This document shows positions 1-64,000 of a stretch of 64,000 bases of DNA, in pieces. Below the pieces are notes generated by a model. That model did not search any database. It saw nothing but the letters and a program-made list of their open reading frames with translations, and was not told the origin of the DNA. The position numbers were made by a program, and so were the translations under genes. Within the stretch, counting starts at the first letter, position 1. Each line of letters opens with the position of its first letter. Origin of the DNA: Trueperaceae bacterium (GTDB lineage Bacteria > Deinococcota > Deinococci > Deinococcales > Trueperaceae); NCBI GenBank assembly GCA_023954415.1, contig JAMLIB010000001.1, positions 80,001 to 144,000 on the forward strand, read 5' to 3'.

Positions 1-369
1 GGCGAGCAGCGCGACGAGGTTCGTCGCGAGCGCGGCCCGCCACTCGCTCAACGACTGCTGCGGGAGGCCGAGCTGCTTGTTCTCGGCCAGGTAGTCGCGA
101 ACGAAGTCGATCAGCGGCGGGTAGGCCTCGCCGAACGGCATGGCGGCGTAGCCGCCCGCATGAACGAGGTGGCGGCCCGTCTCGTCCTCCAGCTCCCAGG
201 GCGACACGACCTTGAACGGGCCGGCGATGCCGAGTATGTCCAGGACCTTCAAGAGATCGCCGTTACCGTGCCTGCTCTCCAGGTCGAGGACGCGGTGGTC
301 GCCCCTCCCGGTCAGGAGGTCTCGCGTGGCGATGGGGAGGCGGGCGGTGGTCGTGGCGGCTTGGCTCAT
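1..369 (-). CDS. Class III (PLP) aminotransferase family protein, N-terminal part
   Basis: The gene starts at an ATG (369-367) and runs off the left edge of the window, so only the first 123 residues are visible. The segment SPWELEDETGRHLVHAGGYA followed by FGEAYPPLIDFVRDYLAEN resembles the N-terminal region of class III aminotransferases, where a short strand pair precedes an Ala/Gly-rich turn near the active site. The PLP lysine and substrate-binding residues lie outside the window, so the reaction cannot be assigned. The start overlaps the stop of the upstream lipoprotein gene as ATGA, which suggests translational coupling in a two-gene operon. Family assignment is moderate and rests on recognition of this N-terminal pattern only. 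Confidence 0.55.
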   Translation of the reverse strand, partial: MSQAATTTARLPIATRDLLTGRGDHRVLDLESRHGNGDLLKVLDILGIAGPFKVVSPWELEDETGRHLVHAGGYAAMPFGEAYPPLIDFVRDYLAENKQLGLPQQSLSEWRAALATNLVALLA

Positions 370-983
370 CGTAGGTCCCTGGTGGTGGTGTTGCCGGCGC
401 TGTCCTCGACGACGATCTGGCCGTCGCTCACCGCGTCGACGATCACTGAGAACGAGTACTCCGTGCCTGGGGTGAACGCCAGCGGCACGCCGTTGATCCT
501 GATGCTGCTGAGGCGCATGTTGTCGCGCGCGACCCCCTCGACCCGGATGCGGCCCCCCGCCACGGACTCGACCTTCGTCAACTCGACGGTCGGGGGCGTG
601 GCGTCCAGCGTGAGCACGTAACGCTCCAGCGACGAGCGGCCGTTGACGTCCGTGACCTCGAGGACCAGCCGCAGCTCGCCGTCCTGCAGGTTGGGCTTGG
701 TGAAGGCGAACTGCACGAGACGCTTGCCGCGCTCGGACGCGTACAGGCTGTCTTGCATCAGGTCGGCCCCGTCTACCTTGATGCTGGCGATGCCGGCGTC
801 GTCCAGTGCGTACCCGCTGATGCGCAGGTCGTCACTACTTCGCGTAGTGCCGCTGCGCGGCTCGGTGATGGCGATCGTGGGGGCCATGGAGTCGGTGCGG
901 TGGACGCACGCGCTCAAGGCGAGTAGCGCGGCGCCGGCGAGGGCCGCCCTCGCGCTGCGCAGGATCGGAAAACTAGGCTGCAC
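366..983 (-). CDS. Predicted lipoprotein with two Ig-like repeats
   Basis: A 205-residue protein with a lipoprotein signal peptide: hydrophobic run AALAGAALLALSAC with lipobox LSAC, Cys at about residue 26. The rest consists of two Ig-like/cadherin-like strands repeats, each opening with APTIAITEP or TPPTVELTK and containing the DDAGIASIKVDG and DNMRLSSIRING motifs typical of bacterial surface Ig-like repeats. It is probably anchored in the envelope; ligand unknown. The start is GTG, placed 6 nt after a TAGCAT -10 element, so the mRNA is probably leaderless. The stop overlaps the start of the aminotransferase gene (ATGA). Function beyond a surface adhesive or scaffold role cannot be inferred. 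Confidence 0.75.
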   Translation of the reverse strand: MQPSFPILRSARAALAGAALLALSACVHRTDSMAPTIAITEPRSGTTRSSDDLRISGYALDDAGIASIKVDGADLMQDSLYASERGKRLVQFAFTKPNLQDGELRLVLEVTDVNGRSSLERYVLTLDATPPTVELTKVESVAGGRIRVEGVARDNMRLSSIRINGVPLAFTPGTEYSFSVIVDAVSDGQIVVEDSAGNTTTRDLR

Positions 984-1078
984 GGGCCAATGCTACACCG
1001 CCCCACTCACCGCGCCCGCTCCAGAAGCGCTCATGCGCCTCATGGTGACCCGTGGCGCACGAATCCCGGCCGTTCAGT

Positions 1079-1254
1079 TATAGTTACGGCACGCGTCAAG
1101 GAGGGCATGGGCCCTCTCATTACGAAAGGGGGTCCCGCCAGTTCGGACCACGAAGTTGTATCCGTGAACGTTCTGCCCGGGACAGGCGCGTGGCTAAGCG
1201 TGCCCCCTCGCGACCGCAGAGAGACGCAAGCAATTCGTTAAGGAGTGATAGTCG
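1079..1254 (+). promoter_or_regulatory. Putative promoter and long leader of the ABC importer operon
   Basis: A TATAGT -10 element lies at 1079-1084, without an obvious -35 box. It would give a leader of about 165 nt, unusually long for this window, where leaderless starts dominate. The leader holds a local GAGGGC/GCCCTC hairpin near 1099-1114 and an AGGGGG/CCCCCT long-range pair (about 1127 and 1202). It ends in a good ribosome binding site, AAGGAG, 9-10 nt before the ATG at 1255. No known riboswitch class was recognised. Confidence 0.4.
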
Positions 1255-2997
1255 ATGAAGAGAGTCATTACCCTGCTAGCCGCTGGCATGCTGTTGTTGG
1301 GCACGGCCTTCGCGCAGGCGCCGGCCGACACGTACGTGTATATGACGTTCGGCCAGCCCGTCTCGATGGACCCGGCCCGGGCTTACGACACGGGCTCCGG
1401 CGGCATCATCGAGAACGTCTACGAGACCCTCATGTCCTACGACGGCGAGTCCCTCGACGTCTTCGTCCCGAGCCTCGCCACCGGCTACTCGGTCAGCGCC
1501 GACGGCCTGCACTGGACCTTCGACCTGCGCCCGAACGTCAAGTTCCATAGCGGCAACCTCATGACGTGCAAGGACGTGGCGTGGTCCTTCAAGTACGGCG
1601 CCCTCACCGCCAACCCGGAAGGCGCCCCGGCGTACCTGATGGGCAACCTCTGGCTCGGCACCGACATCGACGGCTCCGACCCGGCTGCGTTCCTCTCCGA
1701 GGTCACGTGGGACATGATCGACGGCATCGTCACCTGCCCAGAGGGCCCGCAAGGCCTCAAGGCGACGGTCAACCTCGTCAACCCCACCCCGGCCCTCATC
1801 CCGATCCTCACCTACACGGCCTTCAGCATCGTCGACTCGCAGTTCGCCATCGCCGGCGGCGCGTGGGACGGCACCGAGGCCACGTGGCAGGACTGGGTCG
1901 GCCGTGATCTGACCGCCGAGTTCCTCCACCGCAACGCGAGCGGCACCGGCGCCTTCCAGCTCGTCGACTGGACCGACGACAGCGTCGTAGCCGACGCCTT
2001 CGCCGACTACTGGGGCGGCGCTCCCGCGCTCAAGCACGTCATCTACCGCTACGTCGACGAGCAGTCGACGCGCATCCTCGCCATCCAGCAGGGTGACGCT
2101 GATCGCATCACGCTCAACGAGAACTCCGCCGTCGCCCAGGTGGAAGGCGCCGCCGGCGTCTCCGTCCTCCGTGACCCGAACTGGCTGCCCGCCAGTGTCA
2201 CCGCGGCGTTCTTCAACTTCGCCATCGACGTGACCAACAACGAGGACGTCGGCTCCGGCCTCCTCGACGGCAAGGGCATCCCGTCCAACTTCTTCGCCGA
2301 CGTGAACGTGCGCCGCGGCTTCGCCCAGCTCTTCGACCAGCAGGCGTTCGTCGACCAGGTCTACCAGGGCCAGGGCACCGTCATCACCATGGGCCTGCCC
2401 TCCAGCTTCCTCGGCTATAACCCCGACGTGGCCGTCCGCACCCTCGACCTCGAAGCCGCCGAAGACTACTTCCGCGCCGCGTTCGATGGCCAGGTCTGGG
2501 AGAAGGGCTTCGAGTTCACCGCCCTCTACAACTCGGGTAACACCATCCGCCAGACGGCCCTCGAGCTCATCAAGGACAACCTCGAGTTCATCAACCCGAA
2601 GTTCAAGATGAGCGTGCGCGGTCTGCCCTGGGCCGACTACCTCTCCCGGACGGCCGAGAAGAAGGCCCCGATGTTCGCGCTCGGCTGGGCAGCTGACTAC
2701 GCCGACCCGAGCAACTTCATCAACACCTTCTACGACGACGACGGCTACTACTCGGCCCGCACCAGCATCAGCGTGCCCGAGATACAGGCCATCATCGACC
2801 AGGCCGACCAGCTGGTCGACCCCGAAGCCCGTGGCTTCCTCTACCGCGGCATCGGCACCCTCCACTACGACCAGGCGCCACTCATCGCCGTGCCGATCCA
2901 GAGCGCGTTCCTGGTGGTCCGTTCCAACCTGAACGGCGTCTACTACAACACGATGTACTCCGACAAGTTCCTCTGGAAGGACCTGTCCAAGAACTGA
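1255..2997 (+). CDS. Peptide/nickel-type ABC transporter substrate-binding protein (SBP family 5)
   Basis: A 580-residue extracytoplasmic solute-binding protein. It has a Sec signal peptide (about residues 1-22, hydrophobic LLAAGMLLLGTAFAQA, cleavage after AQA) and no lipobox, so it is periplasmic or surface-retained. The mature part begins with the SBP_bac_5 pattern (FGQPVSMDPARAYDTGSGGIIENVYETL) and continues with LRPNVKFHSGN and NLEFINPKFKMSVRGLPWADY, typical of DppA/OppA-like proteins. It would deliver oligopeptides or a related ligand to the two permeases encoded directly downstream; the ligand cannot be read from sequence. A strong AAGGAG RBS precedes the ATG. It is separated from the permeases by a stable intercistronic hairpin, which commonly lets binding proteins be made in excess. 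Confidence 0.92.
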   Translation: MKRVITLLAAGMLLLGTAFAQAPADTYVYMTFGQPVSMDPARAYDTGSGGIIENVYETLMSYDGESLDVFVPSLATGYSVSADGLHWTFDLRPNVKFHSGNLMTCKDVAWSFKYGALTANPEGAPAYLMGNLWLGTDIDGSDPAAFLSEVTWDMIDGIVTCPEGPQGLKATVNLVNPTPALIPILTYTAFSIVDSQFAIAGGAWDGTEATWQDWVGRDLTAEFLHRNASGTGAFQLVDWTDDSVVADAFADYWGGAPALKHVIYRYVDEQSTRILAIQQGDADRITLNENSAVAQVEGAAGVSVLRDPNWLPASVTAAFFNFAIDVTNNEDVGSGLLDGKGIPSNFFADVNVRRGFAQLFDQQAFVDQVYQGQGTVITMGLPSSFLGYNPDVAVRTLDLEAAEDYFRAAFDGQVWEKGFEFTALYNSGNTIRQTALELIKDNLEFINPKFKMSVRGLPWADYLSRTAEKKAPMFALGWAADYADPSNFINTFYDDDGYYSARTSISVPEIQAIIDQADQLVDPEARGFLYRGIGTLHYDQAPLIAVPIQSAFLVVRSNLNGVYYNTMYSDKFLWKDLSKN

Positions 2998-3008
2998 GCC
3001 GCCTTCTC

Positions 3009-3044
3009 GTGGGGTCGGGAGCTCTCGCAGCCTCCCGGCCCCAC
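3009..3044 (+). terminator. Intercistronic stem-loop between binding protein and permease genes
   Basis: GTGGGGTCGGGAG (3009-3021) pairs with CTCCCGGCCCCAC (3032-3044), a 13-bp stem with one U-G wobble and a 10-nt loop, starting 11 nt after the binding-protein stop. There is no U-tract, so it is more likely an mRNA-stabilising or partially terminating element than a full intrinsic terminator. This fits high binding-protein and low permease expression. Confidence 0.6.
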
Positions 3045-3165
3045 GGGGCCAGCGCCAGGTTCCAGGGCCCGCTCGCCGCCCACCGCCACGCGGTGCCTCT
3101 GCGCGGGCCCCAAGGGTGCGGCGCCGGCCGACGAGACGACCAACCAGCGATATGGATCCGGTATC

Positions 3166-4194
3166 TTGCTAGTCTTCATCGTCAGGCGCCTGCTGCTCCT
3201 GCCGGTCGTGTTCGTTGGGGTGACCCTGGCGATCGTGCTGCTCATGCAGCTCCTCACCCCCTACCAACGCGCCGCCGCCTATGTCCAGTCCGAGCAGCAG
3301 ATCCGTAATATCGATTCGATAATCGTTCAGTACGGCCTCACCGACCCCTGGTACAAGCAGTACGGCCGCTGGATCGGCGAGGTGGTGAAGGGCAACCTCG
3401 GCTACTCCCGCACGGCTCGCGAGCCCGTGCTGACGACGCTCGGCAAGCGCTTCCCCGTCACCCTCGAGCTCGCCATCCTCGCCATCCTGCCCGTCATTGG
3501 CGTGGGCGTCGCCATGGGCACGGCCGCGGCCCTCAACCGCGACAAACCGATAGACCAGTTCGCCCGAGTGGCGTCCATCGTGGGCTGGTCGCTGCCGACG
3601 TTCGTGCTGGGCATCTGGTTACTCGTCATCTTCTACGGCTGGTTGGGCTGGTTCCAACCCGGCCGCATATCTGATGCCATCAGGATCTCCACAGGCCCCA
3701 ACTCGGGGTTCGTCAACTACACCCGCATGCTGTTGCTGGACTCGCTCCTCAACAAGCGCCTCGACGTCTTCTGGGACGCCCTCATGCACATGGTGTTGCC
3801 CGTCATCACCCTCTCGGTCGTCCAGAGCGCTCAGATCATGCGCGTGATGCGCTCCTCGCTGCTCGACGCGCTCGGCAGGGACTACGTGCGTACCGCGCGC
3901 GCCAAGGGCCTCCCCGAGCACGTCGTGACGCACAAGCACGCGCGGCGCAACGCGCTGATTCCGGTCATCACGCTCTCCGGTTTCGTCCTCATCGGGCTCA
4001 TCAACGGCGTCGTCATCACGGAGACGATCTTCAACTACCCTGGCCTCGGCCAGTGGGCAGCGGCCTCCGCCGTCAACCTCGACTACGCTTCCGTGCTCGG
4101 CTTCGCCGTCTTCACGGCCATGATGGTGGTCCTCGCCAACTTGCTCGTGGACATCCTCTACGGGGTCGTCGACCCGCGGATCAGGTACGAGTAG
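3166..4194 (+). CDS. ABC transporter permease, DppB/OppB-like
   Basis: A 342-residue integral membrane permease of the binding-protein-dependent transport family (BPD_transp_1). It begins with a TM helix (FIVRRLLLLPVVFVGVTLAIVLLMQLL), as DppB-type proteins do, followed by a periplasmic segment and five further TM helices. The cytoplasmic EAA-type loop that contacts the ATPase is visible as LLDALGRDYVRTARAKGLPEHVV (about residues 230-255). The likely start is TTG at 3166; no ATG or GTG gives the complete first helix, and no strong Shine-Dalgarno sequence is seen. One base separates its stop from the partner permease, so the two are co-translated. It forms the membrane channel of the importer with the next gene. 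Confidence 0.9.
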   Translation: MLVFIVRRLLLLPVVFVGVTLAIVLLMQLLTPYQRAAAYVQSEQQIRNIDSIIVQYGLTDPWYKQYGRWIGEVVKGNLGYSRTAREPVLTTLGKRFPVTLELAILAILPVIGVGVAMGTAAALNRDKPIDQFARVASIVGWSLPTFVLGIWLLVIFYGWLGWFQPGRISDAIRISTGPNSGFVNYTRMLLLDSLLNKRLDVFWDALMHMVLPVITLSVVQSAQIMRVMRSSLLDALGRDYVRTARAKGLPEHVVTHKHARRNALIPVITLSGFVLIGLINGVVITETIFNYPGLGQWAAASAVNLDYASVLGFAVFTAMMVVLANLLVDILYGVVDPRIRYE

Positions 4195-4195
4195 C

Positions 4196-5239
4196 ATGGC
4201 ACCAGACACCGACACCCCCCGGAACCTCGAGAGCATCGGCAGCGCCGATGAGCACCTGGACCAGCCCGCGCGGAAGGGCCGCGCCTGGAAGCGCTTCCGG
4301 CGCAACCCGCTCGCCGTCGTCGGCCTGATCATGGTCGCCGGCTTCGTGCTCATCGCCACGCTGGCTCCGGTTCTCACCGAGCTGCCGCGCAGCTGCCTGC
4401 GGGACCTCGAGCTCACGGCCGCCAACCAGCACGACTACCGCAACCCCGTCAAGCCGGTCTTCTGGAAGGCCATCTTCGCTCCCCCGAAGTCGTGCTTCAC
4501 GATCGCGCGGGTCAGCTTCAGCACGCAACCGGCCGACGCCGCCACGACCAAGACGGTTCTGGGCACCACCAGCGGCGGTTACGACATCTTCTACGGTCTC
4601 GTGTGGGGCACCCGTACGGCGTTCAAGGTTGGCCTCATCGTCGTCGGCATCGCCTTCGCAATCGGCATCATCATCGGGTCGCTCTCCGGCTACATAGGCG
4701 GGGTCTTCGACAACCTCGTCATGCGTTTCACCGACATCGTCATCTCGCTGCCGAGCCTCGTCGTGGCGCTGGTGGTCGTCATGGTCTTGGGGAAGTCGAT
4801 CGAGAACATCATGCTGGCCATCGCGGTCACGGCGTGGCCGTCGTACGCGCGCCTGATGCGTGGCGAGGTCCTGCGCATCAAGGAGGAGGAGTACGTGGCG
4901 GGGGCGAGGGCCATCGGGCGGCGCCCGCTCGGCATCATCGGCCGTCACGTCCTTCCGAACGCCATCGGCCCCATCGTGATCGTGGCCAGCCTCGACATCG
5001 GCTCGATCGTCCTCACCGCCGCCGCGCTGTCGTTCCTCGGCCTGGGCGCCGAGATCGGTTACGCCGACTGGGGCCAGATGATCTCGTTCGCGCGCGACTG
5101 GATCCTCGGTCCTCCCGGCAAGCCGTTCTACTTCTGGTACGTCTCGTTCTGGCCCGGCTTGATCATCCTGCTCTTCGTGCTGGCCTGGAACCTGCTTGGC
5201 GACGCCTTCCGTGACGTCCTCGATCCGCAGGCCAAGTGA
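4196..5239 (+). CDS. ABC transporter permease, DppC/OppC-like
   Basis: A 347-residue permease that pairs with the preceding DppB-like subunit. It has an N-terminal cytoplasmic tail followed by FRRNPLAVVGLIMVAGFVLIATLAP, the hallmark first helix of OppC-type proteins. An enlarged periplasmic loop (about residues 60-130) contains two cysteines (RSCLRDL and PKSCFTI). The EAA loop is EEYVAGARAIGRRPLGIIGRHVLPN. No ATPase genes follow: the next gene is on the opposite strand. The DppD/DppF-type ATPases must therefore be encoded elsewhere, or the importer shares them with another system. Confidence 0.9.
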   Translation: MAPDTDTPRNLESIGSADEHLDQPARKGRAWKRFRRNPLAVVGLIMVAGFVLIATLAPVLTELPRSCLRDLELTAANQHDYRNPVKPVFWKAIFAPPKSCFTIARVSFSTQPADAATTKTVLGTTSGGYDIFYGLVWGTRTAFKVGLIVVGIAFAIGIIIGSLSGYIGGVFDNLVMRFTDIVISLPSLVVALVVVMVLGKSIENIMLAIAVTAWPSYARLMRGEVLRIKEEEYVAGARAIGRRPLGIIGRHVLPNAIGPIVIVASLDIGSIVLTAAALSFLGLGAEIGYADWGQMISFARDWILGPPGKPFYFWYVSFWPGLIILLFVLAWNLLGDAFRDVLDPQAK

Positions 5240-5359
5240 GTGAGCGCCCGGGCCACGCCGTCCTGAGCCTGGCGGCTGCCCAAGCCTAAGCTGGCGTCCG
5301 GTCGAGGCCTGCCCCGGCCTGGCGAGCGTCCGGCGCCGCGAGCGGCCTGGCCGGGGTGT

Positions 5360-5950
5360 TCAAGGCGTGGCCACGGCGGCCGCGTTGGCTACGGCCTCGG
5401 CGGCGGCCGCGCTTCTCCCGTTGAGGTCGAGCAGGTAGGCGGTCAGGAGCCAATACTCGGCGGGCGTCTGGCGGCCGGGTTCGTAGCGCGGCATCGTGGC
5501 GCTCACGTACGCCCACAGTGCCGCGGGCGCGGCGGTGAGCGCCAAGCCCGTCGGGTGTCCCGCGGTCGCTATCAGGGGCGGGGGCGTGCCGATCGAGAAC
5601 ATGTCGTTGTCGACCACGGGCTCGGACAGCGACTGGACCGTGCGGTTGCTCGGGCGGTGGCAGCGCGTGCACGTTCGGTCTTCCGGGGGGAACGAGAGCT
5701 TGGCATCCGCGAGCCCCCCGGCGCCCTTGCCGTGGCATACGGCGCAGTTGAGCGCGTAAAGGCTCGCGCCTTCGGCGACGGCCGCCCCGTAGCCCACCGG
5801 GCTACCGCCCCCGCCGCTCGCGCCTACCGGCGTGCCCAGGGTGATTACGACGCATAGGCCGACGATCGTCAGGACCGGCAGGCCGGCGAGCGTGAGGCGC
5901 GCACCCCGGGGTGCTGATGGCCTCCGGCCTTCAGGCGGAGCCGTCCTCAG
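5360..5950 (-). CDS. Membrane-anchored or secreted diheme cytochrome c
   Basis: Two heme-attachment motifs, CAVCH and CTRCH, about 28 residues apart define a small c-type cytochrome. A C-terminal MPRYEPG segment offers a Met axial ligand, followed by a helix (PAEYWLLTAYLLDLNG) usual in class I cytochromes. The first standard start is a GTG at 5797, but that protein would lack any export signal. Reading on upstream in frame gives LTLAGLPVLTIVGLCVVITLG, a good signal or anchor sequence, with no ATG, GTG or TTG before the in-frame stop near 5975. A CTG at 5950-5948 overlaps the stop of the upstream gene as CTGA, so I place the start there, by translational coupling. Heme attachment is in the periplasm; the electron partner is unknown. 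Confidence 0.75.
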   Translation of the reverse strand: MRTAPPEGRRPSAPRGARLTLAGLPVLTIVGLCVVITLGTPVGASGGGGSPVGYGAAVAEGASLYALNCAVCHGKGAGGLADAKLSFPPEDRTCTRCHRPSNRTVQSLSEPVVDNDMFSIGTPPPLIATAGHPTGLALTAAPAALWAYVSATMPRYEPGRQTPAEYWLLTAYLLDLNGRSAAAAEAVANAAAVATP

Positions 5951-6414
5951 GCGCCCTCGCCCGCAGGTCGGTCCTCATCGGCGGGCTCGTCCGCCGGCGA
6001 GCCGACGTCTGACGCGCCCTGCGCCGGGGCGGCATCGGCGCCGTCATTCGACGTAGCCGTCGATTCGGTGGCGGAGGGAGCGACGATAGTCGACGAACCG
6101 TCCGCGTTCGCGGTGGGCGCCGCGCCGACCGGCGCGGCGTTCTGAGGGTGCGGGGCGGGCTGACCGCTGCCGGCCGTCGGGGCGGCTTCCTGCCTGCCTT
6201 GCAGCGCCTTGACCAGGAAGTAGACGAGGCCGGCCACGAGGGCCACGGGCACCACGAAGCGCAGGAGCAGCCACAGTAGACCGGCGATGGCCTTGAGGAG
6301 CAGGCCGCCGAGAGACAACAGCCAGCCGACCAGCCAGAGCAGCCCGGTACCGACGAGCAGAGCGACCAGGCCGAAGACGACCAGCTCCACGACTTCTTGC
6401 AAGGAGCGCTTCAT
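5947..6414 (-). CDS. Small membrane protein with disordered acidic tail
   Basis: A 155-residue protein. The first 75 residues hold two strongly hydrophobic helices (VVFGLVALLVGTGLLWLVGWLL and LLWLLLRFVVPVALVAGLVYFLV). Residues 80-155 are a low-complexity Ala/Pro/Gly/Asp-rich tail, probably unstructured. It is not a family I recognise. It precedes the cytochrome c gene and its stop overlaps that gene's proposed CTG start, so it may be an anchor or assembly partner for the cytochrome; this is inference. The ATG at 6414 sits 6 nt behind a perfect TATACT -10 box, so the transcript is probably leaderless. Confidence 0.7.
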   Translation of the reverse strand: MKRSLQEVVELVVFGLVALLVGTGLLWLVGWLLSLGGLLLKAIAGLLWLLLRFVVPVALVAGLVYFLVKALQGRQEAAPTAGSGQPAPHPQNAAPVGAAPTANADGSSTIVAPSATESTATSNDGADAAPAQGASDVGSPADEPADEDRPAGEGA

Positions 6415-6420
6415 GAGGCC

Positions 6421-6469
6421 AGTATACCCGCCACCATGAGCGCTCTTGAGTGCGGTTAGACTGCCCGGC
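6421..6469. promoter_or_regulatory. Divergent leaderless promoters
   Basis: On the minus strand TATACT (6426-6421) lies 6 nt before the ATG of the membrane protein. On the plus strand TAGACT (6457-6462) lies 7 nt before the GTG (6470) of the methyltransferase. Both spacings match leaderless transcription, and neither start has a ribosome binding site. Confidence 0.6.
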
Positions 6470-7783
6470 GTGAGAGAAGGCGGCTACGAACGTGTGCCGA
6501 GCGTGACCGCGCGGGGCGTGGAGGTCGCGGTGGAGCGCACCGTCCATGGCGGCCTCGCCCTCGGCCGCGCCAAGACGGGCGAGGTCGCGTTGGTGCGCGG
6601 GGCGATACCGGGCGAGAGGGTCCTGGCGGACCTACGCTCCCAGAAGGGCGTGCTGATGGGCGCCACCCTCCAGGTCCTGGAGCCGAGCCAGGACCGCGTG
6701 CCGCCCAGCTTCCACCCCGGCCTCGACTTCTCGCACATGACCTACGCGCGCCAGCTCACGGAGAAGCGCTCCGTAGTGGCGGACGCGTTGGCGCGCGCGC
6801 GCCGCCAGGCGAAGGTGGGTGGCAGGGCGGCCGTGGCCGAGTCCGGCGTGGCGCCGGTCGTCCCGGCGCCGAGCGAATGGGCGTACCGCAGCGGCGTCCA
6901 ACCCGCCACCGTGCCGGGCGGCCTCAGCTACCGCAGGCTGGAGTCGAACGAGGTCGTGGTCATCGGGGCCGATCCGGTGGCCACCGCCGGCGTCGACGCA
7001 GCATGGCAGCGCGCCGTCGCCATGCGCGCCCACGCCGCGCGCGGCGCCGTGGAACTCGTCATCCGGGCCAACGACGAAGGGCACGCGCTCCTGGCGATCG
7101 TCGCGCATACGACCGCGCGCCGGCTCCTGCCCCTCGCGCACGCGCTCGTCAACTCCGGCATAACGGGCGTCGCCCTGGCGCCGCACGACCCGCGGGGGCG
7201 CTTCAGGTCCGGCACCGAACGCTTGGCGGGCGAGCGGACCATCCTGCAGCGCTACGGCGACGTCGTAGTGAGCGTCAACGCCTCCAGCTTCGCCCAACCC
7301 AACCCTGCCGCGGCGGGGGGACTGTACCGGGAGCTGGCCGGCTGGGCGGGGGCGGGGGAGCGCGCTGTCGAGCTCTTCGCGGGCGGCGGTGCCATCTCGT
7401 TCCACCTGGCACCGGCCTTCGCGCGCGTCACCGCCATCGAGATCGACCGCGGCGCCGTCATGCGGGGCGAACGCGACGCGGCCAGGCTCGGGCTCGGGAA
7501 CGTCGAGTTCGCGCGCCAGGACGCGAGGCTCGCGGCCATACCCGCAGACGCTGAGCTTCTGGTCGTAGACCCGCCGCGCGCCGGCCTGTCCGCCGAGGTG
7601 CGCGCGGCCATCGCGGCCTCCGGCGCCGCGCGCCTCCTCTACGTGAGCTGCGACGCCGCGACCTGGGCGCGTGACGTCGCGGACTTCGAGGCGCGGGGCT
7701 TCCGCCTCGCCAGGTTCATGCCCTACGACTTCTACCCGCAGACGCACCACGTCGAGCTCCTGTCCGAGTTGACGCGCGGCTGA
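6470..7783 (+). CDS. TrmA/RlmD-family RNA (uracil-C5) methyltransferase lacking the Fe-S cluster
   Basis: A 437-residue SAM-dependent RNA m5U methyltransferase homologue. An N-terminal TRAM-like domain (about residues 8-70) is followed by a linker, a central subdomain and a Rossmann methyltransferase domain with ELFAGGGAISFHLA as SAM motif I. DPPRAGLSAEV and YVSCDAATWARD, the latter holding the nucleophilic Cys, complete the active site. The family's usual 4Fe-4S cysteines after the TRAM domain are absent: the aligned stretch reads PPSFHPGLDFSHMTYARQL. The C-terminal THHVE motif, which carries the catalytic Glu, is present. The start is GTG at 6470, chosen because it lies 7 nt after a TAGACT -10 box; a TTG at 6446 is in frame but upstream of that promoter. 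Target (23S rRNA or tRNA) is not determinable. Confidence 0.82.
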   Translation: MREGGYERVPSVTARGVEVAVERTVHGGLALGRAKTGEVALVRGAIPGERVLADLRSQKGVLMGATLQVLEPSQDRVPPSFHPGLDFSHMTYARQLTEKRSVVADALARARRQAKVGGRAAVAESGVAPVVPAPSEWAYRSGVQPATVPGGLSYRRLESNEVVVIGADPVATAGVDAAWQRAVAMRAHAARGAVELVIRANDEGHALLAIVAHTTARRLLPLAHALVNSGITGVALAPHDPRGRFRSGTERLAGERTILQRYGDVVVSVNASSFAQPNPAAAGGLYRELAGWAGAGERAVELFAGGGAISFHLAPAFARVTAIEIDRGAVMRGERDAARLGLGNVEFARQDARLAAIPADAELLVVDPPRAGLSAEVRAAIAASGAARLLYVSCDAATWARDVADFEARGFRLARFMPYDFYPQTHHVELLSELTRG

Positions 7784-7809
7784 GATCCGGGGCCGGTTCG
7801 CACCGCCAC

Positions 7810-7897
7810 GTGGCCGATCGGCCACGCGGGCACGGGACACTGCACGGCGCGCGTGGCGTACACGAACGCTGCGCCCGATCGGCCACGCGGGTACGGG
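7810..7897. repeat. Two-copy 23-bp direct repeat with embedded palindrome upstream of hisF
   Basis: A 23-bp sequence beginning CCGATCGGCCACGCGGG occurs at 7814-7836 and 7875-7897 with one mismatch and a period of 61 bp. The first copy overlaps a perfect 16-bp palindrome, GTGGCCGATCGGCCAC (7810-7825). The repeats lie 98-181 bp upstream of the hisF -10 box. They could be paired regulator sites or a small dispersed repeat. Confidence 0.6.
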
Positions 7898-7994
7898 GCG
7901 CCGCCGGCCTGGATGCCCGCCTTGGCTCACGGGTCTCACGCCCGGCAGGGGAGGTGCCCGAGCCTCAGGTGCCACCGTGCGCGCCGCCGGGGGC

Positions 7995-8007
7995 TACACT
8001 CGTGCAC
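7995..8007 (+). promoter_or_regulatory. Leaderless hisF promoter (-10 box)
   Basis: TACACT at 7995-8000 is followed by 7 nt and the hisF ATG. No Shine-Dalgarno sequence is present. A clear -35 hexamer was not found. Confidence 0.55.
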
Positions 8008-8823
8008 ATGCTTGCTAAACGCATCATCCCGTGCCTGGACGTCCACGCCGGCCGAGTGACCCGCGGTCGGCAGTTCGGGCGCGCCGAGCTGGGGGAGCTC
8101 GCGGACGTCGGCGACCCCGTCGCCCTCGCCATGGTCTATAACGACCAGGGGGCGGACGAGCTCGTCATGTACGACATCACGGCCACGAGCGAGGGCCGCG
8201 GCGCCATCCTCGACGTCGCCGCGCGCGTGGCCGAGCGCTGCTTCATGCCCCTCACCGTGGGCGGCGGTGTCCGCGGCCTGGCGGACATGCGCGCGCTCAT
8301 GCTCGCCGGGGCCGACAAGGTGTCCATCAACTCCGGCGCCATCGCCGACCCCGAGCTGCTGACGCGGGCAGCGGACCAGTTCGGGTCGCAGGCGGTAGTC
8401 CTCTCCATCGACGTGCGCGCCCGCTCGCGCGCGACCGGGTCGACCGAGGCGCGCGGCCGGTCCGCTGGTGCGTGGGACGTGTACGCGGCAGGTGGTAGGC
8501 GTGAGACCGGCCTCGACATGCTCGCCTGGGCCGAGAAGGGCGCGGCGTTGGGAGCGGGGGAGATAGTGCTGAACAGCATCGACGGCGACGGCATGAACAC
8601 GGGTTACGACCTGGAGGCCCTCCGCGCCTTGCGGGCCGCCGTGAGCGTGCCGGTGGTGGCGTCGGGCGGCGCCGGCAACGCCGAGGACATGCGCGCTGCG
8701 CTCCTGACCGGGGTCGACGCGGCCCTGGCCGCCGGCATCTTCCACCGGGGCGAGGTGAGCGTCGCGCACGTGAAGCGGGTCTGCGCGGCGGCGGGGCTGC
8801 CGATGCGCGAGGTGGCGGCATGA
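8008..8823 (+). CDS. hisF: Imidazole glycerol phosphate synthase cyclase subunit HisF
   Basis: A 271-residue TIM-barrel enzyme. It takes ammonia produced by HisH and PRFAR to form imidazole glycerol phosphate and AICAR, joining histidine and purine synthesis. It starts with the diagnostic [10 protein letters not shown], where the Asp is the first catalytic acid. LSIDVRARS, with the second Asp, [24 protein letters not shown] and VVASGGAGN are the phosphate- and substrate-binding loops. Length is slightly above the usual 250-255 because of an insertion after the second catalytic Asp ([13 protein letters not shown]). The ATG at 8008 is supported by the barrel start and the leaderless -10 box; longer in-frame upstream sequence is not protein-like. 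It overlaps hisIE by ATGA. hisH is not in the window. Confidence 0.97.
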
Positions 8824-9506
8824 CCGACCTCCGTTACGACGAGCGGGGGCTCGTGCCGGTCGTGGTGCAGTCGGCGGCCGACGGCGCCGTCCTCATGCTC
8901 GCCTACGCCGACCGTCAGGCCGTCGCACTGACGCTCGAGACGCGCGAGGCGCACTACTACAGCCGCTCGCGCTCGGAGATCTGGCGCAAGGGCGCGACCA
9001 GCGGCAACACGCAGCGCGTCGCCGAGGTCCGCTACGACTGCGACTCGGACGCGCTGCTCTACCTGGTCGAGGAGCGCGGGCCGGCGTGCCATACGGGGGA
9101 GAGGACGTGCTTCTATCGGACGTTGGAGGGCGGCGAGCTCGCGGCCCGAGCGGTCGAGACGGGCCCGGCCGCGCCCTTTGGCGGCGCGCCGAGCGGACGC
9201 GTCACCGAGGCGGGCGCCGCCAACCTCGGCACCACGCTCCAGGCGCTGCAGGCCGTGATCGTGGGCCGCCTCGCCGCGCTGCCGGAAGGCTCCTACGTGC
9301 GCAAGCTCCACGAGCGCGGCGTCGGCTACGTGGCGCAGAAGGTCGTCGAGGAAGCCGGCGAGACCGTTGTGGCCGCCCTGCTCGAGCGCGACGACGAGTT
9401 GATCAACGAGAGCGCCGACCTCCTCTTCCACCTGAGCGTGCTCCTCACGGAGCGGGGAGTCGGGCTGGGCGCGGTCGCCGAGAAGCTCGACGAGCGGAGG
9501 CGGTAG
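8820..9506 (+). CDS. hisIE: Bifunctional PRA-CH/PRA-PH histidine biosynthesis protein HisIE
   Basis: A 228-residue fusion for steps 2 and 3 of histidine synthesis. The N-terminal phosphoribosyl-AMP cyclohydrolase domain (about residues 1-105) has [18 protein letters not shown], the metal-binding DCDSDALL and the Cys-containing [13 protein letters not shown]. After a Gly/Ala linker, the phosphoribosyl-ATP pyrophosphatase domain (about residues 125-228) has the MazG-like [14 protein letters not shown] and [13 protein letters not shown] helices with their metal-binding Glu and Asp residues. The ATG overlaps the hisF stop (ATGA), so the two genes are coupled. Cytoplasmic. Confidence 0.96.
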
Positions 9507-9645
9507 GCCGGGGCCTGTCGGTCGGTAGGACCCTAGCGCGGGGCCTGCGTTCCGGCGCTGCGGGTATGGCTGGCCTGGCGCCGGAGCCCGCGCGGTCTCC
9601 CCGGGCTACCCAAGACGCCGGCCGAGGTCGTAGGCTCGTTGGTGC

Positions 9646-10725
9646 ATGCGCCGCCGTCTCCTCTTCGCCGCCATATCCTTGGCCCTTGCCGTCGTGGCGG
9701 GGGTGTTCGCGTCGTGCGCCCCGGCCGCCTCGCGCGACGACCTGGCGCGGGCGGGCGCCACGCGCACCACGTCGAGCGGCTCACCGCTCGACGGCATCGG
9801 CTACGTTCCCGCCAACGCGCCGAGCGCCACGCTGCGCCCGCGGCCGGCGGACGCACCCGACCTCGTCATCATCGCGTTCTCGGGGCATTGCGGCCTCGTG
9901 TGCGACACGCGCAGCACCTGGTCCTACCTCAGCAACGCCAGCGATTCGACCGGCGGCGTCGCCGTGCTGGACGCCATCGCGGCGGCGTACACGCGCCTCG
10001 GCCTCGCGAAGATCGAGGTCTTCAGCGCCTCCTCGTTCGCGACGAGCCACTACAGCTCCATCAGCGGCAAGATCGAGCCGGGCTACCTGCAGGCGCAGGC
10101 CTACCTCGACGAGGTGAAGCGCGACTGGATCGACGGGATCGACGACCCGACGAGGGTCGTCCTCGTCGGGCACTCGCACGGCACCGTCTGGGCGTCGCTA
10201 CTAGCCATGAACAACCTCGACGTCACCTTCGACTCCTTCGTGTCGCTCGACGCCGTGTGCTGGATGTGGTGGAACAAGCACAAGCAGTACGTCAAGGAGA
10301 CGTTCGTGGACGGCCCGTGGACGATCCCGTTCCCGCTCGAGCAGGGCGACCCGTGCGGCACGCTCGACGTGCCGGGGCAGACGGAACGCCAGAACATCAA
10401 CGACGTGGTGCCCGCCAACGTCATCTACGGCCTGGAAGTGCGCACGACGTTCCGCCTCTTCTCGCTCGACCCGAACGTGCTGACCGACGACCACGTGAAC
10501 GTGCGCATCAACGGGACGCACACGAACATCTGGGGCATAACGGCGACGGAGTCGCACTCGGACCTGGGCAAGCATTACAACCGCTCGGTCAGCTGGGTGG
10601 TGGCCATGCTCGACTCGCTCGGCATACCCGATCACTCCGCCTACCCGATGTCGGCCTTCGTGCTGCCGGAACCGCCCGAAGGCTTCACGTACTTCGGCGG
10701 GGAGCTTACGCCGCTGGCGCCCTGA
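9646..10725 (+). CDS. Lipoprotein-like alpha/beta hydrolase
   Basis: A 359-residue predicted exported protein. The N terminus (RRRLLFAAISLALAVVAGVFASCAP) is a lipoprotein signal with an FASC lipobox. DLVIIAFSGHCG resembles the first core strand and oxyanion region of an alpha/beta hydrolase, and VVLVGHSHGTVWASLL is a canonical GHSHG nucleophile elbow with the catalytic Ser near residue 180. The substrate is unknown; lipase or thioesterase-like chemistry is possible. A TAGGCT -10 box lies 9 nt before the ATG, so the leader would be only about 3 nt. Confidence 0.75.
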   Translation: MRRRLLFAAISLALAVVAGVFASCAPAASRDDLARAGATRTTSSGSPLDGIGYVPANAPSATLRPRPADAPDLVIIAFSGHCGLVCDTRSTWSYLSNASDSTGGVAVLDAIAAAYTRLGLAKIEVFSASSFATSHYSSISGKIEPGYLQAQAYLDEVKRDWIDGIDDPTRVVLVGHSHGTVWASLLAMNNLDVTFDSFVSLDAVCWMWWNKHKQYVKETFVDGPWTIPFPLEQGDPCGTLDVPGQTERQNINDVVPANVIYGLEVRTTFRLFSLDPNVLTDDHVNVRINGTHTNIWGITATESHSDLGKHYNRSVSWVVAMLDSLGIPDHSAYPMSAFVLPEPPEGFTYFGGELTPLAP

Positions 10726-10794
10726 GCGGCCCCGGTCTACCGCGAGTGGCGGAAACCGCTCTGCGCCGCGCGCCCCGTGAGCGCATAGTGGGGT

Positions 10795-11877
10795 ATGACC
10801 AAGCCAACAGACGGTGAGCTCAAGGATGCCGGCGGCAAGCAGACGGCCGGCGTGAGGGCGGGCGGGGAGCGCAAGGCCACGCGGAACGTCGTGCGTAGCG
10901 GCGGCCTGGAGGCCGCGCTCGTGCTCGACACGGTCAGGGTGACGGAGCAGGCCGCCATCGCCGCCAGCCGCGTGGCCGGCAAGGGTGACGCCGACCTCGT
11001 CGACCAGGCGGGCGTCGACGCCATGCGCTCGGTCCTCAACGAGCTCCCCATCGCCGGCGAGATCGTGATCGGCGAGGGCGAGCGCGACGAGGCGCCCATG
11101 CTCTACATCGGCGAGAAGGTCGGCACGGCCGGGCCGGACGACTGGGAGGTCGACATCGCCGTCGACCCCGTCGAGGGCACCAACATCACGGCGCGGATGA
11201 TCAACAACTCCGTCGCGGTCATCGCGATGGCCGAGCGCGGCGGCCTCTTCCAGGCGCCGGACACCTACATGGAGAAGCTCATCGTCGGCCCACCGGCCAA
11301 GGGCAGGGTCGACCTCACCTGGCCCGTCGCGGCCAACCTGCGTGGCGTCGCGCTGTCGCTCGACCGGGCCGTCGACGACCTGACGGTCGTCATCCTCGAC
11401 CGCCCCCGCCACGAGCAGCTCGTGCGCGAGGTGCGTGAGGCCGGCGCGCGCGTGAAGCTGATCGGCGACGGCGACGTCATCGCGGCCCTCGCCGCCGCCG
11501 TGCGCGGCACGAACGTGCACGCGGTCATGGGCACCGGCGGCGCGCCGGAAGGCGTGCTGGCCGCGGCCGCGCTCAAGTGCCTCGGCGGCGAGATCCACGG
11601 CCGCTTCCGCCCGCGCAACGAGGACGAGCGCCGGCGCCTACAGGCGGCCGGGGCGAGCGAGGACCGCGTCTACCGCACGGAGGACTTGGCGCCCGGCCGC
11701 GACATCGTCTTCAGCGCCACGGGCATCACGGACGGCGACCTCCTGCGGGGCGTCAAGTTCTTCAAGAACGGCGCACGCACGCATAGCATCACGATGGGCT
11801 ACCGCTCGCGGGTCATCCGCTTCACGGACTCCGTGCACCTGCTCGGGGACGGAGCGCGGGTGACGATCCAGGTGTGA
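10795..11877 (+). CDS. glpX: Class II fructose-1,6-bisphosphatase (GlpX)
   Basis: A 360-residue cytoplasmic enzyme that hydrolyses fructose 1,6-bisphosphate to fructose 6-phosphate in gluconeogenesis. Family signatures are [31 protein letters not shown] with the metal-binding DPVEGT motif, [11 protein letters not shown], and the C-terminal [12 protein letters not shown]. The N-terminal 30 residues (charged, Gly/Lys-rich) are an extension relative to typical 320-340-residue GlpX. A CATAGT element 5 nt upstream of the ATG suggests a leaderless transcript. Confidence 0.95.
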
Positions 11878-11955
11878 GTGTAGGGTAACGCCCCGTTCTA
11901 CGCAGCGCTCCACGGTTTCGGTTCGCATGCGACGAGCATGGGTATCGGGCGCGCC

Positions 11956-11999
11956 TTGCGCCATGCTAGTGATTCTACTATACTGATAGCACCGCTATC
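11956..11999 (+). promoter_or_regulatory. Toxin-antitoxin promoter with palindromic operator
   Basis: TTGCGC (11956-11961), a 17-bp spacer and TATACT (11979-11984) form a good sigma70-type promoter. Immediately downstream is the perfect inverted repeat GATAGC-ACC-GCTATC (11985-11999), covering the expected transcription start. It is a likely operator for the RHH antitoxin or the complex. A second small palindrome, TGATATCA (12013-12020), abuts the start codon. Confidence 0.7.
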
Positions 12000-12021
12000 G
12001 GATTCCAGGAGATGATATCAG

Positions 12022-12276
12022 ATGCCGGCCGTGACGATCCGCAACCTGTCCGAAGAGGCGCACCGCGCTCTGAAGGTGCGCGCCGCCCAGCATGGACGAA
12101 GCGCCGAGGCAGAGATGCGCGCCATTCTGGAGGCGGCCGTGCGCCCCGCTGATCGGTTGCGCATCGGTTCCGCCGTGTCGGCGTTGAGCCGCGAGGCCGG
12201 GCTGACCAACGCTGATTTCGAGGCGCTGGAACGAGGTCGCGACAGGACCCCCGCCGTGCCCCTGCGCCTCGGATGA
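12022..12276 (+). CDS. FitA-type ribbon-helix-helix antitoxin
   Basis: An 84-residue protein. The N-terminal VTIRNLSEEAHRALKVRAAQHGRSAEAEMRAILEAAV is the ribbon-helix-helix DNA-binding fold of the FitA/VapB group: an MPAVTIRNL strand followed by two helices with the AEAEMR motif. The C-terminal part would thread into the PIN toxin. It is preceded by an AGGAG RBS and by its probable operator, and overlaps the toxin gene as ATGA. It should repress the operon and neutralise the toxin. Confidence 0.87.
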   Translation: MPAVTIRNLSEEAHRALKVRAAQHGRSAEAEMRAILEAAVRPADRLRIGSAVSALSREAGLTNADFEALERGRDRTPAVPLRLG

Positions 12277-12698
12277 TCGTTCTGGATACGAACGTCGTCT
12301 CGGAGGCGATGAAACCCGAGCCGGATCCCGCCGTCCGCGACTGGTTGGACGAACAGGTCGCCGAGACCCTCTTCCTTACCAGTGTGACCGTGGCGGAGTT
12401 GCGATTCGGTATCGGCATGCTACCCGAAGGCCGACGCAAGCAGAGGTTCGCCCTGGCGCTCGACGGTCTTCTCGGGCTGTTCGACGGCAGGATCCTCGCC
12501 TTCGACACCGATGCGGCACGCCATTACGCTGACCTCGCCGTCGCGGCCCGCAACGCGGGCAAAGGATTCCCCACGCCCGACGGCTACATAGCCGCCATCG
12601 CGACCGCCCATGGCTTCGCCGTCGCGACGCGTGATACCACGGCCTTCGCGGCGGCGGGTGTTCCGATCATCGACCCCTGGAAGGCCGGACAGCGCTAA
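12273..12698 (+). CDS. FitB/VapC-type PIN-domain toxin
   Basis: A 141-residue PIN-domain endoribonuclease. The four acidic residues typical of the family are visible: Asp in MIVLDTNVVSE, Glu in VTVAELRFGI, Asp in FPTPDGYIAAIA and Asp in VATRDTTAF. The VVSEAMKPEPDPAVRDWL and FGIGMLPEGRRKQ segments are characteristic of FitB-like toxins. It would cleave RNA, often tRNA in this family, when the antitoxin is degraded. The gene is coupled to the antitoxin by ATGA overlap and appears intact. Confidence 0.9.
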   Translation: MIVLDTNVVSEAMKPEPDPAVRDWLDEQVAETLFLTSVTVAELRFGIGMLPEGRRKQRFALALDGLLGLFDGRILAFDTDAARHYADLAVAARNAGKGFPTPDGYIAAIATAHGFAVATRDTTAFAAAGVPIIDPWKAGQR

Positions 12699-12812
12699 GG
12701 GCGTTCGGGCACGGTCGAACTGCTCTAGAGCTCCGTGGACCCCGTTCTCTATGCTTGGCAGTCGGTGCAGAAACCAACACGGACCGCGCTCATGCCAGCT
12801 TGGTCGTCTTGG

Positions 12813-13493
12813 CTAGTCGAACTCAAGCTCGCGCGGCGTGGTATCCCGCAGGACCTCGTTCCCTGCCGGCGTTACGGCCCACGCAGCGAAGGCCGCGAGC
12901 GCGCGCCCACGGTGGCTCACGGCGCGCTTCTCCGCCAGCGTCGCCTCCGCGAACCCCTTGCCTAGCTCCGTGCTGTGGAAGATGGGGTCGTAACCGAACC
13001 CCTTCTCGCCACGGGGGCCGTGCAGGACGCGGCCCTCGCTTTCGCCCCTGAAGGTCTCGACCGCACCGGCGGGTGTGGCCAGCACGATGACGGCGACGAA
13101 CCTGGCCGTTCGCGCCTCGTCCGGAACCTTGCGGAGTTGCTGCAACAAGTGCGCCATGCGCTCGCCGTCCGTCAGGCCGGGGCCGCCGAAGCGGGCCGTG
13201 TACACGCCCGGGGCGCCGCCGAGGACGTCGACCTCCAGGCCGGAGTCGTCCGACAGCGCTGGGAGGCCCGTGGCCAGCGCGACGTGCCCCGCCTTGATGA
13301 GGGCGTTCTCCTCGTAGGTCGCGCCGTTCTCCTCGGGGAACTCGGTGACGTCCATGTCGGGCGCCGCCACGAGCTCGAAGGGGAGGCCCGCGAGGGCGTC
13401 TGCGAACTCCCGGAGCTTGCCCGGGTTCTGGGTGGCGATGGCGATGCGGAGTGGGGCTAGGCTGGGCTCTCCCAGGTCCTGAACGAAGGTCAC
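12813..13493 (-). CDS. rdgB: Non-canonical purine NTP pyrophosphatase, RdgB/HAM1 family
   Basis: A 226-residue cytoplasmic housekeeping enzyme that removes ITP, dITP and XTP from nucleotide pools. The N-terminal IAIATQNPGKLREFADAL, the central SDDSGLEVDVLGGAPGVYTARF and the C-terminal GFGYDPIFH and VSHRGRALAAF motifs are diagnostic. It is about 25 residues longer than usual. Part is a 14-residue N-terminal stretch from the GTG at 13493, and the true start could be slightly downstream; the C-terminal tail is also extended. It lies 79 nt downstream of rph on the same strand, a pairing common in many bacteria. Confidence 0.94.
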   Translation of the reverse strand: MTFVQDLGEPSLAPLRIAIATQNPGKLREFADALAGLPFELVAAPDMDVTEFPEENGATYEENALIKAGHVALATGLPALSDDSGLEVDVLGGAPGVYTARFGGPGLTDGERMAHLLQQLRKVPDEARTARFVAVIVLATPAGAVETFRGESEGRVLHGPRGEKGFGYDPIFHSTELGKGFAEATLAEKRAVSHRGRALAAFAAWAVTPAGNEVLRDTTPRELEFD

Positions 13494-13572
13494 CTACGCC
13501 GCCTCGCGGCCGGGTTCCCCCCGGCATCTGCCCGAGCGGCCGCAGGACGCGCACTCATGCCAGCGCACGGTG

Positions 13573-14295
13573 TCACTTGAGCTGCCCTCGCACCTGCGCG
13601 ACGAGGCGTTCCACGGCCGCGACGCCGGCCGCCACGAGCGTCACGTAGCGTTCGGCCGAGACGGGGCCGGTCTCGCTGCCGCCCTGGACCTCGAGGACGT
13701 CGCCCGTCGCCGTGGCGACCACGTTGAGGTCGAGCTCGGCGGCGGCGTCCTCGGCGTGGTCGAGGTCGACGCGCGTCTCGCCGTTCACCACGCCGACGCT
13801 CACGGCGGCCAGCTCGTGGCGCAGCGGCCACTCCGCGACGCCGCCTTGGAAGACGAGCCTGTCGGCCGCCTGGTGCAGCGCCGCGTAGCCGGCGAGGATG
13901 GCGGCGCAGCGCGTGCCGCCGTCGGCCACGAGGACATCGGCGTCGACCGTGACGGTCTTGCCCTTGAACAGGTCGAGGTCGACCGTGCTGCGCAGTGCCC
14001 GGCCCATGAGGCGTTGGATCTCCTGGGTGCGGCCGGAGGCGTAGAGGCGTTCGCGCGCGACGCGTTCCTTGGTGCTGCGGGGGAGGAGGGCATATTCGGC
14101 CGTGAGCCAGCCGCCCTTGTGCGCCGTGGCGCGAAGGTGCGGCGGCAGCTTGGCCTCGATGGTCACGGTGGCCGCGATCACGGTGCGACCCCAGGTCACC
14201 ACAGCCGAGCCTTCAGCGTGGGGGTTGTAGCCGAGCTCGACGTTCACGGGCCTCAGCTCGGTGGCGGCGCGGCCCTCGCGCTTGTGTGCGCTCAT
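13573..14295 (-). CDS. rph: Ribonuclease PH
   Basis: A 240-residue phosphorolytic exoribonuclease that trims tRNA 3' ends, usual family length. Signatures are RPVNVELGYNPHAEGSAVV, AEYALLPRSTKERVARER, SGRTQEIQRLMGRALR and the active-site DADVLVADGGTR. The ATG at 14295 is chosen over longer in-frame upstream sequence because it lies exactly 7 nt downstream of TAAGCT (14308-14303) and begins at the conserved N terminus. This would be a leaderless transcript. It forms a probable operon with rdgB. The nearby tRNA-Ser gene is on the same strand but upstream and separate. Confidence 0.95.
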   Translation of the reverse strand: MSAHKREGRAATELRPVNVELGYNPHAEGSAVVTWGRTVIAATVTIEAKLPPHLRATAHKGGWLTAEYALLPRSTKERVARERLYASGRTQEIQRLMGRALRSTVDLDLFKGKTVTVDADVLVADGGTRCAAILAGYAALHQAADRLVFQGGVAEWPLRHELAAVSVGVVNGETRVDLDHAEDAAAELDLNVVATATGDVLEVQGGSETGPVSAERYVTLVAAGVAAVERLVAQVRGQLK

Positions 14296-14449
14296 GCCGG
14301 GGAGCTTATCACCGGGCTGATGCGGGTTGCCTCGCGGCGCGCGTGGCCCATGGCCCGGCCGGTTCGCGGCTGAGCAGCGGTGAGGTAGTGGCGCTGCGAG
14401 GCGGAGATGACCGGGTATCCTCGGGGACCTCGAACGGAGAGGACATAGC

Positions 14450-14980
<531 letters not shown>

Positions 14981-15053
14981 GGCTGGCTAGGAGCAGGTGG
15001 TCGACACCTGGGCTGATCGAGCGGCTGGATGCTAGAAGCTGCCATCGCTGGGT

Positions 15054-15146
<93 letters not shown>

Positions 15147-15433
15147 GCGAAGCCGGCGCGCCCGTGAGGGCGGCCCGCGCCGAGCCCATGAGCGACAGGC
15201 CGCTGGGCGCGAAGGCAACACGAAGTGTAACAGGCGCCCCTAGGTCGGTCAACGAACCGCCGGGTTGGTCGAGCCGCGAGCGCGTGGACGATAGCCAAGC
15301 CGGATCCGGTTGGCGCGCTGCCGGTCTCGACGGACCGCGCACCGCTGGTCTCGTCTGCCCGCGCACGGTTCCTGGACGACTGACCTCCCGCCCCCGCTCT
15401 GGATAGACTCTTCCCACGTGTAACGGAGGCAGC
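15147..15433. other. Divergent intergenic region between tRNA-Ser and the bacilliredoxin-like gene
   Basis: No gene is seen here. It contains the tRNA promoter (minus) and a promoter for the next gene (plus): CTGACC (15380-15385), 18 bp, TAGACT (15404-15409), then a 20-25 nt leader with CGGAGG before the ATG at 15434. The stretch 15255-15375 holds no recognised element. Confidence 0.6.
15224..15252 (-). promoter_or_regulatory. Promoter of the tRNA-Ser gene
   Basis: On the minus strand TTGACC (15252-15247), exactly 17 bp, then TACACT (15229-15224). Transcription would begin about 70 nt before the mature tRNA 5' end, leaving a leader to be removed by RNase P. The spacing and hexamers make this one of the best promoters in the window. 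Confidence 0.7.
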
Positions 15434-16087
15434 ATGCTCAAAGACCGGATCGTCCTACTGAACTCGCCAGAAGCCGTCGAAGCCTTCTTCGAGCGGTACC
15501 CGAGCAGCGTCATCTTCAAGGCGGGCACGTGCCACAAGACCATGCAGGGCTTCGGCTTCGTGCAGGAGCAGCTCGAGGGGCGCGAGGACCTCATGTGCGG
15601 CGTCATCCGCGTCGTCGAGGCGCGCCCGGCCAGCAACCTCGTGGCGGAGCGCACGGGCATCCAGCACGAGTCGCCGCAGGTCATCGTCTTCGACGCAGGG
15701 AAGCCCGTGTTCGCGGTGGACAACTGGGACATCACGCCGGAGGCCCTGACGGAAGGCTTCGGCCGCGTGGCGGTCGGCGAGCCGGTCGCTGCTCCGAGCG
15801 CCAAGTCGGGCTCCGACCTGCGCCCGTACCTGGACGTGCTCGAGCGCTACCTCGCCGGCAGCATGGACGACTCGGACTTCGAGCACACCTACACGTACAT
15901 GTTCCGTGGCGACTCCACGCTCCGGCCGGGCGACGAGGTGGAAGCGCTCAACTCGATCTTCGGCGACGTCGACCAGCACATCAACATGCACCTGATGATG
16001 GCGGGCAAGGCCGACAACTCCAGGCTCCGCCAGCGCGCGCAGGCCGCTTACGACAGGCTGAGGGAGATCGCCGGCGCTACCGCCTGA
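15434..16087 (+). CDS. Monothiol bacilliredoxin BrxC/YtxJ-like domain fused to a C-terminal helical domain
   Basis: A 217-residue cytoplasmic protein. Residues 1-110 match the thioredoxin-fold YtxJ/BrxC family: SVIFKAGTCHKTMQGF with the single active-site Cys33, VVEARPASNLVAERTGIQHESPQVIVF with the cis-Pro loop, and FAVDNWDITPEAL. In Firmicutes, BrxC debacillithiolates proteins; whether this organism makes bacillithiol is not shown here, though some Deinococcota do. Residues 125-217 are an extra domain (PYLDVLERYLAGSMDDSDFEHTYTYMF with FGDVDQHINMHLM). Its pattern of acidic helices recalls the colicin D immunity-like fold, which I consider only a weak resemblance. CGGAGG precedes the ATG. Confidence 0.75.
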   Translation: MLKDRIVLLNSPEAVEAFFERYPSSVIFKAGTCHKTMQGFGFVQEQLEGREDLMCGVIRVVEARPASNLVAERTGIQHESPQVIVFDAGKPVFAVDNWDITPEALTEGFGRVAVGEPVAAPSAKSGSDLRPYLDVLERYLAGSMDDSDFEHTYTYMFRGDSTLRPGDEVEALNSIFGDVDQHINMHLMMAGKADNSRLRQRAQAAYDRLREIAGATA

Positions 16088-16093
16088 GGGCCG

Positions 16094-16804
16094 TCAGCTC
16101 CGCCGGCGTTCGGCGTCGATGAAACGGTCGAACGCGTTCGGTTCCACCTCGCGCGGCTTCACGGTCGCGCGAGGTGTTTCGTTTGTCTGCGGGGTCCTCG
16201 GGGCGTCCGGCTCGGGTCGCTGCGGCTCCGACTCCGTGACCACGACGCGCGGGCGGACGCTGACGCCACCCGGCTTGCGGTCCTGCTCGCCGGCCGCCGG
16301 GACGGCAGCGTCGGCCACGGGCTCACGGACCGCTCTGCCGCTGCGGCCCGGCCTGATCTCCGTGGGAAGCGGGGGGTCCATGGGAGGCGGGGAAGGCGCC
16401 TGGCTGCCGTGCGCGCCCACCTGGTCGCGTGCCGAGCCGGCCTGATCGTGTGCCGAGCCCACCCCATAGCGCGCTGCGCCTACTTCACCGCGTGCCGAGC
16501 CGGTCGGACCGCGAGCAGCGCCGACCCGCTCCGTCGGCGGGTCCGCGAAGTCGATGGCGGGTTGGCTGGTCCTGGGTTCGACCACGATGCGCGGCGGCGA
16601 GACCACCGTGCGCTTGGCGACAGGCGTCACGACCGGCTCCCGAGTTCGGGTCTCGCGGGCGCGCTCGGTGCCCCTCGCCTCGTAAGGCTCGTCCTCCGGC
16701 TCCGCCCGGCGTTTCCGCCCTACGGCGAGCGCCGACCAGACCGTCAGGGCGAGCGCCACGGCCGCGGTGAAGAGCAGCAGGACCAGGACGGTGAGCGAGT
16801 TCAC
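16094..16804 (-). CDS. Single-pass membrane protein with long disordered charged tail
   Basis: A 236-residue protein with one N-terminal TM helix (LTVLVLLLFTAAVALALTVWSAL, residues 3-26) followed by a basic stop-transfer GRKRR. The remainder is a low-complexity Pro/Arg/Glu/Ala tail. Residues about 95-130 form imperfect short repeats around GSARxxVG (GSARGEVG, GSAHDQAG, GSARDQVG). It ends in NAFDRFIDAERRRS. No family recognised. The start is GTG at 16804, taken because TATTCT lies 6 nt upstream and TTGCCA a further 17 bp; a longer in-frame ATG lies outside that promoter. The stop is 6 nt from the convergent stop of the bacilliredoxin-like gene. Confidence 0.65.
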   Translation of the reverse strand: MNSLTVLVLLLFTAAVALALTVWSALAVGRKRRAEPEDEPYEARGTERARETRTREPVVTPVAKRTVVSPPRIVVEPRTSQPAIDFADPPTERVGAARGPTGSARGEVGAARYGVGSAHDQAGSARDQVGAHGSQAPSPPPMDPPLPTEIRPGRSGRAVREPVADAAVPAAGEQDRKPGGVSVRPRVVVTESEPQRPEPDAPRTPQTNETPRATVKPREVEPNAFDRFIDAERRRS

Positions 16805-16839
16805 TACATGAGAATAGTCTGCCGCCGACCGGCTGGCAA
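16805..16839 (-). promoter_or_regulatory. Leaderless promoter of the tail-anchored membrane protein gene
   Basis: TTGCCA (16839-16834), 17 bp, TATTCT (16816-16811), 6 nt, then GTG (16804). This has both hexamers and leaderless spacing. The remaining 16840-17015 upstream is gene-free and shows nothing recognisable. Confidence 0.65.
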
Positions 16840-17015
16840 CGCGCGCCGCGCACACGGCGCGGTGGAAACGGTGATGGCGCCCGTCCGCCGGACGTTAACG
16901 AGCGGGCGCTTGCACGCGAGAGCGACGCGCCTCCGGTCGTTCGAAGCGCGTCCGACAGCGGTCCGGCGCCGAAACGAGCCACGGCGACTCTCGCGGTCAC
17001 ACGAACGCGGGTAAG

Positions 17016-18026
17016 TCAGCGCACGCCGAGCAGCGCGCAGAGCCTCGTCGGGTCCACGTTGCCGCCGCTCGCGATCACGACGGTCGGACCCGGAAGCAGC
17101 TCGACGCCGCCCGCGCGGCCGGTCGCCAGCAGACGCTCGAGGGCGGCCAGGGTGATGGCGCCGGTCGGCTCGACCACCAGGTGGGCCTTGGTGACGTAGT
17201 GCCTTACCGCGCGCGCGATCTCGTCCTCCGAGACGGTGACGATGCCCGCGAGCAGGTCGGGGAGCATCGCGAAGTTCAGCACGCCGATGCTCTGCGTGCG
17301 CACGCCGTCGGCCATCGTCCTCGTGACCTGCTCGGCGGTCCACTTACGCCGTTCACCCGCCTCGAGCGACTCCTTGGCGTCCGCCGCGAACTCCGGCTCG
17401 ACGCCGATGACCTGCGCGCCGGGGACCATGCCCGTGACCGCCAGTGCGACCCCGGAGGCGAGGCCGCCGCCGCCGACGGGCACGAGCACGTTCTTCACGT
17501 CCGGCAGGTCCTCCGCGATCTCGAGCCCGAGCGTGCCCTGCCCCGCCACGATCCAGGGGTGGTCGTACGGGGGGACGACGGTGGCGCCCTCGCTCCTCGC
17601 GATGGCCGCGGTGGTCTCCTCGCGCGCCGCTTGCGTGTTCTCGCAGCGCACCACCGTGGCTCCGAGCGCGCGCGTGTTCTCCACCTTGACGGCCGGGGCG
17701 CCTTCGGGGATCACGATCGTGGCCTTCACCCCGAAACGCTTGGCCGCCGCCGCGACCCCTTGCGCGTGGTTGCCGCTGGAGTGCGCGACCACGCCACGCT
17801 GCCTAACGTCCTCCGGCAGCGAGGCCAGGAAGTTCAGCGCGCCGCGGACCTTGAACGAGCCGACCGCCTGCAGCATCTCCGGCTTGACGAAGACGGGGTA
17901 CCGCGCGTGCTCGACGGTCAGCGGCAGGAGGGGGGTGCGCCTGACGCCCGCCGCGATGCGCTCGCGCGCCGCCTTGACGTCCTGAAGGGTGGGTACGCCT
18001 GGGGGAACGACCGCGGTGTCTGTCAC
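17016..18026 (-). CDS. Threonine/serine ammonia-lyase (PLP fold-type II)
   Basis: A 336-residue PLP enzyme. The lysine that binds PLP lies in VGSFKVRGALNFL, the substrate Ser/Asn loop is AHSSGNHAQGVAAAAK, and the phosphate-binding glycine loop is PVGGGGLASGVAL. ASGGNVD near the C terminus contacts the pyridine ring. It deaminates threonine to 2-oxobutyrate, or serine to pyruvate. It lacks the C-terminal ACT-like regulatory domains of long biosynthetic IlvA, so it is the short TdcB/eukaryotic serine racemase-like type, and its use in isoleucine synthesis or catabolism is undecided. The start is GTG with CACACT 6 nt upstream, suggesting a leaderless mRNA. Confidence 0.9.
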   Translation of the reverse strand: MTDTAVVPPGVPTLQDVKAARERIAAGVRRTPLLPLTVEHARYPVFVKPEMLQAVGSFKVRGALNFLASLPEDVRQRGVVAHSSGNHAQGVAAAAKRFGVKATIVIPEGAPAVKVENTRALGATVVRCENTQAAREETTAAIARSEGATVVPPYDHPWIVAGQGTLGLEIAEDLPDVKNVLVPVGGGGLASGVALAVTGMVPGAQVIGVEPEFAADAKESLEAGERRKWTAEQVTRTMADGVRTQSIGVLNFAMLPDLLAGIVTVSEDEIARAVRHYVTKAHLVVEPTGAITLAALERLLATGRAGGVELLPGPTVVIASGGNVDPTRLCALLGVR

Positions 18027-18060
18027 GCGTTCAGTGTGGCACGCGGCGCCCCGGGGATGC

Positions 18061-19068
18061 TCAGGCGGGGGTGACGGACGCCCCTGCTAGGAACGCCGCG
18101 AGCTCGGTCGCCGTAGGCAGCGCCGGGATGGCGCCCAACCGGGTGGTGGCCAGGGCGCCGCAGGCGTTGGCGCGTCGCAACACCGCCTCGAGGGCGCCCC
18201 GGTCCGTGAGCGCGTTCCTGTCCGCCAGGATGCCCGTGAGGAGGCCCGCGACGAACGCATCGCCCGCGCCCGTCGTGTCCAACGCGGCGACGGCGAAGCC
18301 GGCGACGTGGCCGGCCGCGAGACCGTCGCCCGTGGCGAGGTAGTAGCTCGCCCCCGCCGCGCCGCGGGTGACGACGAGGAGCCCGGTCGCTCCGCGGAGG
18401 AGCGCGGTGGCCCCGGCCTCGCCCGTGCCGCCGGCGAGGAAGTCGAGCTCTTCCTCGCTCACCTTGACGACCTCGCTCGTGGCGGCCGCGGCCAGGATCG
18501 CGGCGCGGGCCTCGCCTGCCGAGCCCCAGCCCTCGAGCCGCAGGTTGACGTCGAGCGACCGCAGCACCCCTGCGCTTCCGGCGACGGCGACGGCGTGCAA
18601 GGTGGCCTCGCGCGCCGGTGAGACCGGCAGGCTGACGGACCCGAAGTGCAAGACCTCGGCGTGCCGGATCCGCTCGGCGTCCACCTCATCGACGCGCAGT
18701 CGTTGGTCGGCCGCTGGGTGGCGGTAGAAGAGGAACTCGCGGTCGCCCTCGTGCCGGCTCACGAACGCCAAGCCGGTCCGCGCCTGCGGGTCGCGGGCCA
18801 CGAGGCTCGTGTCGACGCCCGCAGCCGCCAACGTGTCGACCAGGTGGTCGCCGAACGGGTCGGCGCCGACCTTGCCGAGGAACGCGCTGCGGACGCCGAG
18901 CCTGGCCGCGCCGACGGCCACGTTCGCCGGCGCGCCGCCGGCGGCCCGGACGAAGGTGCCGGCCTCGGCGAGGGGCGTGTCGGTCTCGACCGCCACGAGA
19001 TCGATGAGCGCCTCGCCGACGCACACGAGGCGTGGGGCCGCACGGTCGCTCGCAGCGTGGCCGCTCAC
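18061..19068 (-). CDS. PfkB-family carbohydrate kinase (fructokinase-like)
   Basis: A 335-residue ribokinase/PfkB-fold kinase. LVCVGEALIDLVAVE opens the fold, GGAPANVAVGAARLG is PfkB signature 1, and LDTTGAGDAFVAGLL near residue 255 is signature 2 with the catalytic Asp. The RTGLAFVSRHEGDREFLFYRHPAAD lid resembles fructokinases and related sugar kinases. The exact sugar is uncertain. The GTG start at 19068 has no ribosome binding site. It overlaps the stop of a 10-codon leaderless uORF as GTGA, so it is probably translated by coupling. Confidence 0.88.
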   Translation of the reverse strand: MSGHAASDRAAPRLVCVGEALIDLVAVETDTPLAEAGTFVRAAGGAPANVAVGAARLGVRSAFLGKVGADPFGDHLVDTLAAAGVDTSLVARDPQARTGLAFVSRHEGDREFLFYRHPAADQRLRVDEVDAERIRHAEVLHFGSVSLPVSPAREATLHAVAVAGSAGVLRSLDVNLRLEGWGSAGEARAAILAAAATSEVVKVSEEELDFLAGGTGEAGATALLRGATGLLVVTRGAAGASYYLATGDGLAAGHVAGFAVAALDTTGAGDAFVAGLLTGILADRNALTDRGALEAVLRRANACGALATTRLGAIPALPTATELAAFLAGASVTPA

Positions 19069-19097
19069 TCGGTCACCGCTCGTCTCATCACGCTCAT
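19065..19097 (-). CDS. Leaderless 10-codon upstream ORF coupled to the PfkB kinase
   Basis: ATG at 19097 begins the peptide MSVMRRAVTE. TAGATT (19110-19105) lies 7 nt upstream, the leaderless spacing seen elsewhere here. The TGA (19067-19065) overlaps the kinase GTG as GTGA. A ribosome could start on the AUG at the mRNA 5' end, terminate and reinitiate on the kinase. The peptide itself has no recognisable feature. Confidence 0.5.
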   Translation of the reverse strand: MSVMRRAVTE

Positions 19098-19329
19098 GGC
19101 GCCGAATCTAGCGCGCCGCGCGTTTTCCCACACGTACTTGGGGCGGCGGAGGCCGTTCACACCACGTGTTACAACATGAGTTCGATGACGGTGGCGCCTC
19201 GGCGCGTCCACCGAACGAAGCTGGCAGCACGCCCCCACCCGCGCACGGCCGGGCTCGGCGGGCGTGGCCTAGGTTCTGGCATGCCGCCAGAGCACGCCGA
19301 GAACGTCGTAGGTCACGAGGTAGCACTGA

Positions 19330-22125
<2,796 letters not shown>

Positions 22126-22170
22126 GAAGCGCAGCGCACGGCGGCACGGGTCGCCACTGGAGGAGTACGA

Positions 22171-23505
22171 ATGGCAACTGACGTCAAGGTGCCCGCCGCC
22201 GGCGAGTCGATCAGCGAGGTCTACATCGGTACGTGGTTGAAGAAGCCCGGCGACGAGGTGGCGGCAGACGAGGCGATAGTGGAGCTCGAGACCGACAAGG
22301 CCACGCTCGAGGTCCCCGCGCCGGCCGCCGGGGTGCTGCTCGAGGTCCTCAAGAAGGAAGGCGAGGCCGCCGGCATCGGCGAGGTCATCGCGCGGATCGA
22401 CGAGAGCGCGACTGCCGCTGCTCAGCCGGCGGCGACTGCCGCGGCAGCGTCCGACGCTACACCTGCGCCGGCGCCAACGAACGCCGCCGCGGCCGCAGGC
22501 GCGCCCACTGCGGTCGTCTCCATCCCCGCGGCTGAGTCGGCCGCCAAGGAGCCCGCCAAGGAGCCCGCGCCGCAGCAGCACGCGGCGGCGACCGTGCCGG
22601 CGCAGCCCGCCAAGACGGGCGCGCGCGCGACGAGCGTCATGCCGGCCGCGCAGCGCCTCCTCGACGAGAACGGCCTGAGCGCCGACGACGTGCCGGCCAC
22701 GGGCCCGGGCGGCCGACTCCTGAAGGAGGACGTGCTCAACTACCTCGCCGAGCGCGAGCGCGCCGCCGCGGAGCCCGAGCGGCCCATGGGGGCGGGTGGC
22801 TACGACCGCGAGGAGGAGATCAGGCCGATGAGCCTCCTGAGGCGCCGCATCGCTGAGCGCCTCGTCTCGGCCCAGCAGACGGCGGCCCTCCTCACGACCT
22901 TCAACGAGGTCGATATGAGCGCCGTCATGCAGCTGCGCAGCGAGTACAAGGACCTCTTCGAGAAGCGTTACGGCGTGCGCCTCGGCTTCATGTCGTTCTT
23001 CGTCAAGGCCGCCATCGACGCGCTCAAGACCGTGCCCCAGCTCAACGCCGAGATCCGCGGCACCGACGTGGTCTACAAGAACTACTACGACATCGGCGTG
23101 GCCGTCTCCACGGGCCGCGGGCTCGTCGTCCCCGTCATCCGCGACGCGGAGCGCCTGTCGTTCGCCGAGGTCGAGCAGGCGATAGCCGACTTCGGGCAGC
23201 GCGCCAACGCCAACAAGCTCGCGCCGGAGGAGCTGCAGGGCGGCACGTTCACCATCAGCAACGGCGGGGTCTTCGGCTCGCTCCTCTCCACGCCCATCGT
23301 CAACCCGCCCCAGTCGGGCGTGCTCGGCATGCACTCCATCCAGGAGCGCCCCGTGGCCGTGAACGGCCAGGTCGTGATCCGCCCGATGATGTACTTAGCC
23401 CTCACGTACGACCACCGCATGGTGGACGGGCGCGAGGCCGTCACCTTCCTGAAGCGCATCAAGGACGCCGTCGAGAAGCCGGCCCGGATGCTCCTGGAGG
23501 TGTGA
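22171..23505 (+). CDS. sucB: 2-oxoglutarate dehydrogenase E2, dihydrolipoyl succinyltransferase
   Basis: A 444-residue E2 core protein. The N-terminal lipoyl domain has the lipoylation motif [15 protein letters not shown] (Lys at about residue 43). A long Ala/Pro-rich linker (residues 80-145) follows, then a peripheral-subunit-binding domain ([22 protein letters not shown]). The acyltransferase domain ends in the catalytic [20 protein letters not shown]. It transfers succinyl from lipoate to CoA. A GGAGTACGA-ATG RBS lies in the short spacer after sucA, and lpdA starts one base after its stop. Confidence 0.96.
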
Positions 23506-23506
23506 G

Positions 23507-24937
23507 GTGGCGACCAACGGAGCGGGGGAGAGGGCGACGGCCCAGCACGACATCGTCGTGATCGGCGCCGGGCCGGGGGGTTACGTGGCCGCCATCCGCG
23601 GCGCGCAGCTCGGTTTCGACGTCGCCGTGGTGGAGAAGGAGCCGGCCCTCGGCGGAACGTGCGTGCGGGTCGGCTGCATACCCAGCAAGGCGCTGCTCGA
23701 GTCCAGCTTCAAGTACGTGGAGGCCAAGCACGAGCTGGCCGAGCACGGCGTGATCGTGGAAGGCGTGCGCGCCGACCTGGCGGCCATGCAGGCGCGCAGG
23801 GCCAAGGTCGTCAAGCAGAACACCGACGGCGTCGAGTACCTGATGAAGAAGAACAAGATCACGCGGTACTCGGGGACCGGGCGGCTGTCCGGCGACCGCG
23901 CCGTCACCGTCACGGCCGCGGACGGCGGCGTGACGGAGCTCGTGGCCGAGCACGTCGTGCTCGCCACCGGCTCGGTCACCACCCAGCTCAGGGGGGTGGA
24001 GGTCGACGGCGACGTCGTGGTGACCAGCACCGAGGCGCTCGAGTTCTCCGAGGTGCCGAGCAGCCTCGTAGTCATCGGCGCCGGCTACATCGGGCTCGAG
24101 CTCGGCTCCGTCTGGGCGCGCCTCGGCGCGCAGGTGACCGTGCTCGAGTACTTGGAGCGCATCCTGCCCGGCATGGACCTCGAGATCGCGCGCGAGGCGC
24201 TGCGCGTCTTCAAGCAGCAGGGGCTGCGCTTCGAGCTCGGCGCGCGCGTCGCCGGCGTCAGCGTGAGCGGCAAGGGCAAGAAGCGCAAGGCGACGGTGCA
24301 GATCGAGGGGCGCGAGCCCATCGAAGCCCAGAAGGTCCTCGTGGCGGTGGGCAGGCGCCCGGCCACGGACGGCCTGGGCCTCGACGTCGTGGGCGTCGCC
24401 CTGGACGAGCGCGGCCGGGTCGCGGTAGACGAGGGCTTCCGTACGAACGTGCCGGGCGTGTACGCGATCGGCGACCTCATCCACGGGCCCATGCTGGCCC
24501 ACAAGGCGGAGGAGGACGGCGTCGCCCTGATGGAGCAGCTCGCCGGCCAGGCCTCGCACGTGCACTACGACCTCGTGCCGGGCGTGGCTTACACGGAGCC
24601 CGAGATCGCCACGGTCGGCCTCACCGAGGAGCAGCTGCAGAACGGCGGCGTGGCCTACCGCAAGGGCACGTTCCCGTTCTCGGCCAACGGCCGCGCCCGG
24701 GCGCTCGGTCACACGCAGGGCAAGGTCAAGATCCTGGCGGACGCGACCACGGACCGGGTCCTCGGCGTCCACATCCTCGGCCCGCGCGCCGGCGACCTGA
24801 TCGCTGAGGCCGTCGCCGCCATGGCCTTCGGCGCGAGCAGCGAGGACATCGCCCGCACCATCCACGCCCATCCGACGCTCGCGGAGGTCGTCAAGGAAGC
24901 GGCCCTCGCCGTCGACGGTCGGGCCATACATATCTAG
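23507..24937 (+). CDS. lpdA: Dihydrolipoyl dehydrogenase (E3)
   Basis: A 476-residue FAD-dependent disulfide oxidoreductase that reoxidises dihydrolipoate with NAD+. The FAD-binding VVIGAGPGGYVAAIRGAQLG, the redox disulfide GGTCVRVGCIPSKALLE, the NAD-binding VVIGAGYIGLELGSVWARLG and the C-terminal His-Glu active-site motif HAHPTLAEVVKEAAL are intact. The start is GTG, one base after sucB, with a GGAGGTG sequence just upstream serving as RBS. As the third gene of the 2-oxoglutarate dehydrogenase operon it may also serve other lipoyl complexes. Confidence 0.97.
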   Translation: MATNGAGERATAQHDIVVIGAGPGGYVAAIRGAQLGFDVAVVEKEPALGGTCVRVGCIPSKALLESSFKYVEAKHELAEHGVIVEGVRADLAAMQARRAKVVKQNTDGVEYLMKKNKITRYSGTGRLSGDRAVTVTAADGGVTELVAEHVVLATGSVTTQLRGVEVDGDVVVTSTEALEFSEVPSSLVVIGAGYIGLELGSVWARLGAQVTVLEYLERILPGMDLEIAREALRVFKQQGLRFELGARVAGVSVSGKGKKRKATVQIEGREPIEAQKVLVAVGRRPATDGLGLDVVGVALDERGRVAVDEGFRTNVPGVYAIGDLIHGPMLAHKAEEDGVALMEQLAGQASHVHYDLVPGVAYTEPEIATVGLTEEQLQNGGVAYRKGTFPFSANGRARALGHTQGKVKILADATTDRVLGVHILGPRAGDLIAEAVAAMAFGASSEDIARTIHAHPTLAEVVKEAALAVDGRAIHI

Positions 24938-24956
24938 GACGGAGCGCGACCGCGGG

Positions 24957-24969
24957 TAGACTTGTAGGT
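24957..24969 (+). promoter_or_regulatory. Leaderless mqnE promoter (-10 box)
   Basis: TAGACT (24957-24962) is followed by 7 nt and the mqnE ATG at 24970. It lies in the 32-nt gap after lpdA, so mqnE has its own promoter rather than depending on the suc operon. Confidence 0.55.
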
Positions 24970-26127
24970 ATGTCGAGCCAAGTGCTCACCCTCAACCCGG
25001 AGAGCCCGGCGGGCAGCGACCTGATCCTGCGCGACAAGGCGCTGCACCGCATCGCCGAGGCGGTGCTGGAAGGCCGCCGGCTCAGCCTCGAGGACGGCCT
25101 CGTCCTCTATCACACCCGCGACGTGCCCGGTCTCATGCGCCTCGCCGACATCGTGCGGCGCCGCAAGGTAGGCGACAAGGCCTACTTCGTCCACTCGCTC
25201 AGGCTGTCGCAGACGAACATCTGCTACGTGGGTTGCACGTTCTGCGGCTTCCAGCGCAAGTTCGGCGAGGACGGCGTTTGGGACTACGACCTCCCGCAAG
25301 TGTGGGAGTACGTCGACCGCTTCTGGCACCCGGACCTCACCGAGATCCACATCTCGTCCGGCCACCACCCCAAGCGCCAGTGGGACTACTACCTCGACCT
25401 CGTGCGCGGCCTCACGGAGCGTTACCCGGGCGCGCAGGTGAAGGCCTGGACGGCCGCGGAGATCCACCACTTCACGAAGATCACGCGCCCGCGCCTCGAC
25501 TACCGCGAGGTGCTGAGCCAGCTCATGGCGGCCGGCCTCGTCGCCATGCCGGGCGGCGGCGCCGAGATCTTTGCCGAGCGCGTGCGCAAGCAGATCGCGC
25601 GCGCCAAGGTGACGTCCGACGACTGGCTCAAGGTGCACCGCACCGCCCACGAGCTGGGCCTGCCCACGAACGCCACCATGCTCTACGGGCACATCGAGAC
25701 GCTGGCGGAGCGCCTCGACCACATGCTGCGGCTGCGCGAGCTCCAGGACGAGACGGGCGGTTTCCTCTCCTTCATCCCGCTCGCGTTCCAGCCCGACAAC
25801 AACCGGCTCGCGGCCGAGCTCGGCACGCGCCACACGACCGGCATCGACGACCTGCGCAACCTGGCCGTGGCGCGACTCATGCTCGACAACTTCCCGCACG
25901 TCAAGGGCTACTGGATCATGATCACGCCCGAGCTCACCCAGGTGGCGCTCTCGGCCGGCATCTCGGACATCGACGGCACCATCAAGGACGAGAAGATCGC
26001 CCACGCGAGCGGCGCCGTGACCGAGAAGGGCATGACGGAGGACGAGCTCGTGCGCCTCGTGCGCACGGCCGGCCGCGTGCCCGTCAGGCGCGACGCACTG
26101 TACAACGAGCTGCATGTCTACGCGTGA
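24970..26127 (+). CDS. mqnE: Aminofutalosine synthase MqnE (radical SAM)
   Basis: A 385-residue radical SAM enzyme of the futalosine menaquinone pathway that joins SAM-derived adenosyl to the chorismate dehydratase product. The cluster-binding CYVGCTFCGF (CxxxCxxC) is present. The later motifs LVAMPGGGAEIFAERVRKQI, NATMLYGHIETLAERLDHML and LRELQDETGGFLSFIPLAFQPDNN distinguish MqnE from the related MqnC, which lacks the GHIET and QDETGGF segments. It overlaps mqnA by 14 nt, so consecutive pathway enzymes are translationally linked. MqnC and MqnD are not in the window. Confidence 0.92.
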   Translation: MSSQVLTLNPESPAGSDLILRDKALHRIAEAVLEGRRLSLEDGLVLYHTRDVPGLMRLADIVRRRKVGDKAYFVHSLRLSQTNICYVGCTFCGFQRKFGEDGVWDYDLPQVWEYVDRFWHPDLTEIHISSGHHPKRQWDYYLDLVRGLTERYPGAQVKAWTAAEIHHFTKITRPRLDYREVLSQLMAAGLVAMPGGGAEIFAERVRKQIARAKVTSDDWLKVHRTAHELGLPTNATMLYGHIETLAERLDHMLRLRELQDETGGFLSFIPLAFQPDNNRLAAELGTRHTTGIDDLRNLAVARLMLDNFPHVKGYWIMITPELTQVALSAGISDIDGTIKDEKIAHASGAVTEKGMTEDELVRLVRTAGRVPVRRDALYNELHVYA

Positions 26128-27079
26128 GGGCGGCGGGCGAGCCCAGGACGCGGGAACTGCCCAGAGCGAGGCGCAGCCCAAGCCTGCCGGGCTAGCCCCA
26201 TCTGCGGGAGCGGTCCAGCGCCCCGAGCGCGTCGGCATAGTCTCGTTCACCAACGTCGCGCCGCTCAACTGGGGTCTGAAGCCCTGGGCGTCGGCCGGCG
26301 GCCAGGCCGAGTTCGTCTACGGCGTACCGACCAAGCTCAACGCGGCCCTGGCGGCCGGCGACATCGACCTGACCCTCGTGTCGTCCATCGAGTTCATCCG
26401 GCACCGCGACCGCTACCGGGCGCTGCTCGACTTCTCGATCGCCACCCTCGGGCCCGTGTACAGCGTGATGCTCTTCCACCGGCCCGGGTGGCGCGACCTG
26501 CACGGGGCACGCATCGCCGTCACCACCGAGTCCGCCACCAGCGTGGAGCTGCTCAGGGTGCTGCTGGAGGCCGACGGGGTCCGGGCGGAGCTGGTGCCGA
26601 CCGCGGGCGGCCTCGACGACCTGCTGGCCGTGGCGGACGCGGCGCTGCTGATAGGCGACGCGGCGCTCAAGGGCGCCGTGAGGCACGTCCCACCCACGCA
26701 GGGCGGACCGGGCGGGCGCCCGATCAGCGGCCGCAGCGCCGTCGAACCCGGCCTGCACGTGACGGACCTTGGCGAGGCGTGGTACCGACTGACGCGGCTG
26801 CCCTTCACCTTCGCGGTCTGGGCGTCGCGGGAGGACGCCCGCCCCTCCGAGGCGCTCGTCGCCGCCTTCCGCGAGGCGCGCCGCTCGGGGCTGGGGCACC
26901 TGGGCGCCGTGGCGGCCGTCGAGGCGGAGAAGCTCGGCCTGCCGCCCGGGATCGTGCAGCGCTACCTCGAGAACTTCAGGTACTACCTGGAGCCGCCCGA
27001 CCTGGACGGGCTGTACGCGTTCGCCAGGCGCAGCGACCCGAGCTTCCAGGAACGTGAGTTGCGGTTCTGGGAGGAGTGA
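26114..27079 (+). CDS. mqnA: Chorismate dehydratase MqnA
   Basis: A 321-residue member of the MqnA/MqnD periplasmic-binding-protein-like enzyme family. It converts chorismate to 3-[(1-carboxyvinyl)oxy]benzoate, the first futalosine-pathway step and the substrate of MqnE. Signatures are VGIVSFTNVAPLNWGL, GVPTKLNAALAAGDIDLTLVSSIEF, IAVTTESATSVELLRVLL and ALLIGDAAL, with LGEAWYRLTRLPFTFAVWA near residue 220. The N-terminal 38 residues are a charged extension overlapping mqnE. Adjacency to mqnE supports MqnA rather than MqnD. Confidence 0.92.
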   Translation: MSTREGGGRAQDAGTAQSEAQPKPAGLAPSAGAVQRPERVGIVSFTNVAPLNWGLKPWASAGGQAEFVYGVPTKLNAALAAGDIDLTLVSSIEFIRHRDRYRALLDFSIATLGPVYSVMLFHRPGWRDLHGARIAVTTESATSVELLRVLLEADGVRAELVPTAGGLDDLLAVADAALLIGDAALKGAVRHVPPTQGGPGGRPISGRSAVEPGLHVTDLGEAWYRLTRLPFTFAVWASREDARPSEALVAAFREARRSGLGHLGAVAAVEAEKLGLPPGIVQRYLENFRYYLEPPDLDGLYAFARRSDPSFQERELRFWEE

Positions 27080-27142
27080 AGAAGGCTATGGTAGAATGGT
27101 GGATGGTGAGAGAGCGTTCCACCGCCTTGAGGGGAGGCGATC

Positions 27143-27397
27143 ATGGCTTTGAACATAAAGAACGACGAGGCGCACAGGCTTGCGCGTGAGCTCGCAGAAG
27201 CGACGGGGGAGAGCATGACCGAAGCCGTCGTAACGGCGCTGCAAGATAGGCTAGAGGCCGTGAGAAGGGCAAAACGAGCTGGTGGTGTCATGACCGAGGT
27301 TGCCCGCATCCAAAGGTTCGTCGCGAGCCTGCCGGACCTGGACACCCGCAGCCCCGATGAACTACTCGGCTACGACGAGAACGGCCTGCCGAGCTAA
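27143..27397 (+). CDS. VapB-type antitoxin (PSK-family transcription factor)
   Basis: An 84-residue protein. MALNIKNDEAHRLARELAEATGESMTEAVVTALQDRLE matches the VapB/Rv0623-like antitoxin family: a short beta strand, then a helix pair that binds DNA as a dimer. The C-terminal SPDELLGYDENGLPS is the segment that usually inserts into the toxin. A GGGAGG RBS lies 5 nt before the ATG, and a TAGAAT -10 candidate at 27092-27097. The local sequence is less GC-rich than its neighbours, consistent with horizontal mobility. Confidence 0.9.
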   Translation: MALNIKNDEAHRLARELAEATGESMTEAVVTALQDRLEAVRRAKRAGGVMTEVARIQRFVASLPDLDTRSPDELLGYDENGLPS

Positions 27398-27402
27398 TCC
27401 CG

Positions 27403-27795
27403 ATGGTCATAGATACTTCCGCGATGGTAGCGATACTGCTAAGCGAACCGACTGCCTATCGTTTAGTGGAGGCAGTGGCCGCAGCCACGCGACGCCTGAT
27501 CGGCGCTCCGTCACTGGTCGAGACCTCGGCCGTGATGCTTGGTCGCAAGGGACCCCAAGGTGACATCGCGCTTAGCGCGCTGCTGCGGAGCCTCGACATC
27601 GAAGTTGCTGGTATGACGGAGGGAGCTGCAGGACTGGCTCGCGCTGCGTACGCGCGTTTCGGCAAGGGAGTAGGCGACCCCGCTGTTCTCAACTTCGGGG
27701 ATTGCCTTGCCTATGGCATAGCGATGGATTTGGACGAACCGTTGCTTTTCGTCGGTGACGATTTTGCGCGAACGGATGTCAGGTCGGCACTATAA
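27403..27795 (+). CDS. VapC-type PIN-domain toxin
   Basis: A 130-residue PIN endoribonuclease, 5 nt downstream of its antitoxin. Catalytic acids are visible at MVIDTSAMVAILLSE, SLVETSAVM, FGDCLAYGIAM and FVGDDFARTDV. NFGDCLAYGIA is the usual signature of VapC partners of PSK-type VapB. It is intact and presumably cleaves tRNA or rRNA when released. This is the second, unrelated PIN-domain module in the window; the other, at 12.0-12.7 kb, uses an RHH antitoxin. Confidence 0.92.
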   Translation: MVIDTSAMVAILLSEPTAYRLVEAVAAATRRLIGAPSLVETSAVMLGRKGPQGDIALSALLRSLDIEVAGMTEGAAGLARAAYARFGKGVGDPAVLNFGDCLAYGIAMDLDEPLLFVGDDFARTDVRSAL

Positions 27796-27839
27796 ACCTC
27801 TTTGTCGCGACCTCATGCCTAGAACCTAGGGGACGACTT

Positions 27840-28793
27840 GTGAAGGGGACGGCGCAGCTTACGGTCAGACGGAGTTTCTGGTCGTTCGTAGCCCTGCTGA
27901 TGTTCAGCTCGCTCGCCATCGCCCAGACCTCCACCACCGAGACCATGCGACACGCCGGCCTGGAGCGCGCCTACTACCTGCACGTCCCGGCCGGGATCGG
28001 CGCCCAGGCGGCCGGCGAGCGGGCCGCGGTCCCCCTGGTCCTGGTGCTCCATGGCCGCGGCGGCGACGGGTCCGGCACCGCCGACCTGACCGGCTTCGAC
28101 GATGTCGCCGACGAGCACGGCTTCGTCGTGGCGTACCCGACCGGTCTCGACGGTCAGTGGAACTACGTGGACGGCATCCCGGGGTACGAGCTGAACGTGC
28201 CGGACGTCGAGTTCCTGCGCGCCCTGGTGGCGGAGCTGACCGCTCGCTACCCTATCGACCCGGCCAGGGTGTACGTGGCGGGCTTCTCGAACGGCGGCTA
28301 CATGGCCCAGCACCTGGCCTGCAAGGCCACCGACCTGTTCGCGGCGTTCGCGAGCGTGAGCGCGGCGGGGTACGGCGGCCAGCCGACCAACTGCGGCGAC
28401 CCTGACCCGGTATCCATCCTGTTCATCCACGGCACCGCAGACGCCGTCGTGCCGTTCGCCGGCCTGCGCCAGCAGGGCCCCAACGGCCCCATCACCGTGC
28501 TGGCCAGCGTGGAGCAGACGTTCAGCTACTGGGCGTACCGCATCGGTTGCGGCGACGGCATCCGACCGACGGTGCTGCCGAGCACGCTGTCGCCGACCAT
28601 GGCAGTGCACGTGCTCGAGGCGCTCGACTGCCCTGCGGGGCGTGAGCTGCGCCTGGTCGTGATCGTGGGCGGCGGCCACAACTGGCCCGGTCGGCCGGGC
28701 AAGTTGCCAGCCGAGGTCGGCGGCGAGGTCAGCCTCGACGTGGACGCCTCGCGCTACATCTGGGAGTTCTTCGAGGGGCACGCGCTGAAGTAG
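27840..28793 (+). CDS. Secreted PHB depolymerase/feruloyl esterase-like hydrolase
   Basis: A 317-residue alpha/beta hydrolase of the LpqC/PHB-depolymerase-like esterase family. The N-terminal SFWSFVALLMFSSLAIAQ is a Sec signal peptide with cleavage after AIAQ. VPLVLVLHGRGGDGSG is the oxyanion strand, YVAGFSNGGYMAQHLA carries the nucleophile Ser, HGTADAVVPF the acid Asp and GGGHNWPG the His. Substrates in this family are polyesters or feruloyl and acetyl esters of plant polysaccharides; specificity is not determinable. The start is GTG at 27840. The inverted repeat CCTAG-AAC-CTAGG lies just upstream, around 27820. Confidence 0.87.
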   Translation: MKGTAQLTVRRSFWSFVALLMFSSLAIAQTSTTETMRHAGLERAYYLHVPAGIGAQAAGERAAVPLVLVLHGRGGDGSGTADLTGFDDVADEHGFVVAYPTGLDGQWNYVDGIPGYELNVPDVEFLRALVAELTARYPIDPARVYVAGFSNGGYMAQHLACKATDLFAAFASVSAAGYGGQPTNCGDPDPVSILFIHGTADAVVPFAGLRQQGPNGPITVLASVEQTFSYWAYRIGCGDGIRPTVLPSTLSPTMAVHVLEALDCPAGRELRLVVIVGGGHNWPGRPGKLPAEVGGEVSLDVDASRYIWEFFEGHALK

Positions 28794-28847
28794 CCGGCCA
28801 GGCGCGGTGCGGGGCGCGGTCCAAGCTCGAACGGCCCCGACGACCGG

Positions 28848-30152
<1,305 letters not shown>

Positions 30153-30299
30153 CTGGGGTCCTTCCTCGCCTGGGGGTCGTCGCTGCCGGCGCGCCGCCGT
30201 CCAGGCACGGCCGCGCGTCACCGGAGACGGTAACACCCCGTGGGCGCGCGGTCGTGACCCCAGGACGACGTGGTCCCATGGGCGCTGGGTGCCCCCGCG

Positions 30300-32747
30300 T
30301 CACAGGATGATCAGCCACTCGAGCTCGACCTGATCGACGCCCGTAGCGCCGTCTGGATCGGTGACGTACAGCCGCAGGCGCACCGTGTACGTGCCGGCCT
30401 GACTGAAGTCGTAGTGATCGGACGGCGTCCAGGACGCGGTGGCGGTCGTGCCCACCTCGATCTCGGGCTGGTCGAAGAGCTGGACGGTCCAGAGGTAGGT
30501 GAACGCGGTCGCCCCCTCCGGGTCGAAGCCGGAGCCGACCAACGGCATGGGCGCGTTCACGGCGAGGTCGCGCTGGTGGTAGGTGGGTTGCTCGATCTGC
30601 ACGAGGGGCGGGAGGTTGGCGGGCGGGTCGACGACGGTGATCGTGACGCTCGCGCTGTCCTGGGCGCCCTGCGGGTCGGTGGCCGTGACGGTGAGGGTGC
30701 GCGGGCCGTTGCTCGCGAACGTGGTCTGCAACAGGCACCCCGACTGCGGGAAGGCGTCGGTCTGGACGCTGCTCGTCCACACGAGCCGGTCACAGGCGAG
30801 CGCCTCGTTCGGCTCGTTGCGGTCGCTCGCCTGGGCGCGCAGCAGCACGGGCCCCGTGCGGTAGACCGCGGCGCCGTCGGCGGGCGACGTGATGGCGACC
30901 TGCGGCGCCTCGTTGACGACGTTGAGGACGGTGGTCCTGGTGGTGGAGGCGCCGCCGGAATCCGTGGCCGTGACGGTGATCGTGCGGCTGCCGGTCGTCG
31001 TGAAGGTCCTCTCGATCGACCAGCCCGTGCCGAGCGCGCCGTCGACGTCGGAGCTCCAGGTCACCGTGCAGCACGGGAACGGGTCCTCGATGTCGATCGG
31101 CGTGATGGAGAGCTGGGCGGGCAGGTTCAGCAGGGCGGTCAGCGAGCCGGGCAGGTCGAAGGTGGGCGCGACGTTGCCGAGCGCCTCCAGCACGGCGGCG
31201 AGGGCGTTGACGCGGCGACCGGCGTCGGCCTCGGGCTCGTGCGCCGTGCGCATGAGGATGTCCTCGACCTCGTCCGCGCCGAGGCCCGGGTCGGCCGCCC
31301 AGACGAGCGCGGCCACACCGGCCACGAAGGGCGAGGAGAAGCTCGTGCCGTTCACCACGTGCGCCCGGTTCTCCGTGTGGTCCGGGTCGGGGCCCACCCA
31401 CAGGGTGAAGGGGGCGTAGATGTCCACCTGCTCGTGCCCGTAGTTGGAACGGCTCGAGCGCTGCACGCTGTTGACGCGTAGACCGCCGACGCAGATGACG
31501 CCGGAGTTCTCGCACGGGGTGTACCAGGTGTCCTCCCAGCAGCCCACCAATGGGGCGCAGGTCGTGCCGTCGACGTTCTTGCCGTCGTTGCCGGCGGAGG
31601 CGAACATCAGCATGCCGGAGTAGCGAAGCGCGGCCGTGGCCGCCTCGAAGGGCAGGACCGACCACGCCAGGTACCAGGGCACGCCGACGCCGTAACTCAT
31701 GTTCGCGACGTGGGCGCCCGCCACCCTGGCCTCGGTCAGGGCGGCGATCGAGGTGAAGAAGTCGTAGAGCGTGTATACGAGGACGGGCTCCGCGACCGGA
31801 CCGGCCGGGCCGGCGCTGCCGTAGCCGTTGCCGGCCACGGCCATGGCCGCGCTCGCGACGTTCGTGCCGTGCCACGGGCAGTCGCCGTTGCCGCAGCCGA
31901 GGAGGTTGTCGTCCTCCACCGGGTCGCTGTACGGCACGTTGCTGATGGCCGTCCAACCGCTCGGCATGTCGGCGTCCGGCCGGAAGCCCATGTCCAGGAC
32001 GGCGACCTTCACGCGGTTGCCGAGCTTGCCGGCCAGGTCGAGCGCGCGCCAGGCGGCGGCCACGCCGATGTCCTGCGGACCGCCCCGCTGGTGGGACGGC
32101 CACAGGAACGGGTTGGGCTGGTAGTCGAGGTTGGTGGCGAGCGCGTCGCCGGCAGGCGCCTCGCGCACGTCGCTGCCGCGGAAGTCCGCCGCGGAGCCCA
32201 CCCAGTTCAGGCCGACGGGCACGCCGCCCGCGGCCTCGTGGCTGCCGGCGGCCAGGAGGTTCAGCCCCGCCTCGCTCGACACGCCGTAGTCGCCCCGTGC
32301 CCGCGGCTCCAACTTGCGGAGGTCGGCCACCAGCTCTCCGGTCGACGCGGCGGAGGCGTCCACCCGGATCAAGTACTGGCCGGGCAGGTCGGCAAGGCCG
32401 TGGTCCGCCCGGGGGAGGCTCAGCAGGACCGTGCCGTGCCAGCGGGACACGAGGGCCGCCAGGGCGTCCTCGTCGTCCGTCTGCAGCCAGAGCTCGTTGG
32501 CGACGAACGTCGCCGGCACCCCGTCGTCGCCCGCGATGACCGCGACGGGCCGCGGCTCGCCGTCCTCGAACGCGGGCAGCTCCGTCACGTACGGCACGAG
32601 CGTGGGGTCGACCGCGATCTTCAGCTCGGCGGGCGTCGGGGAGCTTCCGGGAGAGCACGCGGCGAGGATCAGCGCCGCGGCGAGCCCGAGGGCGGCGACC
32701 GCCAGCCGGGTCGGAACCTTCAGGGCGTCGAGCGTTCTGTTACGCAT
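30300..32747 (-). CDS. Subtilisin-like (S8) lipoprotein protease with PKD/Ig-like repeats
   Basis: An 815-residue exported protease. The signal is LAVAALGLAAALILAACSPG with a lipobox ILAAC (Cys at about 31). After a prosegment-like region, the catalytic domain shows the Asp motif VKVAVLDMGF, the His motif CPWHGTNVASAAMAV and the Ser motif NGTSFSSPFVAGVAALVW. SAGNDG is the oxyanion Asn region, so the triad is complete. The C-terminal 300 residues hold three PKD/Ig-like repeats (WSSDVDGALGTGWS, SPADGAAVY, TYTVRLRLYVTDPDGA). The start is ATG at 32747 with AGGAGG just upstream; longer in-frame sequence is antisense to the regulator gene. It lies 20 nt downstream of that SARP/STAND regulator and is probably in its operon. 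Confidence 0.9.
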   Translation of the reverse strand: MRNRTLDALKVPTRLAVAALGLAAALILAACSPGSSPTPAELKIAVDPTLVPYVTELPAFEDGEPRPVAVIAGDDGVPATFVANELWLQTDDEDALAALVSRWHGTVLLSLPRADHGLADLPGQYLIRVDASAASTGELVADLRKLEPRARGDYGVSSEAGLNLLAAGSHEAAGGVPVGLNWVGSAADFRGSDVREAPAGDALATNLDYQPNPFLWPSHQRGGPQDIGVAAAWRALDLAGKLGNRVKVAVLDMGFRPDADMPSGWTAISNVPYSDPVEDDNLLGCGNGDCPWHGTNVASAAMAVAGNGYGSAGPAGPVAEPVLVYTLYDFFTSIAALTEARVAGAHVANMSYGVGVPWYLAWSVLPFEAATAALRYSGMLMFASAGNDGKNVDGTTCAPLVGCWEDTWYTPCENSGVICVGGLRVNSVQRSSRSNYGHEQVDIYAPFTLWVGPDPDHTENRAHVVNGTSFSSPFVAGVAALVWAADPGLGADEVEDILMRTAHEPEADAGRRVNALAAVLEALGNVAPTFDLPGSLTALLNLPAQLSITPIDIEDPFPCCTVTWSSDVDGALGTGWSIERTFTTTGSRTITVTATDSGGASTTRTTVLNVVNEAPQVAITSPADGAAVYRTGPVLLRAQASDRNEPNEALACDRLVWTSSVQTDAFPQSGCLLQTTFASNGPRTLTVTATDPQGAQDSASVTITVVDPPANLPPLVQIEQPTYHQRDLAVNAPMPLVGSGFDPEGATAFTYLWTVQLFDQPEIEVGTTATASWTPSDHYDFSQAGTYTVRLRLYVTDPDGATGVDQVELEWLIIL

Positions 32748-32767
32748 GTTGCCTCCTGAGTGGCAGG

Positions 32768-35761
32768 CTAGCTGCCGGCCGCCACAGGGGCGCCACAAGC
32801 CGCGCTGGCGACCCGCAGCTCCTCCAGCAAGGCCTTGGCCCTGGCGCCCGTGCGCTCGTCGCCCGCCGCCTCGGCCAACTCCTCGGCCTCGCGCGCGCAG
32901 GCGATGGCGGCGGCGAGGTCGTCTACCGCGCGGTGCCACCTCGCCAGCACGGTGAGCGCGCGCATGAGCGACCAGGTCTCGCCATGCCTGCGGCAGAGCT
33001 CGATGCACTCGTCCAACCGGCGGCGGCACGCGGCCATGTCGCCGACCTTGAGCAGCACGATCCCGTAGAGGTAGAGGGCGTGGGTGGTGAGGGCGGCGTC
33101 GCTGGCGCGCCGCAGCCAGTTGAGGCTCTCCTCGAGGTGCGCCTGTGCTTCCTCGTACTCGCCCAGGGTGTTGCAGACGCTGGCGAGGTTGTTGAGCAGC
33201 GTGGCCGTCGCGCGCGGGTCGCCGAGCTGCCGCAGGATCGCCAGGCTCTGCCGGTAGAGGCGCTTGCACTCGTGGGCGTCGCCGCGCTCGTCGATGAGCG
33301 TGCCGAGGTTGGCCAACGCGGACGCCTCGCCCAGGCGGTCGCCGAGCTTGCGGAAGGTCGCCAGGCTGCGCTCCGCGAGCCACCGGCCTCGTCCGTCCTC
33401 ACGCATGTAGACGAGCACCCCGGAGAGGCTGAGCTCCGCCTTGGCCTCGCTCAGCTCGTCGCCGCCGTCGCTGGCCAGCGTGGCCGCCTCTTCGAGGTAG
33501 GAGACGGCGCGCTCGTACTCGCCCGTGTTCGCGAGGAGGTCGCCCGTTACGCGCAGCGCGTCCGAGGCGAGCAGCGGCGAGCCGCCCGCGCGCGCCTGCC
33601 CGAGGGCCACCTCCATGTGTCTCAGCGCCCCCGGGTAGTCGCCGTGGTTCTGGCGCACGCACACTGCGAGCCCCAGGTTGGCCTCGGCCGAGAGGCACCG
33701 GTCGCGCAGCGCCTCGGCCCCTTCCAGGGCGCGTTCGTAGAGCGAGCCGGCGAGGCTGTCGCGGCCGAGCCGCTCGGCCAACTGCGCCGCGCGGACCTGC
33801 GCCTTCACGAGGACCCTCGCCGGGAGAGCCGCGCCTTCGCCACCGATGAACGCTTGCAGGTAGCCGAGCCCTTCGGCGTCGTGACCGCGCAGCGACCAGA
33901 AGGTGCCGAGATCGGCCGCCAGGGCGAGGCCGCTCGCCGGGTCCGTCTCCGCGAAGTACGCCAAGGCCTGCCGCAGGTTGGCGTGCTCCGCGTCTAGGAG
34001 GCGCAGGTGCTCGAGCTGCTCAGGGCCGCGCAGGCGTTCGTCGCTGCGCCTGGCGAGCTCGGCGAACCACCGGGCGTGCCGCTCCCTGAGCCCGGCCACC
34101 TCGCCCGCGAGCGGCGCCAGCTTCGCGCGCGTGAACGCGTACACGTGCTGGTGGCGGTCGAACCGCCCGGGGGCCGGCGAGCGCAGCCAGGCCTTGTCGA
34201 GCAGGGCGGCCAAGGTGCCGACGTCCACGCCGGCGACGGCCTCGGCCGCCTGGTAATCGAAGCCGCCGGTGAAGACGGCGAGCCGCGCGAGCGCAGCCTG
34301 CTCCTCCGCGCTCAGGACGGTCCACGTGGCTTCGACCACAGCTTGGAGGCCCGCCGGACCGTCCCCGTCGCCGCGTCCGGCGCCGGCTGCCAGGTCGCCG
34401 AGCGACGCGGGGTCCGAGGCGATCCGCTCGGCGAGCGCCGCGGCAGGCAGGATGCGCAGCCAGGCGGACGCCAGCTCGAGGCCGAGGGGGAGGCCCCCGA
34501 GCTCACGGCAGACGCGGAGCACGCCCGCGGCCTGCGACCTCAGGTCGAGGTTCGCCTTCAGGGCCAGCGCGAGGTCGGTGAGAAGCCGGACGGCCGGGTA
34601 GCGCAAGGCTTCGTCCCAGGCGGTGCCGGGCTCCGGCGCGGGCAGGCCGCCCACGGCCAGCGCCTGCTCGCCGGGCAGCCCGAGCGCTTCGCGGCTGGTC
34701 AGGAGCAGGGTGAGGCCCGGTGCGCCGGCGACGAGGTGGCCGAGGTCGTCCGCCGCTCCGCGCAGCTGCTCCACGTTGTCGAGCACGAGCAGAAGCTTCC
34801 GGTCGCCGATGGCGGCGGCCAGCTGCCGCCAAGGGTCCTCGCTCGGCGGGGCCTGGAACCCGAGGACCTGGCCAAGGCGCGAGGGGAGCAGCTGAGGCTG
34901 GTCTAGGTCGTCGAGGAGGGCGAGGTGCACGGCGCCCGCGAACGGCCCGTGTGCCTCGGCCTCGAGCGCGGCCCGCGCCGCCAGGCGCGTCTTGCCGCTC
35001 CCGGCGGGGCCGAGGAGCGTGAGAACCCGCGTCTCCTGCCGCCCCAACGCGCTCGCGATGGCGGCGAGCTCCGCCTCGCGGCCGACGAACGGGGTGGAGA
35101 AGAGGCCGCGCGTGCGCTGCGCGAGGGGTGTCCCTTGGTCGGGGTTCGGGTCGGCGCCCAGCTCCTCGAGTTCGGCCGACACGGTGCCCGCCAGCTCGTG
35201 GTGGCTCAGGGCGAGCAGGCGGTGGAGCCGTTGCAGGCTCTCCGGGCTGGCCGGCGCCGCGCCGGCCAGACGGTAGGCGAGGGCGGCCCGTTCGGCGGCA
35301 TGCTCGGGCTTCCCGGCGGCGAGCTCCGCCTCGGCACGGCGCAGGAGGAGCGCGCGGTAGCCCTCGGCCAGGCGCTCCCGGGTCTCGAGCACCCACTCCT
35401 CGAGCTCGGCGCTCGCCCCTTGGAACGTCGCCCCCTCGAGGAAGGCGCCGCCGTAGAAGGCCGACGCCGCGGTCAGGTCGTCGGCCTCGAGGGCCGCGAG
35501 CAGGCGCGTGGCGTCGCACTCGAGCTCGGTCCATACGAGCTTCGCGTCCGCGGCGCAGGCGAGCGGGTCCGCCTTGCGCAGGCGCGTGATAGCCATGGAG
35601 AGGCTCTTAAGACCGTTGCCTTCCGGCCATAGGAACTCTGCCAGGTGCCGCCGTGGCTTCCTGCCTTCCAGGGCGAGGTAGGCGAGCATGGCCAAGGGCT
35701 TCGGCTGCGTGAACGGACCAGGATGCAGCGCCAAACCACCGAGTGTCGTCAGCTTCGCCAT
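32768..35761 (-). CDS. SARP-like transcriptional regulator with NB-ARC ATPase and TPR repeats
   Basis: A 997-residue AfsR-type regulator. Residues 1-95 are a winged-helix-like DNA-binding domain (HLAEFLWPEGNGLKSLSMAITRLRK) and 95-200 a bacterial transcriptional activation domain with helical repeats. A STAND/NB-ARC ATPase follows: TPFVGREAEL at 224, Walker A LLGPAGSGKTRLA at about 250-260, Walker B LLLVLDNVEQL at about 323-333 and TSREALGLPGE. From about 560 to the end are TPR repeats (ALANLGTLIDERGD, LLNNLASVCNTLGEYEEAQAHLEESL). Such proteins integrate a signal through the TPR/ATPase unit and activate transcription of neighbours. TAGACT lies 21 nt upstream of the ATG with GGGAG as RBS. Likely targets are the adjacent protease and divergent lipoprotein genes, an inference. 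Confidence 0.88.
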   Translation of the reverse strand: MAKLTTLGGLALHPGPFTQPKPLAMLAYLALEGRKPRRHLAEFLWPEGNGLKSLSMAITRLRKADPLACAADAKLVWTELECDATRLLAALEADDLTAASAFYGGAFLEGATFQGASAELEEWVLETRERLAEGYRALLLRRAEAELAAGKPEHAAERAALAYRLAGAAPASPESLQRLHRLLALSHHELAGTVSAELEELGADPNPDQGTPLAQRTRGLFSTPFVGREAELAAIASALGRQETRVLTLLGPAGSGKTRLAARAALEAEAHGPFAGAVHLALLDDLDQPQLLPSRLGQVLGFQAPPSEDPWRQLAAAIGDRKLLLVLDNVEQLRGAADDLGHLVAGAPGLTLLLTSREALGLPGEQALAVGGLPAPEPGTAWDEALRYPAVRLLTDLALALKANLDLRSQAAGVLRVCRELGGLPLGLELASAWLRILPAAALAERIASDPASLGDLAAGAGRGDGDGPAGLQAVVEATWTVLSAEEQAALARLAVFTGGFDYQAAEAVAGVDVGTLAALLDKAWLRSPAPGRFDRHQHVYAFTRAKLAPLAGEVAGLRERHARWFAELARRSDERLRGPEQLEHLRLLDAEHANLRQALAYFAETDPASGLALAADLGTFWSLRGHDAEGLGYLQAFIGGEGAALPARVLVKAQVRAAQLAERLGRDSLAGSLYERALEGAEALRDRCLSAEANLGLAVCVRQNHGDYPGALRHMEVALGQARAGGSPLLASDALRVTGDLLANTGEYERAVSYLEEAATLASDGGDELSEAKAELSLSGVLVYMREDGRGRWLAERSLATFRKLGDRLGEASALANLGTLIDERGDAHECKRLYRQSLAILRQLGDPRATATLLNNLASVCNTLGEYEEAQAHLEESLNWLRRASDAALTTHALYLYGIVLLKVGDMAACRRRLDECIELCRRHGETWSLMRALTVLARWHRAVDDLAAAIACAREAEELAEAAGDERTGARAKALLEELRVASAACGAPVAAGS

Positions 35762-35924
35762 GCGCCAACTCCCGTAGGCGCCAGTCTAGTGCCGTCGAGC
35801 CGGTCGCCGTGTGATTGTAGCTGCTTCCCGAGGCCCGCCGCGGCGGCGCCGCACACGGCGCCGCGGCCGCGCTGTGGCGGTAGTGTGGCAGCCGCCTCGC
35901 ATACTCGTGGGGTTGGAGGAAGAC
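35762..35924. promoter_or_regulatory. Divergent promoter region between SARP regulator and Ig-repeat lipoprotein
   Basis: On the minus strand TAGACT (35788-35783) precedes the regulator. On the plus strand CATACT (35900-35905) precedes a 13-18 nt leader with GGAGGAAG and the lipoprotein ATG. The 110 bp between the two -10 elements include the GC-rich palindromic run GGCGCCGC/GCGGCGCC, a candidate regulator site. Confidence 0.45.
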
Positions 35925-37598
35925 ATGCCGATTCCCGCGCTAGTCCGCCGCCCCCGCCCGGTCGGCATCGCCACAGTCCTCGCCACCCTCCTCGCCGCCG
36001 TCCTCGCCGCTTGCGGCGAGGCGCCGGCCATGGTGACGCCGCCCAAGCTCGTGTCCACGAGCCCCGCCGCCGGCGCCTCGGGCGTGTCGCTGGACGCCCA
36101 GCTCGCGCTGACCTTCTCGAAGCCGATGGACCCGACGTCACTAGCGGTCGTCTCGGAGCCGCCGGTCGACCTCGGCGAGGCGAGCTGGTCAGGGCCCACC
36201 GTGGCCGTCTTCACGCCCCCGAGCGGTTGGCCGGGTGGCGTAACCGTGACCCTGACCATCGCGGCGACCGACACCGACGGCGAGGCGCTGGCGGAAGGCA
36301 CGTCCTTGACCTTCTCGACCGCGCTGGTGGTGACGGACGACGTGCCCCCGGCCAAGCCGACCGGGGTGGTTGCCACGGCCCTGGACGGTGGCTTCCGCCT
36401 CGACTGGGAGCTCGGCGCCGAGGACGACCTGGCCGGCTACCAGCTCCAGTGGGGTGCCGACCCGGCCACCCCGACCGGCGGCGTGTTCGTCCCGTTGGCC
36501 GGCACCGCCTGGACGGTGACCGACCTCGCCAACGGCGTCAAGGTCTACTACCGGTTGCAGGCCCTCGACACGAGCGGCAACCTGTCCGAGGCGTACGCGG
36601 GCGACGTCACCCCGATGGACATGGCGCCGCCGACGCTCGCCTCGAGCACCCCGGCCGACGGCGCCACCGACCTCGGCGCGGTCTCGTTCGTGCGCCTCGT
36701 GTTCTCCGAGCCGATGGACGCCCCCACCCTGACGGCCTCTTACTGCGAGGTGGAGAGCGCCGCGTTCGCGGGCGCTTGCCAGGGGCCCGTCACGCCGCTC
36801 GCCGGGGCGCCGACGACGAGCGACGCCGGCGCGGCCGTCCGGTGGGAGACGCCCGGCGCCTTCCAGCAGGGGCATGCCTACCGGGTGACGGTCGGCGGCG
36901 CCGACCTCGCCGGGAACCCGGTGGCCGCAGGCACGCGCGTCCAGTTCCAGCTCGCTTCGGAGCCGGACTTCGAGGCGCCGACGTTCGTGCGGGCCGCGTA
37001 CGACCTTGACGCGGTCGCCAACAGGCTCACGCTCACGATCGAGTTCAGCGAAGCCATGGACCAGGAGGCGACCCGGAACGCCTTCGGCAGTTCGCCCGGC
37101 CTCGCCTGCGCCTGGACCTGGCTCACACCGACCACTATGGAGTGCAGGGTCGGGACCGGGCTCCAGCAGTACACGACCTACCAGCTCGCCGTGGCCACGT
37201 CGGCGGCCGATCTCGCGGGCAACGCCCTGGCGACGCCGTGGACCTCCGAGTACGTCATCACCAACCTCCACCCGAGGCTGGTGAGCGTGACGCCGCGCTC
37301 GGGCGCCATCAACGTGGGTTACACGACGCCGATCGTCTTCACGTTCAGCGAGCCGATGGACCCCGCGACACTGGCCTACGCGGTCGTGCGTCAGACGGCC
37401 GGCGGCGACGTCGCGGTGCCGACTACGGCCGCGTTCGAGGACGACCAGCGCGTACTCAGGCTGACCCCCACCTCGGCCTACCCCGGCAGCGCCACCATCC
37501 GCTGGACCGTCACGGCGCTGGCCGAGGCGGGAGGCCAGTTCGCGCTGGCGGCTCCCGCGACGGGCGCCTTCACGACGCGGCTCGTCGTCGGGCCGTGA
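35925..37598 (+). CDS. Lipoprotein with tandem Big_5 (SbsA Ig-like) and fibronectin III-like repeats
   Basis: A 557-residue surface protein. The signal VGIATVLATLLAAVLAACGE has an LAAC lipobox. Then follow: a Big_5 repeat (LVSTSPAAGASGVSLDAQLALTFSKPMDP), an Fn3-like module (PPAKPTGVVATALDGGFRLDWE), and three further Big_5 repeats beginning PPTLASSTPADGATD, APTFVRAAYDLDA and HPRLVSVTPRSGAIN, each with the FSEPMD signature. No enzymatic domain is seen. The protein probably decorates the outer membrane or S-layer. The ATG at 35925 is chosen for its signal peptide and GGAGGAAG RBS; an upstream in-frame ATG at 35811 gives a basic, non-signal N terminus. It is divergent from the SARP/STAND regulator. 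Confidence 0.87.
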   Translation: MPIPALVRRPRPVGIATVLATLLAAVLAACGEAPAMVTPPKLVSTSPAAGASGVSLDAQLALTFSKPMDPTSLAVVSEPPVDLGEASWSGPTVAVFTPPSGWPGGVTVTLTIAATDTDGEALAEGTSLTFSTALVVTDDVPPAKPTGVVATALDGGFRLDWELGAEDDLAGYQLQWGADPATPTGGVFVPLAGTAWTVTDLANGVKVYYRLQALDTSGNLSEAYAGDVTPMDMAPPTLASSTPADGATDLGAVSFVRLVFSEPMDAPTLTASYCEVESAAFAGACQGPVTPLAGAPTTSDAGAAVRWETPGAFQQGHAYRVTVGGADLAGNPVAAGTRVQFQLASEPDFEAPTFVRAAYDLDAVANRLTLTIEFSEAMDQEATRNAFGSSPGLACAWTWLTPTTMECRVGTGLQQYTTYQLAVATSAADLAGNALATPWTSEYVITNLHPRLVSVTPRSGAINVGYTTPIVFTFSEPMDPATLAYAVVRQTAGGDVAVPTTAAFEDDQRVLRLTPTSAYPGSATIRWTVTALAEAGGQFALAAPATGAFTTRLVVGP

Positions 37599-37658
37599 GG
37601 CGCGCCCGGCCGGCGGCATCGGTGCGTCCGGCATAAGGAGGCCTCAGCTAGCAAGACC

Positions 37659-38267
37659 TCATGCCGTGCCGAGTTCGGGCGCCACAGGGTCGTCGGGGCC
37701 GTCGGCTGCGTCGTCGGCCCGCGGCTCCTCGCCCCCGACCGTGAGGACGGTCGCGTTGCCGCTCGTGTAGATGTCGATCTCGGCCGCGATCAGCAGGGCC
37801 GTCCTCGCGATCTCGGCGGCGCTCATGTCGCTGTGGCGGAGGAGGGCGGTCGCCGCCGCCTGGGCGTACGGACCACCCGAGCCGACGGCCGCCACGGGCT
37901 CGTCGGGTGCGATCACGTCGCCGACGCCGGAGAGCGTCAGGATCTGCTCCGAGTCGGCCACGATGAGGAGCGCCTCGAGGTTGCGCAGGGCGCGGTCCGT
38001 GCGCCACTCCTTCACGGTCTCTACGGCCGCCCTGACGAGGTTCCCCTTGACGGTCTCCAGGTAGCCCTCGAACTTCTCCAACAGGGTGAAGGCGTCGCTC
38101 ACCGTCCCGGCGAAGCCGGCCAACACGGCCCCGTCCGCCAGCGGTCTGACCTTGACGGCGCCTCGCTTGACGATGGTCTCGCCCATGGTCACCTGGCCGT
38201 CGCCGGCTATCGCGGTCACGCCGTCCTTGTGGACGGCGACGATGGTAGTGCCGTGCATGCGGTTCAC
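37659..38267 (-). CDS. hslV: HslV peptidase subunit of the HslUV protease
   Basis: A 202-residue proteasome-like threonine peptidase. [30 protein letters not shown] is the family N terminus. The catalytic Thr is residue 7, so a short propeptide must be removed before activity, as in other HslV with an HGTT start. [20 protein letters not shown] and [16 protein letters not shown] are conserved core segments. The C-terminal 25 residues are an acidic extension. The GTG start at 38267 sits 6 nt behind TAGGCT, implying a leaderless transcript. No hslU adjoins it, which is uncommon. Confidence 0.95.
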
Positions 38268-38420
38268 CAGCCGAGCCTAGCACCGGCGCCGGCCGCGCCC
38301 GCTACCAGGGCGATACTTCGCGACTCGAGCCGTGGCGCAGCCTACGCAACGGGCAGCGGCGTTGCCACGGCGACCCGACACGGGCCGCCTGCCCGCCGGC
38401 CGTGGCGATACCATGGCGCC

Positions 38421-39065
38421 ATGCAGTTGGGACACGCCTTCTCGAGCGGCTGGGTGGAAGTGATCGCCGGCCCCATGTTCTCAGGCAAGAGCGAAGAGCT
38501 CATCCGCCGTGTCACGCGCGCCGTCATCGCCAGACAGCGCGTCCAGGTCTTCAAGCACGCCATCGACGACCGGTACGCCAAGCTGGCCGTCGCCTCCCAC
38601 GCGGGTCGCACGCTGGAGGCCGAACTAGTCGCCGGCTCCGCGGAGCTGCTCGCCCGCCTCGAGCCCGACACGCAGGTGGTCGCGATCGACGAGGCGCAGT
38701 TCCTCGACACCGGCGTGGTGAACGCCGTCCAGCGCCTGGCGGACGGCGGCACGCGCGTCATCGTGGCTGGGCTGGACCTCGACTTCCGCGGCGAGCCGTT
38801 CGGTCCCATGCCGGAGCTCATCGCGCGCGCCGAGGTCGTCGAGAAGCTCACGGCCATCTGCCGGTGCGGCCTTGCCGCCACCAGGACGCAACGTCTCATC
38901 CGTGGCAAGCCGGCCCACTACGACGACCCGACCGTGCTCGTCGGCGCGGCCGAGAGCTACGAGCCCCGCTGCCGCGCCTGCCACGTCATCCTCAGGGGCG
39001 TGCGGGAGGCGCCGCTCTTCGAGCTCGCCGCCGACGAGGTCGCCGCCGACGAGGTCGTCGGTTGA
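38421..39065 (+). CDS. tdk: Thymidine kinase (type II)
   Basis: A 214-residue cytosolic enzyme that phosphorylates thymidine in nucleotide salvage. The P-loop is [19 protein letters not shown], the DEAQF Walker-B-like motif is [11 protein letters not shown], and [15 protein letters not shown] forms the family loop. Two zinc cysteine pairs appear (CRCG and CRAC), with the substrate lasso [12 protein letters not shown]. The C terminus carries a short ADEVAADEV repeat. The ATG at 38421 follows TACCAT (38409-38414) by 6 nt, so the mRNA is probably leaderless. The stop TGA overlaps the TTG start of the next regulator gene as TTGA. Confidence 0.95.
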
Positions 39066-41611
39066 CCGACGGCGTATTCCCGCAGGGTGCCCGCCCATTG
39101 GAGGCGCGGCTGTGGGGACCCGCGGGTTTTCATCACGCTGGCGTAGAGGTCGTGCCTACCTCGCGCAAGGCTGTGGCCCTGCTCGCTTACCTGGCCGTCA
39201 CGGGGACGCCCGCCGGGCGCGAGGAACTGGCCACGCTCCTGTGGGGTCCCGGGAGGCTGGCCAACGTGAGGCAGGCCCTCTATACGTTGCGTAAGCTGCC
39301 TCGTTCTCGCGAATGGCTCTCGGATGGCGTGGAGGCAGTTAGTCTCAACGCCGTGACGGACCTCGGCGCCCTGGCCCGGGACGTGGCCGCCGTAGAGGGT
39401 CTAGTCGGGCAGCAGCTGTTGGCCGGCTTGGACGACCGATTCCCCACCCCGTTCGAGGAATGGCTGGCTGGCGAGCGGGTCAGGGCTGCTGTGACTGTGG
39501 GGCTGGCCCTCGTGGTGAGGGCAGAGCAGCTCGAGGCGAGCGGTTCGCCGGCCGCCGCGCTCGGTCTCGCCAAGCGCGCCCTCGCTCTCGATCCTTACAG
39601 TGGCGAGCGCCAGCGCCTGGCCATGCGTGTCGCCTACCTGGCCGGCGCAAGGGAGGAGGCGCTGGCCGGCTACGAAGTCTTCGCCGCACGCCTGAGGCGC
39701 GAGTTCGGGACCGATCCGGATGCGGCGACCGCCGACTTGGCTGCGCGTATCGAACGCGGCGAGACGGTGGCACCGCGCGTGACCGTCTCCACGCTAGCCG
39801 AGAGCGACCGGCGCACGCTCCAGGCGTTGGCCGTGGCGCGCGGCGGCCTCCGCCTCGACGGGCTCGCGCGCGTCTTGGGCCGCTCGGCGTTCGAGCTGAC
39901 CGAAGACCTGGCTCGCATGCAGGCCAGGGGCCTGTTGAGCGAGCATCAGGCGCTCGGGGACGAGCTACGGCGCTCCCTGCTCGATGCGGTCTCCGCGCCG
40001 CTGCGCCGTCTCCTCCACGAGCGCATCGCGGGTGTCATGCGCAACGACCCGAGTACCGATCAGGGGGTGCTGGCGCAACACCTCCTGGCTGCCGGAGAGA
40101 CCAGGGAGGCCGCGTTGCGCGCGTTGGCGGCCGCGGATGCGGCGCTCGGGCGCGGGCAGAACGAGGCGGCCGAGCGGCTCCTGTACCTCACGATGTGGGC
40201 CGCGCAGGACGAGTCGCGCACGCGTCTCCAGGCCTGCCTGGCACTCGAGAACTTGGCGGCCAAGCGTGCCGACATTGCTGCGCAGGAGGTTTACCTGGCC
40301 GAGGCCCGTCGACTTGCGTGGGAGCTTCAGGACGATCTGGCGCTGGCGGAAGGTGAAGTGCGCCTGGCTCGCTTGGAGCTCTCCAAGGGACGGGTGGGGG
40401 AGGCCCTCGAGGCCGCCCTCGAGGCTTTGCAGATCGCGCTGCGCCTCGGCGACGCCAGCCTGAGCGCCAGGGCGCGCAACGCGGTCGGGGCGGCGCACTT
40501 CTATGCCGGCGACATCGCGGGCGCCGAGGCGGCCTTCGCAGACAACTTGGATGGTTCCGACGAGGTCGAGAGTTTCAGGGCACATAACAACCTAGGCAGC
40601 ATCAGCGCGATGCTCGGACGCCTCGAGGACTCGTATCGCCACTTCGACGCGGCCCTTACGATCGGGCGGCGGCAGGGTAGTCTCCAGGACATCGCCGCCA
40701 CCCTCAACAACCTGGGCGCCACGGCGGAGCGGCTCGGCGACTACCAGCGCGCCGAGCGCCATTTCCGTGAGGGTAGTAGCCTCGCCCGCAAGGACGAGAA
40801 CCCGCAGCGCGAGGCGGAAGTGCTCCTGAACCTGGCTGTTGTGTACCTGCGCCAGGGGCAGCTCGGGCCTGCGTGGAACACCGTCGACGAGGTCGAACTG
40901 CTGATTGGTGAATTGTCCGATCGTCGCCTGATGTTGCGCGTCTCCGAGGTTCGCGGCGAGGTCCTGCGCGTATGCGGTCTACTCGAGGACGCGCTCGCGA
41001 AGATGATTGCCGCTCAGGAGATAGCGAAACGCATCGGTGACGAGAGGAAGCAGCGCTCGTTGTGGGCCCAGCGCCTGGCTGTCGAGGCGCGCAGTTCGGC
41101 CGCTGCGACGGCGGCGGCTACCGCAGCCGTCGCGAGCCTGGAGGCGAGTGGCCTCAAGGATGTCGCGCCGTGGCTGCGCCTGGAGCTTGCCGCCTGGGCC
41201 ACAGACGTTGCCGCGGCGCGTGTGCAGCTTGGGGCGTTGTCTCCCGAAGAACTGAAGAGTGCGCACCAGCGGCACCTGCGCGACCTGGTCATCATGCGCA
41301 TGAGCTTCTTGGCGGGCGCCGACGATGCCGCGATGTCCGAGGCGGCGGAGGCCATGAAACGCTTGAGGGTCGCTGGAGTCTTGGATGAGGCGGGGGCTAC
41401 GGCGGGCCGTGGTACATCCACCACCGTCGGTGGCCGTGTGGTAGAGCGCCCGAAGGCGCTCTACCTGGCGCGTCTCATTGCCGCCGTGGACGACCGGGCA
41501 GGCGCCCGGGCCGTGGCCGAGGGCGAACTGGTCGAGCAGGCAGCAGGGCTGCCCGTCCACCTTCGGGCAGCCCTGCTGCTGACCCCGGCCACGTGGCTGC
41601 CTGACCTGTAG
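39062..41611 (+). CDS. SARP-like regulator with TPR repeats, lacking a P-loop ATPase
   Basis: An 849-residue protein. Residues 10-100 form a winged-helix-like domain ([42 protein letters not shown]), and residues 100-235 a BTAD-like helical domain ([32 protein letters not shown]). Next comes the helical/winged region that usually follows an NB-ARC domain ([28 protein letters not shown]), but no Walker A motif exists. TPR repeats fill the rest ([43 protein letters not shown]). The start is TTG at 39062, overlapping the tdk stop, the only start giving the full winged domain. It lies upstream of the envelope cluster and may regulate it, an inference from position. Confidence 0.82.
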
Positions 41612-41690
41612 CCTTCCGGGCCGCGGGGCTCACCTGGCTCTTCCGCACCGCGTCTGCTGCCGAGGCCGCGCGTGGTGCTGACGCGCGTCT

Positions 41691-41718
41691 TTGACGCCCC
41701 GTTGACACCTCATACCCT
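41691..41718 (+). promoter_or_regulatory. Promoter of the envelope gene cluster
   Basis: TTGACG (41691-41696), 16 bp, TACCCT (41713-41718) gives a start near 41726 and a leader of about 75 nt ending in GGAGAG before the ATG at 41802. A second -35-like TTGACA (41702-41707) has no matching -10. The remaining 41612-41801 shows no gene. Confidence 0.5.
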
Positions 41719-41801
41719 AAGCTCCCCCAAGTACCGACGGGCTGCCGCGGCTCGCCGGCTCCGGTTTGCGGGGCCGCTCGGCTGCCAAGTTTGGAGAGCA
41801 C

Positions 41802-44198
41802 ATGAACGTGTGGCAATCATCGGTGACAAGGGCCCGGCGCGGCCGTAGAGCGATCATCACGGCGTTCTTGACGTTCGGCCTGGCCTTCCCGGCCTCGCCG
41901 GTCGTGTTCGCCCAAGAGGCAGACCTGGCCCTCGCCAAGCTTGGCCGTCAGCGTCGCATGCTGGAAGCCGCTCTCGCGCACTCCCCGGGACACCAACCCG
42001 ACCTGGCTGGGCTCCGACTGGACGCCTCGTTCATGGAGCCGGAGGAACTGGGAGCACTCGTGGCCTCCGAGTACGGTTTCGAACTGTACCGGGGGCTCCT
42101 GAGGGGAGCAGACGGGGTGCACCTGTCGGGGGCGGGGAACTCCCTCGACCTCTCCGTCTTCCTCGCCTCGTTGCTGGGCGATGCCGGGTACGACACACGT
42201 GTAGCGGTGGGGTCATTGGCTCGCCCCGACGCCGAACGCCTCCTCGCCAGGGTCACCGAGGCCCGTGTCAGCGCGACCGGCCCCGTGAGCGAGCCCGCCA
42301 CGCTCGCGGAGCTCGCCGAGGCGGGCGGCGTGGCCGAGACGGAGTTGCGCGCGTACGGCGAGGCGCTGCTGGCCGTGAACCTCGCGGAGAGCACTCCCTT
42401 CCTGGAAGCGGCGGCGGCAGGCGACCTGATAGCGGCGACGTTGTCGGGGGCCGGGCTCATGCCGGTCGGCGAGGCTCACGAAGAGCTCGTAGCGGAAGCG
42501 AGCGAATACGCCTGGGTGGAGTACCGCCTCGGGACAGCGGACTGGACGCCGCTTCACCCCGCTTTCGGCGCGCACGCACGGCCGGTGGTCGTGGCCGACG
42601 AGTACCTGGAGGGCTCCGTGCCGGAGCGCCTCCAACATCGCCTACGTATCGAGATGGGGATCGAGCGGAAGCAGGGCGACGTCTTCAGCGAGGAGCTGAT
42701 CATGACGCCGTGGGAGCGGCCGCTGGCCAACGTTAACGGGGTGAACCTGTCTTTGGCCACCATGCCGCTTGGTCTCGGCCCTGACGCCGCCCTCGCAGAC
42801 CTGGCGGGGCGTTCGCCCGACTCCCTGTTCTTTGTCCCAATGTTCGGTGGCGAGCTGGCACCCGGCGCGCAGGCGTTCGACGTCATGGGCAACCTCCTCT
42901 CCCCGGAGGACGCGGCCTCGGCCATGGCTGGGGTCTTCCAGACCGTGGCCGGCAAGCTCAACTCCGCGGCTGGGGCCTTGGGGGGCCTCGGTGGCTCCGA
43001 ACCCACCGAGGAGCTACCCTTCGCCTTGGTGGCCCAGTTCGTGGACATCGTCCACGTGGCACCTGGTGGAGCCGAGCGGCGCCAGCGTCGTTACCTGTTC
43101 GACAGGCGCCCGGTTGGCGAGCGGATCGCAGGCGGCACAGCGCTGCGCGGCGAGGCCGACGTGGACGGGCTCGTGAGCACGATGGAGTTCATGGTCACGA
43201 CCTCGGCGCTGCCGTTCGGCTACCTGCAGAAGGAATTGACCGGCCAGGCCCTAGACTACGTCCTAGCGACGGAGCGGCTCGCGCAGGCAGGCGGCGAGAT
43301 GGACATGAACACCGCGGTGGCGGACTTGCGCCCCCGCGACCAGCTCTTGCTCATGGGCCTGTTCGAGGCGGTCGGCCATGGCCACGGCGGCGTGGCGTAC
43401 CGCCATGGCCCCACCGTCGTGGCGCTCAGACAGAGCTTGGAGCTGACGGGGCAACGAGCAGGCGAGTTAGGGGTCGATATCGTCTTCTCCGACAGGCGCT
43501 TCCTGAGAGAGGGAGAGGCCGGCATCGAGGGCGACTCGCGCCGGGCCATCTTGGCAGGTGCGTGGGACACGGCGGTTGAAAGGCAGTACCTACTCGGATT
43601 CACGCCCGATGTCAGGAGCGCCTACGACGCCTTCCAGGGGCCAACCCCGCGGCTCGGTGTGCTGGGTGTCGATGACGACCTAGCCACCGCAGGCGTGCCT
43701 GAGGCGGCGTGGCCTGCGCTGCGGCGCGATCTCGAAGCGGGGAACGTCGTCGTCTACTCGGCGGAGCTGGCCGACAGCGGCGCGCCCTTCAGCTGGTGGC
43801 GCGTGAACCGAAGCACGGGCGCTACCTTGGGCATCGGCTCGGACGGTCAGGGCGAGGCTGCGACGGAGTACCTCGTGGGGGCCATCCCGAGCCTGGCGTT
43901 CGCCGCTGCACTCTCCGTGCCGGGCGCCGCGCTATGCATGTCCGCCACCGGCGACGAGCAGTTGTTGTGCTTCTGCGATCTGGTAGTGGGGAACGTCATC
44001 TTCCTGAGCCTAGGTATCGCGATCGCCGGTGCCGTCGCCGGAGCGACCCTAATGGTCGAGCAAGCGGTCGGCGCCGCGTCGTTCCTCGTGGGCGACGTCG
44101 CCGTCGGCGTCATAGGCCTCTCGCCCCTCGGCGGTCCATGCTCCTGGGCGAACAGCGCCATGAGCGATAGGGGCGTGAGCCGGTGCGTGCTCAGTTGA
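41802..44198 (+). CDS. Secreted pseudo-transglutaminase-like protein with C-terminal membrane helices
   Basis: A 798-residue protein. A signal peptide (IITAFLTFGLAFPASPVVFAQ, cleaved after FAQ near residue 38) precedes a helical region. At about residues 108-140 is GAGNSLDLSVFLASLLGDAGYDTRVAVG, the shape of the transglutaminase-core active-site helix but with Ser in place of the catalytic Cys. A later strand, YAWVEYRLGTADWTPLHPAFG, has Tyr and His where the catalytic His and Asp usually stand. The central 350 residues are not recognised. Near the C terminus two hydrophobic spans (AIPSLAFAAALSVPGAALCM and VIFLSLGIAIAGAVAGATLM) flank a Cys-rich segment (LLCFCD). I regard it as a catalytically dead transglutaminase-fold envelope protein. 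ATG at 41802 with GGAGAG RBS. Confidence 0.7.
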   Translation: MNVWQSSVTRARRGRRAIITAFLTFGLAFPASPVVFAQEADLALAKLGRQRRMLEAALAHSPGHQPDLAGLRLDASFMEPEELGALVASEYGFELYRGLLRGADGVHLSGAGNSLDLSVFLASLLGDAGYDTRVAVGSLARPDAERLLARVTEARVSATGPVSEPATLAELAEAGGVAETELRAYGEALLAVNLAESTPFLEAAAAGDLIAATLSGAGLMPVGEAHEELVAEASEYAWVEYRLGTADWTPLHPAFGAHARPVVVADEYLEGSVPERLQHRLRIEMGIERKQGDVFSEELIMTPWERPLANVNGVNLSLATMPLGLGPDAALADLAGRSPDSLFFVPMFGGELAPGAQAFDVMGNLLSPEDAASAMAGVFQTVAGKLNSAAGALGGLGGSEPTEELPFALVAQFVDIVHVAPGGAERRQRRYLFDRRPVGERIAGGTALRGEADVDGLVSTMEFMVTTSALPFGYLQKELTGQALDYVLATERLAQAGGEMDMNTAVADLRPRDQLLLMGLFEAVGHGHGGVAYRHGPTVVALRQSLELTGQRAGELGVDIVFSDRRFLREGEAGIEGDSRRAILAGAWDTAVERQYLLGFTPDVRSAYDAFQGPTPRLGVLGVDDDLATAGVPEAAWPALRRDLEAGNVVVYSAELADSGAPFSWWRVNRSTGATLGIGSDGQGEAATEYLVGAIPSLAFAAALSVPGAALCMSATGDEQLLCFCDLVVGNVIFLSLGIAIAGAVAGATLMVEQAVGAASFLVGDVAVGVIGLSPLGGPCSWANSAMSDRGVSRCVLS

Positions 44199-44213
44199 GC
44201 AGCCTTGCGACCG

Positions 44214-44240
44214 CGGGACCCCACCAGCGGCGGGGTCCCG
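44214..44240 (+). terminator. Stem-loop after the pseudo-transglutaminase gene
   Basis: CGGGACCCC (44214-44222) pairs with GGGGTCCCG (44232-44240), a 9-bp GC-rich stem with a 9-nt loop, 16 nt after the stop. No U-tract follows, so termination would be partial. It may lower expression of the downstream genes relative to the first. Confidence 0.5.
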
Positions 44241-44333
44241 GCCGGCCGGCCGAACTGCTGGGCGGTGTCGGCCGACCCGTTACCTGGATCACGCTGCCCG
44301 GCGCCGGCGCGGGCGCACCTCTGGAGCAGTAGC

Positions 44334-44558
44334 GTGCGCGACCACGGCCGGCGGTTCCTGCTCAAGGTGTGGCGTGAGTCGAATGGCGGCGACGGGGAGC
44401 GTGGTTGGCGTGCCGCCCTGCGCGATGTCGTCGACGGCTCGCTCCGCGAGTTCTCTACCAAGGTGGAGCTGGTCGCTTACCTGACTGAGATCGACGAAGG
44501 GACATCGCTGGAACACGAGGTGCATGTCGTCCGAACGGACGTGGAGGTAGACGGATGA
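44334..44558 (+). CDS. Small conserved-looking protein of unknown function
   Basis: A 74-residue soluble protein starting at GTG 44334, supported by a GGAG sequence 7 nt upstream. The pattern FLLKVWRESNGGDGERGWRAALRDVVDGSLREFSTKVELVAYLTEI resembles a widespread uncharacterised small-protein family with the form F-x-(V/L)-R-I-W-x-E...W-R-G-x-(V/L)-x-(D/H)-V...F-x-(D/S)-L-x-x-L-x-x-F/Y-L; I recognise it only by this pattern. Longer in-frame sequence upstream (to 44205) overlaps the preceding hairpin and is not protein-like. It overlaps the next gene as ATGA. Confidence 0.65.
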   Translation: MRDHGRRFLLKVWRESNGGDGERGWRAALRDVVDGSLREFSTKVELVAYLTEIDEGTSLEHEVHVVRTDVEVDG

Positions 44559-45175
44559 AGAAGAAGTTCGCCCTTGGATGTTTGATAGTAGCCGTAGCTG
44601 TCCTGGTGGTAGGCGGTGGCGCCGCCTACTTCTACGTGATCAGGCCGCTCACGAACACCGTGAAGGCCGGTATGGAACTGCCAAGGCTCGCGGAGCTCGA
44701 CCAGAAGGTCAGCAACGATCGCGCCTTCGCGGCTCCTGTCGACGGCGAGCTGACTGCCGAGCAGGTGGACCGTTACCTGCAGGTGACCAGCGCCGTCATG
44801 AACGGCCTCAGGGGCAGGGCCGAAGAACTCACGAAGAAGTACGACGAGATCAGCTCTAGCGGCAACCCGGGCATCCGGCAGGTGCTCAACGCCTACGCGG
44901 ACATAATCAAGCTGGTAGTGCAGGCGAAGGAGTTGCAGGTTGATGCCCTCAACGCGGCGGGTTTCTCGCTCGCCGAGTACGACTGGGTGAGGCGTTCGGT
45001 CATCCAGGCGGCCGGCCACGCCTACGCCGAGATAGACCTGACGGCGTTGTCGAAGGGCGAGGTCGAGGCGGACGAGGCCGCGACGACGGGCGTCCCTGAA
45101 GCGAACGTCGAGATGGTCAAGCAGCACGTCGACGCAGTCGAGGAGTTCTTGCCGTTGGCGGCCTTCGGCCTCTAG
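44555..45175 (+). CDS. Membrane-anchored protein of unknown function
   Basis: A 206-residue protein. FALGCLIVAVAVLVVGGGAAYFYVI (residues 5-29) is an N-terminal anchor with positively charged MKKK before it, so the rest faces outward. The soluble part is helical (LTAEQVDRYLQVTSAVMNGLRGRAEELTKKYDEI, QVLNAYADIIKLVVQAKELQVDALNAAGFSLAEYDWVRRSV) and could form a coiled-coil bundle. I do not recognise a family. It overlaps the previous gene by ATGA and is 24 nt upstream of the giant vWA gene, so all belong to one transcription unit. Confidence 0.75.
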   Translation: MKKKFALGCLIVAVAVLVVGGGAAYFYVIRPLTNTVKAGMELPRLAELDQKVSNDRAFAAPVDGELTAEQVDRYLQVTSAVMNGLRGRAEELTKKYDEISSSGNPGIRQVLNAYADIIKLVVQAKELQVDALNAAGFSLAEYDWVRRSVIQAAGHAYAEIDLTALSKGEVEADEAATTGVPEANVEMVKQHVDAVEEFLPLAAFGL

Positions 45176-45199
45176 GCGAAAGGGTTCTAGGAGGAGCAA

Positions 45200-48100
45200 G
45201 TGGTCGCAAGTGACTTTACGAGCGGGGCAACGTGGCGCGGGTCGTGGTCCGGGTGGGGGAGGCGGCTCCCCCTCACGCTCTACTTGCTCGGTGCCTTGAC
45301 GATCGGTATGGCCTTTGCGCAGCAGTGCACCTATGAGTCGGAGCCGAACGACACCGTGGCCGCGGCCACGCGGCTCACGGACGCCGGACCGCAGCCGTTC
45401 GGACCGGACCGTTACAACGAGGTGAGCGCCAGGTGCCTGACGGGCGAGGCCGGCGGCACGGACGAGGACGTCTTCCGCTGGGAAGTCACCGAGCTCGACG
45501 CGCGGCACCGCTGGTCTTTCTCGCTGCAAGGCCCCGCCGACGGCTCGACGAGCGTCGTCCTGCTCCGCGCGAGCGCGGACGGTACCGTCGCCGAGTACGA
45601 GCGCGTGACGAGCCGAGGCGGCATAGCTGCGCTCTCCGGCGAGTTCCTCGTCGAGCCCGGCGCCTACTACCTCCGCGTCTCCGCGGCGGGTGGCGCGGGC
45701 GAGTACGTCGCCGACGTCACGCCCGTGATAGGCCTGCGCTACGGCGCCGGTGAGGACCGCTACGACGACGGCGGCGGTAGGCGCTACACGGGCGCGTTCG
45801 GCCTGTACGGCCCTGTAGCCGGTGAGCTCGTGCAGTCGTTCACCATCGACTCGGACGGCGCCAAGCGCAACTGGGGCGTGGAGCTGTGGGCGGCCCTCGG
45901 CACCGAGCCCCGGGTCGAGCTGGCGGGTCCGAGCGGCGTGGTGGCGCAGGGCACGGTCGACACGACCGGCCGCGCGCGCCTGCCCGGCCTCCGGCTCGCG
46001 GCGGGGGAGTACACGCTCCGCGTGCTCGGCGACAGCGGCATGGTCCGCTTGCGCCTCGAGTCACAAGGCGTGCCAGGCGACGGCGCGGCCGTCGAACCGA
46101 ACGACGAGTGGGGCACCGCCACGGTCTTCCCTTTGGGGAGCGAGATGCGCGCCACCGTCGGCGGGCGCGACTTCTACCGCATCGACGTCGCCGCCGCGGA
46201 GGCGGGCGTCTACGACCTCGCCTTCGAGGCGGACGCCGACCTGACGTACACGCTGCGCGACGAGGAGGGCAGGCCCCTCCTCACCTCGCGTTCGAGCCGA
46301 CCGAGGACGGGGCTGACGTTCGCGGAAGGCACCTATCAGCTCCTGGTCGAGGGCCGGGACGGCACCACGTACCGCATGGCCCTCAGGGCGGCCGCGGCGC
46401 CCCCCGCGGTCGGCGAGGTCGAGCCGAACGACTACCCCATCGCCGCCAGCCCGCTGCCCGCGGGCGACCAGGTGCGTGGGCGCCTCGACGGCAGCGAGAC
46501 GGACGTCTACAGCCTCGACGTCACGGGAACGGCCCAGCGCTTCCGCGTGCAGCTGGTCGGCGACTCCATCGACAGGCTGGCCGAGCTCAGCGTCGCGGGC
46601 GAGGTCCTCACCGAGGTGCGCGGCGCGCAGCGCCTGCGCCTCGACGACGTGGTCCTCCTGCCGGGCAGGCACTACTTCGAGGTGCGTGGCGCCGCCGGCG
46701 AGTACGCCCTGAAGGTCCTCTCGCTCGGTCCGGCCCAGGTGGGCGCCTCCTCGCCGCCGAGCGACCAGCCGCTCGCGCCGGCGGCCCAGGGGAGCGCGGG
46801 CCAGGACCCGGCCGCGGCCGCGGCCGCGTTGGACGGCGCCGTCCTCGAGGCCGGACCGCCGCCCCCGCCAGGCATCCTGGAGCTCGAGCCGAACGACGAC
46901 GCCAGCCGCGCCATGCGGCTCGTGCCGGGCGCCGTGCACGTCGGGCGCCTGACCGGCGACAGCGACGACTACTACCGCTTCTTCCTCGCGGAAGACCAGT
47001 ACGTGAGCGTCGAGGTCGTGCCCCCCACCGGCGGCTCCACCATCGACGTGTGGTTCGACGGCCTCGGCTGGGTGAGGTTCCCCGACGCAGCGCCCGGCAG
47101 CCCGGTGAGGCTCGAGCGCCTCTTCCTGGCGGGCGACCACACCTTCTACCTCGACGCTCCCGACGTCGAGACGGACGGCTACTACCAGCTCAGGTTCGAC
47201 CTGCTCGGGCGCCTCATGCCCGCCGTGGACGCCGAGCCGAACGACGACTACGCCACGGCCTCGCTCCTACCTGCCGAGCTCGAGTGGAGCGGCCACGTCG
47301 GCGAGTACTCCAACGACTACGACATCTACCGCCTGCCCGTGTTCGCGAGCGACACGACCGTCGAAGTGAGCGCCGACGGCGTGACCGCGCGGCTCGCGAT
47401 CGACCTGCGCGACGAGGCGAACACGCTCGACTTCGCCACGCGCGGCGACGCGCAGGCCGGTACGCCCTGGCGCGGCACGGTGCCGGCCGGGCGGCAGGCC
47501 TACCTGCGGCTGAGCGGCGCGACGACCTACCGGGTGGCCGTGACGTTCGGCAGCGCGCCGGACGGCGCCCAACTCCGGCCGCCGCGCGCCTCCGGCGCCG
47601 TGACGGTGTCGCTCACCGCGCCGACCGCCGAGCTGGCGGCGTTCTGGCACGAGGGTCAACTCCTCGACGCCACCGCACGCGTCGAGAACCGCGGCGCCGA
47701 GCCGCAGGAGCTGCGCCTGGAAGCGGCCAGCAGCCATGCGAACGTGCTGCTCGACTACGACCAGAGCCTGAGGCTGGCGCCCGGCGAGGCTCGCGACGTT
47801 CCGATACATGTGCGGGTGCCGAGCGACATGCGCGACGACCTGCCGCTCCGCATCGAGGTGGCTGCCGTCGGCGCCGCCGGTTCCGACGTCGCCGCGCTCG
47901 AGACCGCCCTGGCGTGCGACGCTCCATCCGTCTCAGCGTTCGACTACTGGCCGCTGCCGGCCACACTCCTCGGTAGGATGGACGTGCTGCGCACCAACTT
48001 CGGCGCGGCCATCTACGGCGACACGAGCTACGAGCGCCGCGACCTCGCGCTGATCGACGGGCGGGTCGGGCCGTCCGGCGGCGGCTACCTGGCTCTGGAC

Positions 48101-50620
48101 CACTCGCCCACCTACCGCCTGGCGGGCGACGCCCCGGTGACGCTGCTGGGCGCCACCCTCGACCCGCGTTCTGGAGCGCGAACGGGCGACTACCTGGCGG
48201 CGTTCAGGATCGAGACCTCGCTGGACGGCTCGAGCTTCACCACCGCTTACGAAGGCGTGCTCAAGGCGGCCGGCATCGAGCAGCCGTTCGTGTTCGAGAC
48301 GCCCGTCCGGGCGCGCTACGCGCGCCTCGTCATCGTAAGCAGTCAGGACAGGCGCGCCAACGGCTACGTCGGTGAGTGGAAGCTCCTCGCGGCGGACGTG
48401 GGCCTAGGCGAGCTGAACCTGGCCGCGCCAGAGAACGGCGGCCACGTCGTGCGCTCCGAGCCTTACATGAGCAGCTACGGCGCCCAGCTCCTGACGGCGG
48501 ACGGCCGCGCCTCGACCCTCGACCTGCGCGACACGGGGGCGTTCAGCTTCGTTATCGGCTTCAACGACGGTCGCGCCGCGCAGATCACACGGCTCGAGTG
48601 GCAGGAGACGGCCGACGCGCTCGCCAAGCCCGAGGCCATCTTCCCGTCGGTCACCGTCGAGGTGAGCCTGAGCGGGGGTGCGGGACCGTGGGCGCCGTTG
48701 GCCGACTGGACCTTCAAGCGGGACGCGACCGGCCTCGCCAAGCTCGAGCTGGACGCGCCCGCATGGGCGCGCTACCTGCGCCTCACCGGCAAGGCCGTCA
48801 CCGGGGCCGACGGCGCGCCCGGCCGCTACTACTACCCGCCGGACGCCGTGCGCGTGTTCGAGCGCCCGGCCGACGCCGACTACCGCTCCGCGCTCGCCGA
48901 GTGGGGGCCGAGCTCGCGCGAGGCCGTCTACGAGTACCTCAACCCGGTCAGCGTGGCGACGAGCGTCGCCGACGCCGGCAACGACACGCGCCAGTCCGCC
49001 TCGCCCCTGCGTTCGGGGGAGCAGGTCACCGGCACCGTCCAGGTGGCGGTGGACGAGGACTGGTACCGCCTCACCATCCCGGCGGGCGAGAACTACCTCG
49101 AGCTGAGCCTCGCCGGCGACCCGGCCATCGCCTACCGCTTCGAGCTCCTAGACGCCTCCGGCCACGCCGTGAGCTACGACGAGAAGGCGGACGGCGACGC
49201 GCTCACCCTCTCGTTGTTCGCCGCCCCCGGCGACTACTACCTCCACCTCTGGGAGCCGAAACGCACGGTCGTCTTCGCCTGGGACACGAGCGGCTCGGTC
49301 AGCCCGTACCTCGCCATCACGTACAACTCGCTCGCGAGCTTCGCGACGGACGTGGACGGCGAGCGCGAGGCCGTCCAGCTCCTCGCCTTCGACGACCCGA
49401 ACCCGCAGTGGCTGCTCCCGTTCTGGTCGAGCGACACGGCGCAGGTGCAGCGCTCCATCGTCGAGTTCGACCGCTCGGCCGACTCGAGTAACTCCGAGAC
49501 GGCGCTCCTCGCGGCCACCAAGGCGTTGGCCGATCGCGAGGGCACCCGCGCCATCATGCTCATGACCGACGCAGAGTCGGGCACCGACTACCTGACGCCG
49601 GAGCTGTGGAGCGCGTTCGAGCAGGTGCGCCCGCGCGTCTTCACGTTCGAGATCAGCTCCGCCGGCAACGACTACGCGCAGGACCTCATGCAGGACTGGG
49701 CCGACGTCAACTCCGGCAGGTACGCGCTGGCCGCGGGCGTGGGGGAGTTCGACGCCGGCTTCTCCCGCGCCTCGTGCCTGCTCAGGCGGCCCAAGCAGTA
49801 CACGGTCGCGCTCGCGACGCGCAGCCAGGCCCTGCCCGGCCCGGGCAGCCTCAGCGTGCGCGCCGCCGCCGGCGCCGCCCAGCCGGCCATCGAGGTCATC
49901 TTCGACGCTTCCGGCTCGATGGGTCGCGAGCTCCCGAGCGGCGAGCAGCGCATCACCGCAGCCAAGCACGCCCTCACCACCCTCGTGAACGAGGTGTTGC
50001 CGGAAGGCGCGCCGTTCGCGCTGCGCGCCTTCGGGCACATAGCGCCGTCGTCGTGCGAGACGCGCCTCGACGTGCCCCTCGCCCCCTTGGACCGCGCCAA
50101 GGCCCTCGCGGCCGTGCAGGCGATCGCGCCCAAGCTCCTGTCGCAGACGCCCATCGCCGACTCGCTTGCGGCCGTCCCGCAGGACCTCGCGCAGGCCGGC
50201 GGCGCCCGCACCGTCATCCTCATCACGGACGGCGCCGAGTCCTGCGGCGGCGACCCGGTCGCTGCCGTGCGGGAGGCGCGCAGCAAGGGGCCGCTCGATC
50301 TCGCCATCGTCTCCCTCGGCCTCGAGCCGGACGCCCTCGCTGTCTTCGAGAAGCTCGCGGCGGACGTGGGGGCGAGTTACGTGGATGTCGGCTCCTACGA
50401 GGCGCTCTCCGAGGCCGTGGCGGAAGCCCTCAACCCAGCTTTCGAGGTCTACGACGCCGCAACGGGAGAACTGGTCGCACGCGGGCGCGTCGGCAGTGAG
50501 CCGGTGAGCCTGGAGATGGGCGTGTACGACGTCAGCGTCCTGGTCGCGCCCGTCCAGGAGTTCAAAGGCGTGCGTGTGCCCGGCGAGAAGGACGTGACGC
50601 TCACCCTCCGGGCCGACTGA
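45200..50620 (+). CDS. Giant secreted protein with PPC repeats, discoidin-like region and two vWA domains
   Basis: An 1806-residue exported protein; signal RLPLTLYLLGALTIGMAFAQQ. At least five bacterial pre-peptidase C-terminal (PPC) beta-sandwich repeats start with an EPND motif at about residues 47, 299, 408, 563 and 678, with a sixth near 1260 (NDTRQSASPL). Residues about 850-930 look like an alpha-mannosidase/CARDB-like Ig repeat, and 985-1080 like an F5/8-type C discoidin sandwich (IETSLDGSSFTTAYEG, RYARLVIVSSQDRR). Two vWA-like domains follow: MIDAS DTSGS at about 1357 with LMTDAESG, and DASGS at about 1564 with ILITDGAESCGGD. No protease domain is seen. The GTG start has an AGGAGG RBS. 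It may be a metal-dependent adhesin or scaffold. Confidence 0.85.
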   Translation: MVASDFTSGATWRGSWSGWGRRLPLTLYLLGALTIGMAFAQQCTYESEPNDTVAAATRLTDAGPQPFGPDRYNEVSARCLTGEAGGTDEDVFRWEVTELDARHRWSFSLQGPADGSTSVVLLRASADGTVAEYERVTSRGGIAALSGEFLVEPGAYYLRVSAAGGAGEYVADVTPVIGLRYGAGEDRYDDGGGRRYTGAFGLYGPVAGELVQSFTIDSDGAKRNWGVELWAALGTEPRVELAGPSGVVAQGTVDTTGRARLPGLRLAAGEYTLRVLGDSGMVRLRLESQGVPGDGAAVEPNDEWGTATVFPLGSEMRATVGGRDFYRIDVAAAEAGVYDLAFEADADLTYTLRDEEGRPLLTSRSSRPRTGLTFAEGTYQLLVEGRDGTTYRMALRAAAAPPAVGEVEPNDYPIAASPLPAGDQVRGRLDGSETDVYSLDVTGTAQRFRVQLVGDSIDRLAELSVAGEVLTEVRGAQRLRLDDVVLLPGRHYFEVRGAAGEYALKVLSLGPAQVGASSPPSDQPLAPAAQGSAGQDPAAAAAALDGAVLEAGPPPPPGILELEPNDDASRAMRLVPGAVHVGRLTGDSDDYYRFFLAEDQYVSVEVVPPTGGSTIDVWFDGLGWVRFPDAAPGSPVRLERLFLAGDHTFYLDAPDVETDGYYQLRFDLLGRLMPAVDAEPNDDYATASLLPAELEWSGHVGEYSNDYDIYRLPVFASDTTVEVSADGVTARLAIDLRDEANTLDFATRGDAQAGTPWRGTVPAGRQAYLRLSGATTYRVAVTFGSAPDGAQLRPPRASGAVTVSLTAPTAELAAFWHEGQLLDATARVENRGAEPQELRLEAASSHANVLLDYDQSLRLAPGEARDVPIHVRVPSDMRDDLPLRIEVAAVGAAGSDVAALETALACDAPSVSAFDYWPLPATLLGRMDVLRTNFGAAIYGDTSYERRDLALIDGRVGPSGGGYLALDHSPTYRLAGDAPVTLLGATLDPRSGARTGDYLAAFRIETSLDGSSFTTAYEGVLKAAGIEQPFVFETPVRARYARLVIVSSQDRRANGYVGEWKLLAADVGLGELNLAAPENGGHVVRSEPYMSSYGAQLLTADGRASTLDLRDTGAFSFVIGFNDGRAAQITRLEWQETADALAKPEAIFPSVTVEVSLSGGAGPWAPLADWTFKRDATGLAKLELDAPAWARYLRLTGKAVTGADGAPGRYYYPPDAVRVFERPADADYRSALAEWGPSSREAVYEYLNPVSVATSVADAGNDTRQSASPLRSGEQVTGTVQVAVDEDWYRLTIPAGENYLELSLAGDPAIAYRFELLDASGHAVSYDEKADGDALTLSLFAAPGDYYLHLWEPKRTVVFAWDTSGSVSPYLAITYNSLASFATDVDGEREAVQLLAFDDPNPQWLLPFWSSDTAQVQRSIVEFDRSADSSNSETALLAATKALADREGTRAIMLMTDAESGTDYLTPELWSAFEQVRPRVFTFEISSAGNDYAQDLMQDWADVNSGRYALAAGVGEFDAGFSRASCLLRRPKQYTVALATRSQALPGPGSLSVRAAAGAAQPAIEVIFDASGSMGRELPSGEQRITAAKHALTTLVNEVLPEGAPFALRAFGHIAPSSCETRLDVPLAPLDRAKALAAVQAIAPKLLSQTPIADSLAAVPQDLAQAGGARTVILITDGAESCGGDPVAAVREARSKGPLDLAIVSLGLEPDALAVFEKLAADVGASYVDVGSYEALSEAVAEALNPAFEVYDAATGELVARGRVGSEPVSLEMGVYDVSVLVAPVQEFKGVRVPGEKDVTLTLRAD

Positions 50621-50628
50621 TCGCCGAC

Positions 50629-50666
50629 TGGGGAAGGGGCCGCGCCGCGAGGCGGCCCCTTCCCCA
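50629..50666. terminator. Strong 15-bp hairpin after the vWA gene
   Basis: TGGGGAAGGGGCCGC (50629-50643) pairs perfectly with GCGGCCCCTTCCCCA (50652-50666) around an 8-nt loop, starting 9 nt after the stop. It has no U-tract, so it may be a Rho-assisted terminator or an mRNA 3'-end stabiliser. Confidence 0.65.
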
Positions 50667-50693
50667 CCTCGTGAATAGAAAGGAAGTGCGAAA

Positions 50694-51800
50694 GTGCCGA
50701 AGATATACTTGGGTGAGGCCATCGGCCTCGTCATGAAGACCCTACCGCTCGTGTGGGTGCGGCTTGGAAGCTACCTCGTGCTCGGCCTGGTCTTGGGGGC
50801 GTACGCCGGCGTGTTCGCCGGGATCGGCTGGCTGCTCGCCAAGCTGTGGGCGCCGCTCGGTGTCATCCTGTTCCTCGCCGCCGTCGGTGGGGCCTTCTGG
50901 ATAGTCGACCTCGCCGGCCGCTACTGGTTCCACCTATTGCGGGCGGCGCATACTGCTGTGCTCACGGAGTTCATCACTACCGGCAAGGGGCCGTCCGAAG
51001 GCCAGCTCGCGTACGGTCGGCAGCAGGTGACGAGCCGTTTCAAGGACACGTCCATCCTCTTCGGGGTCGCCCTCCTCGTTGGCGGGGTCGTCAAGTTCAT
51101 CGTGCGAACCTTCACCAGGATCGCCTCCATCCTGCCGCTGCCAGGTGTCGACTCGCTCGGCAGGTTGCTCGAGCGCGTGGCCGTACTCAGCACCACCTAC
51201 GTCGACGAAGCCGTCCTGTCGCGCGCCTACGCGAAGCGTGAGCAGAACGTGTGGGCCGTGGCACAAGAGGGCGTGGTGCTCTACGCGCAAGCGTGGAAGC
51301 CCATCCTGGCCAACGCCGTGGTGCTCGCGCTCCTGAGCTACGCGGAGTTCGTGCTGTTCCTCGTCGTCCTCGGCTTGCCGGCGCTCGCCGTAGGGGCCGC
51401 TGTGCCGAGCCTGGGGCCGACCCTCGGCGTCGCTGCTCTCATAGGCGCCTGGATGCTCAAGCTGGCGCTGTCGGACGCCGTCGCCCTGGCGGCCACGCTG
51501 CTCGCTTACCACCGCACCACGGCCGGCATGGTGCCGGACCCGTCTTGGGTGGCCAAGCTCGAAGGGGCGAGTGCCAAGTTCCGCGAGCTCGGTGACAAGG
51601 CGCTCGCGGCGGCGCGGCGGCCCGCGGCGGCCGATGCAGCCGCGGCGGCTGATCCCAGCATCCCGTCGGTCGCCGTTACGCCAGGAGCCGCTGCTCTGGT
51701 AGCGGAGGCCGAGGCCCCGGAGCGGGATATTGGGGCACCGACGCATGCCGGCGCCCCGACAGTCCCGGACGACCGGGCGACGGACGGTGCCGTCGGCTAG
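50694..51800 (+). CDS. Polytopic membrane protein of unknown function
   Basis: A 368-residue protein with about six TM helices: LGSYLVLGLVLGAYAGVFAGIGWLL, LGVILFLAAVGGAFWIVDLAG, ILFGVALLVGGVVKFIV, PILANAVVLALLSYAEFVLFLVVLGLPALAVGAAV and a later pair. An amphipathic or re-entrant segment lies between (IASILPLPGVDSLGRLLERV). The last 85 residues are a disordered Ala-rich cytoplasmic tail. It is not a family I recognise, though the topology resembles uncharacterised DUF4013/glycerophosphoryl-like permease fragments. GTG start with AAGGAAG RBS. It is the last gene of the envelope cluster and its TAG stop is part of the next gene's -10 box. Confidence 0.75.
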   Translation: MPKIYLGEAIGLVMKTLPLVWVRLGSYLVLGLVLGAYAGVFAGIGWLLAKLWAPLGVILFLAAVGGAFWIVDLAGRYWFHLLRAAHTAVLTEFITTGKGPSEGQLAYGRQQVTSRFKDTSILFGVALLVGGVVKFIVRTFTRIASILPLPGVDSLGRLLERVAVLSTTYVDEAVLSRAYAKREQNVWAVAQEGVVLYAQAWKPILANAVVLALLSYAEFVLFLVVLGLPALAVGAAVPSLGPTLGVAALIGAWMLKLALSDAVALAATLLAYHRTTAGMVPDPSWVAKLEGASAKFRELGDKALAAARRPAAADAAAAADPSIPSVAVTPGAAALVAEAEAPERDIGAPTHAGAPTVPDDRATDGAVG

Positions 51801-51809
51801 ACTTCCGGC
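51798..51809 (+). promoter_or_regulatory. Leaderless promoter of the M20 gene overlapping a stop codon
   Basis: TAGACT (51798-51803) is followed by 6 nt and ATG (51810). The first three bases of the -10 box are the TAG stop of the membrane-protein gene, so one trinucleotide serves both translation and transcription. Confidence 0.6.
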
Positions 51810-52985
51810 ATGACCAAGATAGCCGAGCTGGCAGCGCAGCTACAGCCCCGCACGGTCGCCGTTCGCCGCGACCTGCACCGCCACCCCGAGATCGCCTTCG
51901 AGGAGCGCCGCACCATGGGCGTCATCGCCGCCAGGCTGCGCGAGCTCGGCCTGGAGCCGCGCGAGGGGGTGGGCGGCACGGGCGTGGTGGCCGTGTTCGA
52001 CACGGGTCGCCCCGGCCCGACGGTCCTGGCCCGCGCAGACATGGACGCGCTGCCAGTGCCCGAGGAGAAGGGAGTCGAGTACCGCTCGACCGTGGCGGGG
52101 AAGATGCACGCTTGCGGTCATGACGGCCACGTCGCCGTGCTCCTCAGCGTCGTCGAGATCGTGCTGGCGCGCGCCGCGCAGCTGGCCGGCCGGGTCGTGT
52201 TCGTGTTCCAGCCGGCCGAGGAGGTCGTGCGCGGGGCGCAGGCGATGCTGGACGCCGGTGCGCTCGACGGCCTCACCGTCGACCATGTGATCGGTTTGCA
52301 CCTCTCCAGCAGTCACCCGCTCGGCACGGTCGCCGTGCGCGAGGGGCCGGCCATGGCCGCGACCGACTCGTTCCGGTTGGTCGTGAGGGGCCGTGGCGGT
52401 CACGCCGCCTACCCGCACGTGTGCATCGATCCGATCGTGGCGGCGTCGCAGCTCGTCCTCGCGCTGCAGACGCTTGTGAGCCGGGAGACGGACCCCATCG
52501 ACCAGTCGGTCATCAGCGTCACGAGCTTCCACGGCGGCACCGCCTTCAACATCATCCCGGAGGAGGTGGAGCTCAAGGGCACGCTGCGAACCTTCGACGC
52601 GGCCACGCGCGCACGCCTGCGCGAGCGCATCCTGGCCGTCGCCGAGGCGTCCTGCGCGTTGGCCAGGTGCTCGCTGCAGCAAGAGTGGATAGCTGGCACG
52701 CCGGCGGTCGTCAACGACCCCAAGTCCGTCGAGCGCTTCCGCAAGGTGGCCGCCGGCGTCGTCGGGCCGGAGCATGTGACGCTGCAGGCGCCCATCATGG
52801 GCGGGGACGACATGGCCCTCTGGCTGGCCCAGGCGCGCGGCTGCTACTTCTTCGTCGGCACCAGCTCCGGCCCCGACTCCTCGTGGGCGCACCACCACCC
52901 GCGCTTCGACCTCGACGAGCGCGGCCTGGAGGTGGCCGTCACCGTGCTCGCCTCCGGCGTGGCCGACCTCATGAGCGGAGACTGA
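51810..52985 (+). CDS. M20-family amidohydrolase (N-acyl-amino-acid/hippurate hydrolase type)
   Basis: A 391-residue metal-dependent amidohydrolase. The N-terminal RRDLHRHPEIAFEERRT, the DMDALP motif (RADMDALPVPEE), the metal-binding MHACGHDGHVAVLL, QPAEEVVRGAQAML with the catalytic Glu pair, and HHHPRFDLDERGL near the C terminus are all present. VVRGRGGHAAYPH starts the dimerisation domain. These enzymes remove acyl groups from N-acyl amino acids or related amides; the exact substrate is uncertain. Cytoplasmic, probably leaderless transcript. Confidence 0.93.
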   Translation: MTKIAELAAQLQPRTVAVRRDLHRHPEIAFEERRTMGVIAARLRELGLEPREGVGGTGVVAVFDTGRPGPTVLARADMDALPVPEEKGVEYRSTVAGKMHACGHDGHVAVLLSVVEIVLARAAQLAGRVVFVFQPAEEVVRGAQAMLDAGALDGLTVDHVIGLHLSSSHPLGTVAVREGPAMAATDSFRLVVRGRGGHAAYPHVCIDPIVAASQLVLALQTLVSRETDPIDQSVISVTSFHGGTAFNIIPEEVELKGTLRTFDAATRARLRERILAVAEASCALARCSLQQEWIAGTPAVVNDPKSVERFRKVAAGVVGPEHVTLQAPIMGGDDMALWLAQARGCYFFVGTSSGPDSSWAHHHPRFDLDERGLEVAVTVLASGVADLMSGD

Positions 52986-53007
52986 CGGAGCCTTCGACGG
53001 TTAACGG

Positions 53008-53055
53008 GGAGCGGGGCCGACCGCCTGCCGTGAGGCAAGCGATCGGCCCCGCTCC
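53008..53055. terminator. Bidirectional terminator hairpin between convergent genes
   Basis: GGAGCGGGGCCGA (53008-53020) pairs with TCGGCCCCGCTCC (53043-53055), a perfect 13-bp stem. The loop contains an inner GCCT/AGGC pair. It lies between the stops of the M20 gene (plus) and the CsgG-like gene (minus), so it can serve both. Confidence 0.75.
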
Positions 53056-53075
53056 TTGCGGGCGCCGGGGAGCGC

Positions 53076-53723
53076 CTAGAACTTCGCGCGCAGGGCGGCG
53101 ACCACCTGGCTGACGGCCGAGTTGGCCGCCTGCGCGAAGAGCGGGCCGACGGTCGGGTCGTCGTACCTGACGTTGCCGGCCAACGGCACGTTGTTGATGT
53201 TGACGTTCGGGCTGCTCGCCTCGCCCGCGCCCTTCATGGAGACGACGACGACGCCCGTGATGATGTCCGTGGCGCGCACGTCGACCTCGATCTGGGCCTT
53301 GGTCTGGCCGAGGGTCACGCCGAAGAGGCTGCCGCCAGGTCGGGCGACCGTGGCGCGCGTGACCGTGCCGGTCACGACGTAGCCGGCGCCGGCGGCCTTG
53401 GCGAGGCCGATCGGGTCGAGCGACTCGATGCCCTGCTTCTCGATGAGGGTCTGCAGCTCGCTGCGCTCGACGACCACGTAACAGCCGGACTCCTTGAGGA
53501 GCGTGATCAGGCGCGCGGTCGCGGCCTCCTCGACCCCGACGACGCTGACGCCGCCGCCCTGGCTGGAGGTGTTCTCGAAGTCGACCACCGCCACCGTCGG
53601 GATCGGGTTCGACACGCACGCGGCGGGCTGCTCCGCGGACTCCGTTGTGGGGGCGCAGGCGCCGAGCGCGACGAGCGCGGCCAAGGTTGCGACGAGCACG
53701 GCTAGACGGGTCCTACGTTGCAT
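53076..53723 (-). CDS. CsgG/HfaB-like lipoprotein
   Basis: A 215-residue lipoprotein. The signal LAVLVATLAALVALGACAPT has an LGAC lipobox. The mature part follows the CsgG-type fold: TVAVVDFENTSSQ (first strand), AATARLITLLKESGCYVVVERSELQTLIEKQGI, AGAGYVVTGTVTRA and VDVRATDIITGVVV. CsgG forms an outer membrane pore for curli export, but short CsgG-like lipoproteins without the transmembrane hairpins are often periplasmic and of unknown role; the hairpins are not evident here. AGGAGGAG lies 8 nt upstream of the ATG. It is monocistronic between a terminator and a 176-bp gap. Confidence 0.83.
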   Translation of the reverse strand: MQRRTRLAVLVATLAALVALGACAPTTESAEQPAACVSNPIPTVAVVDFENTSSQGGGVSVVGVEEAATARLITLLKESGCYVVVERSELQTLIEKQGIESLDPIGLAKAAGAGYVVTGTVTRATVARPGGSLFGVTLGQTKAQIEVDVRATDIITGVVVVSMKGAGEASSPNVNINNVPLAGNVRYDDPTVGPLFAQAANSAVSQVVAALRAKF

Positions 53724-53899
53724 GGTCTGTTCTCCTCCTGGCTGCGGCGAAGCGAGCCGTCCTGCTACTCGGTCAGGCTAGCAGAACCGCGTCAATCCGC
53801 CGTCAAAGGCGCCACTCGCGCATGCCGCGCCGTGTGGGTCGGCGGGCCGGCCGCCCGCTCGGACGGGGGCCGCAGCGGTCCCCCGTCTGAGCCGGGAGC
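53724..53899. other. Intergenic gap between the CsgG-like gene and aspS
   Basis: No gene is seen. It is the 5' region of the CsgG-like gene, with AGGAGGAG at about 53731-53738 on the minus strand, and the region 3' of aspS. No clear terminator hairpin was recognised. Confidence 0.5.
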
Positions 53900-55228
<1,329 letters not shown>

Positions 55229-55310
55229 CCGACCGCCTCCTATGGCCTTACCGTTCCCGACTCGCTGCGCCGCTCACGTGACGGCCGGGACGCGGCCGGG
55301 CTCGTGCACG

Positions 55311-55347
55311 TTAAAGAGAAACCCCCGAGGGTCTAAGCCTCGGGGGT
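55311..55347 (-). terminator. Attenuator terminator upstream of aspS
   Basis: On the minus strand ACCCCCGAGG (55347-55338), loop CTTAGAC, CCTCGGGGGT (55330-55321), a perfect 10-bp stem, is followed by TTCTCTTTAA. It lies 25 nt after the leader-peptide stop and 83 nt before aspS. The 5' arm can alternatively pair with CCTCGGGG inside the leader coding region, forming an antiterminator. It would also end kup read-through. Confidence 0.85.
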
Positions 55348-55371
55348 CGGTACGGTGAACCGTTACGACGC

Positions 55372-55434
55372 CTACGCCCCGAGGTGCCTCGAATCCGAAT
55401 TATCGTCCGGGCGCAGGGCGAGCGCGTTCGTCAT
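55372..55434 (-). CDS. aspS leader peptide with Asp/Asn control codons
   Basis: A 20-codon ORF from ATG (55434) to TAG (55374-55372): MTNALALRPDDNSDSRHLGA. Codons 10-14 are GAC GAT AAT TCG GAT (Asp-Asp-Asn-Ser-Asp), so four of five need aspartyl- or asparaginyl-tRNA. It begins 7 nt after a TAAGCT -10 box and has no RBS, so its mRNA is leaderless. The end of the ORF contains CGAGG and CCTCGGGG, segments 1 and 2 of a trp-like attenuator: 1 can pair with 2, 2 with the terminator's 5' arm, and that arm with its own 3' arm. Stalling at the Asp/Asn codons should mask segment 1 and favour antitermination. Inferred from sequence only. Confidence 0.8.
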   Translation of the reverse strand: MTNALALRPDDNSDSRHLGA

Positions 55435-55441
55435 GCGCGGA

Positions 55442-55470
55442 AGCTTAGCAGGAGGGCCGTGGGGAGTCAA
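55442..55470 (-). promoter_or_regulatory. Promoter of the aspS leader
   Basis: TTGACT (55470-55465), exactly 17 bp, TAAGCT (55447-55442), then 7 nt and the leader ATG. It is the best sigma70-type promoter in the window, and it lies 14 nt beyond the kup stop codon. Confidence 0.8.
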
Positions 55471-55483
55471 CCGACAGCCGGGT

Positions 55484-57421
55484 CTACAGCTCCACCTGCA
55501 CGCCGACCTCGATGACGCGTTCGGGCGGCAGCGAGAAGTAGTAGGCGGCGTTCGCGGCGTTCCTGGTCAACAGCACGAAGAGCCGCTTGCGCCAGAGCGG
55601 CATGGGCCGTCGGCCTCCCTGGACGTGCGTCCGCTGCGGACGCTCGGCTGCCACGACCAACTCGCGTCCGAGGAAGTAGGTCGTCACGTCCGGGTCGAGG
55701 TTCAGCTCAGGGTGTACCAGGCCCGCTAGGGCCGCCGGAACGTCCGCCCGCTCCATGAAGCCGAACCTGAGACGGACTTGGAAGAAGCCATCGCCGTACA
55801 CCTTCACGGCGATCCGCTCGGCCCGCAGCACGCGCGGCTCCTCCGCCGTCTCGACCACGAGCATGACCACCGTCTCGTGGATCACGTGGTTGTGGCGCAG
55901 GTTGGCCAGGAGCGCGGGTGGGACGACGCCCTTCATGCCGTGCATGACGACGGCCGTCCCCGGAACCCGTCGCGGCCGCGTCGCCTCGATGCTCGCGAGG
56001 AAGCGTTCGATGGCGAGCTCGCTCGAGCCCAGTCTCGCGCGCAGTTCCTCGCGCCCGCGCCGCCACGTCGTCATGACGGTGAAGACGATCGCCCCGACGA
56101 CGAGCGGGAACCAGCCGCCATGCAGGACCTTCGCGAGGTTGGCGCCTAGGAACGCGGCGTCGATCAGCAGGAAGATGCCCACCGAGGCTGCCACGGCCGG
56201 CAGGCTCCAACGCCACACTTCCCGCGCGACCACCGCCAGGAGGACGGAGGTGATGAGCGTGGTCGCCGTCACGGCGACCCCGTAGGCGGCCGCCAGCTCG
56301 CTCGACGTCCCGAACGCCAGGACGAGCGCCACGCACGCACACAACAGGAGCCAGTTGACGCTGCCGACGTACACCTGCCCGAACGTCTTGGCCGACGTGT
56401 GTTCGACCTTGAGCCGTGGCAGGTAGCCGAGGCGAACGGCCTGCATCGTCAGCGAGAAGACGCCCGAGATCAACGCCTGTGAGGCGATTATCGCGGCCAA
56501 GGTCGCGAGCCCGACGAGCGGGGCGAGCGCCCACGCCGGGGCGAGGAGGAAGAACGGATTGCCGGCGGCCGTGGGGACATCCAGGAGGAGCGCGCCCTGG
56601 CCGGCGTAGTTGAGGAGCAGGGCGGGCAGCGCGACGGCGAACCAGCCGATGCGCGCCGCGCGCTTGCCGACGTGACCGATGTCGGCGTAGAGCGCCTCGC
56701 CGCCGGTCACCGCCAGGAACACGGAGCCCAGTACCAGGAAGCCTCGCCAGCGCTCGTGGGCGAAGAAGGCCACGGCGTGGCGAGGGTCGACGGCTAGGAG
56801 AACGCTCGGCTCCCTGACGACGCCCGCTATGCCGAGCGCGGCGATGACCGAGAACCACACGACCATGACCGGTCCGAACACCCTGCCAACGGCGTCCGTG
56901 CCTCGGCGCTGCGCGGCGAACAGGACCACCAGGACGGCGACGGCGAGCGGCACGATGAACCCCGCCAGACTCGGAGCGGCTATTGCAACGCCTTCCACGG
57001 CGCTCAACACCGTGATCGACGGAGTGATCATGCCGTCACCGACAAGCAGGGCCGTCCCGAAGAGCCCGAGCAGTACGAGCACCCGGCGCGCGCCGACGGG
57101 TCGTCCGCGCAACGGAGTGACGAGGGAGGTGAGGATCAGGATCCCGCCCTCGCCGTTCCGATCTGCCCGCATGGCGAGGACGGCGTACTTCACGGAGACG
57201 ACGAGCACGAGAGACCAGATGATGAGGGAGAGCACCCCTAGCACCGTCTCCGGCGCCACGTCGAGGCCGTGCGTGACCGCGAACGCCTCTCGCATCGAGT
57301 ACAGGGGGCTGGTCCCGATGTCGCCGAACACCACGCCGAGCGCGATGAGGCTGAGGGGCAGGTACTGCCTGGAAGGGGAGACGGGGGTCGCCATACGGCT
57401 CGCCACGAGCGAGCGGCGCAC
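55484..57421 (-). CDS. kup: KUP-family potassium uptake transporter
   Basis: A 645-residue (from the first GTG) membrane protein. The diagnostic LIALGVVFGDIGTSPLYSMREAF opens the first helix. About twelve TM helices follow, including GGILILTSL, VALPALLLNYAGQGALLL, AIIASQALISGVFSLTMQAVRLGYLPRL and VYVGSVNWLLLCACVALVLAFG. A cytoplasmic C-terminal domain of about 170 residues (PRRVPGTAVVMHG, NHVIHETVVMLVV) ends at VEVGVQVEL. It is a proton-coupled K+ importer. The start is uncertain: GTG at 57421 begins an extra SLVASR stretch, while ATG at 57394 may be the true start, because a TAGAGT -10 element directly abuts the GTG. No terminator separates it from the aspS leader. Confidence 0.94.
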   Translation of the reverse strand: MRRSLVASRMATPVSPSRQYLPLSLIALGVVFGDIGTSPLYSMREAFAVTHGLDVAPETVLGVLSLIIWSLVLVVSVKYAVLAMRADRNGEGGILILTSLVTPLRGRPVGARRVLVLLGLFGTALLVGDGMITPSITVLSAVEGVAIAAPSLAGFIVPLAVAVLVVLFAAQRRGTDAVGRVFGPVMVVWFSVIAALGIAGVVREPSVLLAVDPRHAVAFFAHERWRGFLVLGSVFLAVTGGEALYADIGHVGKRAARIGWFAVALPALLLNYAGQGALLLDVPTAAGNPFFLLAPAWALAPLVGLATLAAIIASQALISGVFSLTMQAVRLGYLPRLKVEHTSAKTFGQVYVGSVNWLLLCACVALVLAFGTSSELAAAYGVAVTATTLITSVLLAVVAREVWRWSLPAVAASVGIFLLIDAAFLGANLAKVLHGGWFPLVVGAIVFTVMTTWRRGREELRARLGSSELAIERFLASIEATRPRRVPGTAVVMHGMKGVVPPALLANLRHNHVIHETVVMLVVETAEEPRVLRAERIAVKVYGDGFFQVRLRFGFMERADVPAALAGLVHPELNLDPDVTTYFLGRELVVAAERPQRTHVQGGRRPMPLWRKRLFVLLTRNAANAAYYFSLPPERVIEVGVQVEL

Positions 57422-57540
57422 ACTCTAAGTCCTGGCTGGGCCGGTGTCGTGACGCAGGTCACCGACACGCACGGCGGCACCGGCTCTCTACGTTCCTAGA
57501 ATCACTGATCGCAAGTAGCGGCGGGTTATGCTGAATTATC

Positions 57541-58995
57541 TTGCATCTAACCTCGATAATCCAAGGCGGCATGGGGGTCGCGGTCTCTAACTGGCGTCTG
57601 GCCAGGGCCGTCTCCTCGATCGGTCAGCTGGGCGTCGTCTCAGCCACCGGCATCGACACGGTTCTCGTCAGGCGGCTCCAGGACGGCGACTCAGACGGCG
57701 TCGTTCGTCGCGCCATGGCGGCCTTCCCGTTCCCCGACGTGGTCAAGGCGACGTTGGCCCGTTACTTCCTGCCCGGCGGTCGGCCGCTCGGGAAACCCTA
57801 TCTGCGCGCGCCCATGCCCAGCGTCGTCGACAGCCACGCGCATCACGCCCTGAGCATGCTTGGCTCGTTCGTCGAGGTCTTCCTCGCGAAGGAGGGGCAT
57901 GGCGGCAAGGTGGGGGTCAACCTGCTCACCAAGTTGCAGCTGCCCAACCTCTCCGCCTTGTACGGCGCCATGCTTGCCGGTGTCGACAAGGTACTCATGG
58001 GTGCCGGCATCCCGCGCGAGGTCCCTGGCGCTCTCGATCGCCTGGCCAGGCACGCTTCGGCCGCCTTCAGGCTGGATATCACGGAGACCGGCCCTCACGC
58101 CCTTGAGGTCCCGCCGCTCGTCTTCGACCCGGCGAGCTTCGGCGCGGAGGGCCTGCCCGCGCTCGTGCGTCCCGATTTCTATCCCATCGTCTCCTCGCAC
58201 TCGCTCGCCAGCATGCTGCATAAGAAGGCCAACGGCGCGGTGCAGGGCTTCGTGGTCGAAGGCCCGACGGCCGGGGGCCACAACGCCCCGCCCCGAGCGA
58301 AGGACGTCTATGACGAGAAGGGGCAACCGGTCTACGGTGAGCGCGACGTTCCGGATCTCGAGCAGATCGCGGAGTTGGGCCTGCCCTTCTGGCTCGCAGG
58401 CAGCTACGGCTCCCCCGAGGGTCTCGAGCGTGCCAAGGAGCTGGGCGCTGCCGGAGTCCAGGTCGGTACCCTGTTCGCCTACTGCCGCGAGTCCGGCATC
58501 ACTACCGGCCTCAAGCGCGCCGTGCTCGAGATGATCGTGGCTGGCCGCGCCCGGGTGTTTACGGACCCCCTCGCCTCGCCGACGGGCTTCCCGTTCAAGG
58601 TCGTCGAGATCCCCGGCTCGGTCTCCGAGGAGGCCGTCTATCAGGACCGCAGGCGCGTGTGCGACCTCGGCTACCTGCGCGAGGTCTACCGCGACGAGGC
58701 GGGCGGTCACGGCTACCGCTGCCCCGCAGAGCCCGTTGCCGACTACGTGCGCAAGGGCGGCAGGATCGAGGACACGGTGGGTCGCAAGTGCCTTTGCAAC
58801 GCCCTCATGGCCGACATCGGGCTGGGGCAGGCGCGCAAGCGCGGGGCCAGCGAGCTCCCGCTGGTGACCAGCGGCGATGACCTGGCCGCGATCGTGCCGC
58901 TGATCGACACTCGCGACCACTCGTACGGGGCGGCGGACGTCGTGGCTTACCTGCTGTCCGGGGTCGAGCACAAGACGACCGTTCCGGTCGGCTAG
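57541..58995 (+). CDS. Nitronate monooxygenase (2-nitropropane dioxygenase) family protein
   Basis: A 484-residue FMN-dependent TIM-barrel protein. It begins LTSIIQGGMGVAVSNWRLARAVSSIGQLGVVSATG, the usual NMO N terminus. FVVEGPTAGGHNAPPRA holds the His/Gly-rich catalytic loop, LPFWLAGSYGSPEGLERAKELGAAGVQVGTLFAYCRES the phosphate-binding strand, and PTGFPFKVV the last barrel region. A Cys-bearing C-terminal extension (RRVCDLGYL, RCPAEP, GRKCLCNALMADIG) makes it longer than standard 320-380-residue NMO. This points to the NMO/PfaD-like subfamily, whose substrate is unclear. The TTG start follows TATGCT (57527-57532) by 8 nt, so the transcript may be leaderless. Confidence 0.85.
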   Translation: MHLTSIIQGGMGVAVSNWRLARAVSSIGQLGVVSATGIDTVLVRRLQDGDSDGVVRRAMAAFPFPDVVKATLARYFLPGGRPLGKPYLRAPMPSVVDSHAHHALSMLGSFVEVFLAKEGHGGKVGVNLLTKLQLPNLSALYGAMLAGVDKVLMGAGIPREVPGALDRLARHASAAFRLDITETGPHALEVPPLVFDPASFGAEGLPALVRPDFYPIVSSHSLASMLHKKANGAVQGFVVEGPTAGGHNAPPRAKDVYDEKGQPVYGERDVPDLEQIAELGLPFWLAGSYGSPEGLERAKELGAAGVQVGTLFAYCRESGITTGLKRAVLEMIVAGRARVFTDPLASPTGFPFKVVEIPGSVSEEAVYQDRRRVCDLGYLREVYRDEAGGHGYRCPAEPVADYVRKGGRIEDTVGRKCLCNALMADIGLGQARKRGASELPLVTSGDDLAAIVPLIDTRDHSYGAADVVAYLLSGVEHKTTVPVG

Positions 58996-59034
58996 ACCCA
59001 GCCTGGATTAAGCGCGGTTTAAGACCGCGCCCCG

Positions 59035-59047
59035 TACCTTCCGTCAC
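59035..59047 (+). promoter_or_regulatory. Leaderless promoter of lipoprotein paralogue 1
   Basis: TACCTT (59035-59040) is followed by 7 nt and ATG (59048). Just upstream, GCGCGGT-TTAAG-ACCGCGC (about 59012-59030) forms a 7-bp inverted repeat that could terminate the preceding gene or bind a regulator. Confidence 0.5.
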
Positions 59048-61489
59048 ATGAAGCATGAGAACTCGAAGACGATGCTGGCGGCGCTGTACCTCGTCGTGCC
59101 ACTGCTGTGGCTGCTGGTCTCGTGCGGCGGCTCGCCGGGCCCGAAGCCGCCGAGCGGTGGCGGAACGCTCACGGTCAAGGGCAGCGTAGCCTTGCCGACC
59201 GGCCACGGTCTCGATCTCACCAAGCTGACCGTCAGCACGCCGATCGGCACGTATCCGGTGTCGGCGACCGGCGAGTTCACGGCCACCGTGTTCGGTGGGG
59301 CGATGACGGAACTGGGGGTCGAGGCGGCGGACGGCTCGCTGCTCCTCCTCGGCACGACCAACGGTACGGACGCGACGGTGTCTTTGGCGAGCACCGCCGA
59401 GGCGCTCCTCTACTACCTGGTTGGCGGCATGTGGTTGCCGCCCGCCCAGCAGGACACGGTCCGCTCGCTGCTGCGAGGCGTGCCGGAGGGCGCCGACCTG
59501 GCAGCCGAGCTGGAGCGGCAGCTGCTGGCCGGGGGTAACGGCGTCGCGGCGCCGGACGCCGGGCTGCTCGCCGCCCTGGAGGCGGCCCACGCCTCGCTGC
59601 TCGGCGCTTCGCGCTTGGACCCCTCAGCGCTCGGCGGGGCTACCCTGGACGGCGCGTCCCTGGTTCCCGGCGCCTCGGGGCGCCAGCCGGGTCAGGGCCT
59701 GGCCGGAGCTTCAGCCTTCTCGCAAGCCGGTGTGAGCGTAACGGTCACCCCCGCCGCCGTGGACGGCAGCAACATCATCATCGAGCCGACGACGCGGCAG
59801 ACCGGCGTCTTCGTCCTGCACAACCCCGCCGGCGCCGGCGTCGTGGCGCAGAACCACTTCCGTCGCCCAGCTGCCCTGCTCGCCTACGAGGAGGCCTGGG
59901 AGGACGCCGACAGGGTCGAGCACCCCGTCGACCCGCCCATGCTGGTCGAGCGTGTCGAGGTGCCGGCTACCGGCCAGCTGGAGTTCCTGAACGCCCTCCT
60001 CGACGTGGTCACCGGCAACTCACCGTGGTCGCCCGTCACGAGCCCGGCCCTGAAGCTGGCCGGCCACGAGGGCGCCAGCCGCACTCACTACCGCCTGATC
60101 CTGGTGGGTCCGAGCGCCACGGACGCCACCTGGCCGATCATGGGTGACCCGCTCTTCACGGGCTTTCACGACCAGTGGAGCGACATCGCCATCGACAAGT
60201 CCGTCGAGCTCTTCCTTGACGACCTTCTCATCCCGCTGATGGAGGTCTACGGCCTCGGGAACATGGCGAAGCTGGACGCCGCCAAGCTGAACAAGATGCG
60301 CGAGCGCGTGAAGGTCATCTACGACACGCACCTCATGGGCTTGGGCGTCTTCCTCAAGCCGGGTTCCGCCTCGTACGCCAACGGACTCAAGTTCGTGATC
60401 CAGGAGCTCGTCGAGAACCGCAACTTCCGCCTCGACATGATGAACATGGTCGCGGAAGCGCTCGAGGAAAGCGATAAGAACAAGGCGGCCATCGACGCCA
60501 TGGAGAAGCGGCTCAGCGCCCGGGCGAGCGCCAGCGCCATCGCCGCCGCCGTGCAGACCGTCCTCGTGAGCGGCGACGTCGCGAAGATCATGTACGACCT
60601 CGTCGGCTCGCCCAGCGTCGTCGATTGGACGGCGGTGTCGGCGCCCGCCCTCTTCGCCCTCACGCCCGATCAAGCGACCGTCACGCGCAGCAACGCCTCC
60701 GCGCGGTTCACCGTCGTGCCGAAGGGTCAGACGTCCGGGAACTACCTGTACCGTTGGACGACGAGCGGGACGTATGGCGAGCTCAGCGACCTGCTGCGAG
60801 ACGGCAGGACGCTCGATACCCGCGAGGCGGAGGTCTGGTACTTCCACGACTCGCCGCTCAACATCAAGGACACGGATTACGACACGGTGAAGGTGGAGGT
60901 CTTCGAGGTCGAGGCCGGGGCGACCACTATCCCGGCGGGCGCCAGCCCGATAGCGCGCATGGCTTCGTCCGTGCGGGGCGACGACCGCGTCCTCGACTCG
61001 CGCCTCGAGGTGAACTACGGCGCCACGCCGACCGGGATGTTCAAGGACGGTATGCGCTTCGGCTGCGCCGAGATGCTCCTGCGCTTCAAGGCCGAGAAGG
61101 GCGCCAAGAGCTACCTGGTCTCCCTGCGGGGCGTAGGCGGCCAGGGGGACGAGCGCAACGCCAACCAGGACTTCCGCTTCCGTGGGCCGAACCAGACGGT
61201 GTTCATCGACCCGAACGCGAAGTACGGCACCATCGTCGAGGACGGCTACACGTCCGACTACTACGGCACCTGCGACTGGCGCGCGCCCGCCGACCCGTCC
61301 CGGTTCGCCGGCCAACCCATCACGACCTCGGCCCATTACGACCGGGCCAAGGACGAGTACATCGTGTACCTGTTCGTCAACGCCGACTATTCGGGCATCG
61401 TGTTGCGGCCGGTGAGCCTCCCCGAGCGGGTGGCCCTGTGGTACGGCTGGGTCGAGAACGCCACGTTCGAGGTCAAGGTCAACAGGTGA
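59048..61489 (+). CDS. Large lipoprotein of unknown function, paralogue 1
   Basis: An 813-residue envelope protein. LVVPLLWLLVSCGGSPG is a lipoprotein signal (lipobox LVSC). Residues 40-120 form a carboxypeptidase-regulatory-like beta domain (TLTVKGSVALPTG, PVSATGEFTATVFG). A helical stretch (YYLVGGMWLPPAQQ), a unique 370-residue region (VFVLHNPAGAGVVAQNHFRRPAALLAYEEAW, DLLIPLMEVYGLGNMAKLDAAKLNKM, NFRLDMMNMVAEALEES) and Ig-like strands (TVVPKGQTSGNYLYRWTTSG) follow. The C-terminal 230 residues contain few conserved-looking Cys. I recognise no enzymatic motif. The second copy starts 680 bp downstream and is nearly identical in central blocks. Leaderless ATG. Confidence 0.78.
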   Translation: MKHENSKTMLAALYLVVPLLWLLVSCGGSPGPKPPSGGGTLTVKGSVALPTGHGLDLTKLTVSTPIGTYPVSATGEFTATVFGGAMTELGVEAADGSLLLLGTTNGTDATVSLASTAEALLYYLVGGMWLPPAQQDTVRSLLRGVPEGADLAAELERQLLAGGNGVAAPDAGLLAALEAAHASLLGASRLDPSALGGATLDGASLVPGASGRQPGQGLAGASAFSQAGVSVTVTPAAVDGSNIIIEPTTRQTGVFVLHNPAGAGVVAQNHFRRPAALLAYEEAWEDADRVEHPVDPPMLVERVEVPATGQLEFLNALLDVVTGNSPWSPVTSPALKLAGHEGASRTHYRLILVGPSATDATWPIMGDPLFTGFHDQWSDIAIDKSVELFLDDLLIPLMEVYGLGNMAKLDAAKLNKMRERVKVIYDTHLMGLGVFLKPGSASYANGLKFVIQELVENRNFRLDMMNMVAEALEESDKNKAAIDAMEKRLSARASASAIAAAVQTVLVSGDVAKIMYDLVGSPSVVDWTAVSAPALFALTPDQATVTRSNASARFTVVPKGQTSGNYLYRWTTSGTYGELSDLLRDGRTLDTREAEVWYFHDSPLNIKDTDYDTVKVEVFEVEAGATTIPAGASPIARMASSVRGDDRVLDSRLEVNYGATPTGMFKDGMRFGCAEMLLRFKAEKGAKSYLVSLRGVGGQGDERNANQDFRFRGPNQTVFIDPNAKYGTIVEDGYTSDYYGTCDWRAPADPSRFAGQPITTSAHYDRAKDEYIVYLFVNADYSGIVLRPVSLPERVALWYGWVENATFEVKVNR

Positions 61490-61507
61490 GCGTGAGCGGG
61501 CGCCTCG

Positions 61508-61936
61508 CTACGCGCCGATGCCGGGGTCGCGCTGCCTAGCCAGGTAAGCCGCTATGCGCTCGAGGTGAGCCAGGTCCTTAGGCCGCCCCAGCCGCTCCTT
61601 CATGGCGACGACGTCGGCCAGGCTCGCGCAGGGCACGCCGCCCACGGGTTCCGCGCGCGAGATGACCGTGTCGGCGTCGTCGCCCATCCAGCCGTCGTAG
61701 ATCTCCACGTCGTCGCCGACGCTCACGCGGAGGTCCTGGCGGCCGCCGTCCAGGACGGCGCCGTGGTCGAGCATGGCGAGAGCCCGCTCCCAGGCCGCGC
61801 CGCGCGCGACGATGTCGAGGTCGCCGGCTTCCTCCAGGATGCCGCGCAGCACGAGCGCGGCGCTGGAGTGCAGCGCGTAGTCGCGCTCCGGGAGGCCGAG
61901 CTCGGCGAGCCTGCGCAGGATGTCGGAGGCGGTCAC
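61508..61936 (-). CDS. Nucleotidyltransferase-like protein
   Basis: A 142-residue soluble protein. YALHSSAALVLRGILEEAGDLDIVARGAAWERAL resembles the nucleotidyltransferase fold found in AbiEii/MNT-type proteins, with the DLD motif standing in for the GSxxxGxxxxDxD catalytic pattern. DVEIYDGWMGDD adds a further acidic strand, and LADVVAMKERLGRPKDLAHLERIAAYL is the helix often conserved after the fold. A partner such as a HEPN toxin is not adjacent, so toxin-antitoxin function is not supported. The GTG start lies 6 nt behind TATACT (61948-61943), a leaderless promoter. It interrupts the two lipoprotein paralogues on the opposite strand. Confidence 0.72.
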   Translation of the reverse strand: MTASDILRRLAELGLPERDYALHSSAALVLRGILEEAGDLDIVARGAAWERALAMLDHGAVLDGGRQDLRVSVGDDVEIYDGWMGDDADTVISRAEPVGGVPCASLADVVAMKERLGRPKDLAHLERIAAYLARQRDPGIGA

Positions 61937-62171
61937 GCGGCGAGTATACGTTCGGGCTGCGCGCGCTCGAACCAGTGGGGCTCGCCAAGCCGGTGCTAAA
62001 CAGCGGGACGGTTCAGGCTACGTCAGTATGGGCTAGTGGAAACGTAATGAGGGGACTCGGACGACGCTGTGGCTCGCACTGCATATGAAGAACGGGCTGC
62101 CTAAAACCTGAACGGCACCTTGTGTCCAGTAAAGAGAAGCCTGAAGCCACGTAGGCTACCCTACACCTACT
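61937..62171. other. Intergenic region before lipoprotein paralogue 2
   Basis: No gene is seen. It contains the leaderless promoter of the minus-strand nucleotidyltransferase-like gene, and a TACCCT -10 candidate (62157-62162) 9 nt before the plus-strand ATG at 62172. Base composition is lower in GC than most of the window. Confidence 0.45.
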
Positions 62172-64000
62172 ATGAGAAGACCGTGGAAGATAGCTCGCCC
62201 CACCACCCTGCCTCTTCTCCTGGCGCCGCTCGTGTGGCTGCTGGTCTCGTGCGGCGGTTCGTCGAACCCACAGCCACCGAGCGGAGGAACGCTCACGGTG
62301 AAGGGGATGGTCTTACTGCCTGCAGGAACTGGACTCGACCTTTCAGGGTTGACGGTTAGTACTCCGCTCGGCACATATCCTGTGTCCGCAACGGGCGAGT
62401 TCACGGTTTCCGTGTTCGACGGCGCTATGACGGAGCTTGGAGTCGAGGCCCAGAACGGCTCGCTCCTCCTTCTCGGAATGACAAGCGGTGCCGCTGCTGA
62501 ACTGTCACCGACCAGCACGGCGGAGGCGCTCCTGTACTACCTCGTTGGCGGCATGTGGCTACCGCCAGCACAGCAGGACAAGGTTCGGTCACTGCTGCAG
62601 GGAGCGCCTGAGGTTGCCGATCTGGCTTCGGAATTGGAGCGGCAGCTTCTGGCGGGGGGCAACGGGGTCGCGGAGCCCGACTCGGGATTCCTCGACGCGC
62701 TGGAGGCAGCGCATGCGTCATTGCTCGGCGACGCGCGCTTGGACCTCGTGGCTCTCGATGGGGTTAACCTAGGCAGCGCAGCTCTGGTTCCCGGAGCCTC
62801 GGCCTTCTCGCAGGCCGGTGTGAGCGTTACGGTCACCCCCGCCGCCGTGGACGGCAGCAACATCATCATCGAGCCGACGACGCGGCAGGCGGGTGTCTTC
62901 GTACTTCACAACCCGTCAGGAGCGGGCGTCGTGGCGCAGAACCACTTCCGTCGCCCAGCTGCCCTGCTCGCCTACGAGGAGTCTTGGGAGGACGCCGACA
63001 GGGTCGAGCACCCGGTTGATCCGCCGGTGTTGGTCGAGCGCGTCGAGGTGCCGGCTACCGGCCAGCTGGAGTTCCTGAACGCGCTTCTGGACGTGGTCAC
63101 CGGCGACTCGCCGTGGTCGCCGGTCATGAGTCCGGCCCTGAAGCTGGCCGGTCACGAGGGCGCCAGCCGCACTCATTACCGCCTGATCCTGGTGGGTCCG
63201 AGCGCCACGGACGCCGCCTGGCCGATCATGAGCTACCCGCTCTTCGCGGGCTTTCACGACCAGTGGAGCGACATCGCCACGGACAAGTCGATAGAGCTGT
63301 TCCTCGACGATCTCCTCATTCCTCTGATGGAGGTCTACGGCCTCGGGAACATGGCGAAGGTTGACGCCGCCAAACTCAATGGCATGCGGCAGCGCGTGAA
63401 GCAGATCTACGACACGCACTTGCTGGGACTGGGAGTCTTCCTCAAACCAGGCGCCGCCTCGTACGCTAACGGTTTGAAGTTCGTGATGCAGGAGCTCGTG
63501 GAGAACCGTAACTTCCGCCTCGACATGATGAACATGGTCGCGGAGGCGCTGGAGGAGAGCGCCTCCAACAAGGCGGCTGTCGAGGCTATGGAGAAGCGGC
63601 TCAGTGCGCGGGCGAGCGCCAGTGCCATCGCGGCTGCCGTGCAGACCGTTCTCGTCGGCGGCGACGTCGCGAAGATCATGTACGACCTCGCCGGCTCGCC
63701 CAGCGTCGTCGATTGGACGGCGGTGTCGGCTCCTGCGCTTTTCGCCCTCACACCAGGTGAGGCGACCGTGACGCGCAGTAACGCGTCCGCGCGGTTCACC
63801 GTGGTGCCGAAGGGTCAGACGTCCGGGAACTACCTGTATCGTTGGACGACGAGCGGGACGTACGGTGAGCTTAGCGACCTGCTGCATGACGGTAAGACGC
63901 TGGATACCGCCGAGTCGGATGTGTGGTACTTCCATAACTCGCCAGTCAGCATCACGAATTACGATTACGACACTATCGCCGTCGAGGTCTTCGAGGTCGA
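62172..64000 (+). CDS. Large lipoprotein of unknown function, paralogue 2 (truncated by window end)
   Basis: The reading frame from ATG 62172 is open to the right edge, so about 609 residues are visible. It has the same plan as paralogue 1: signal TLPLLLAPLVWLLVSCGGSS with LVSC lipobox, TLTVKGMVLLPAGTGL beta domain, YYLVGGMWLPPAQQD, then the shared central region and Ig-like strands up to TIAVEVFEVE. Protein identity looks very high in the centre, with whole stretches unchanged at the DNA level, and lower in the signal and residues 100-200, where paralogue 1 also carries a short insertion. Codons are less GC-rich than in paralogue 1. Together they form a tandem duplication around the nucleotidyltransferase-like gene. 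Confidence 0.82.
   Translation, partial: MRRPWKIARPTTLPLLLAPLVWLLVSCGGSSNPQPPSGGTLTVKGMVLLPAGTGLDLSGLTVSTPLGTYPVSATGEFTVSVFDGAMTELGVEAQNGSLLLLGMTSGAAAELSPTSTAEALLYYLVGGMWLPPAQQDKVRSLLQGAPEVADLASELERQLLAGGNGVAEPDSGFLDALEAAHASLLGDARLDLVALDGVNLGSAALVPGASAFSQAGVSVTVTPAAVDGSNIIIEPTTRQAGVFVLHNPSGAGVVAQNHFRRPAALLAYEESWEDADRVEHPVDPPVLVERVEVPATGQLEFLNALLDVVTGDSPWSPVMSPALKLAGHEGASRTHYRLILVGPSATDAAWPIMSYPLFAGFHDQWSDIATDKSIELFLDDLLIPLMEVYGLGNMAKVDAAKLNGMRQRVKQIYDTHLLGLGVFLKPGAASYANGLKFVMQELVENRNFRLDMMNMVAEALEESASNKAAVEAMEKRLSARASASAIAAAVQTVLVGGDVAKIMYDLAGSPSVVDWTAVSAPALFALTPGEATVTRSNASARFTVVPKGQTSGNYLYRWTTSGTYGELSDLLHDGKTLDTAESDVWYFHNSPVSITNYDYDTIAVEVFEV

Follow-up and report, generated by a model that had tools for sequence, protein, structure and literature searches.

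The window (the whole stretch of 64,000 nt analysed here, from contig JAMLIB010000001.1 of a Trueperaceae bacterium) carries a gene for a predicted pseudo-transglutaminase (TG) and, downstream of it on the same strand, a gene for a giant secreted protein. The features considered below are as follows, with the evidence for each in brackets.

38402..41611, + strand: BTAD/TPR regulator-like protein, directly upstream of the TG gene (syntenic in close relatives)
41802..44198, + strand: pseudo-transglutaminase, 798 aa, with an N-terminal hydrophobic signal/anchor segment, a TG-fold domain, a long conserved middle region and a hydrophobic Cys-bearing C-terminal tail
41988..42731, + strand: predicted transglutaminase-superfamily domain, residues 63-310 (AlphaFold pLDDT; VIA-align matches to LapG, TglA, PeiW, NATs and TG3)
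42141..42143, + strand: Ser114 at the catalytic Cys position (sequence, alignment, profile)
42507..42509, + strand: Tyr236 at the catalytic His position (sequence, alignment, profile, tree)
42555..42557, + strand: His252 at the catalytic Asp position (sequence, alignment, profile)
43872..44132, + strand: glycine-rich hydrophobic stretch near the C-terminus (residues about 691-777); Cys712 and Cys723/725 are conserved (hydropathy and alignment; pLDDT low)
44555..45175, + strand: small protein, 206 aa, with one N-terminal hydrophobic stretch (by eye)
45200..50620, + strand: giant secreted partner of 1806 aa; Pfam domains PPC, F5/8 type C and two vWA, the latter with DxSxS MIDAS motifs; signal segment (by eye)
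50694..51800, + strand: membrane protein (no Pfam match), found 3' of the giant also in G001, G003 and G004
53076..53723, - strand: CsgG-family lipoprotein (Pfam CsgG, E 1.2e-18), which several Trueperaceae loci have close to TG or giant

The TG reading frame opens with an ATG at 41802, with GGAGAG upstream, and runs for 798 codons to a stop at 44196-44198; a TTG at 41766 is a mechanically possible alternative start. Signal and membrane segments were assigned from hydropathy and by eye. A hydrophobic segment lies near the N-terminus (hydropathy windows from residue 17) and further windows start at residues 691-698, 719-735 and 755-759 in the C-terminal part, where the cysteines are also found (712, the first in the protein, then 723, 725, 780 and 795). 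The initial annotation had the protein fixed to the envelope by C-terminal helices. The hydrophobic segments are indeed present and make a membrane tether plausible, and the C-terminal stretch is probably one, but residues 729-798 have a pLDDT <50 in the full-length AlphaFold model. From hydropathy only, we infer that the protein would be both exported and tethered. The tail is divergent among homologues. Glycine-zipper-like hydrophobic stretches and a C..CC pattern were seen at the end of pseudo-transglutaminases such as those of L007, L009, L062 and L083.

No significant match to the full 798-aa protein was found in Pfam, NCBIfam, PHROGs or PADLOC, and the best Pfam match, HRDC (E 0.12), was judged to be due to chance. 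The PADLOC and PHROG searches thus gave no support for a defence or phage family. No relative was found in the plasmid collection searched, and a pattern search of viral contigs returned 44 matches, none of them a relative.

Two models of the protein were obtained with AlphaFold. In the full-length model (27 aligned rows, consisting of the window protein and sequences of related loci) the mean pLDDT is 75.4, with block means >90 at residues 71-150 and 201-310 and of 58-73 at residues 151-200. A Foldseek search with this model gave hits of mixed kind (best E 0.012) and the domain was therefore folded and searched alone (265 aa, 29 rows, mean pLDDT 88.0); Foldseek then placed DRC7-type chains and LapG on top, with 1 match <E 0.001. 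VIA-align ranked LapG first with either model: at Z 10.5 for the full-length protein, with PeiP, DRC7-type axonemal chains, NATs, TG3, TgpA and Rad4 lower, and at Z 10.7 (133 aligned, rmsd 3.5) for the domain, followed by TglA (10.4), PeiW (9.8) and, at Z about 6-8, NATs and transglutaminases. The 50 VIA-align matches listed for the domain model consist entirely of cysteine proteases, transglutaminases, NATs/amide synthases and DRC7-type axonemal assemblies. A PDB search with the profile of the protein's own clade returned coiled-coil rows and weak DRC7-type rows. Both predicted models contain the papain-like alpha+beta core of the transglutaminase-like superfamily and a different fold was not predicted; as modelled, the domain is transglutaminase/LapG/NAT-like.

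The initial annotation had also claimed that all three catalytic positions of this fold are replaced, with Ser for Cys in GAGNSLDL (residues 111-118) and Tyr and His for His and Asp on a later strand; the models and profile alignments bear this out. Most homologous domains have either Tyr at the catalytic His position, as in the window protein (Tyr-type), or His (His-type). In a profile of 16 His-type domains retaining His and Asp, GN-S-LD aligned to GN-C-FD in solved DRC7 and HwWve..gwvdLDP to HAWVEY..GWLSVDP in solved TgpA (E 0.01 and 0.015 for DRC7 and TgpA, weak individually), and the same profile aligned over 188 columns to that of the window protein's clade (hhalign E 2e-38). Through these alignments Ser114 falls on the Cys of DRC7, and Tyr236 and His252 fall on the His and Asp of TgpA, so that Ser114-Tyr236-His252 stands where active transglutaminases and cysteine proteases have the Cys-His-Asp triad. 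Transglut_core (PF01841) does not match the window protein; at E <=0.01 it matches 16 of 30 Tyr-type domains and 14 of the 16 in the His-type set.

Ser114 can be ruled out as a nucleophile, because Ala is commoner than Ser at the Cys position (24 versus 11 in 35 Tyr-type rows). A triad elsewhere in the domain is ruled out by the lack of cysteine: 44 of the 45 Tyr-type rows aligned lack cysteine at residues 60-320, and in none of the relatives inspected was the triad seen elsewhere. Within these 45 rows, which were chosen for Tyr at the His position and have a mean column identity of 30-41%, Tyr96, Asn113, Asp116, Trp238 and Trp248 are invariant and His252 is kept in 42, two of the three exceptions being L187 and L190, which are distant domains within giant frames. 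Conservation is equally high in His-type rows for Asp116 and, mostly, for Asn113. Judged from its sequence, the window protein cannot perform standard transglutaminase or cysteine-protease chemistry.

The family is present in 12 of 61 genomes (the window's own, which has two paralogues, and relatives) and, with the paralogue as query, in 13 of 111 genomes of the class; the match in G030 is interrupted by a stop codon. A pattern scan of assembled contigs gave 36 loci, which beyond Trueperaceae belong to Gammaproteobacteria, Rhodobacteraceae, Burkholderiaceae, Desulfobulbaceae, Chloroflexi and Acidobacteria (taxa as annotated); environmental carriers include Defluviimonas sediminis (L069) and Marinicella (L077). 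Since the pattern demanded Ala or Ser at the Cys position, these loci are uninformative on the loss of Cys, and the count of that loss was restricted to rows from whole-genome searches. In the order of Wenzhouxiangella (G118), matches were found in 48 of 299 genomes drawn from a larger group (loci from the best matches plus two more standalone ones, L199 and L200; at most three candidates scored per genome), and many of them are the domain alone inside frames >1000 aa.

The 61 aligned rows show a pattern that is not due to chance: they comprise 35 Tyr-type, 22 His-type and one Val-Asp row (L035), and three are too short to read. At the Asp position, the 35 Tyr-type rows have His (34) or Gln (1), and all 21 readable His-type rows have Asp. 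Thirteen further standalone rows divide into 9 with Ala/Ser-Tyr-His and 4 with His-Asp, 3 of the latter having His at the Cys position. In L200 the first and second catalytic positions read Thr-Gly and the third is unreadable. In 11 distant rows the Cys position is occupied by Asp (10) or Ala (1) and the His and Asp positions are mostly altered. Cys at the catalytic position was found in none of the 54 readable rows that were found independently of that residue (30 + 24). A third state of the dead site was seen in L175-L177, which are His-type with GSHLD, that is with His at the Cys position, and have a giant adjoining.

A tree of 67 rows was built with the three catalytic columns masked; rows <400 residues, the distant L180-L190 and the near-copy L041 were left out. 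The Tyr/His label changes once on this tree (42 Tyr versus 24 His, 1 uncounted), with an SH-aLRT of 98 for the split, and none of 500 shuffles was as low in label changes. The 42 rows behind the change have Tyr-His in 41 cases and Tyr-Gln in one, and Tyr-type rows span five phyla (taxa as annotated). Both replacements, His to Tyr and Asp to His, lie on one branch of it; a single event cannot prove co-evolution or mutual dependence. Retention of Tyr-His over such wide divergence argues against plain decay, and a random or dying pseudogene is ruled out, as homologues from different phyla are full-length, with an intact frame and these same residues retained. Neither this family-wide loss with its two-step history nor the giant secreted partner next door had been noticed in the initial annotation.

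MIDAS DxSxS motifs are present in 21 of 21 first vWA domains of the giants and in 20 of 20 readable second ones. A giant lies <=2.6 kb from the TG gene in 30 of 32 Tyr-type loci outside Trueperaceae (20 of 22 contig-scan loci, by giant profile search, and 10 of 10 further loci); the two loci without it, L068 and L078, sit at contig ends. The giant of L088 is shorter (1040 aa). Two giant-matching pieces flank the single TG gene of L172, which two giants may therefore surround. In 25 mapped pairs (Trueperaceae and His-type included) the two genes are on the same strand in 22, with TG first in 16 and the giant first in 6. TG and giant distances are correlated over 26 pairs (r 0.62; none of 2000 permutations as high), with nearest relatives concordant in only 8 of the 26. 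As raw counts, with shared ancestry still in them, the same 12 of the 61 genomes carry the TG family and a full-length giant, whose match reaches far past a single vWA domain (12 others match a single vWA domain of the giant only), and a class-wide search at E 1e-30 found the giant in 13 of 111 genomes, exactly those with the TG family. One of these, G109, was added by the class-wide search, and its giant was predicted by its TG gene.

The pairing does not require the Tyr-His pair, since five His-type genes also have a giant adjoining (L014/L108, L175-L177 and L199). Among the eight other genes of standalone size outside Trueperaceae (L093, L175-L178, L194, L199 and L200), none with the Tyr-His pair, a giant lies beside four (L175-L177 and L199) and was not found in the DNA around L093, L178, L194 and L200. 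No significant giant was found at L089-L092 and L094-L096 (best E 1e-4, L095), where L089, L091, L094 and L096 are too short to tell. Close pairs are few within Trueperaceae: a giant was near by in 1 of the 6 contig-scan loci (L065), and only 5 of 12 genomes (the window, G001, G003, G010 and G035) showed the two genes near each other, although contig ends may hide further close pairs, for example in G009. G005 has a giant 89% identical to that of the window; only His-type paralogues and no Tyr-type gene were found in this genome. The regulator-giant-CsgG locus is kept in G005 (L155) and in G004 (L156) without the TG gene and the small gene for a protein with a hydrophobic stretch that accompanies it in the window, and in G004 the Tyr-type gene lies on a different contig. 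These loci reflect either natural losses or ancestral absence, and they indicate that TG and giant need not touch.

Inactive transglutaminases are already known; for the standalone family, the Tyr-His pair and the giant partner, a literature search, mostly outside subscription journals, found no description. The fold has binding or structural roles in Rad4/XPC, band 4.2 (EPB42) and DRC7, which are eukaryotic proteins of other architectures; the aligned DRC7 chains keep Cys. EPB42 has been called inactive (PMC10318531). In RHS polymorphic toxins, inactive transglutaminase domains have been proposed to anchor by peptide binding (Zhang et al. 2012, PMC3482391). As far as that account goes, they resemble the window protein in having an exported N-terminal TG fold with the triad lost behind a signal/TM segment (assigned here by hydropathy). 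The window protein differs in standing alone (about 800 aa), in its hydrophobic tail and in having its giant vWA partner encoded separately, and its family has Ala/Ser-Tyr-His at the catalytic positions, whereas 10 of the 11 distant rows have Asp at the Cys position. Two of these distant rows, L180 and L181, were extended to their genes (L201 and L202), which carry Pfam RHS_repeat and Transglut_core. Another arrangement is seen in L090, L092 and L095, where giant proteins that carry PKD, invasin/Ig-like, SdrD-B, LTD or OmpA-barrel domains contain, in their N-terminal part, a Cys-less His-type domain matching PF01841; Pfam RHS repeats were not found in them. Here the TG domain is fused to the giant, whereas in the window system it is paired with one.

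Other published systems concern the envelope. A membrane-bound inactive transglutaminase that faces the periplasm shares one genetic pathway with exported proteins (PMC12096838), and the work on RloB likewise indicates that exported proteins can be affected genetically by an inactive membrane transglutaminase (PMC12239564). The former, as described, has seven TM helices and shares its operon with genes for an aspartic protease and an ATP-grasp protein, for which no Pfam match was found in the window; RloB-type proteins also have seven TM helices, in contrast to the one N-terminal and two or three C-terminal hydrophobic stretches of the window protein. LapG and DvhG (BTLCP) are periplasmic proteases that cut giant adhesins, which can carry a vWA domain, by means of a working Cys-His-Asp triad and a calcium site (PMC13090378). 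LapG is both the best fold match and the nearest functional parallel, although the window protein is without its triad. MoxR-vWA systems are on record as well (PMC8195603).

Given the replaced triad and the frequent position of the family beside a giant secreted adhesion-like protein, a role as binder or anchor is more likely for the window protein than enzymatic activity. A binding or structural protein, as proposed in the initial annotation, is the best reading and is supported; the binding part, with direct contact between TG and giant, use of the groove and adhesion, is what we infer. The explanation we favour, at somewhat better than an even chance, is that an exported, membrane-tethered pseudo-transglutaminase binds the giant and retains it at the envelope. 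Under this proposal, Cys would have been absent family-wide when, on a single branch, Tyr-His replaced His-Asp, to be retained from then on; the former substrate groove would bind a peptide or segment of the giant PPC/F5-8C/double-vWA protein; the hydrophobic tail would hold the complex at the envelope; and the two MIDAS sites of the giant would bind metal and an external ligand, for adhesion or surface retention. A membrane-tethered binder of this kind is consistent with the fold, with the residues kept, with the pairing, with the occurrence of the Cys-less domain inside giant surface-type proteins and with the published peptide-anchor idea.

The pairing could also have another cause. TG and giant may be co-inherited without binding each other, TG holding a different ligand such as peptidoglycan peptides; many Trueperaceae TG copies have no giant in the surrounding DNA, and the fold serves varied ligands (LapG, PeiW, NATs). 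We regard this as unlikely in view of the pairing and correlated divergence across phyla, which persist despite flips in gene order, and of the identical distribution of the two families over 13 of 111 genomes. More doubtful still is an enzyme with a rebuilt site, in which the old cleft would hold a new site, catalytic or for a ligand or metal, made up of Tyr236, His252, Asn113 and Asp116 and perhaps Tyr96/Arg101. Papain-like enzymes whose residues have been swapped or have moved do exist (PMC10318531), and the invariance of Tyr96, Asn113, Asp116, Trp238 and Trp248 and the near-invariance of His252 at so low a column identity would suit such a site; against it, the almost uniformly cysteine-free domain has no conserved Cys or Ser nucleophile, and the conservation of Asp116 and mostly of Asn113 in His-type rows is not specific to a new site.

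Quite improbable, in our estimate, is that the protein forms the trunk of a polymorphic-toxin-like protein, with the pseudo-transglutaminase as the anchor outside the cell and the glycine-rich Cys-bearing tail as effector. In favour of this are the divergence of the tail and the occurrence of more distant versions of the domain inside RHS proteins of about 3500 aa (L201 and L202), of the kind described in PMC3482391. However, neither RHS repeats nor a C-terminal toxin domain was found by Pfam in the 798 aa of the window protein, which is also without PADLOC or PHROG matches, and the C..CC pattern is kept in many tails across phyla.

Returning to the membrane-tethered binder of the giant, a more far-reaching version can be put forward tentatively, as possible rather than probable: one ancient double replacement in an already Cys-less fold, near-invariant as Tyr-His in five phyla, would have rebuilt the old site for recognition (or for a new catalytic or metal role) in the service of the MIDAS-bearing giant, giving a two-protein adhesion system with the pseudo-enzyme as receptor. 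What appeared as a one-gene curiosity becomes a testable two-gene system, found in Deinococcota, Alpha- and Gammaproteobacteria, Burkholderiaceae, Desulfobulbaceae, Chloroflexi and Acidobacteria (taxa as annotated). It is also a clear example of an enzyme fold that died step by step and was reused. Binding of the giant by the pseudo-enzyme, if real, would explain the role of Cys-less bacterial transglutaminases, so far a suggestion (PMC3482391).

The CsgG-family lipoprotein is a possible export or outer-membrane accessory of the module. Its gene adjoins the giant in G010 (L108) and sits between TG and giant in G035 (L165). The true start of the BTAD/TPR regulator-like gene is probably later than that of its open frame, because the frame overlaps the preceding gene, which a motif suggests to encode thymidine kinase. 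A 34% relative of the membrane protein at 50694..51800 was seen near the TG homologue of a Burkholderiaceae MAG (L068). Small lipoprotein-like genes, mutually related, flank the TG-giant pair in L063, L066 and L067 and may encode a further partner.
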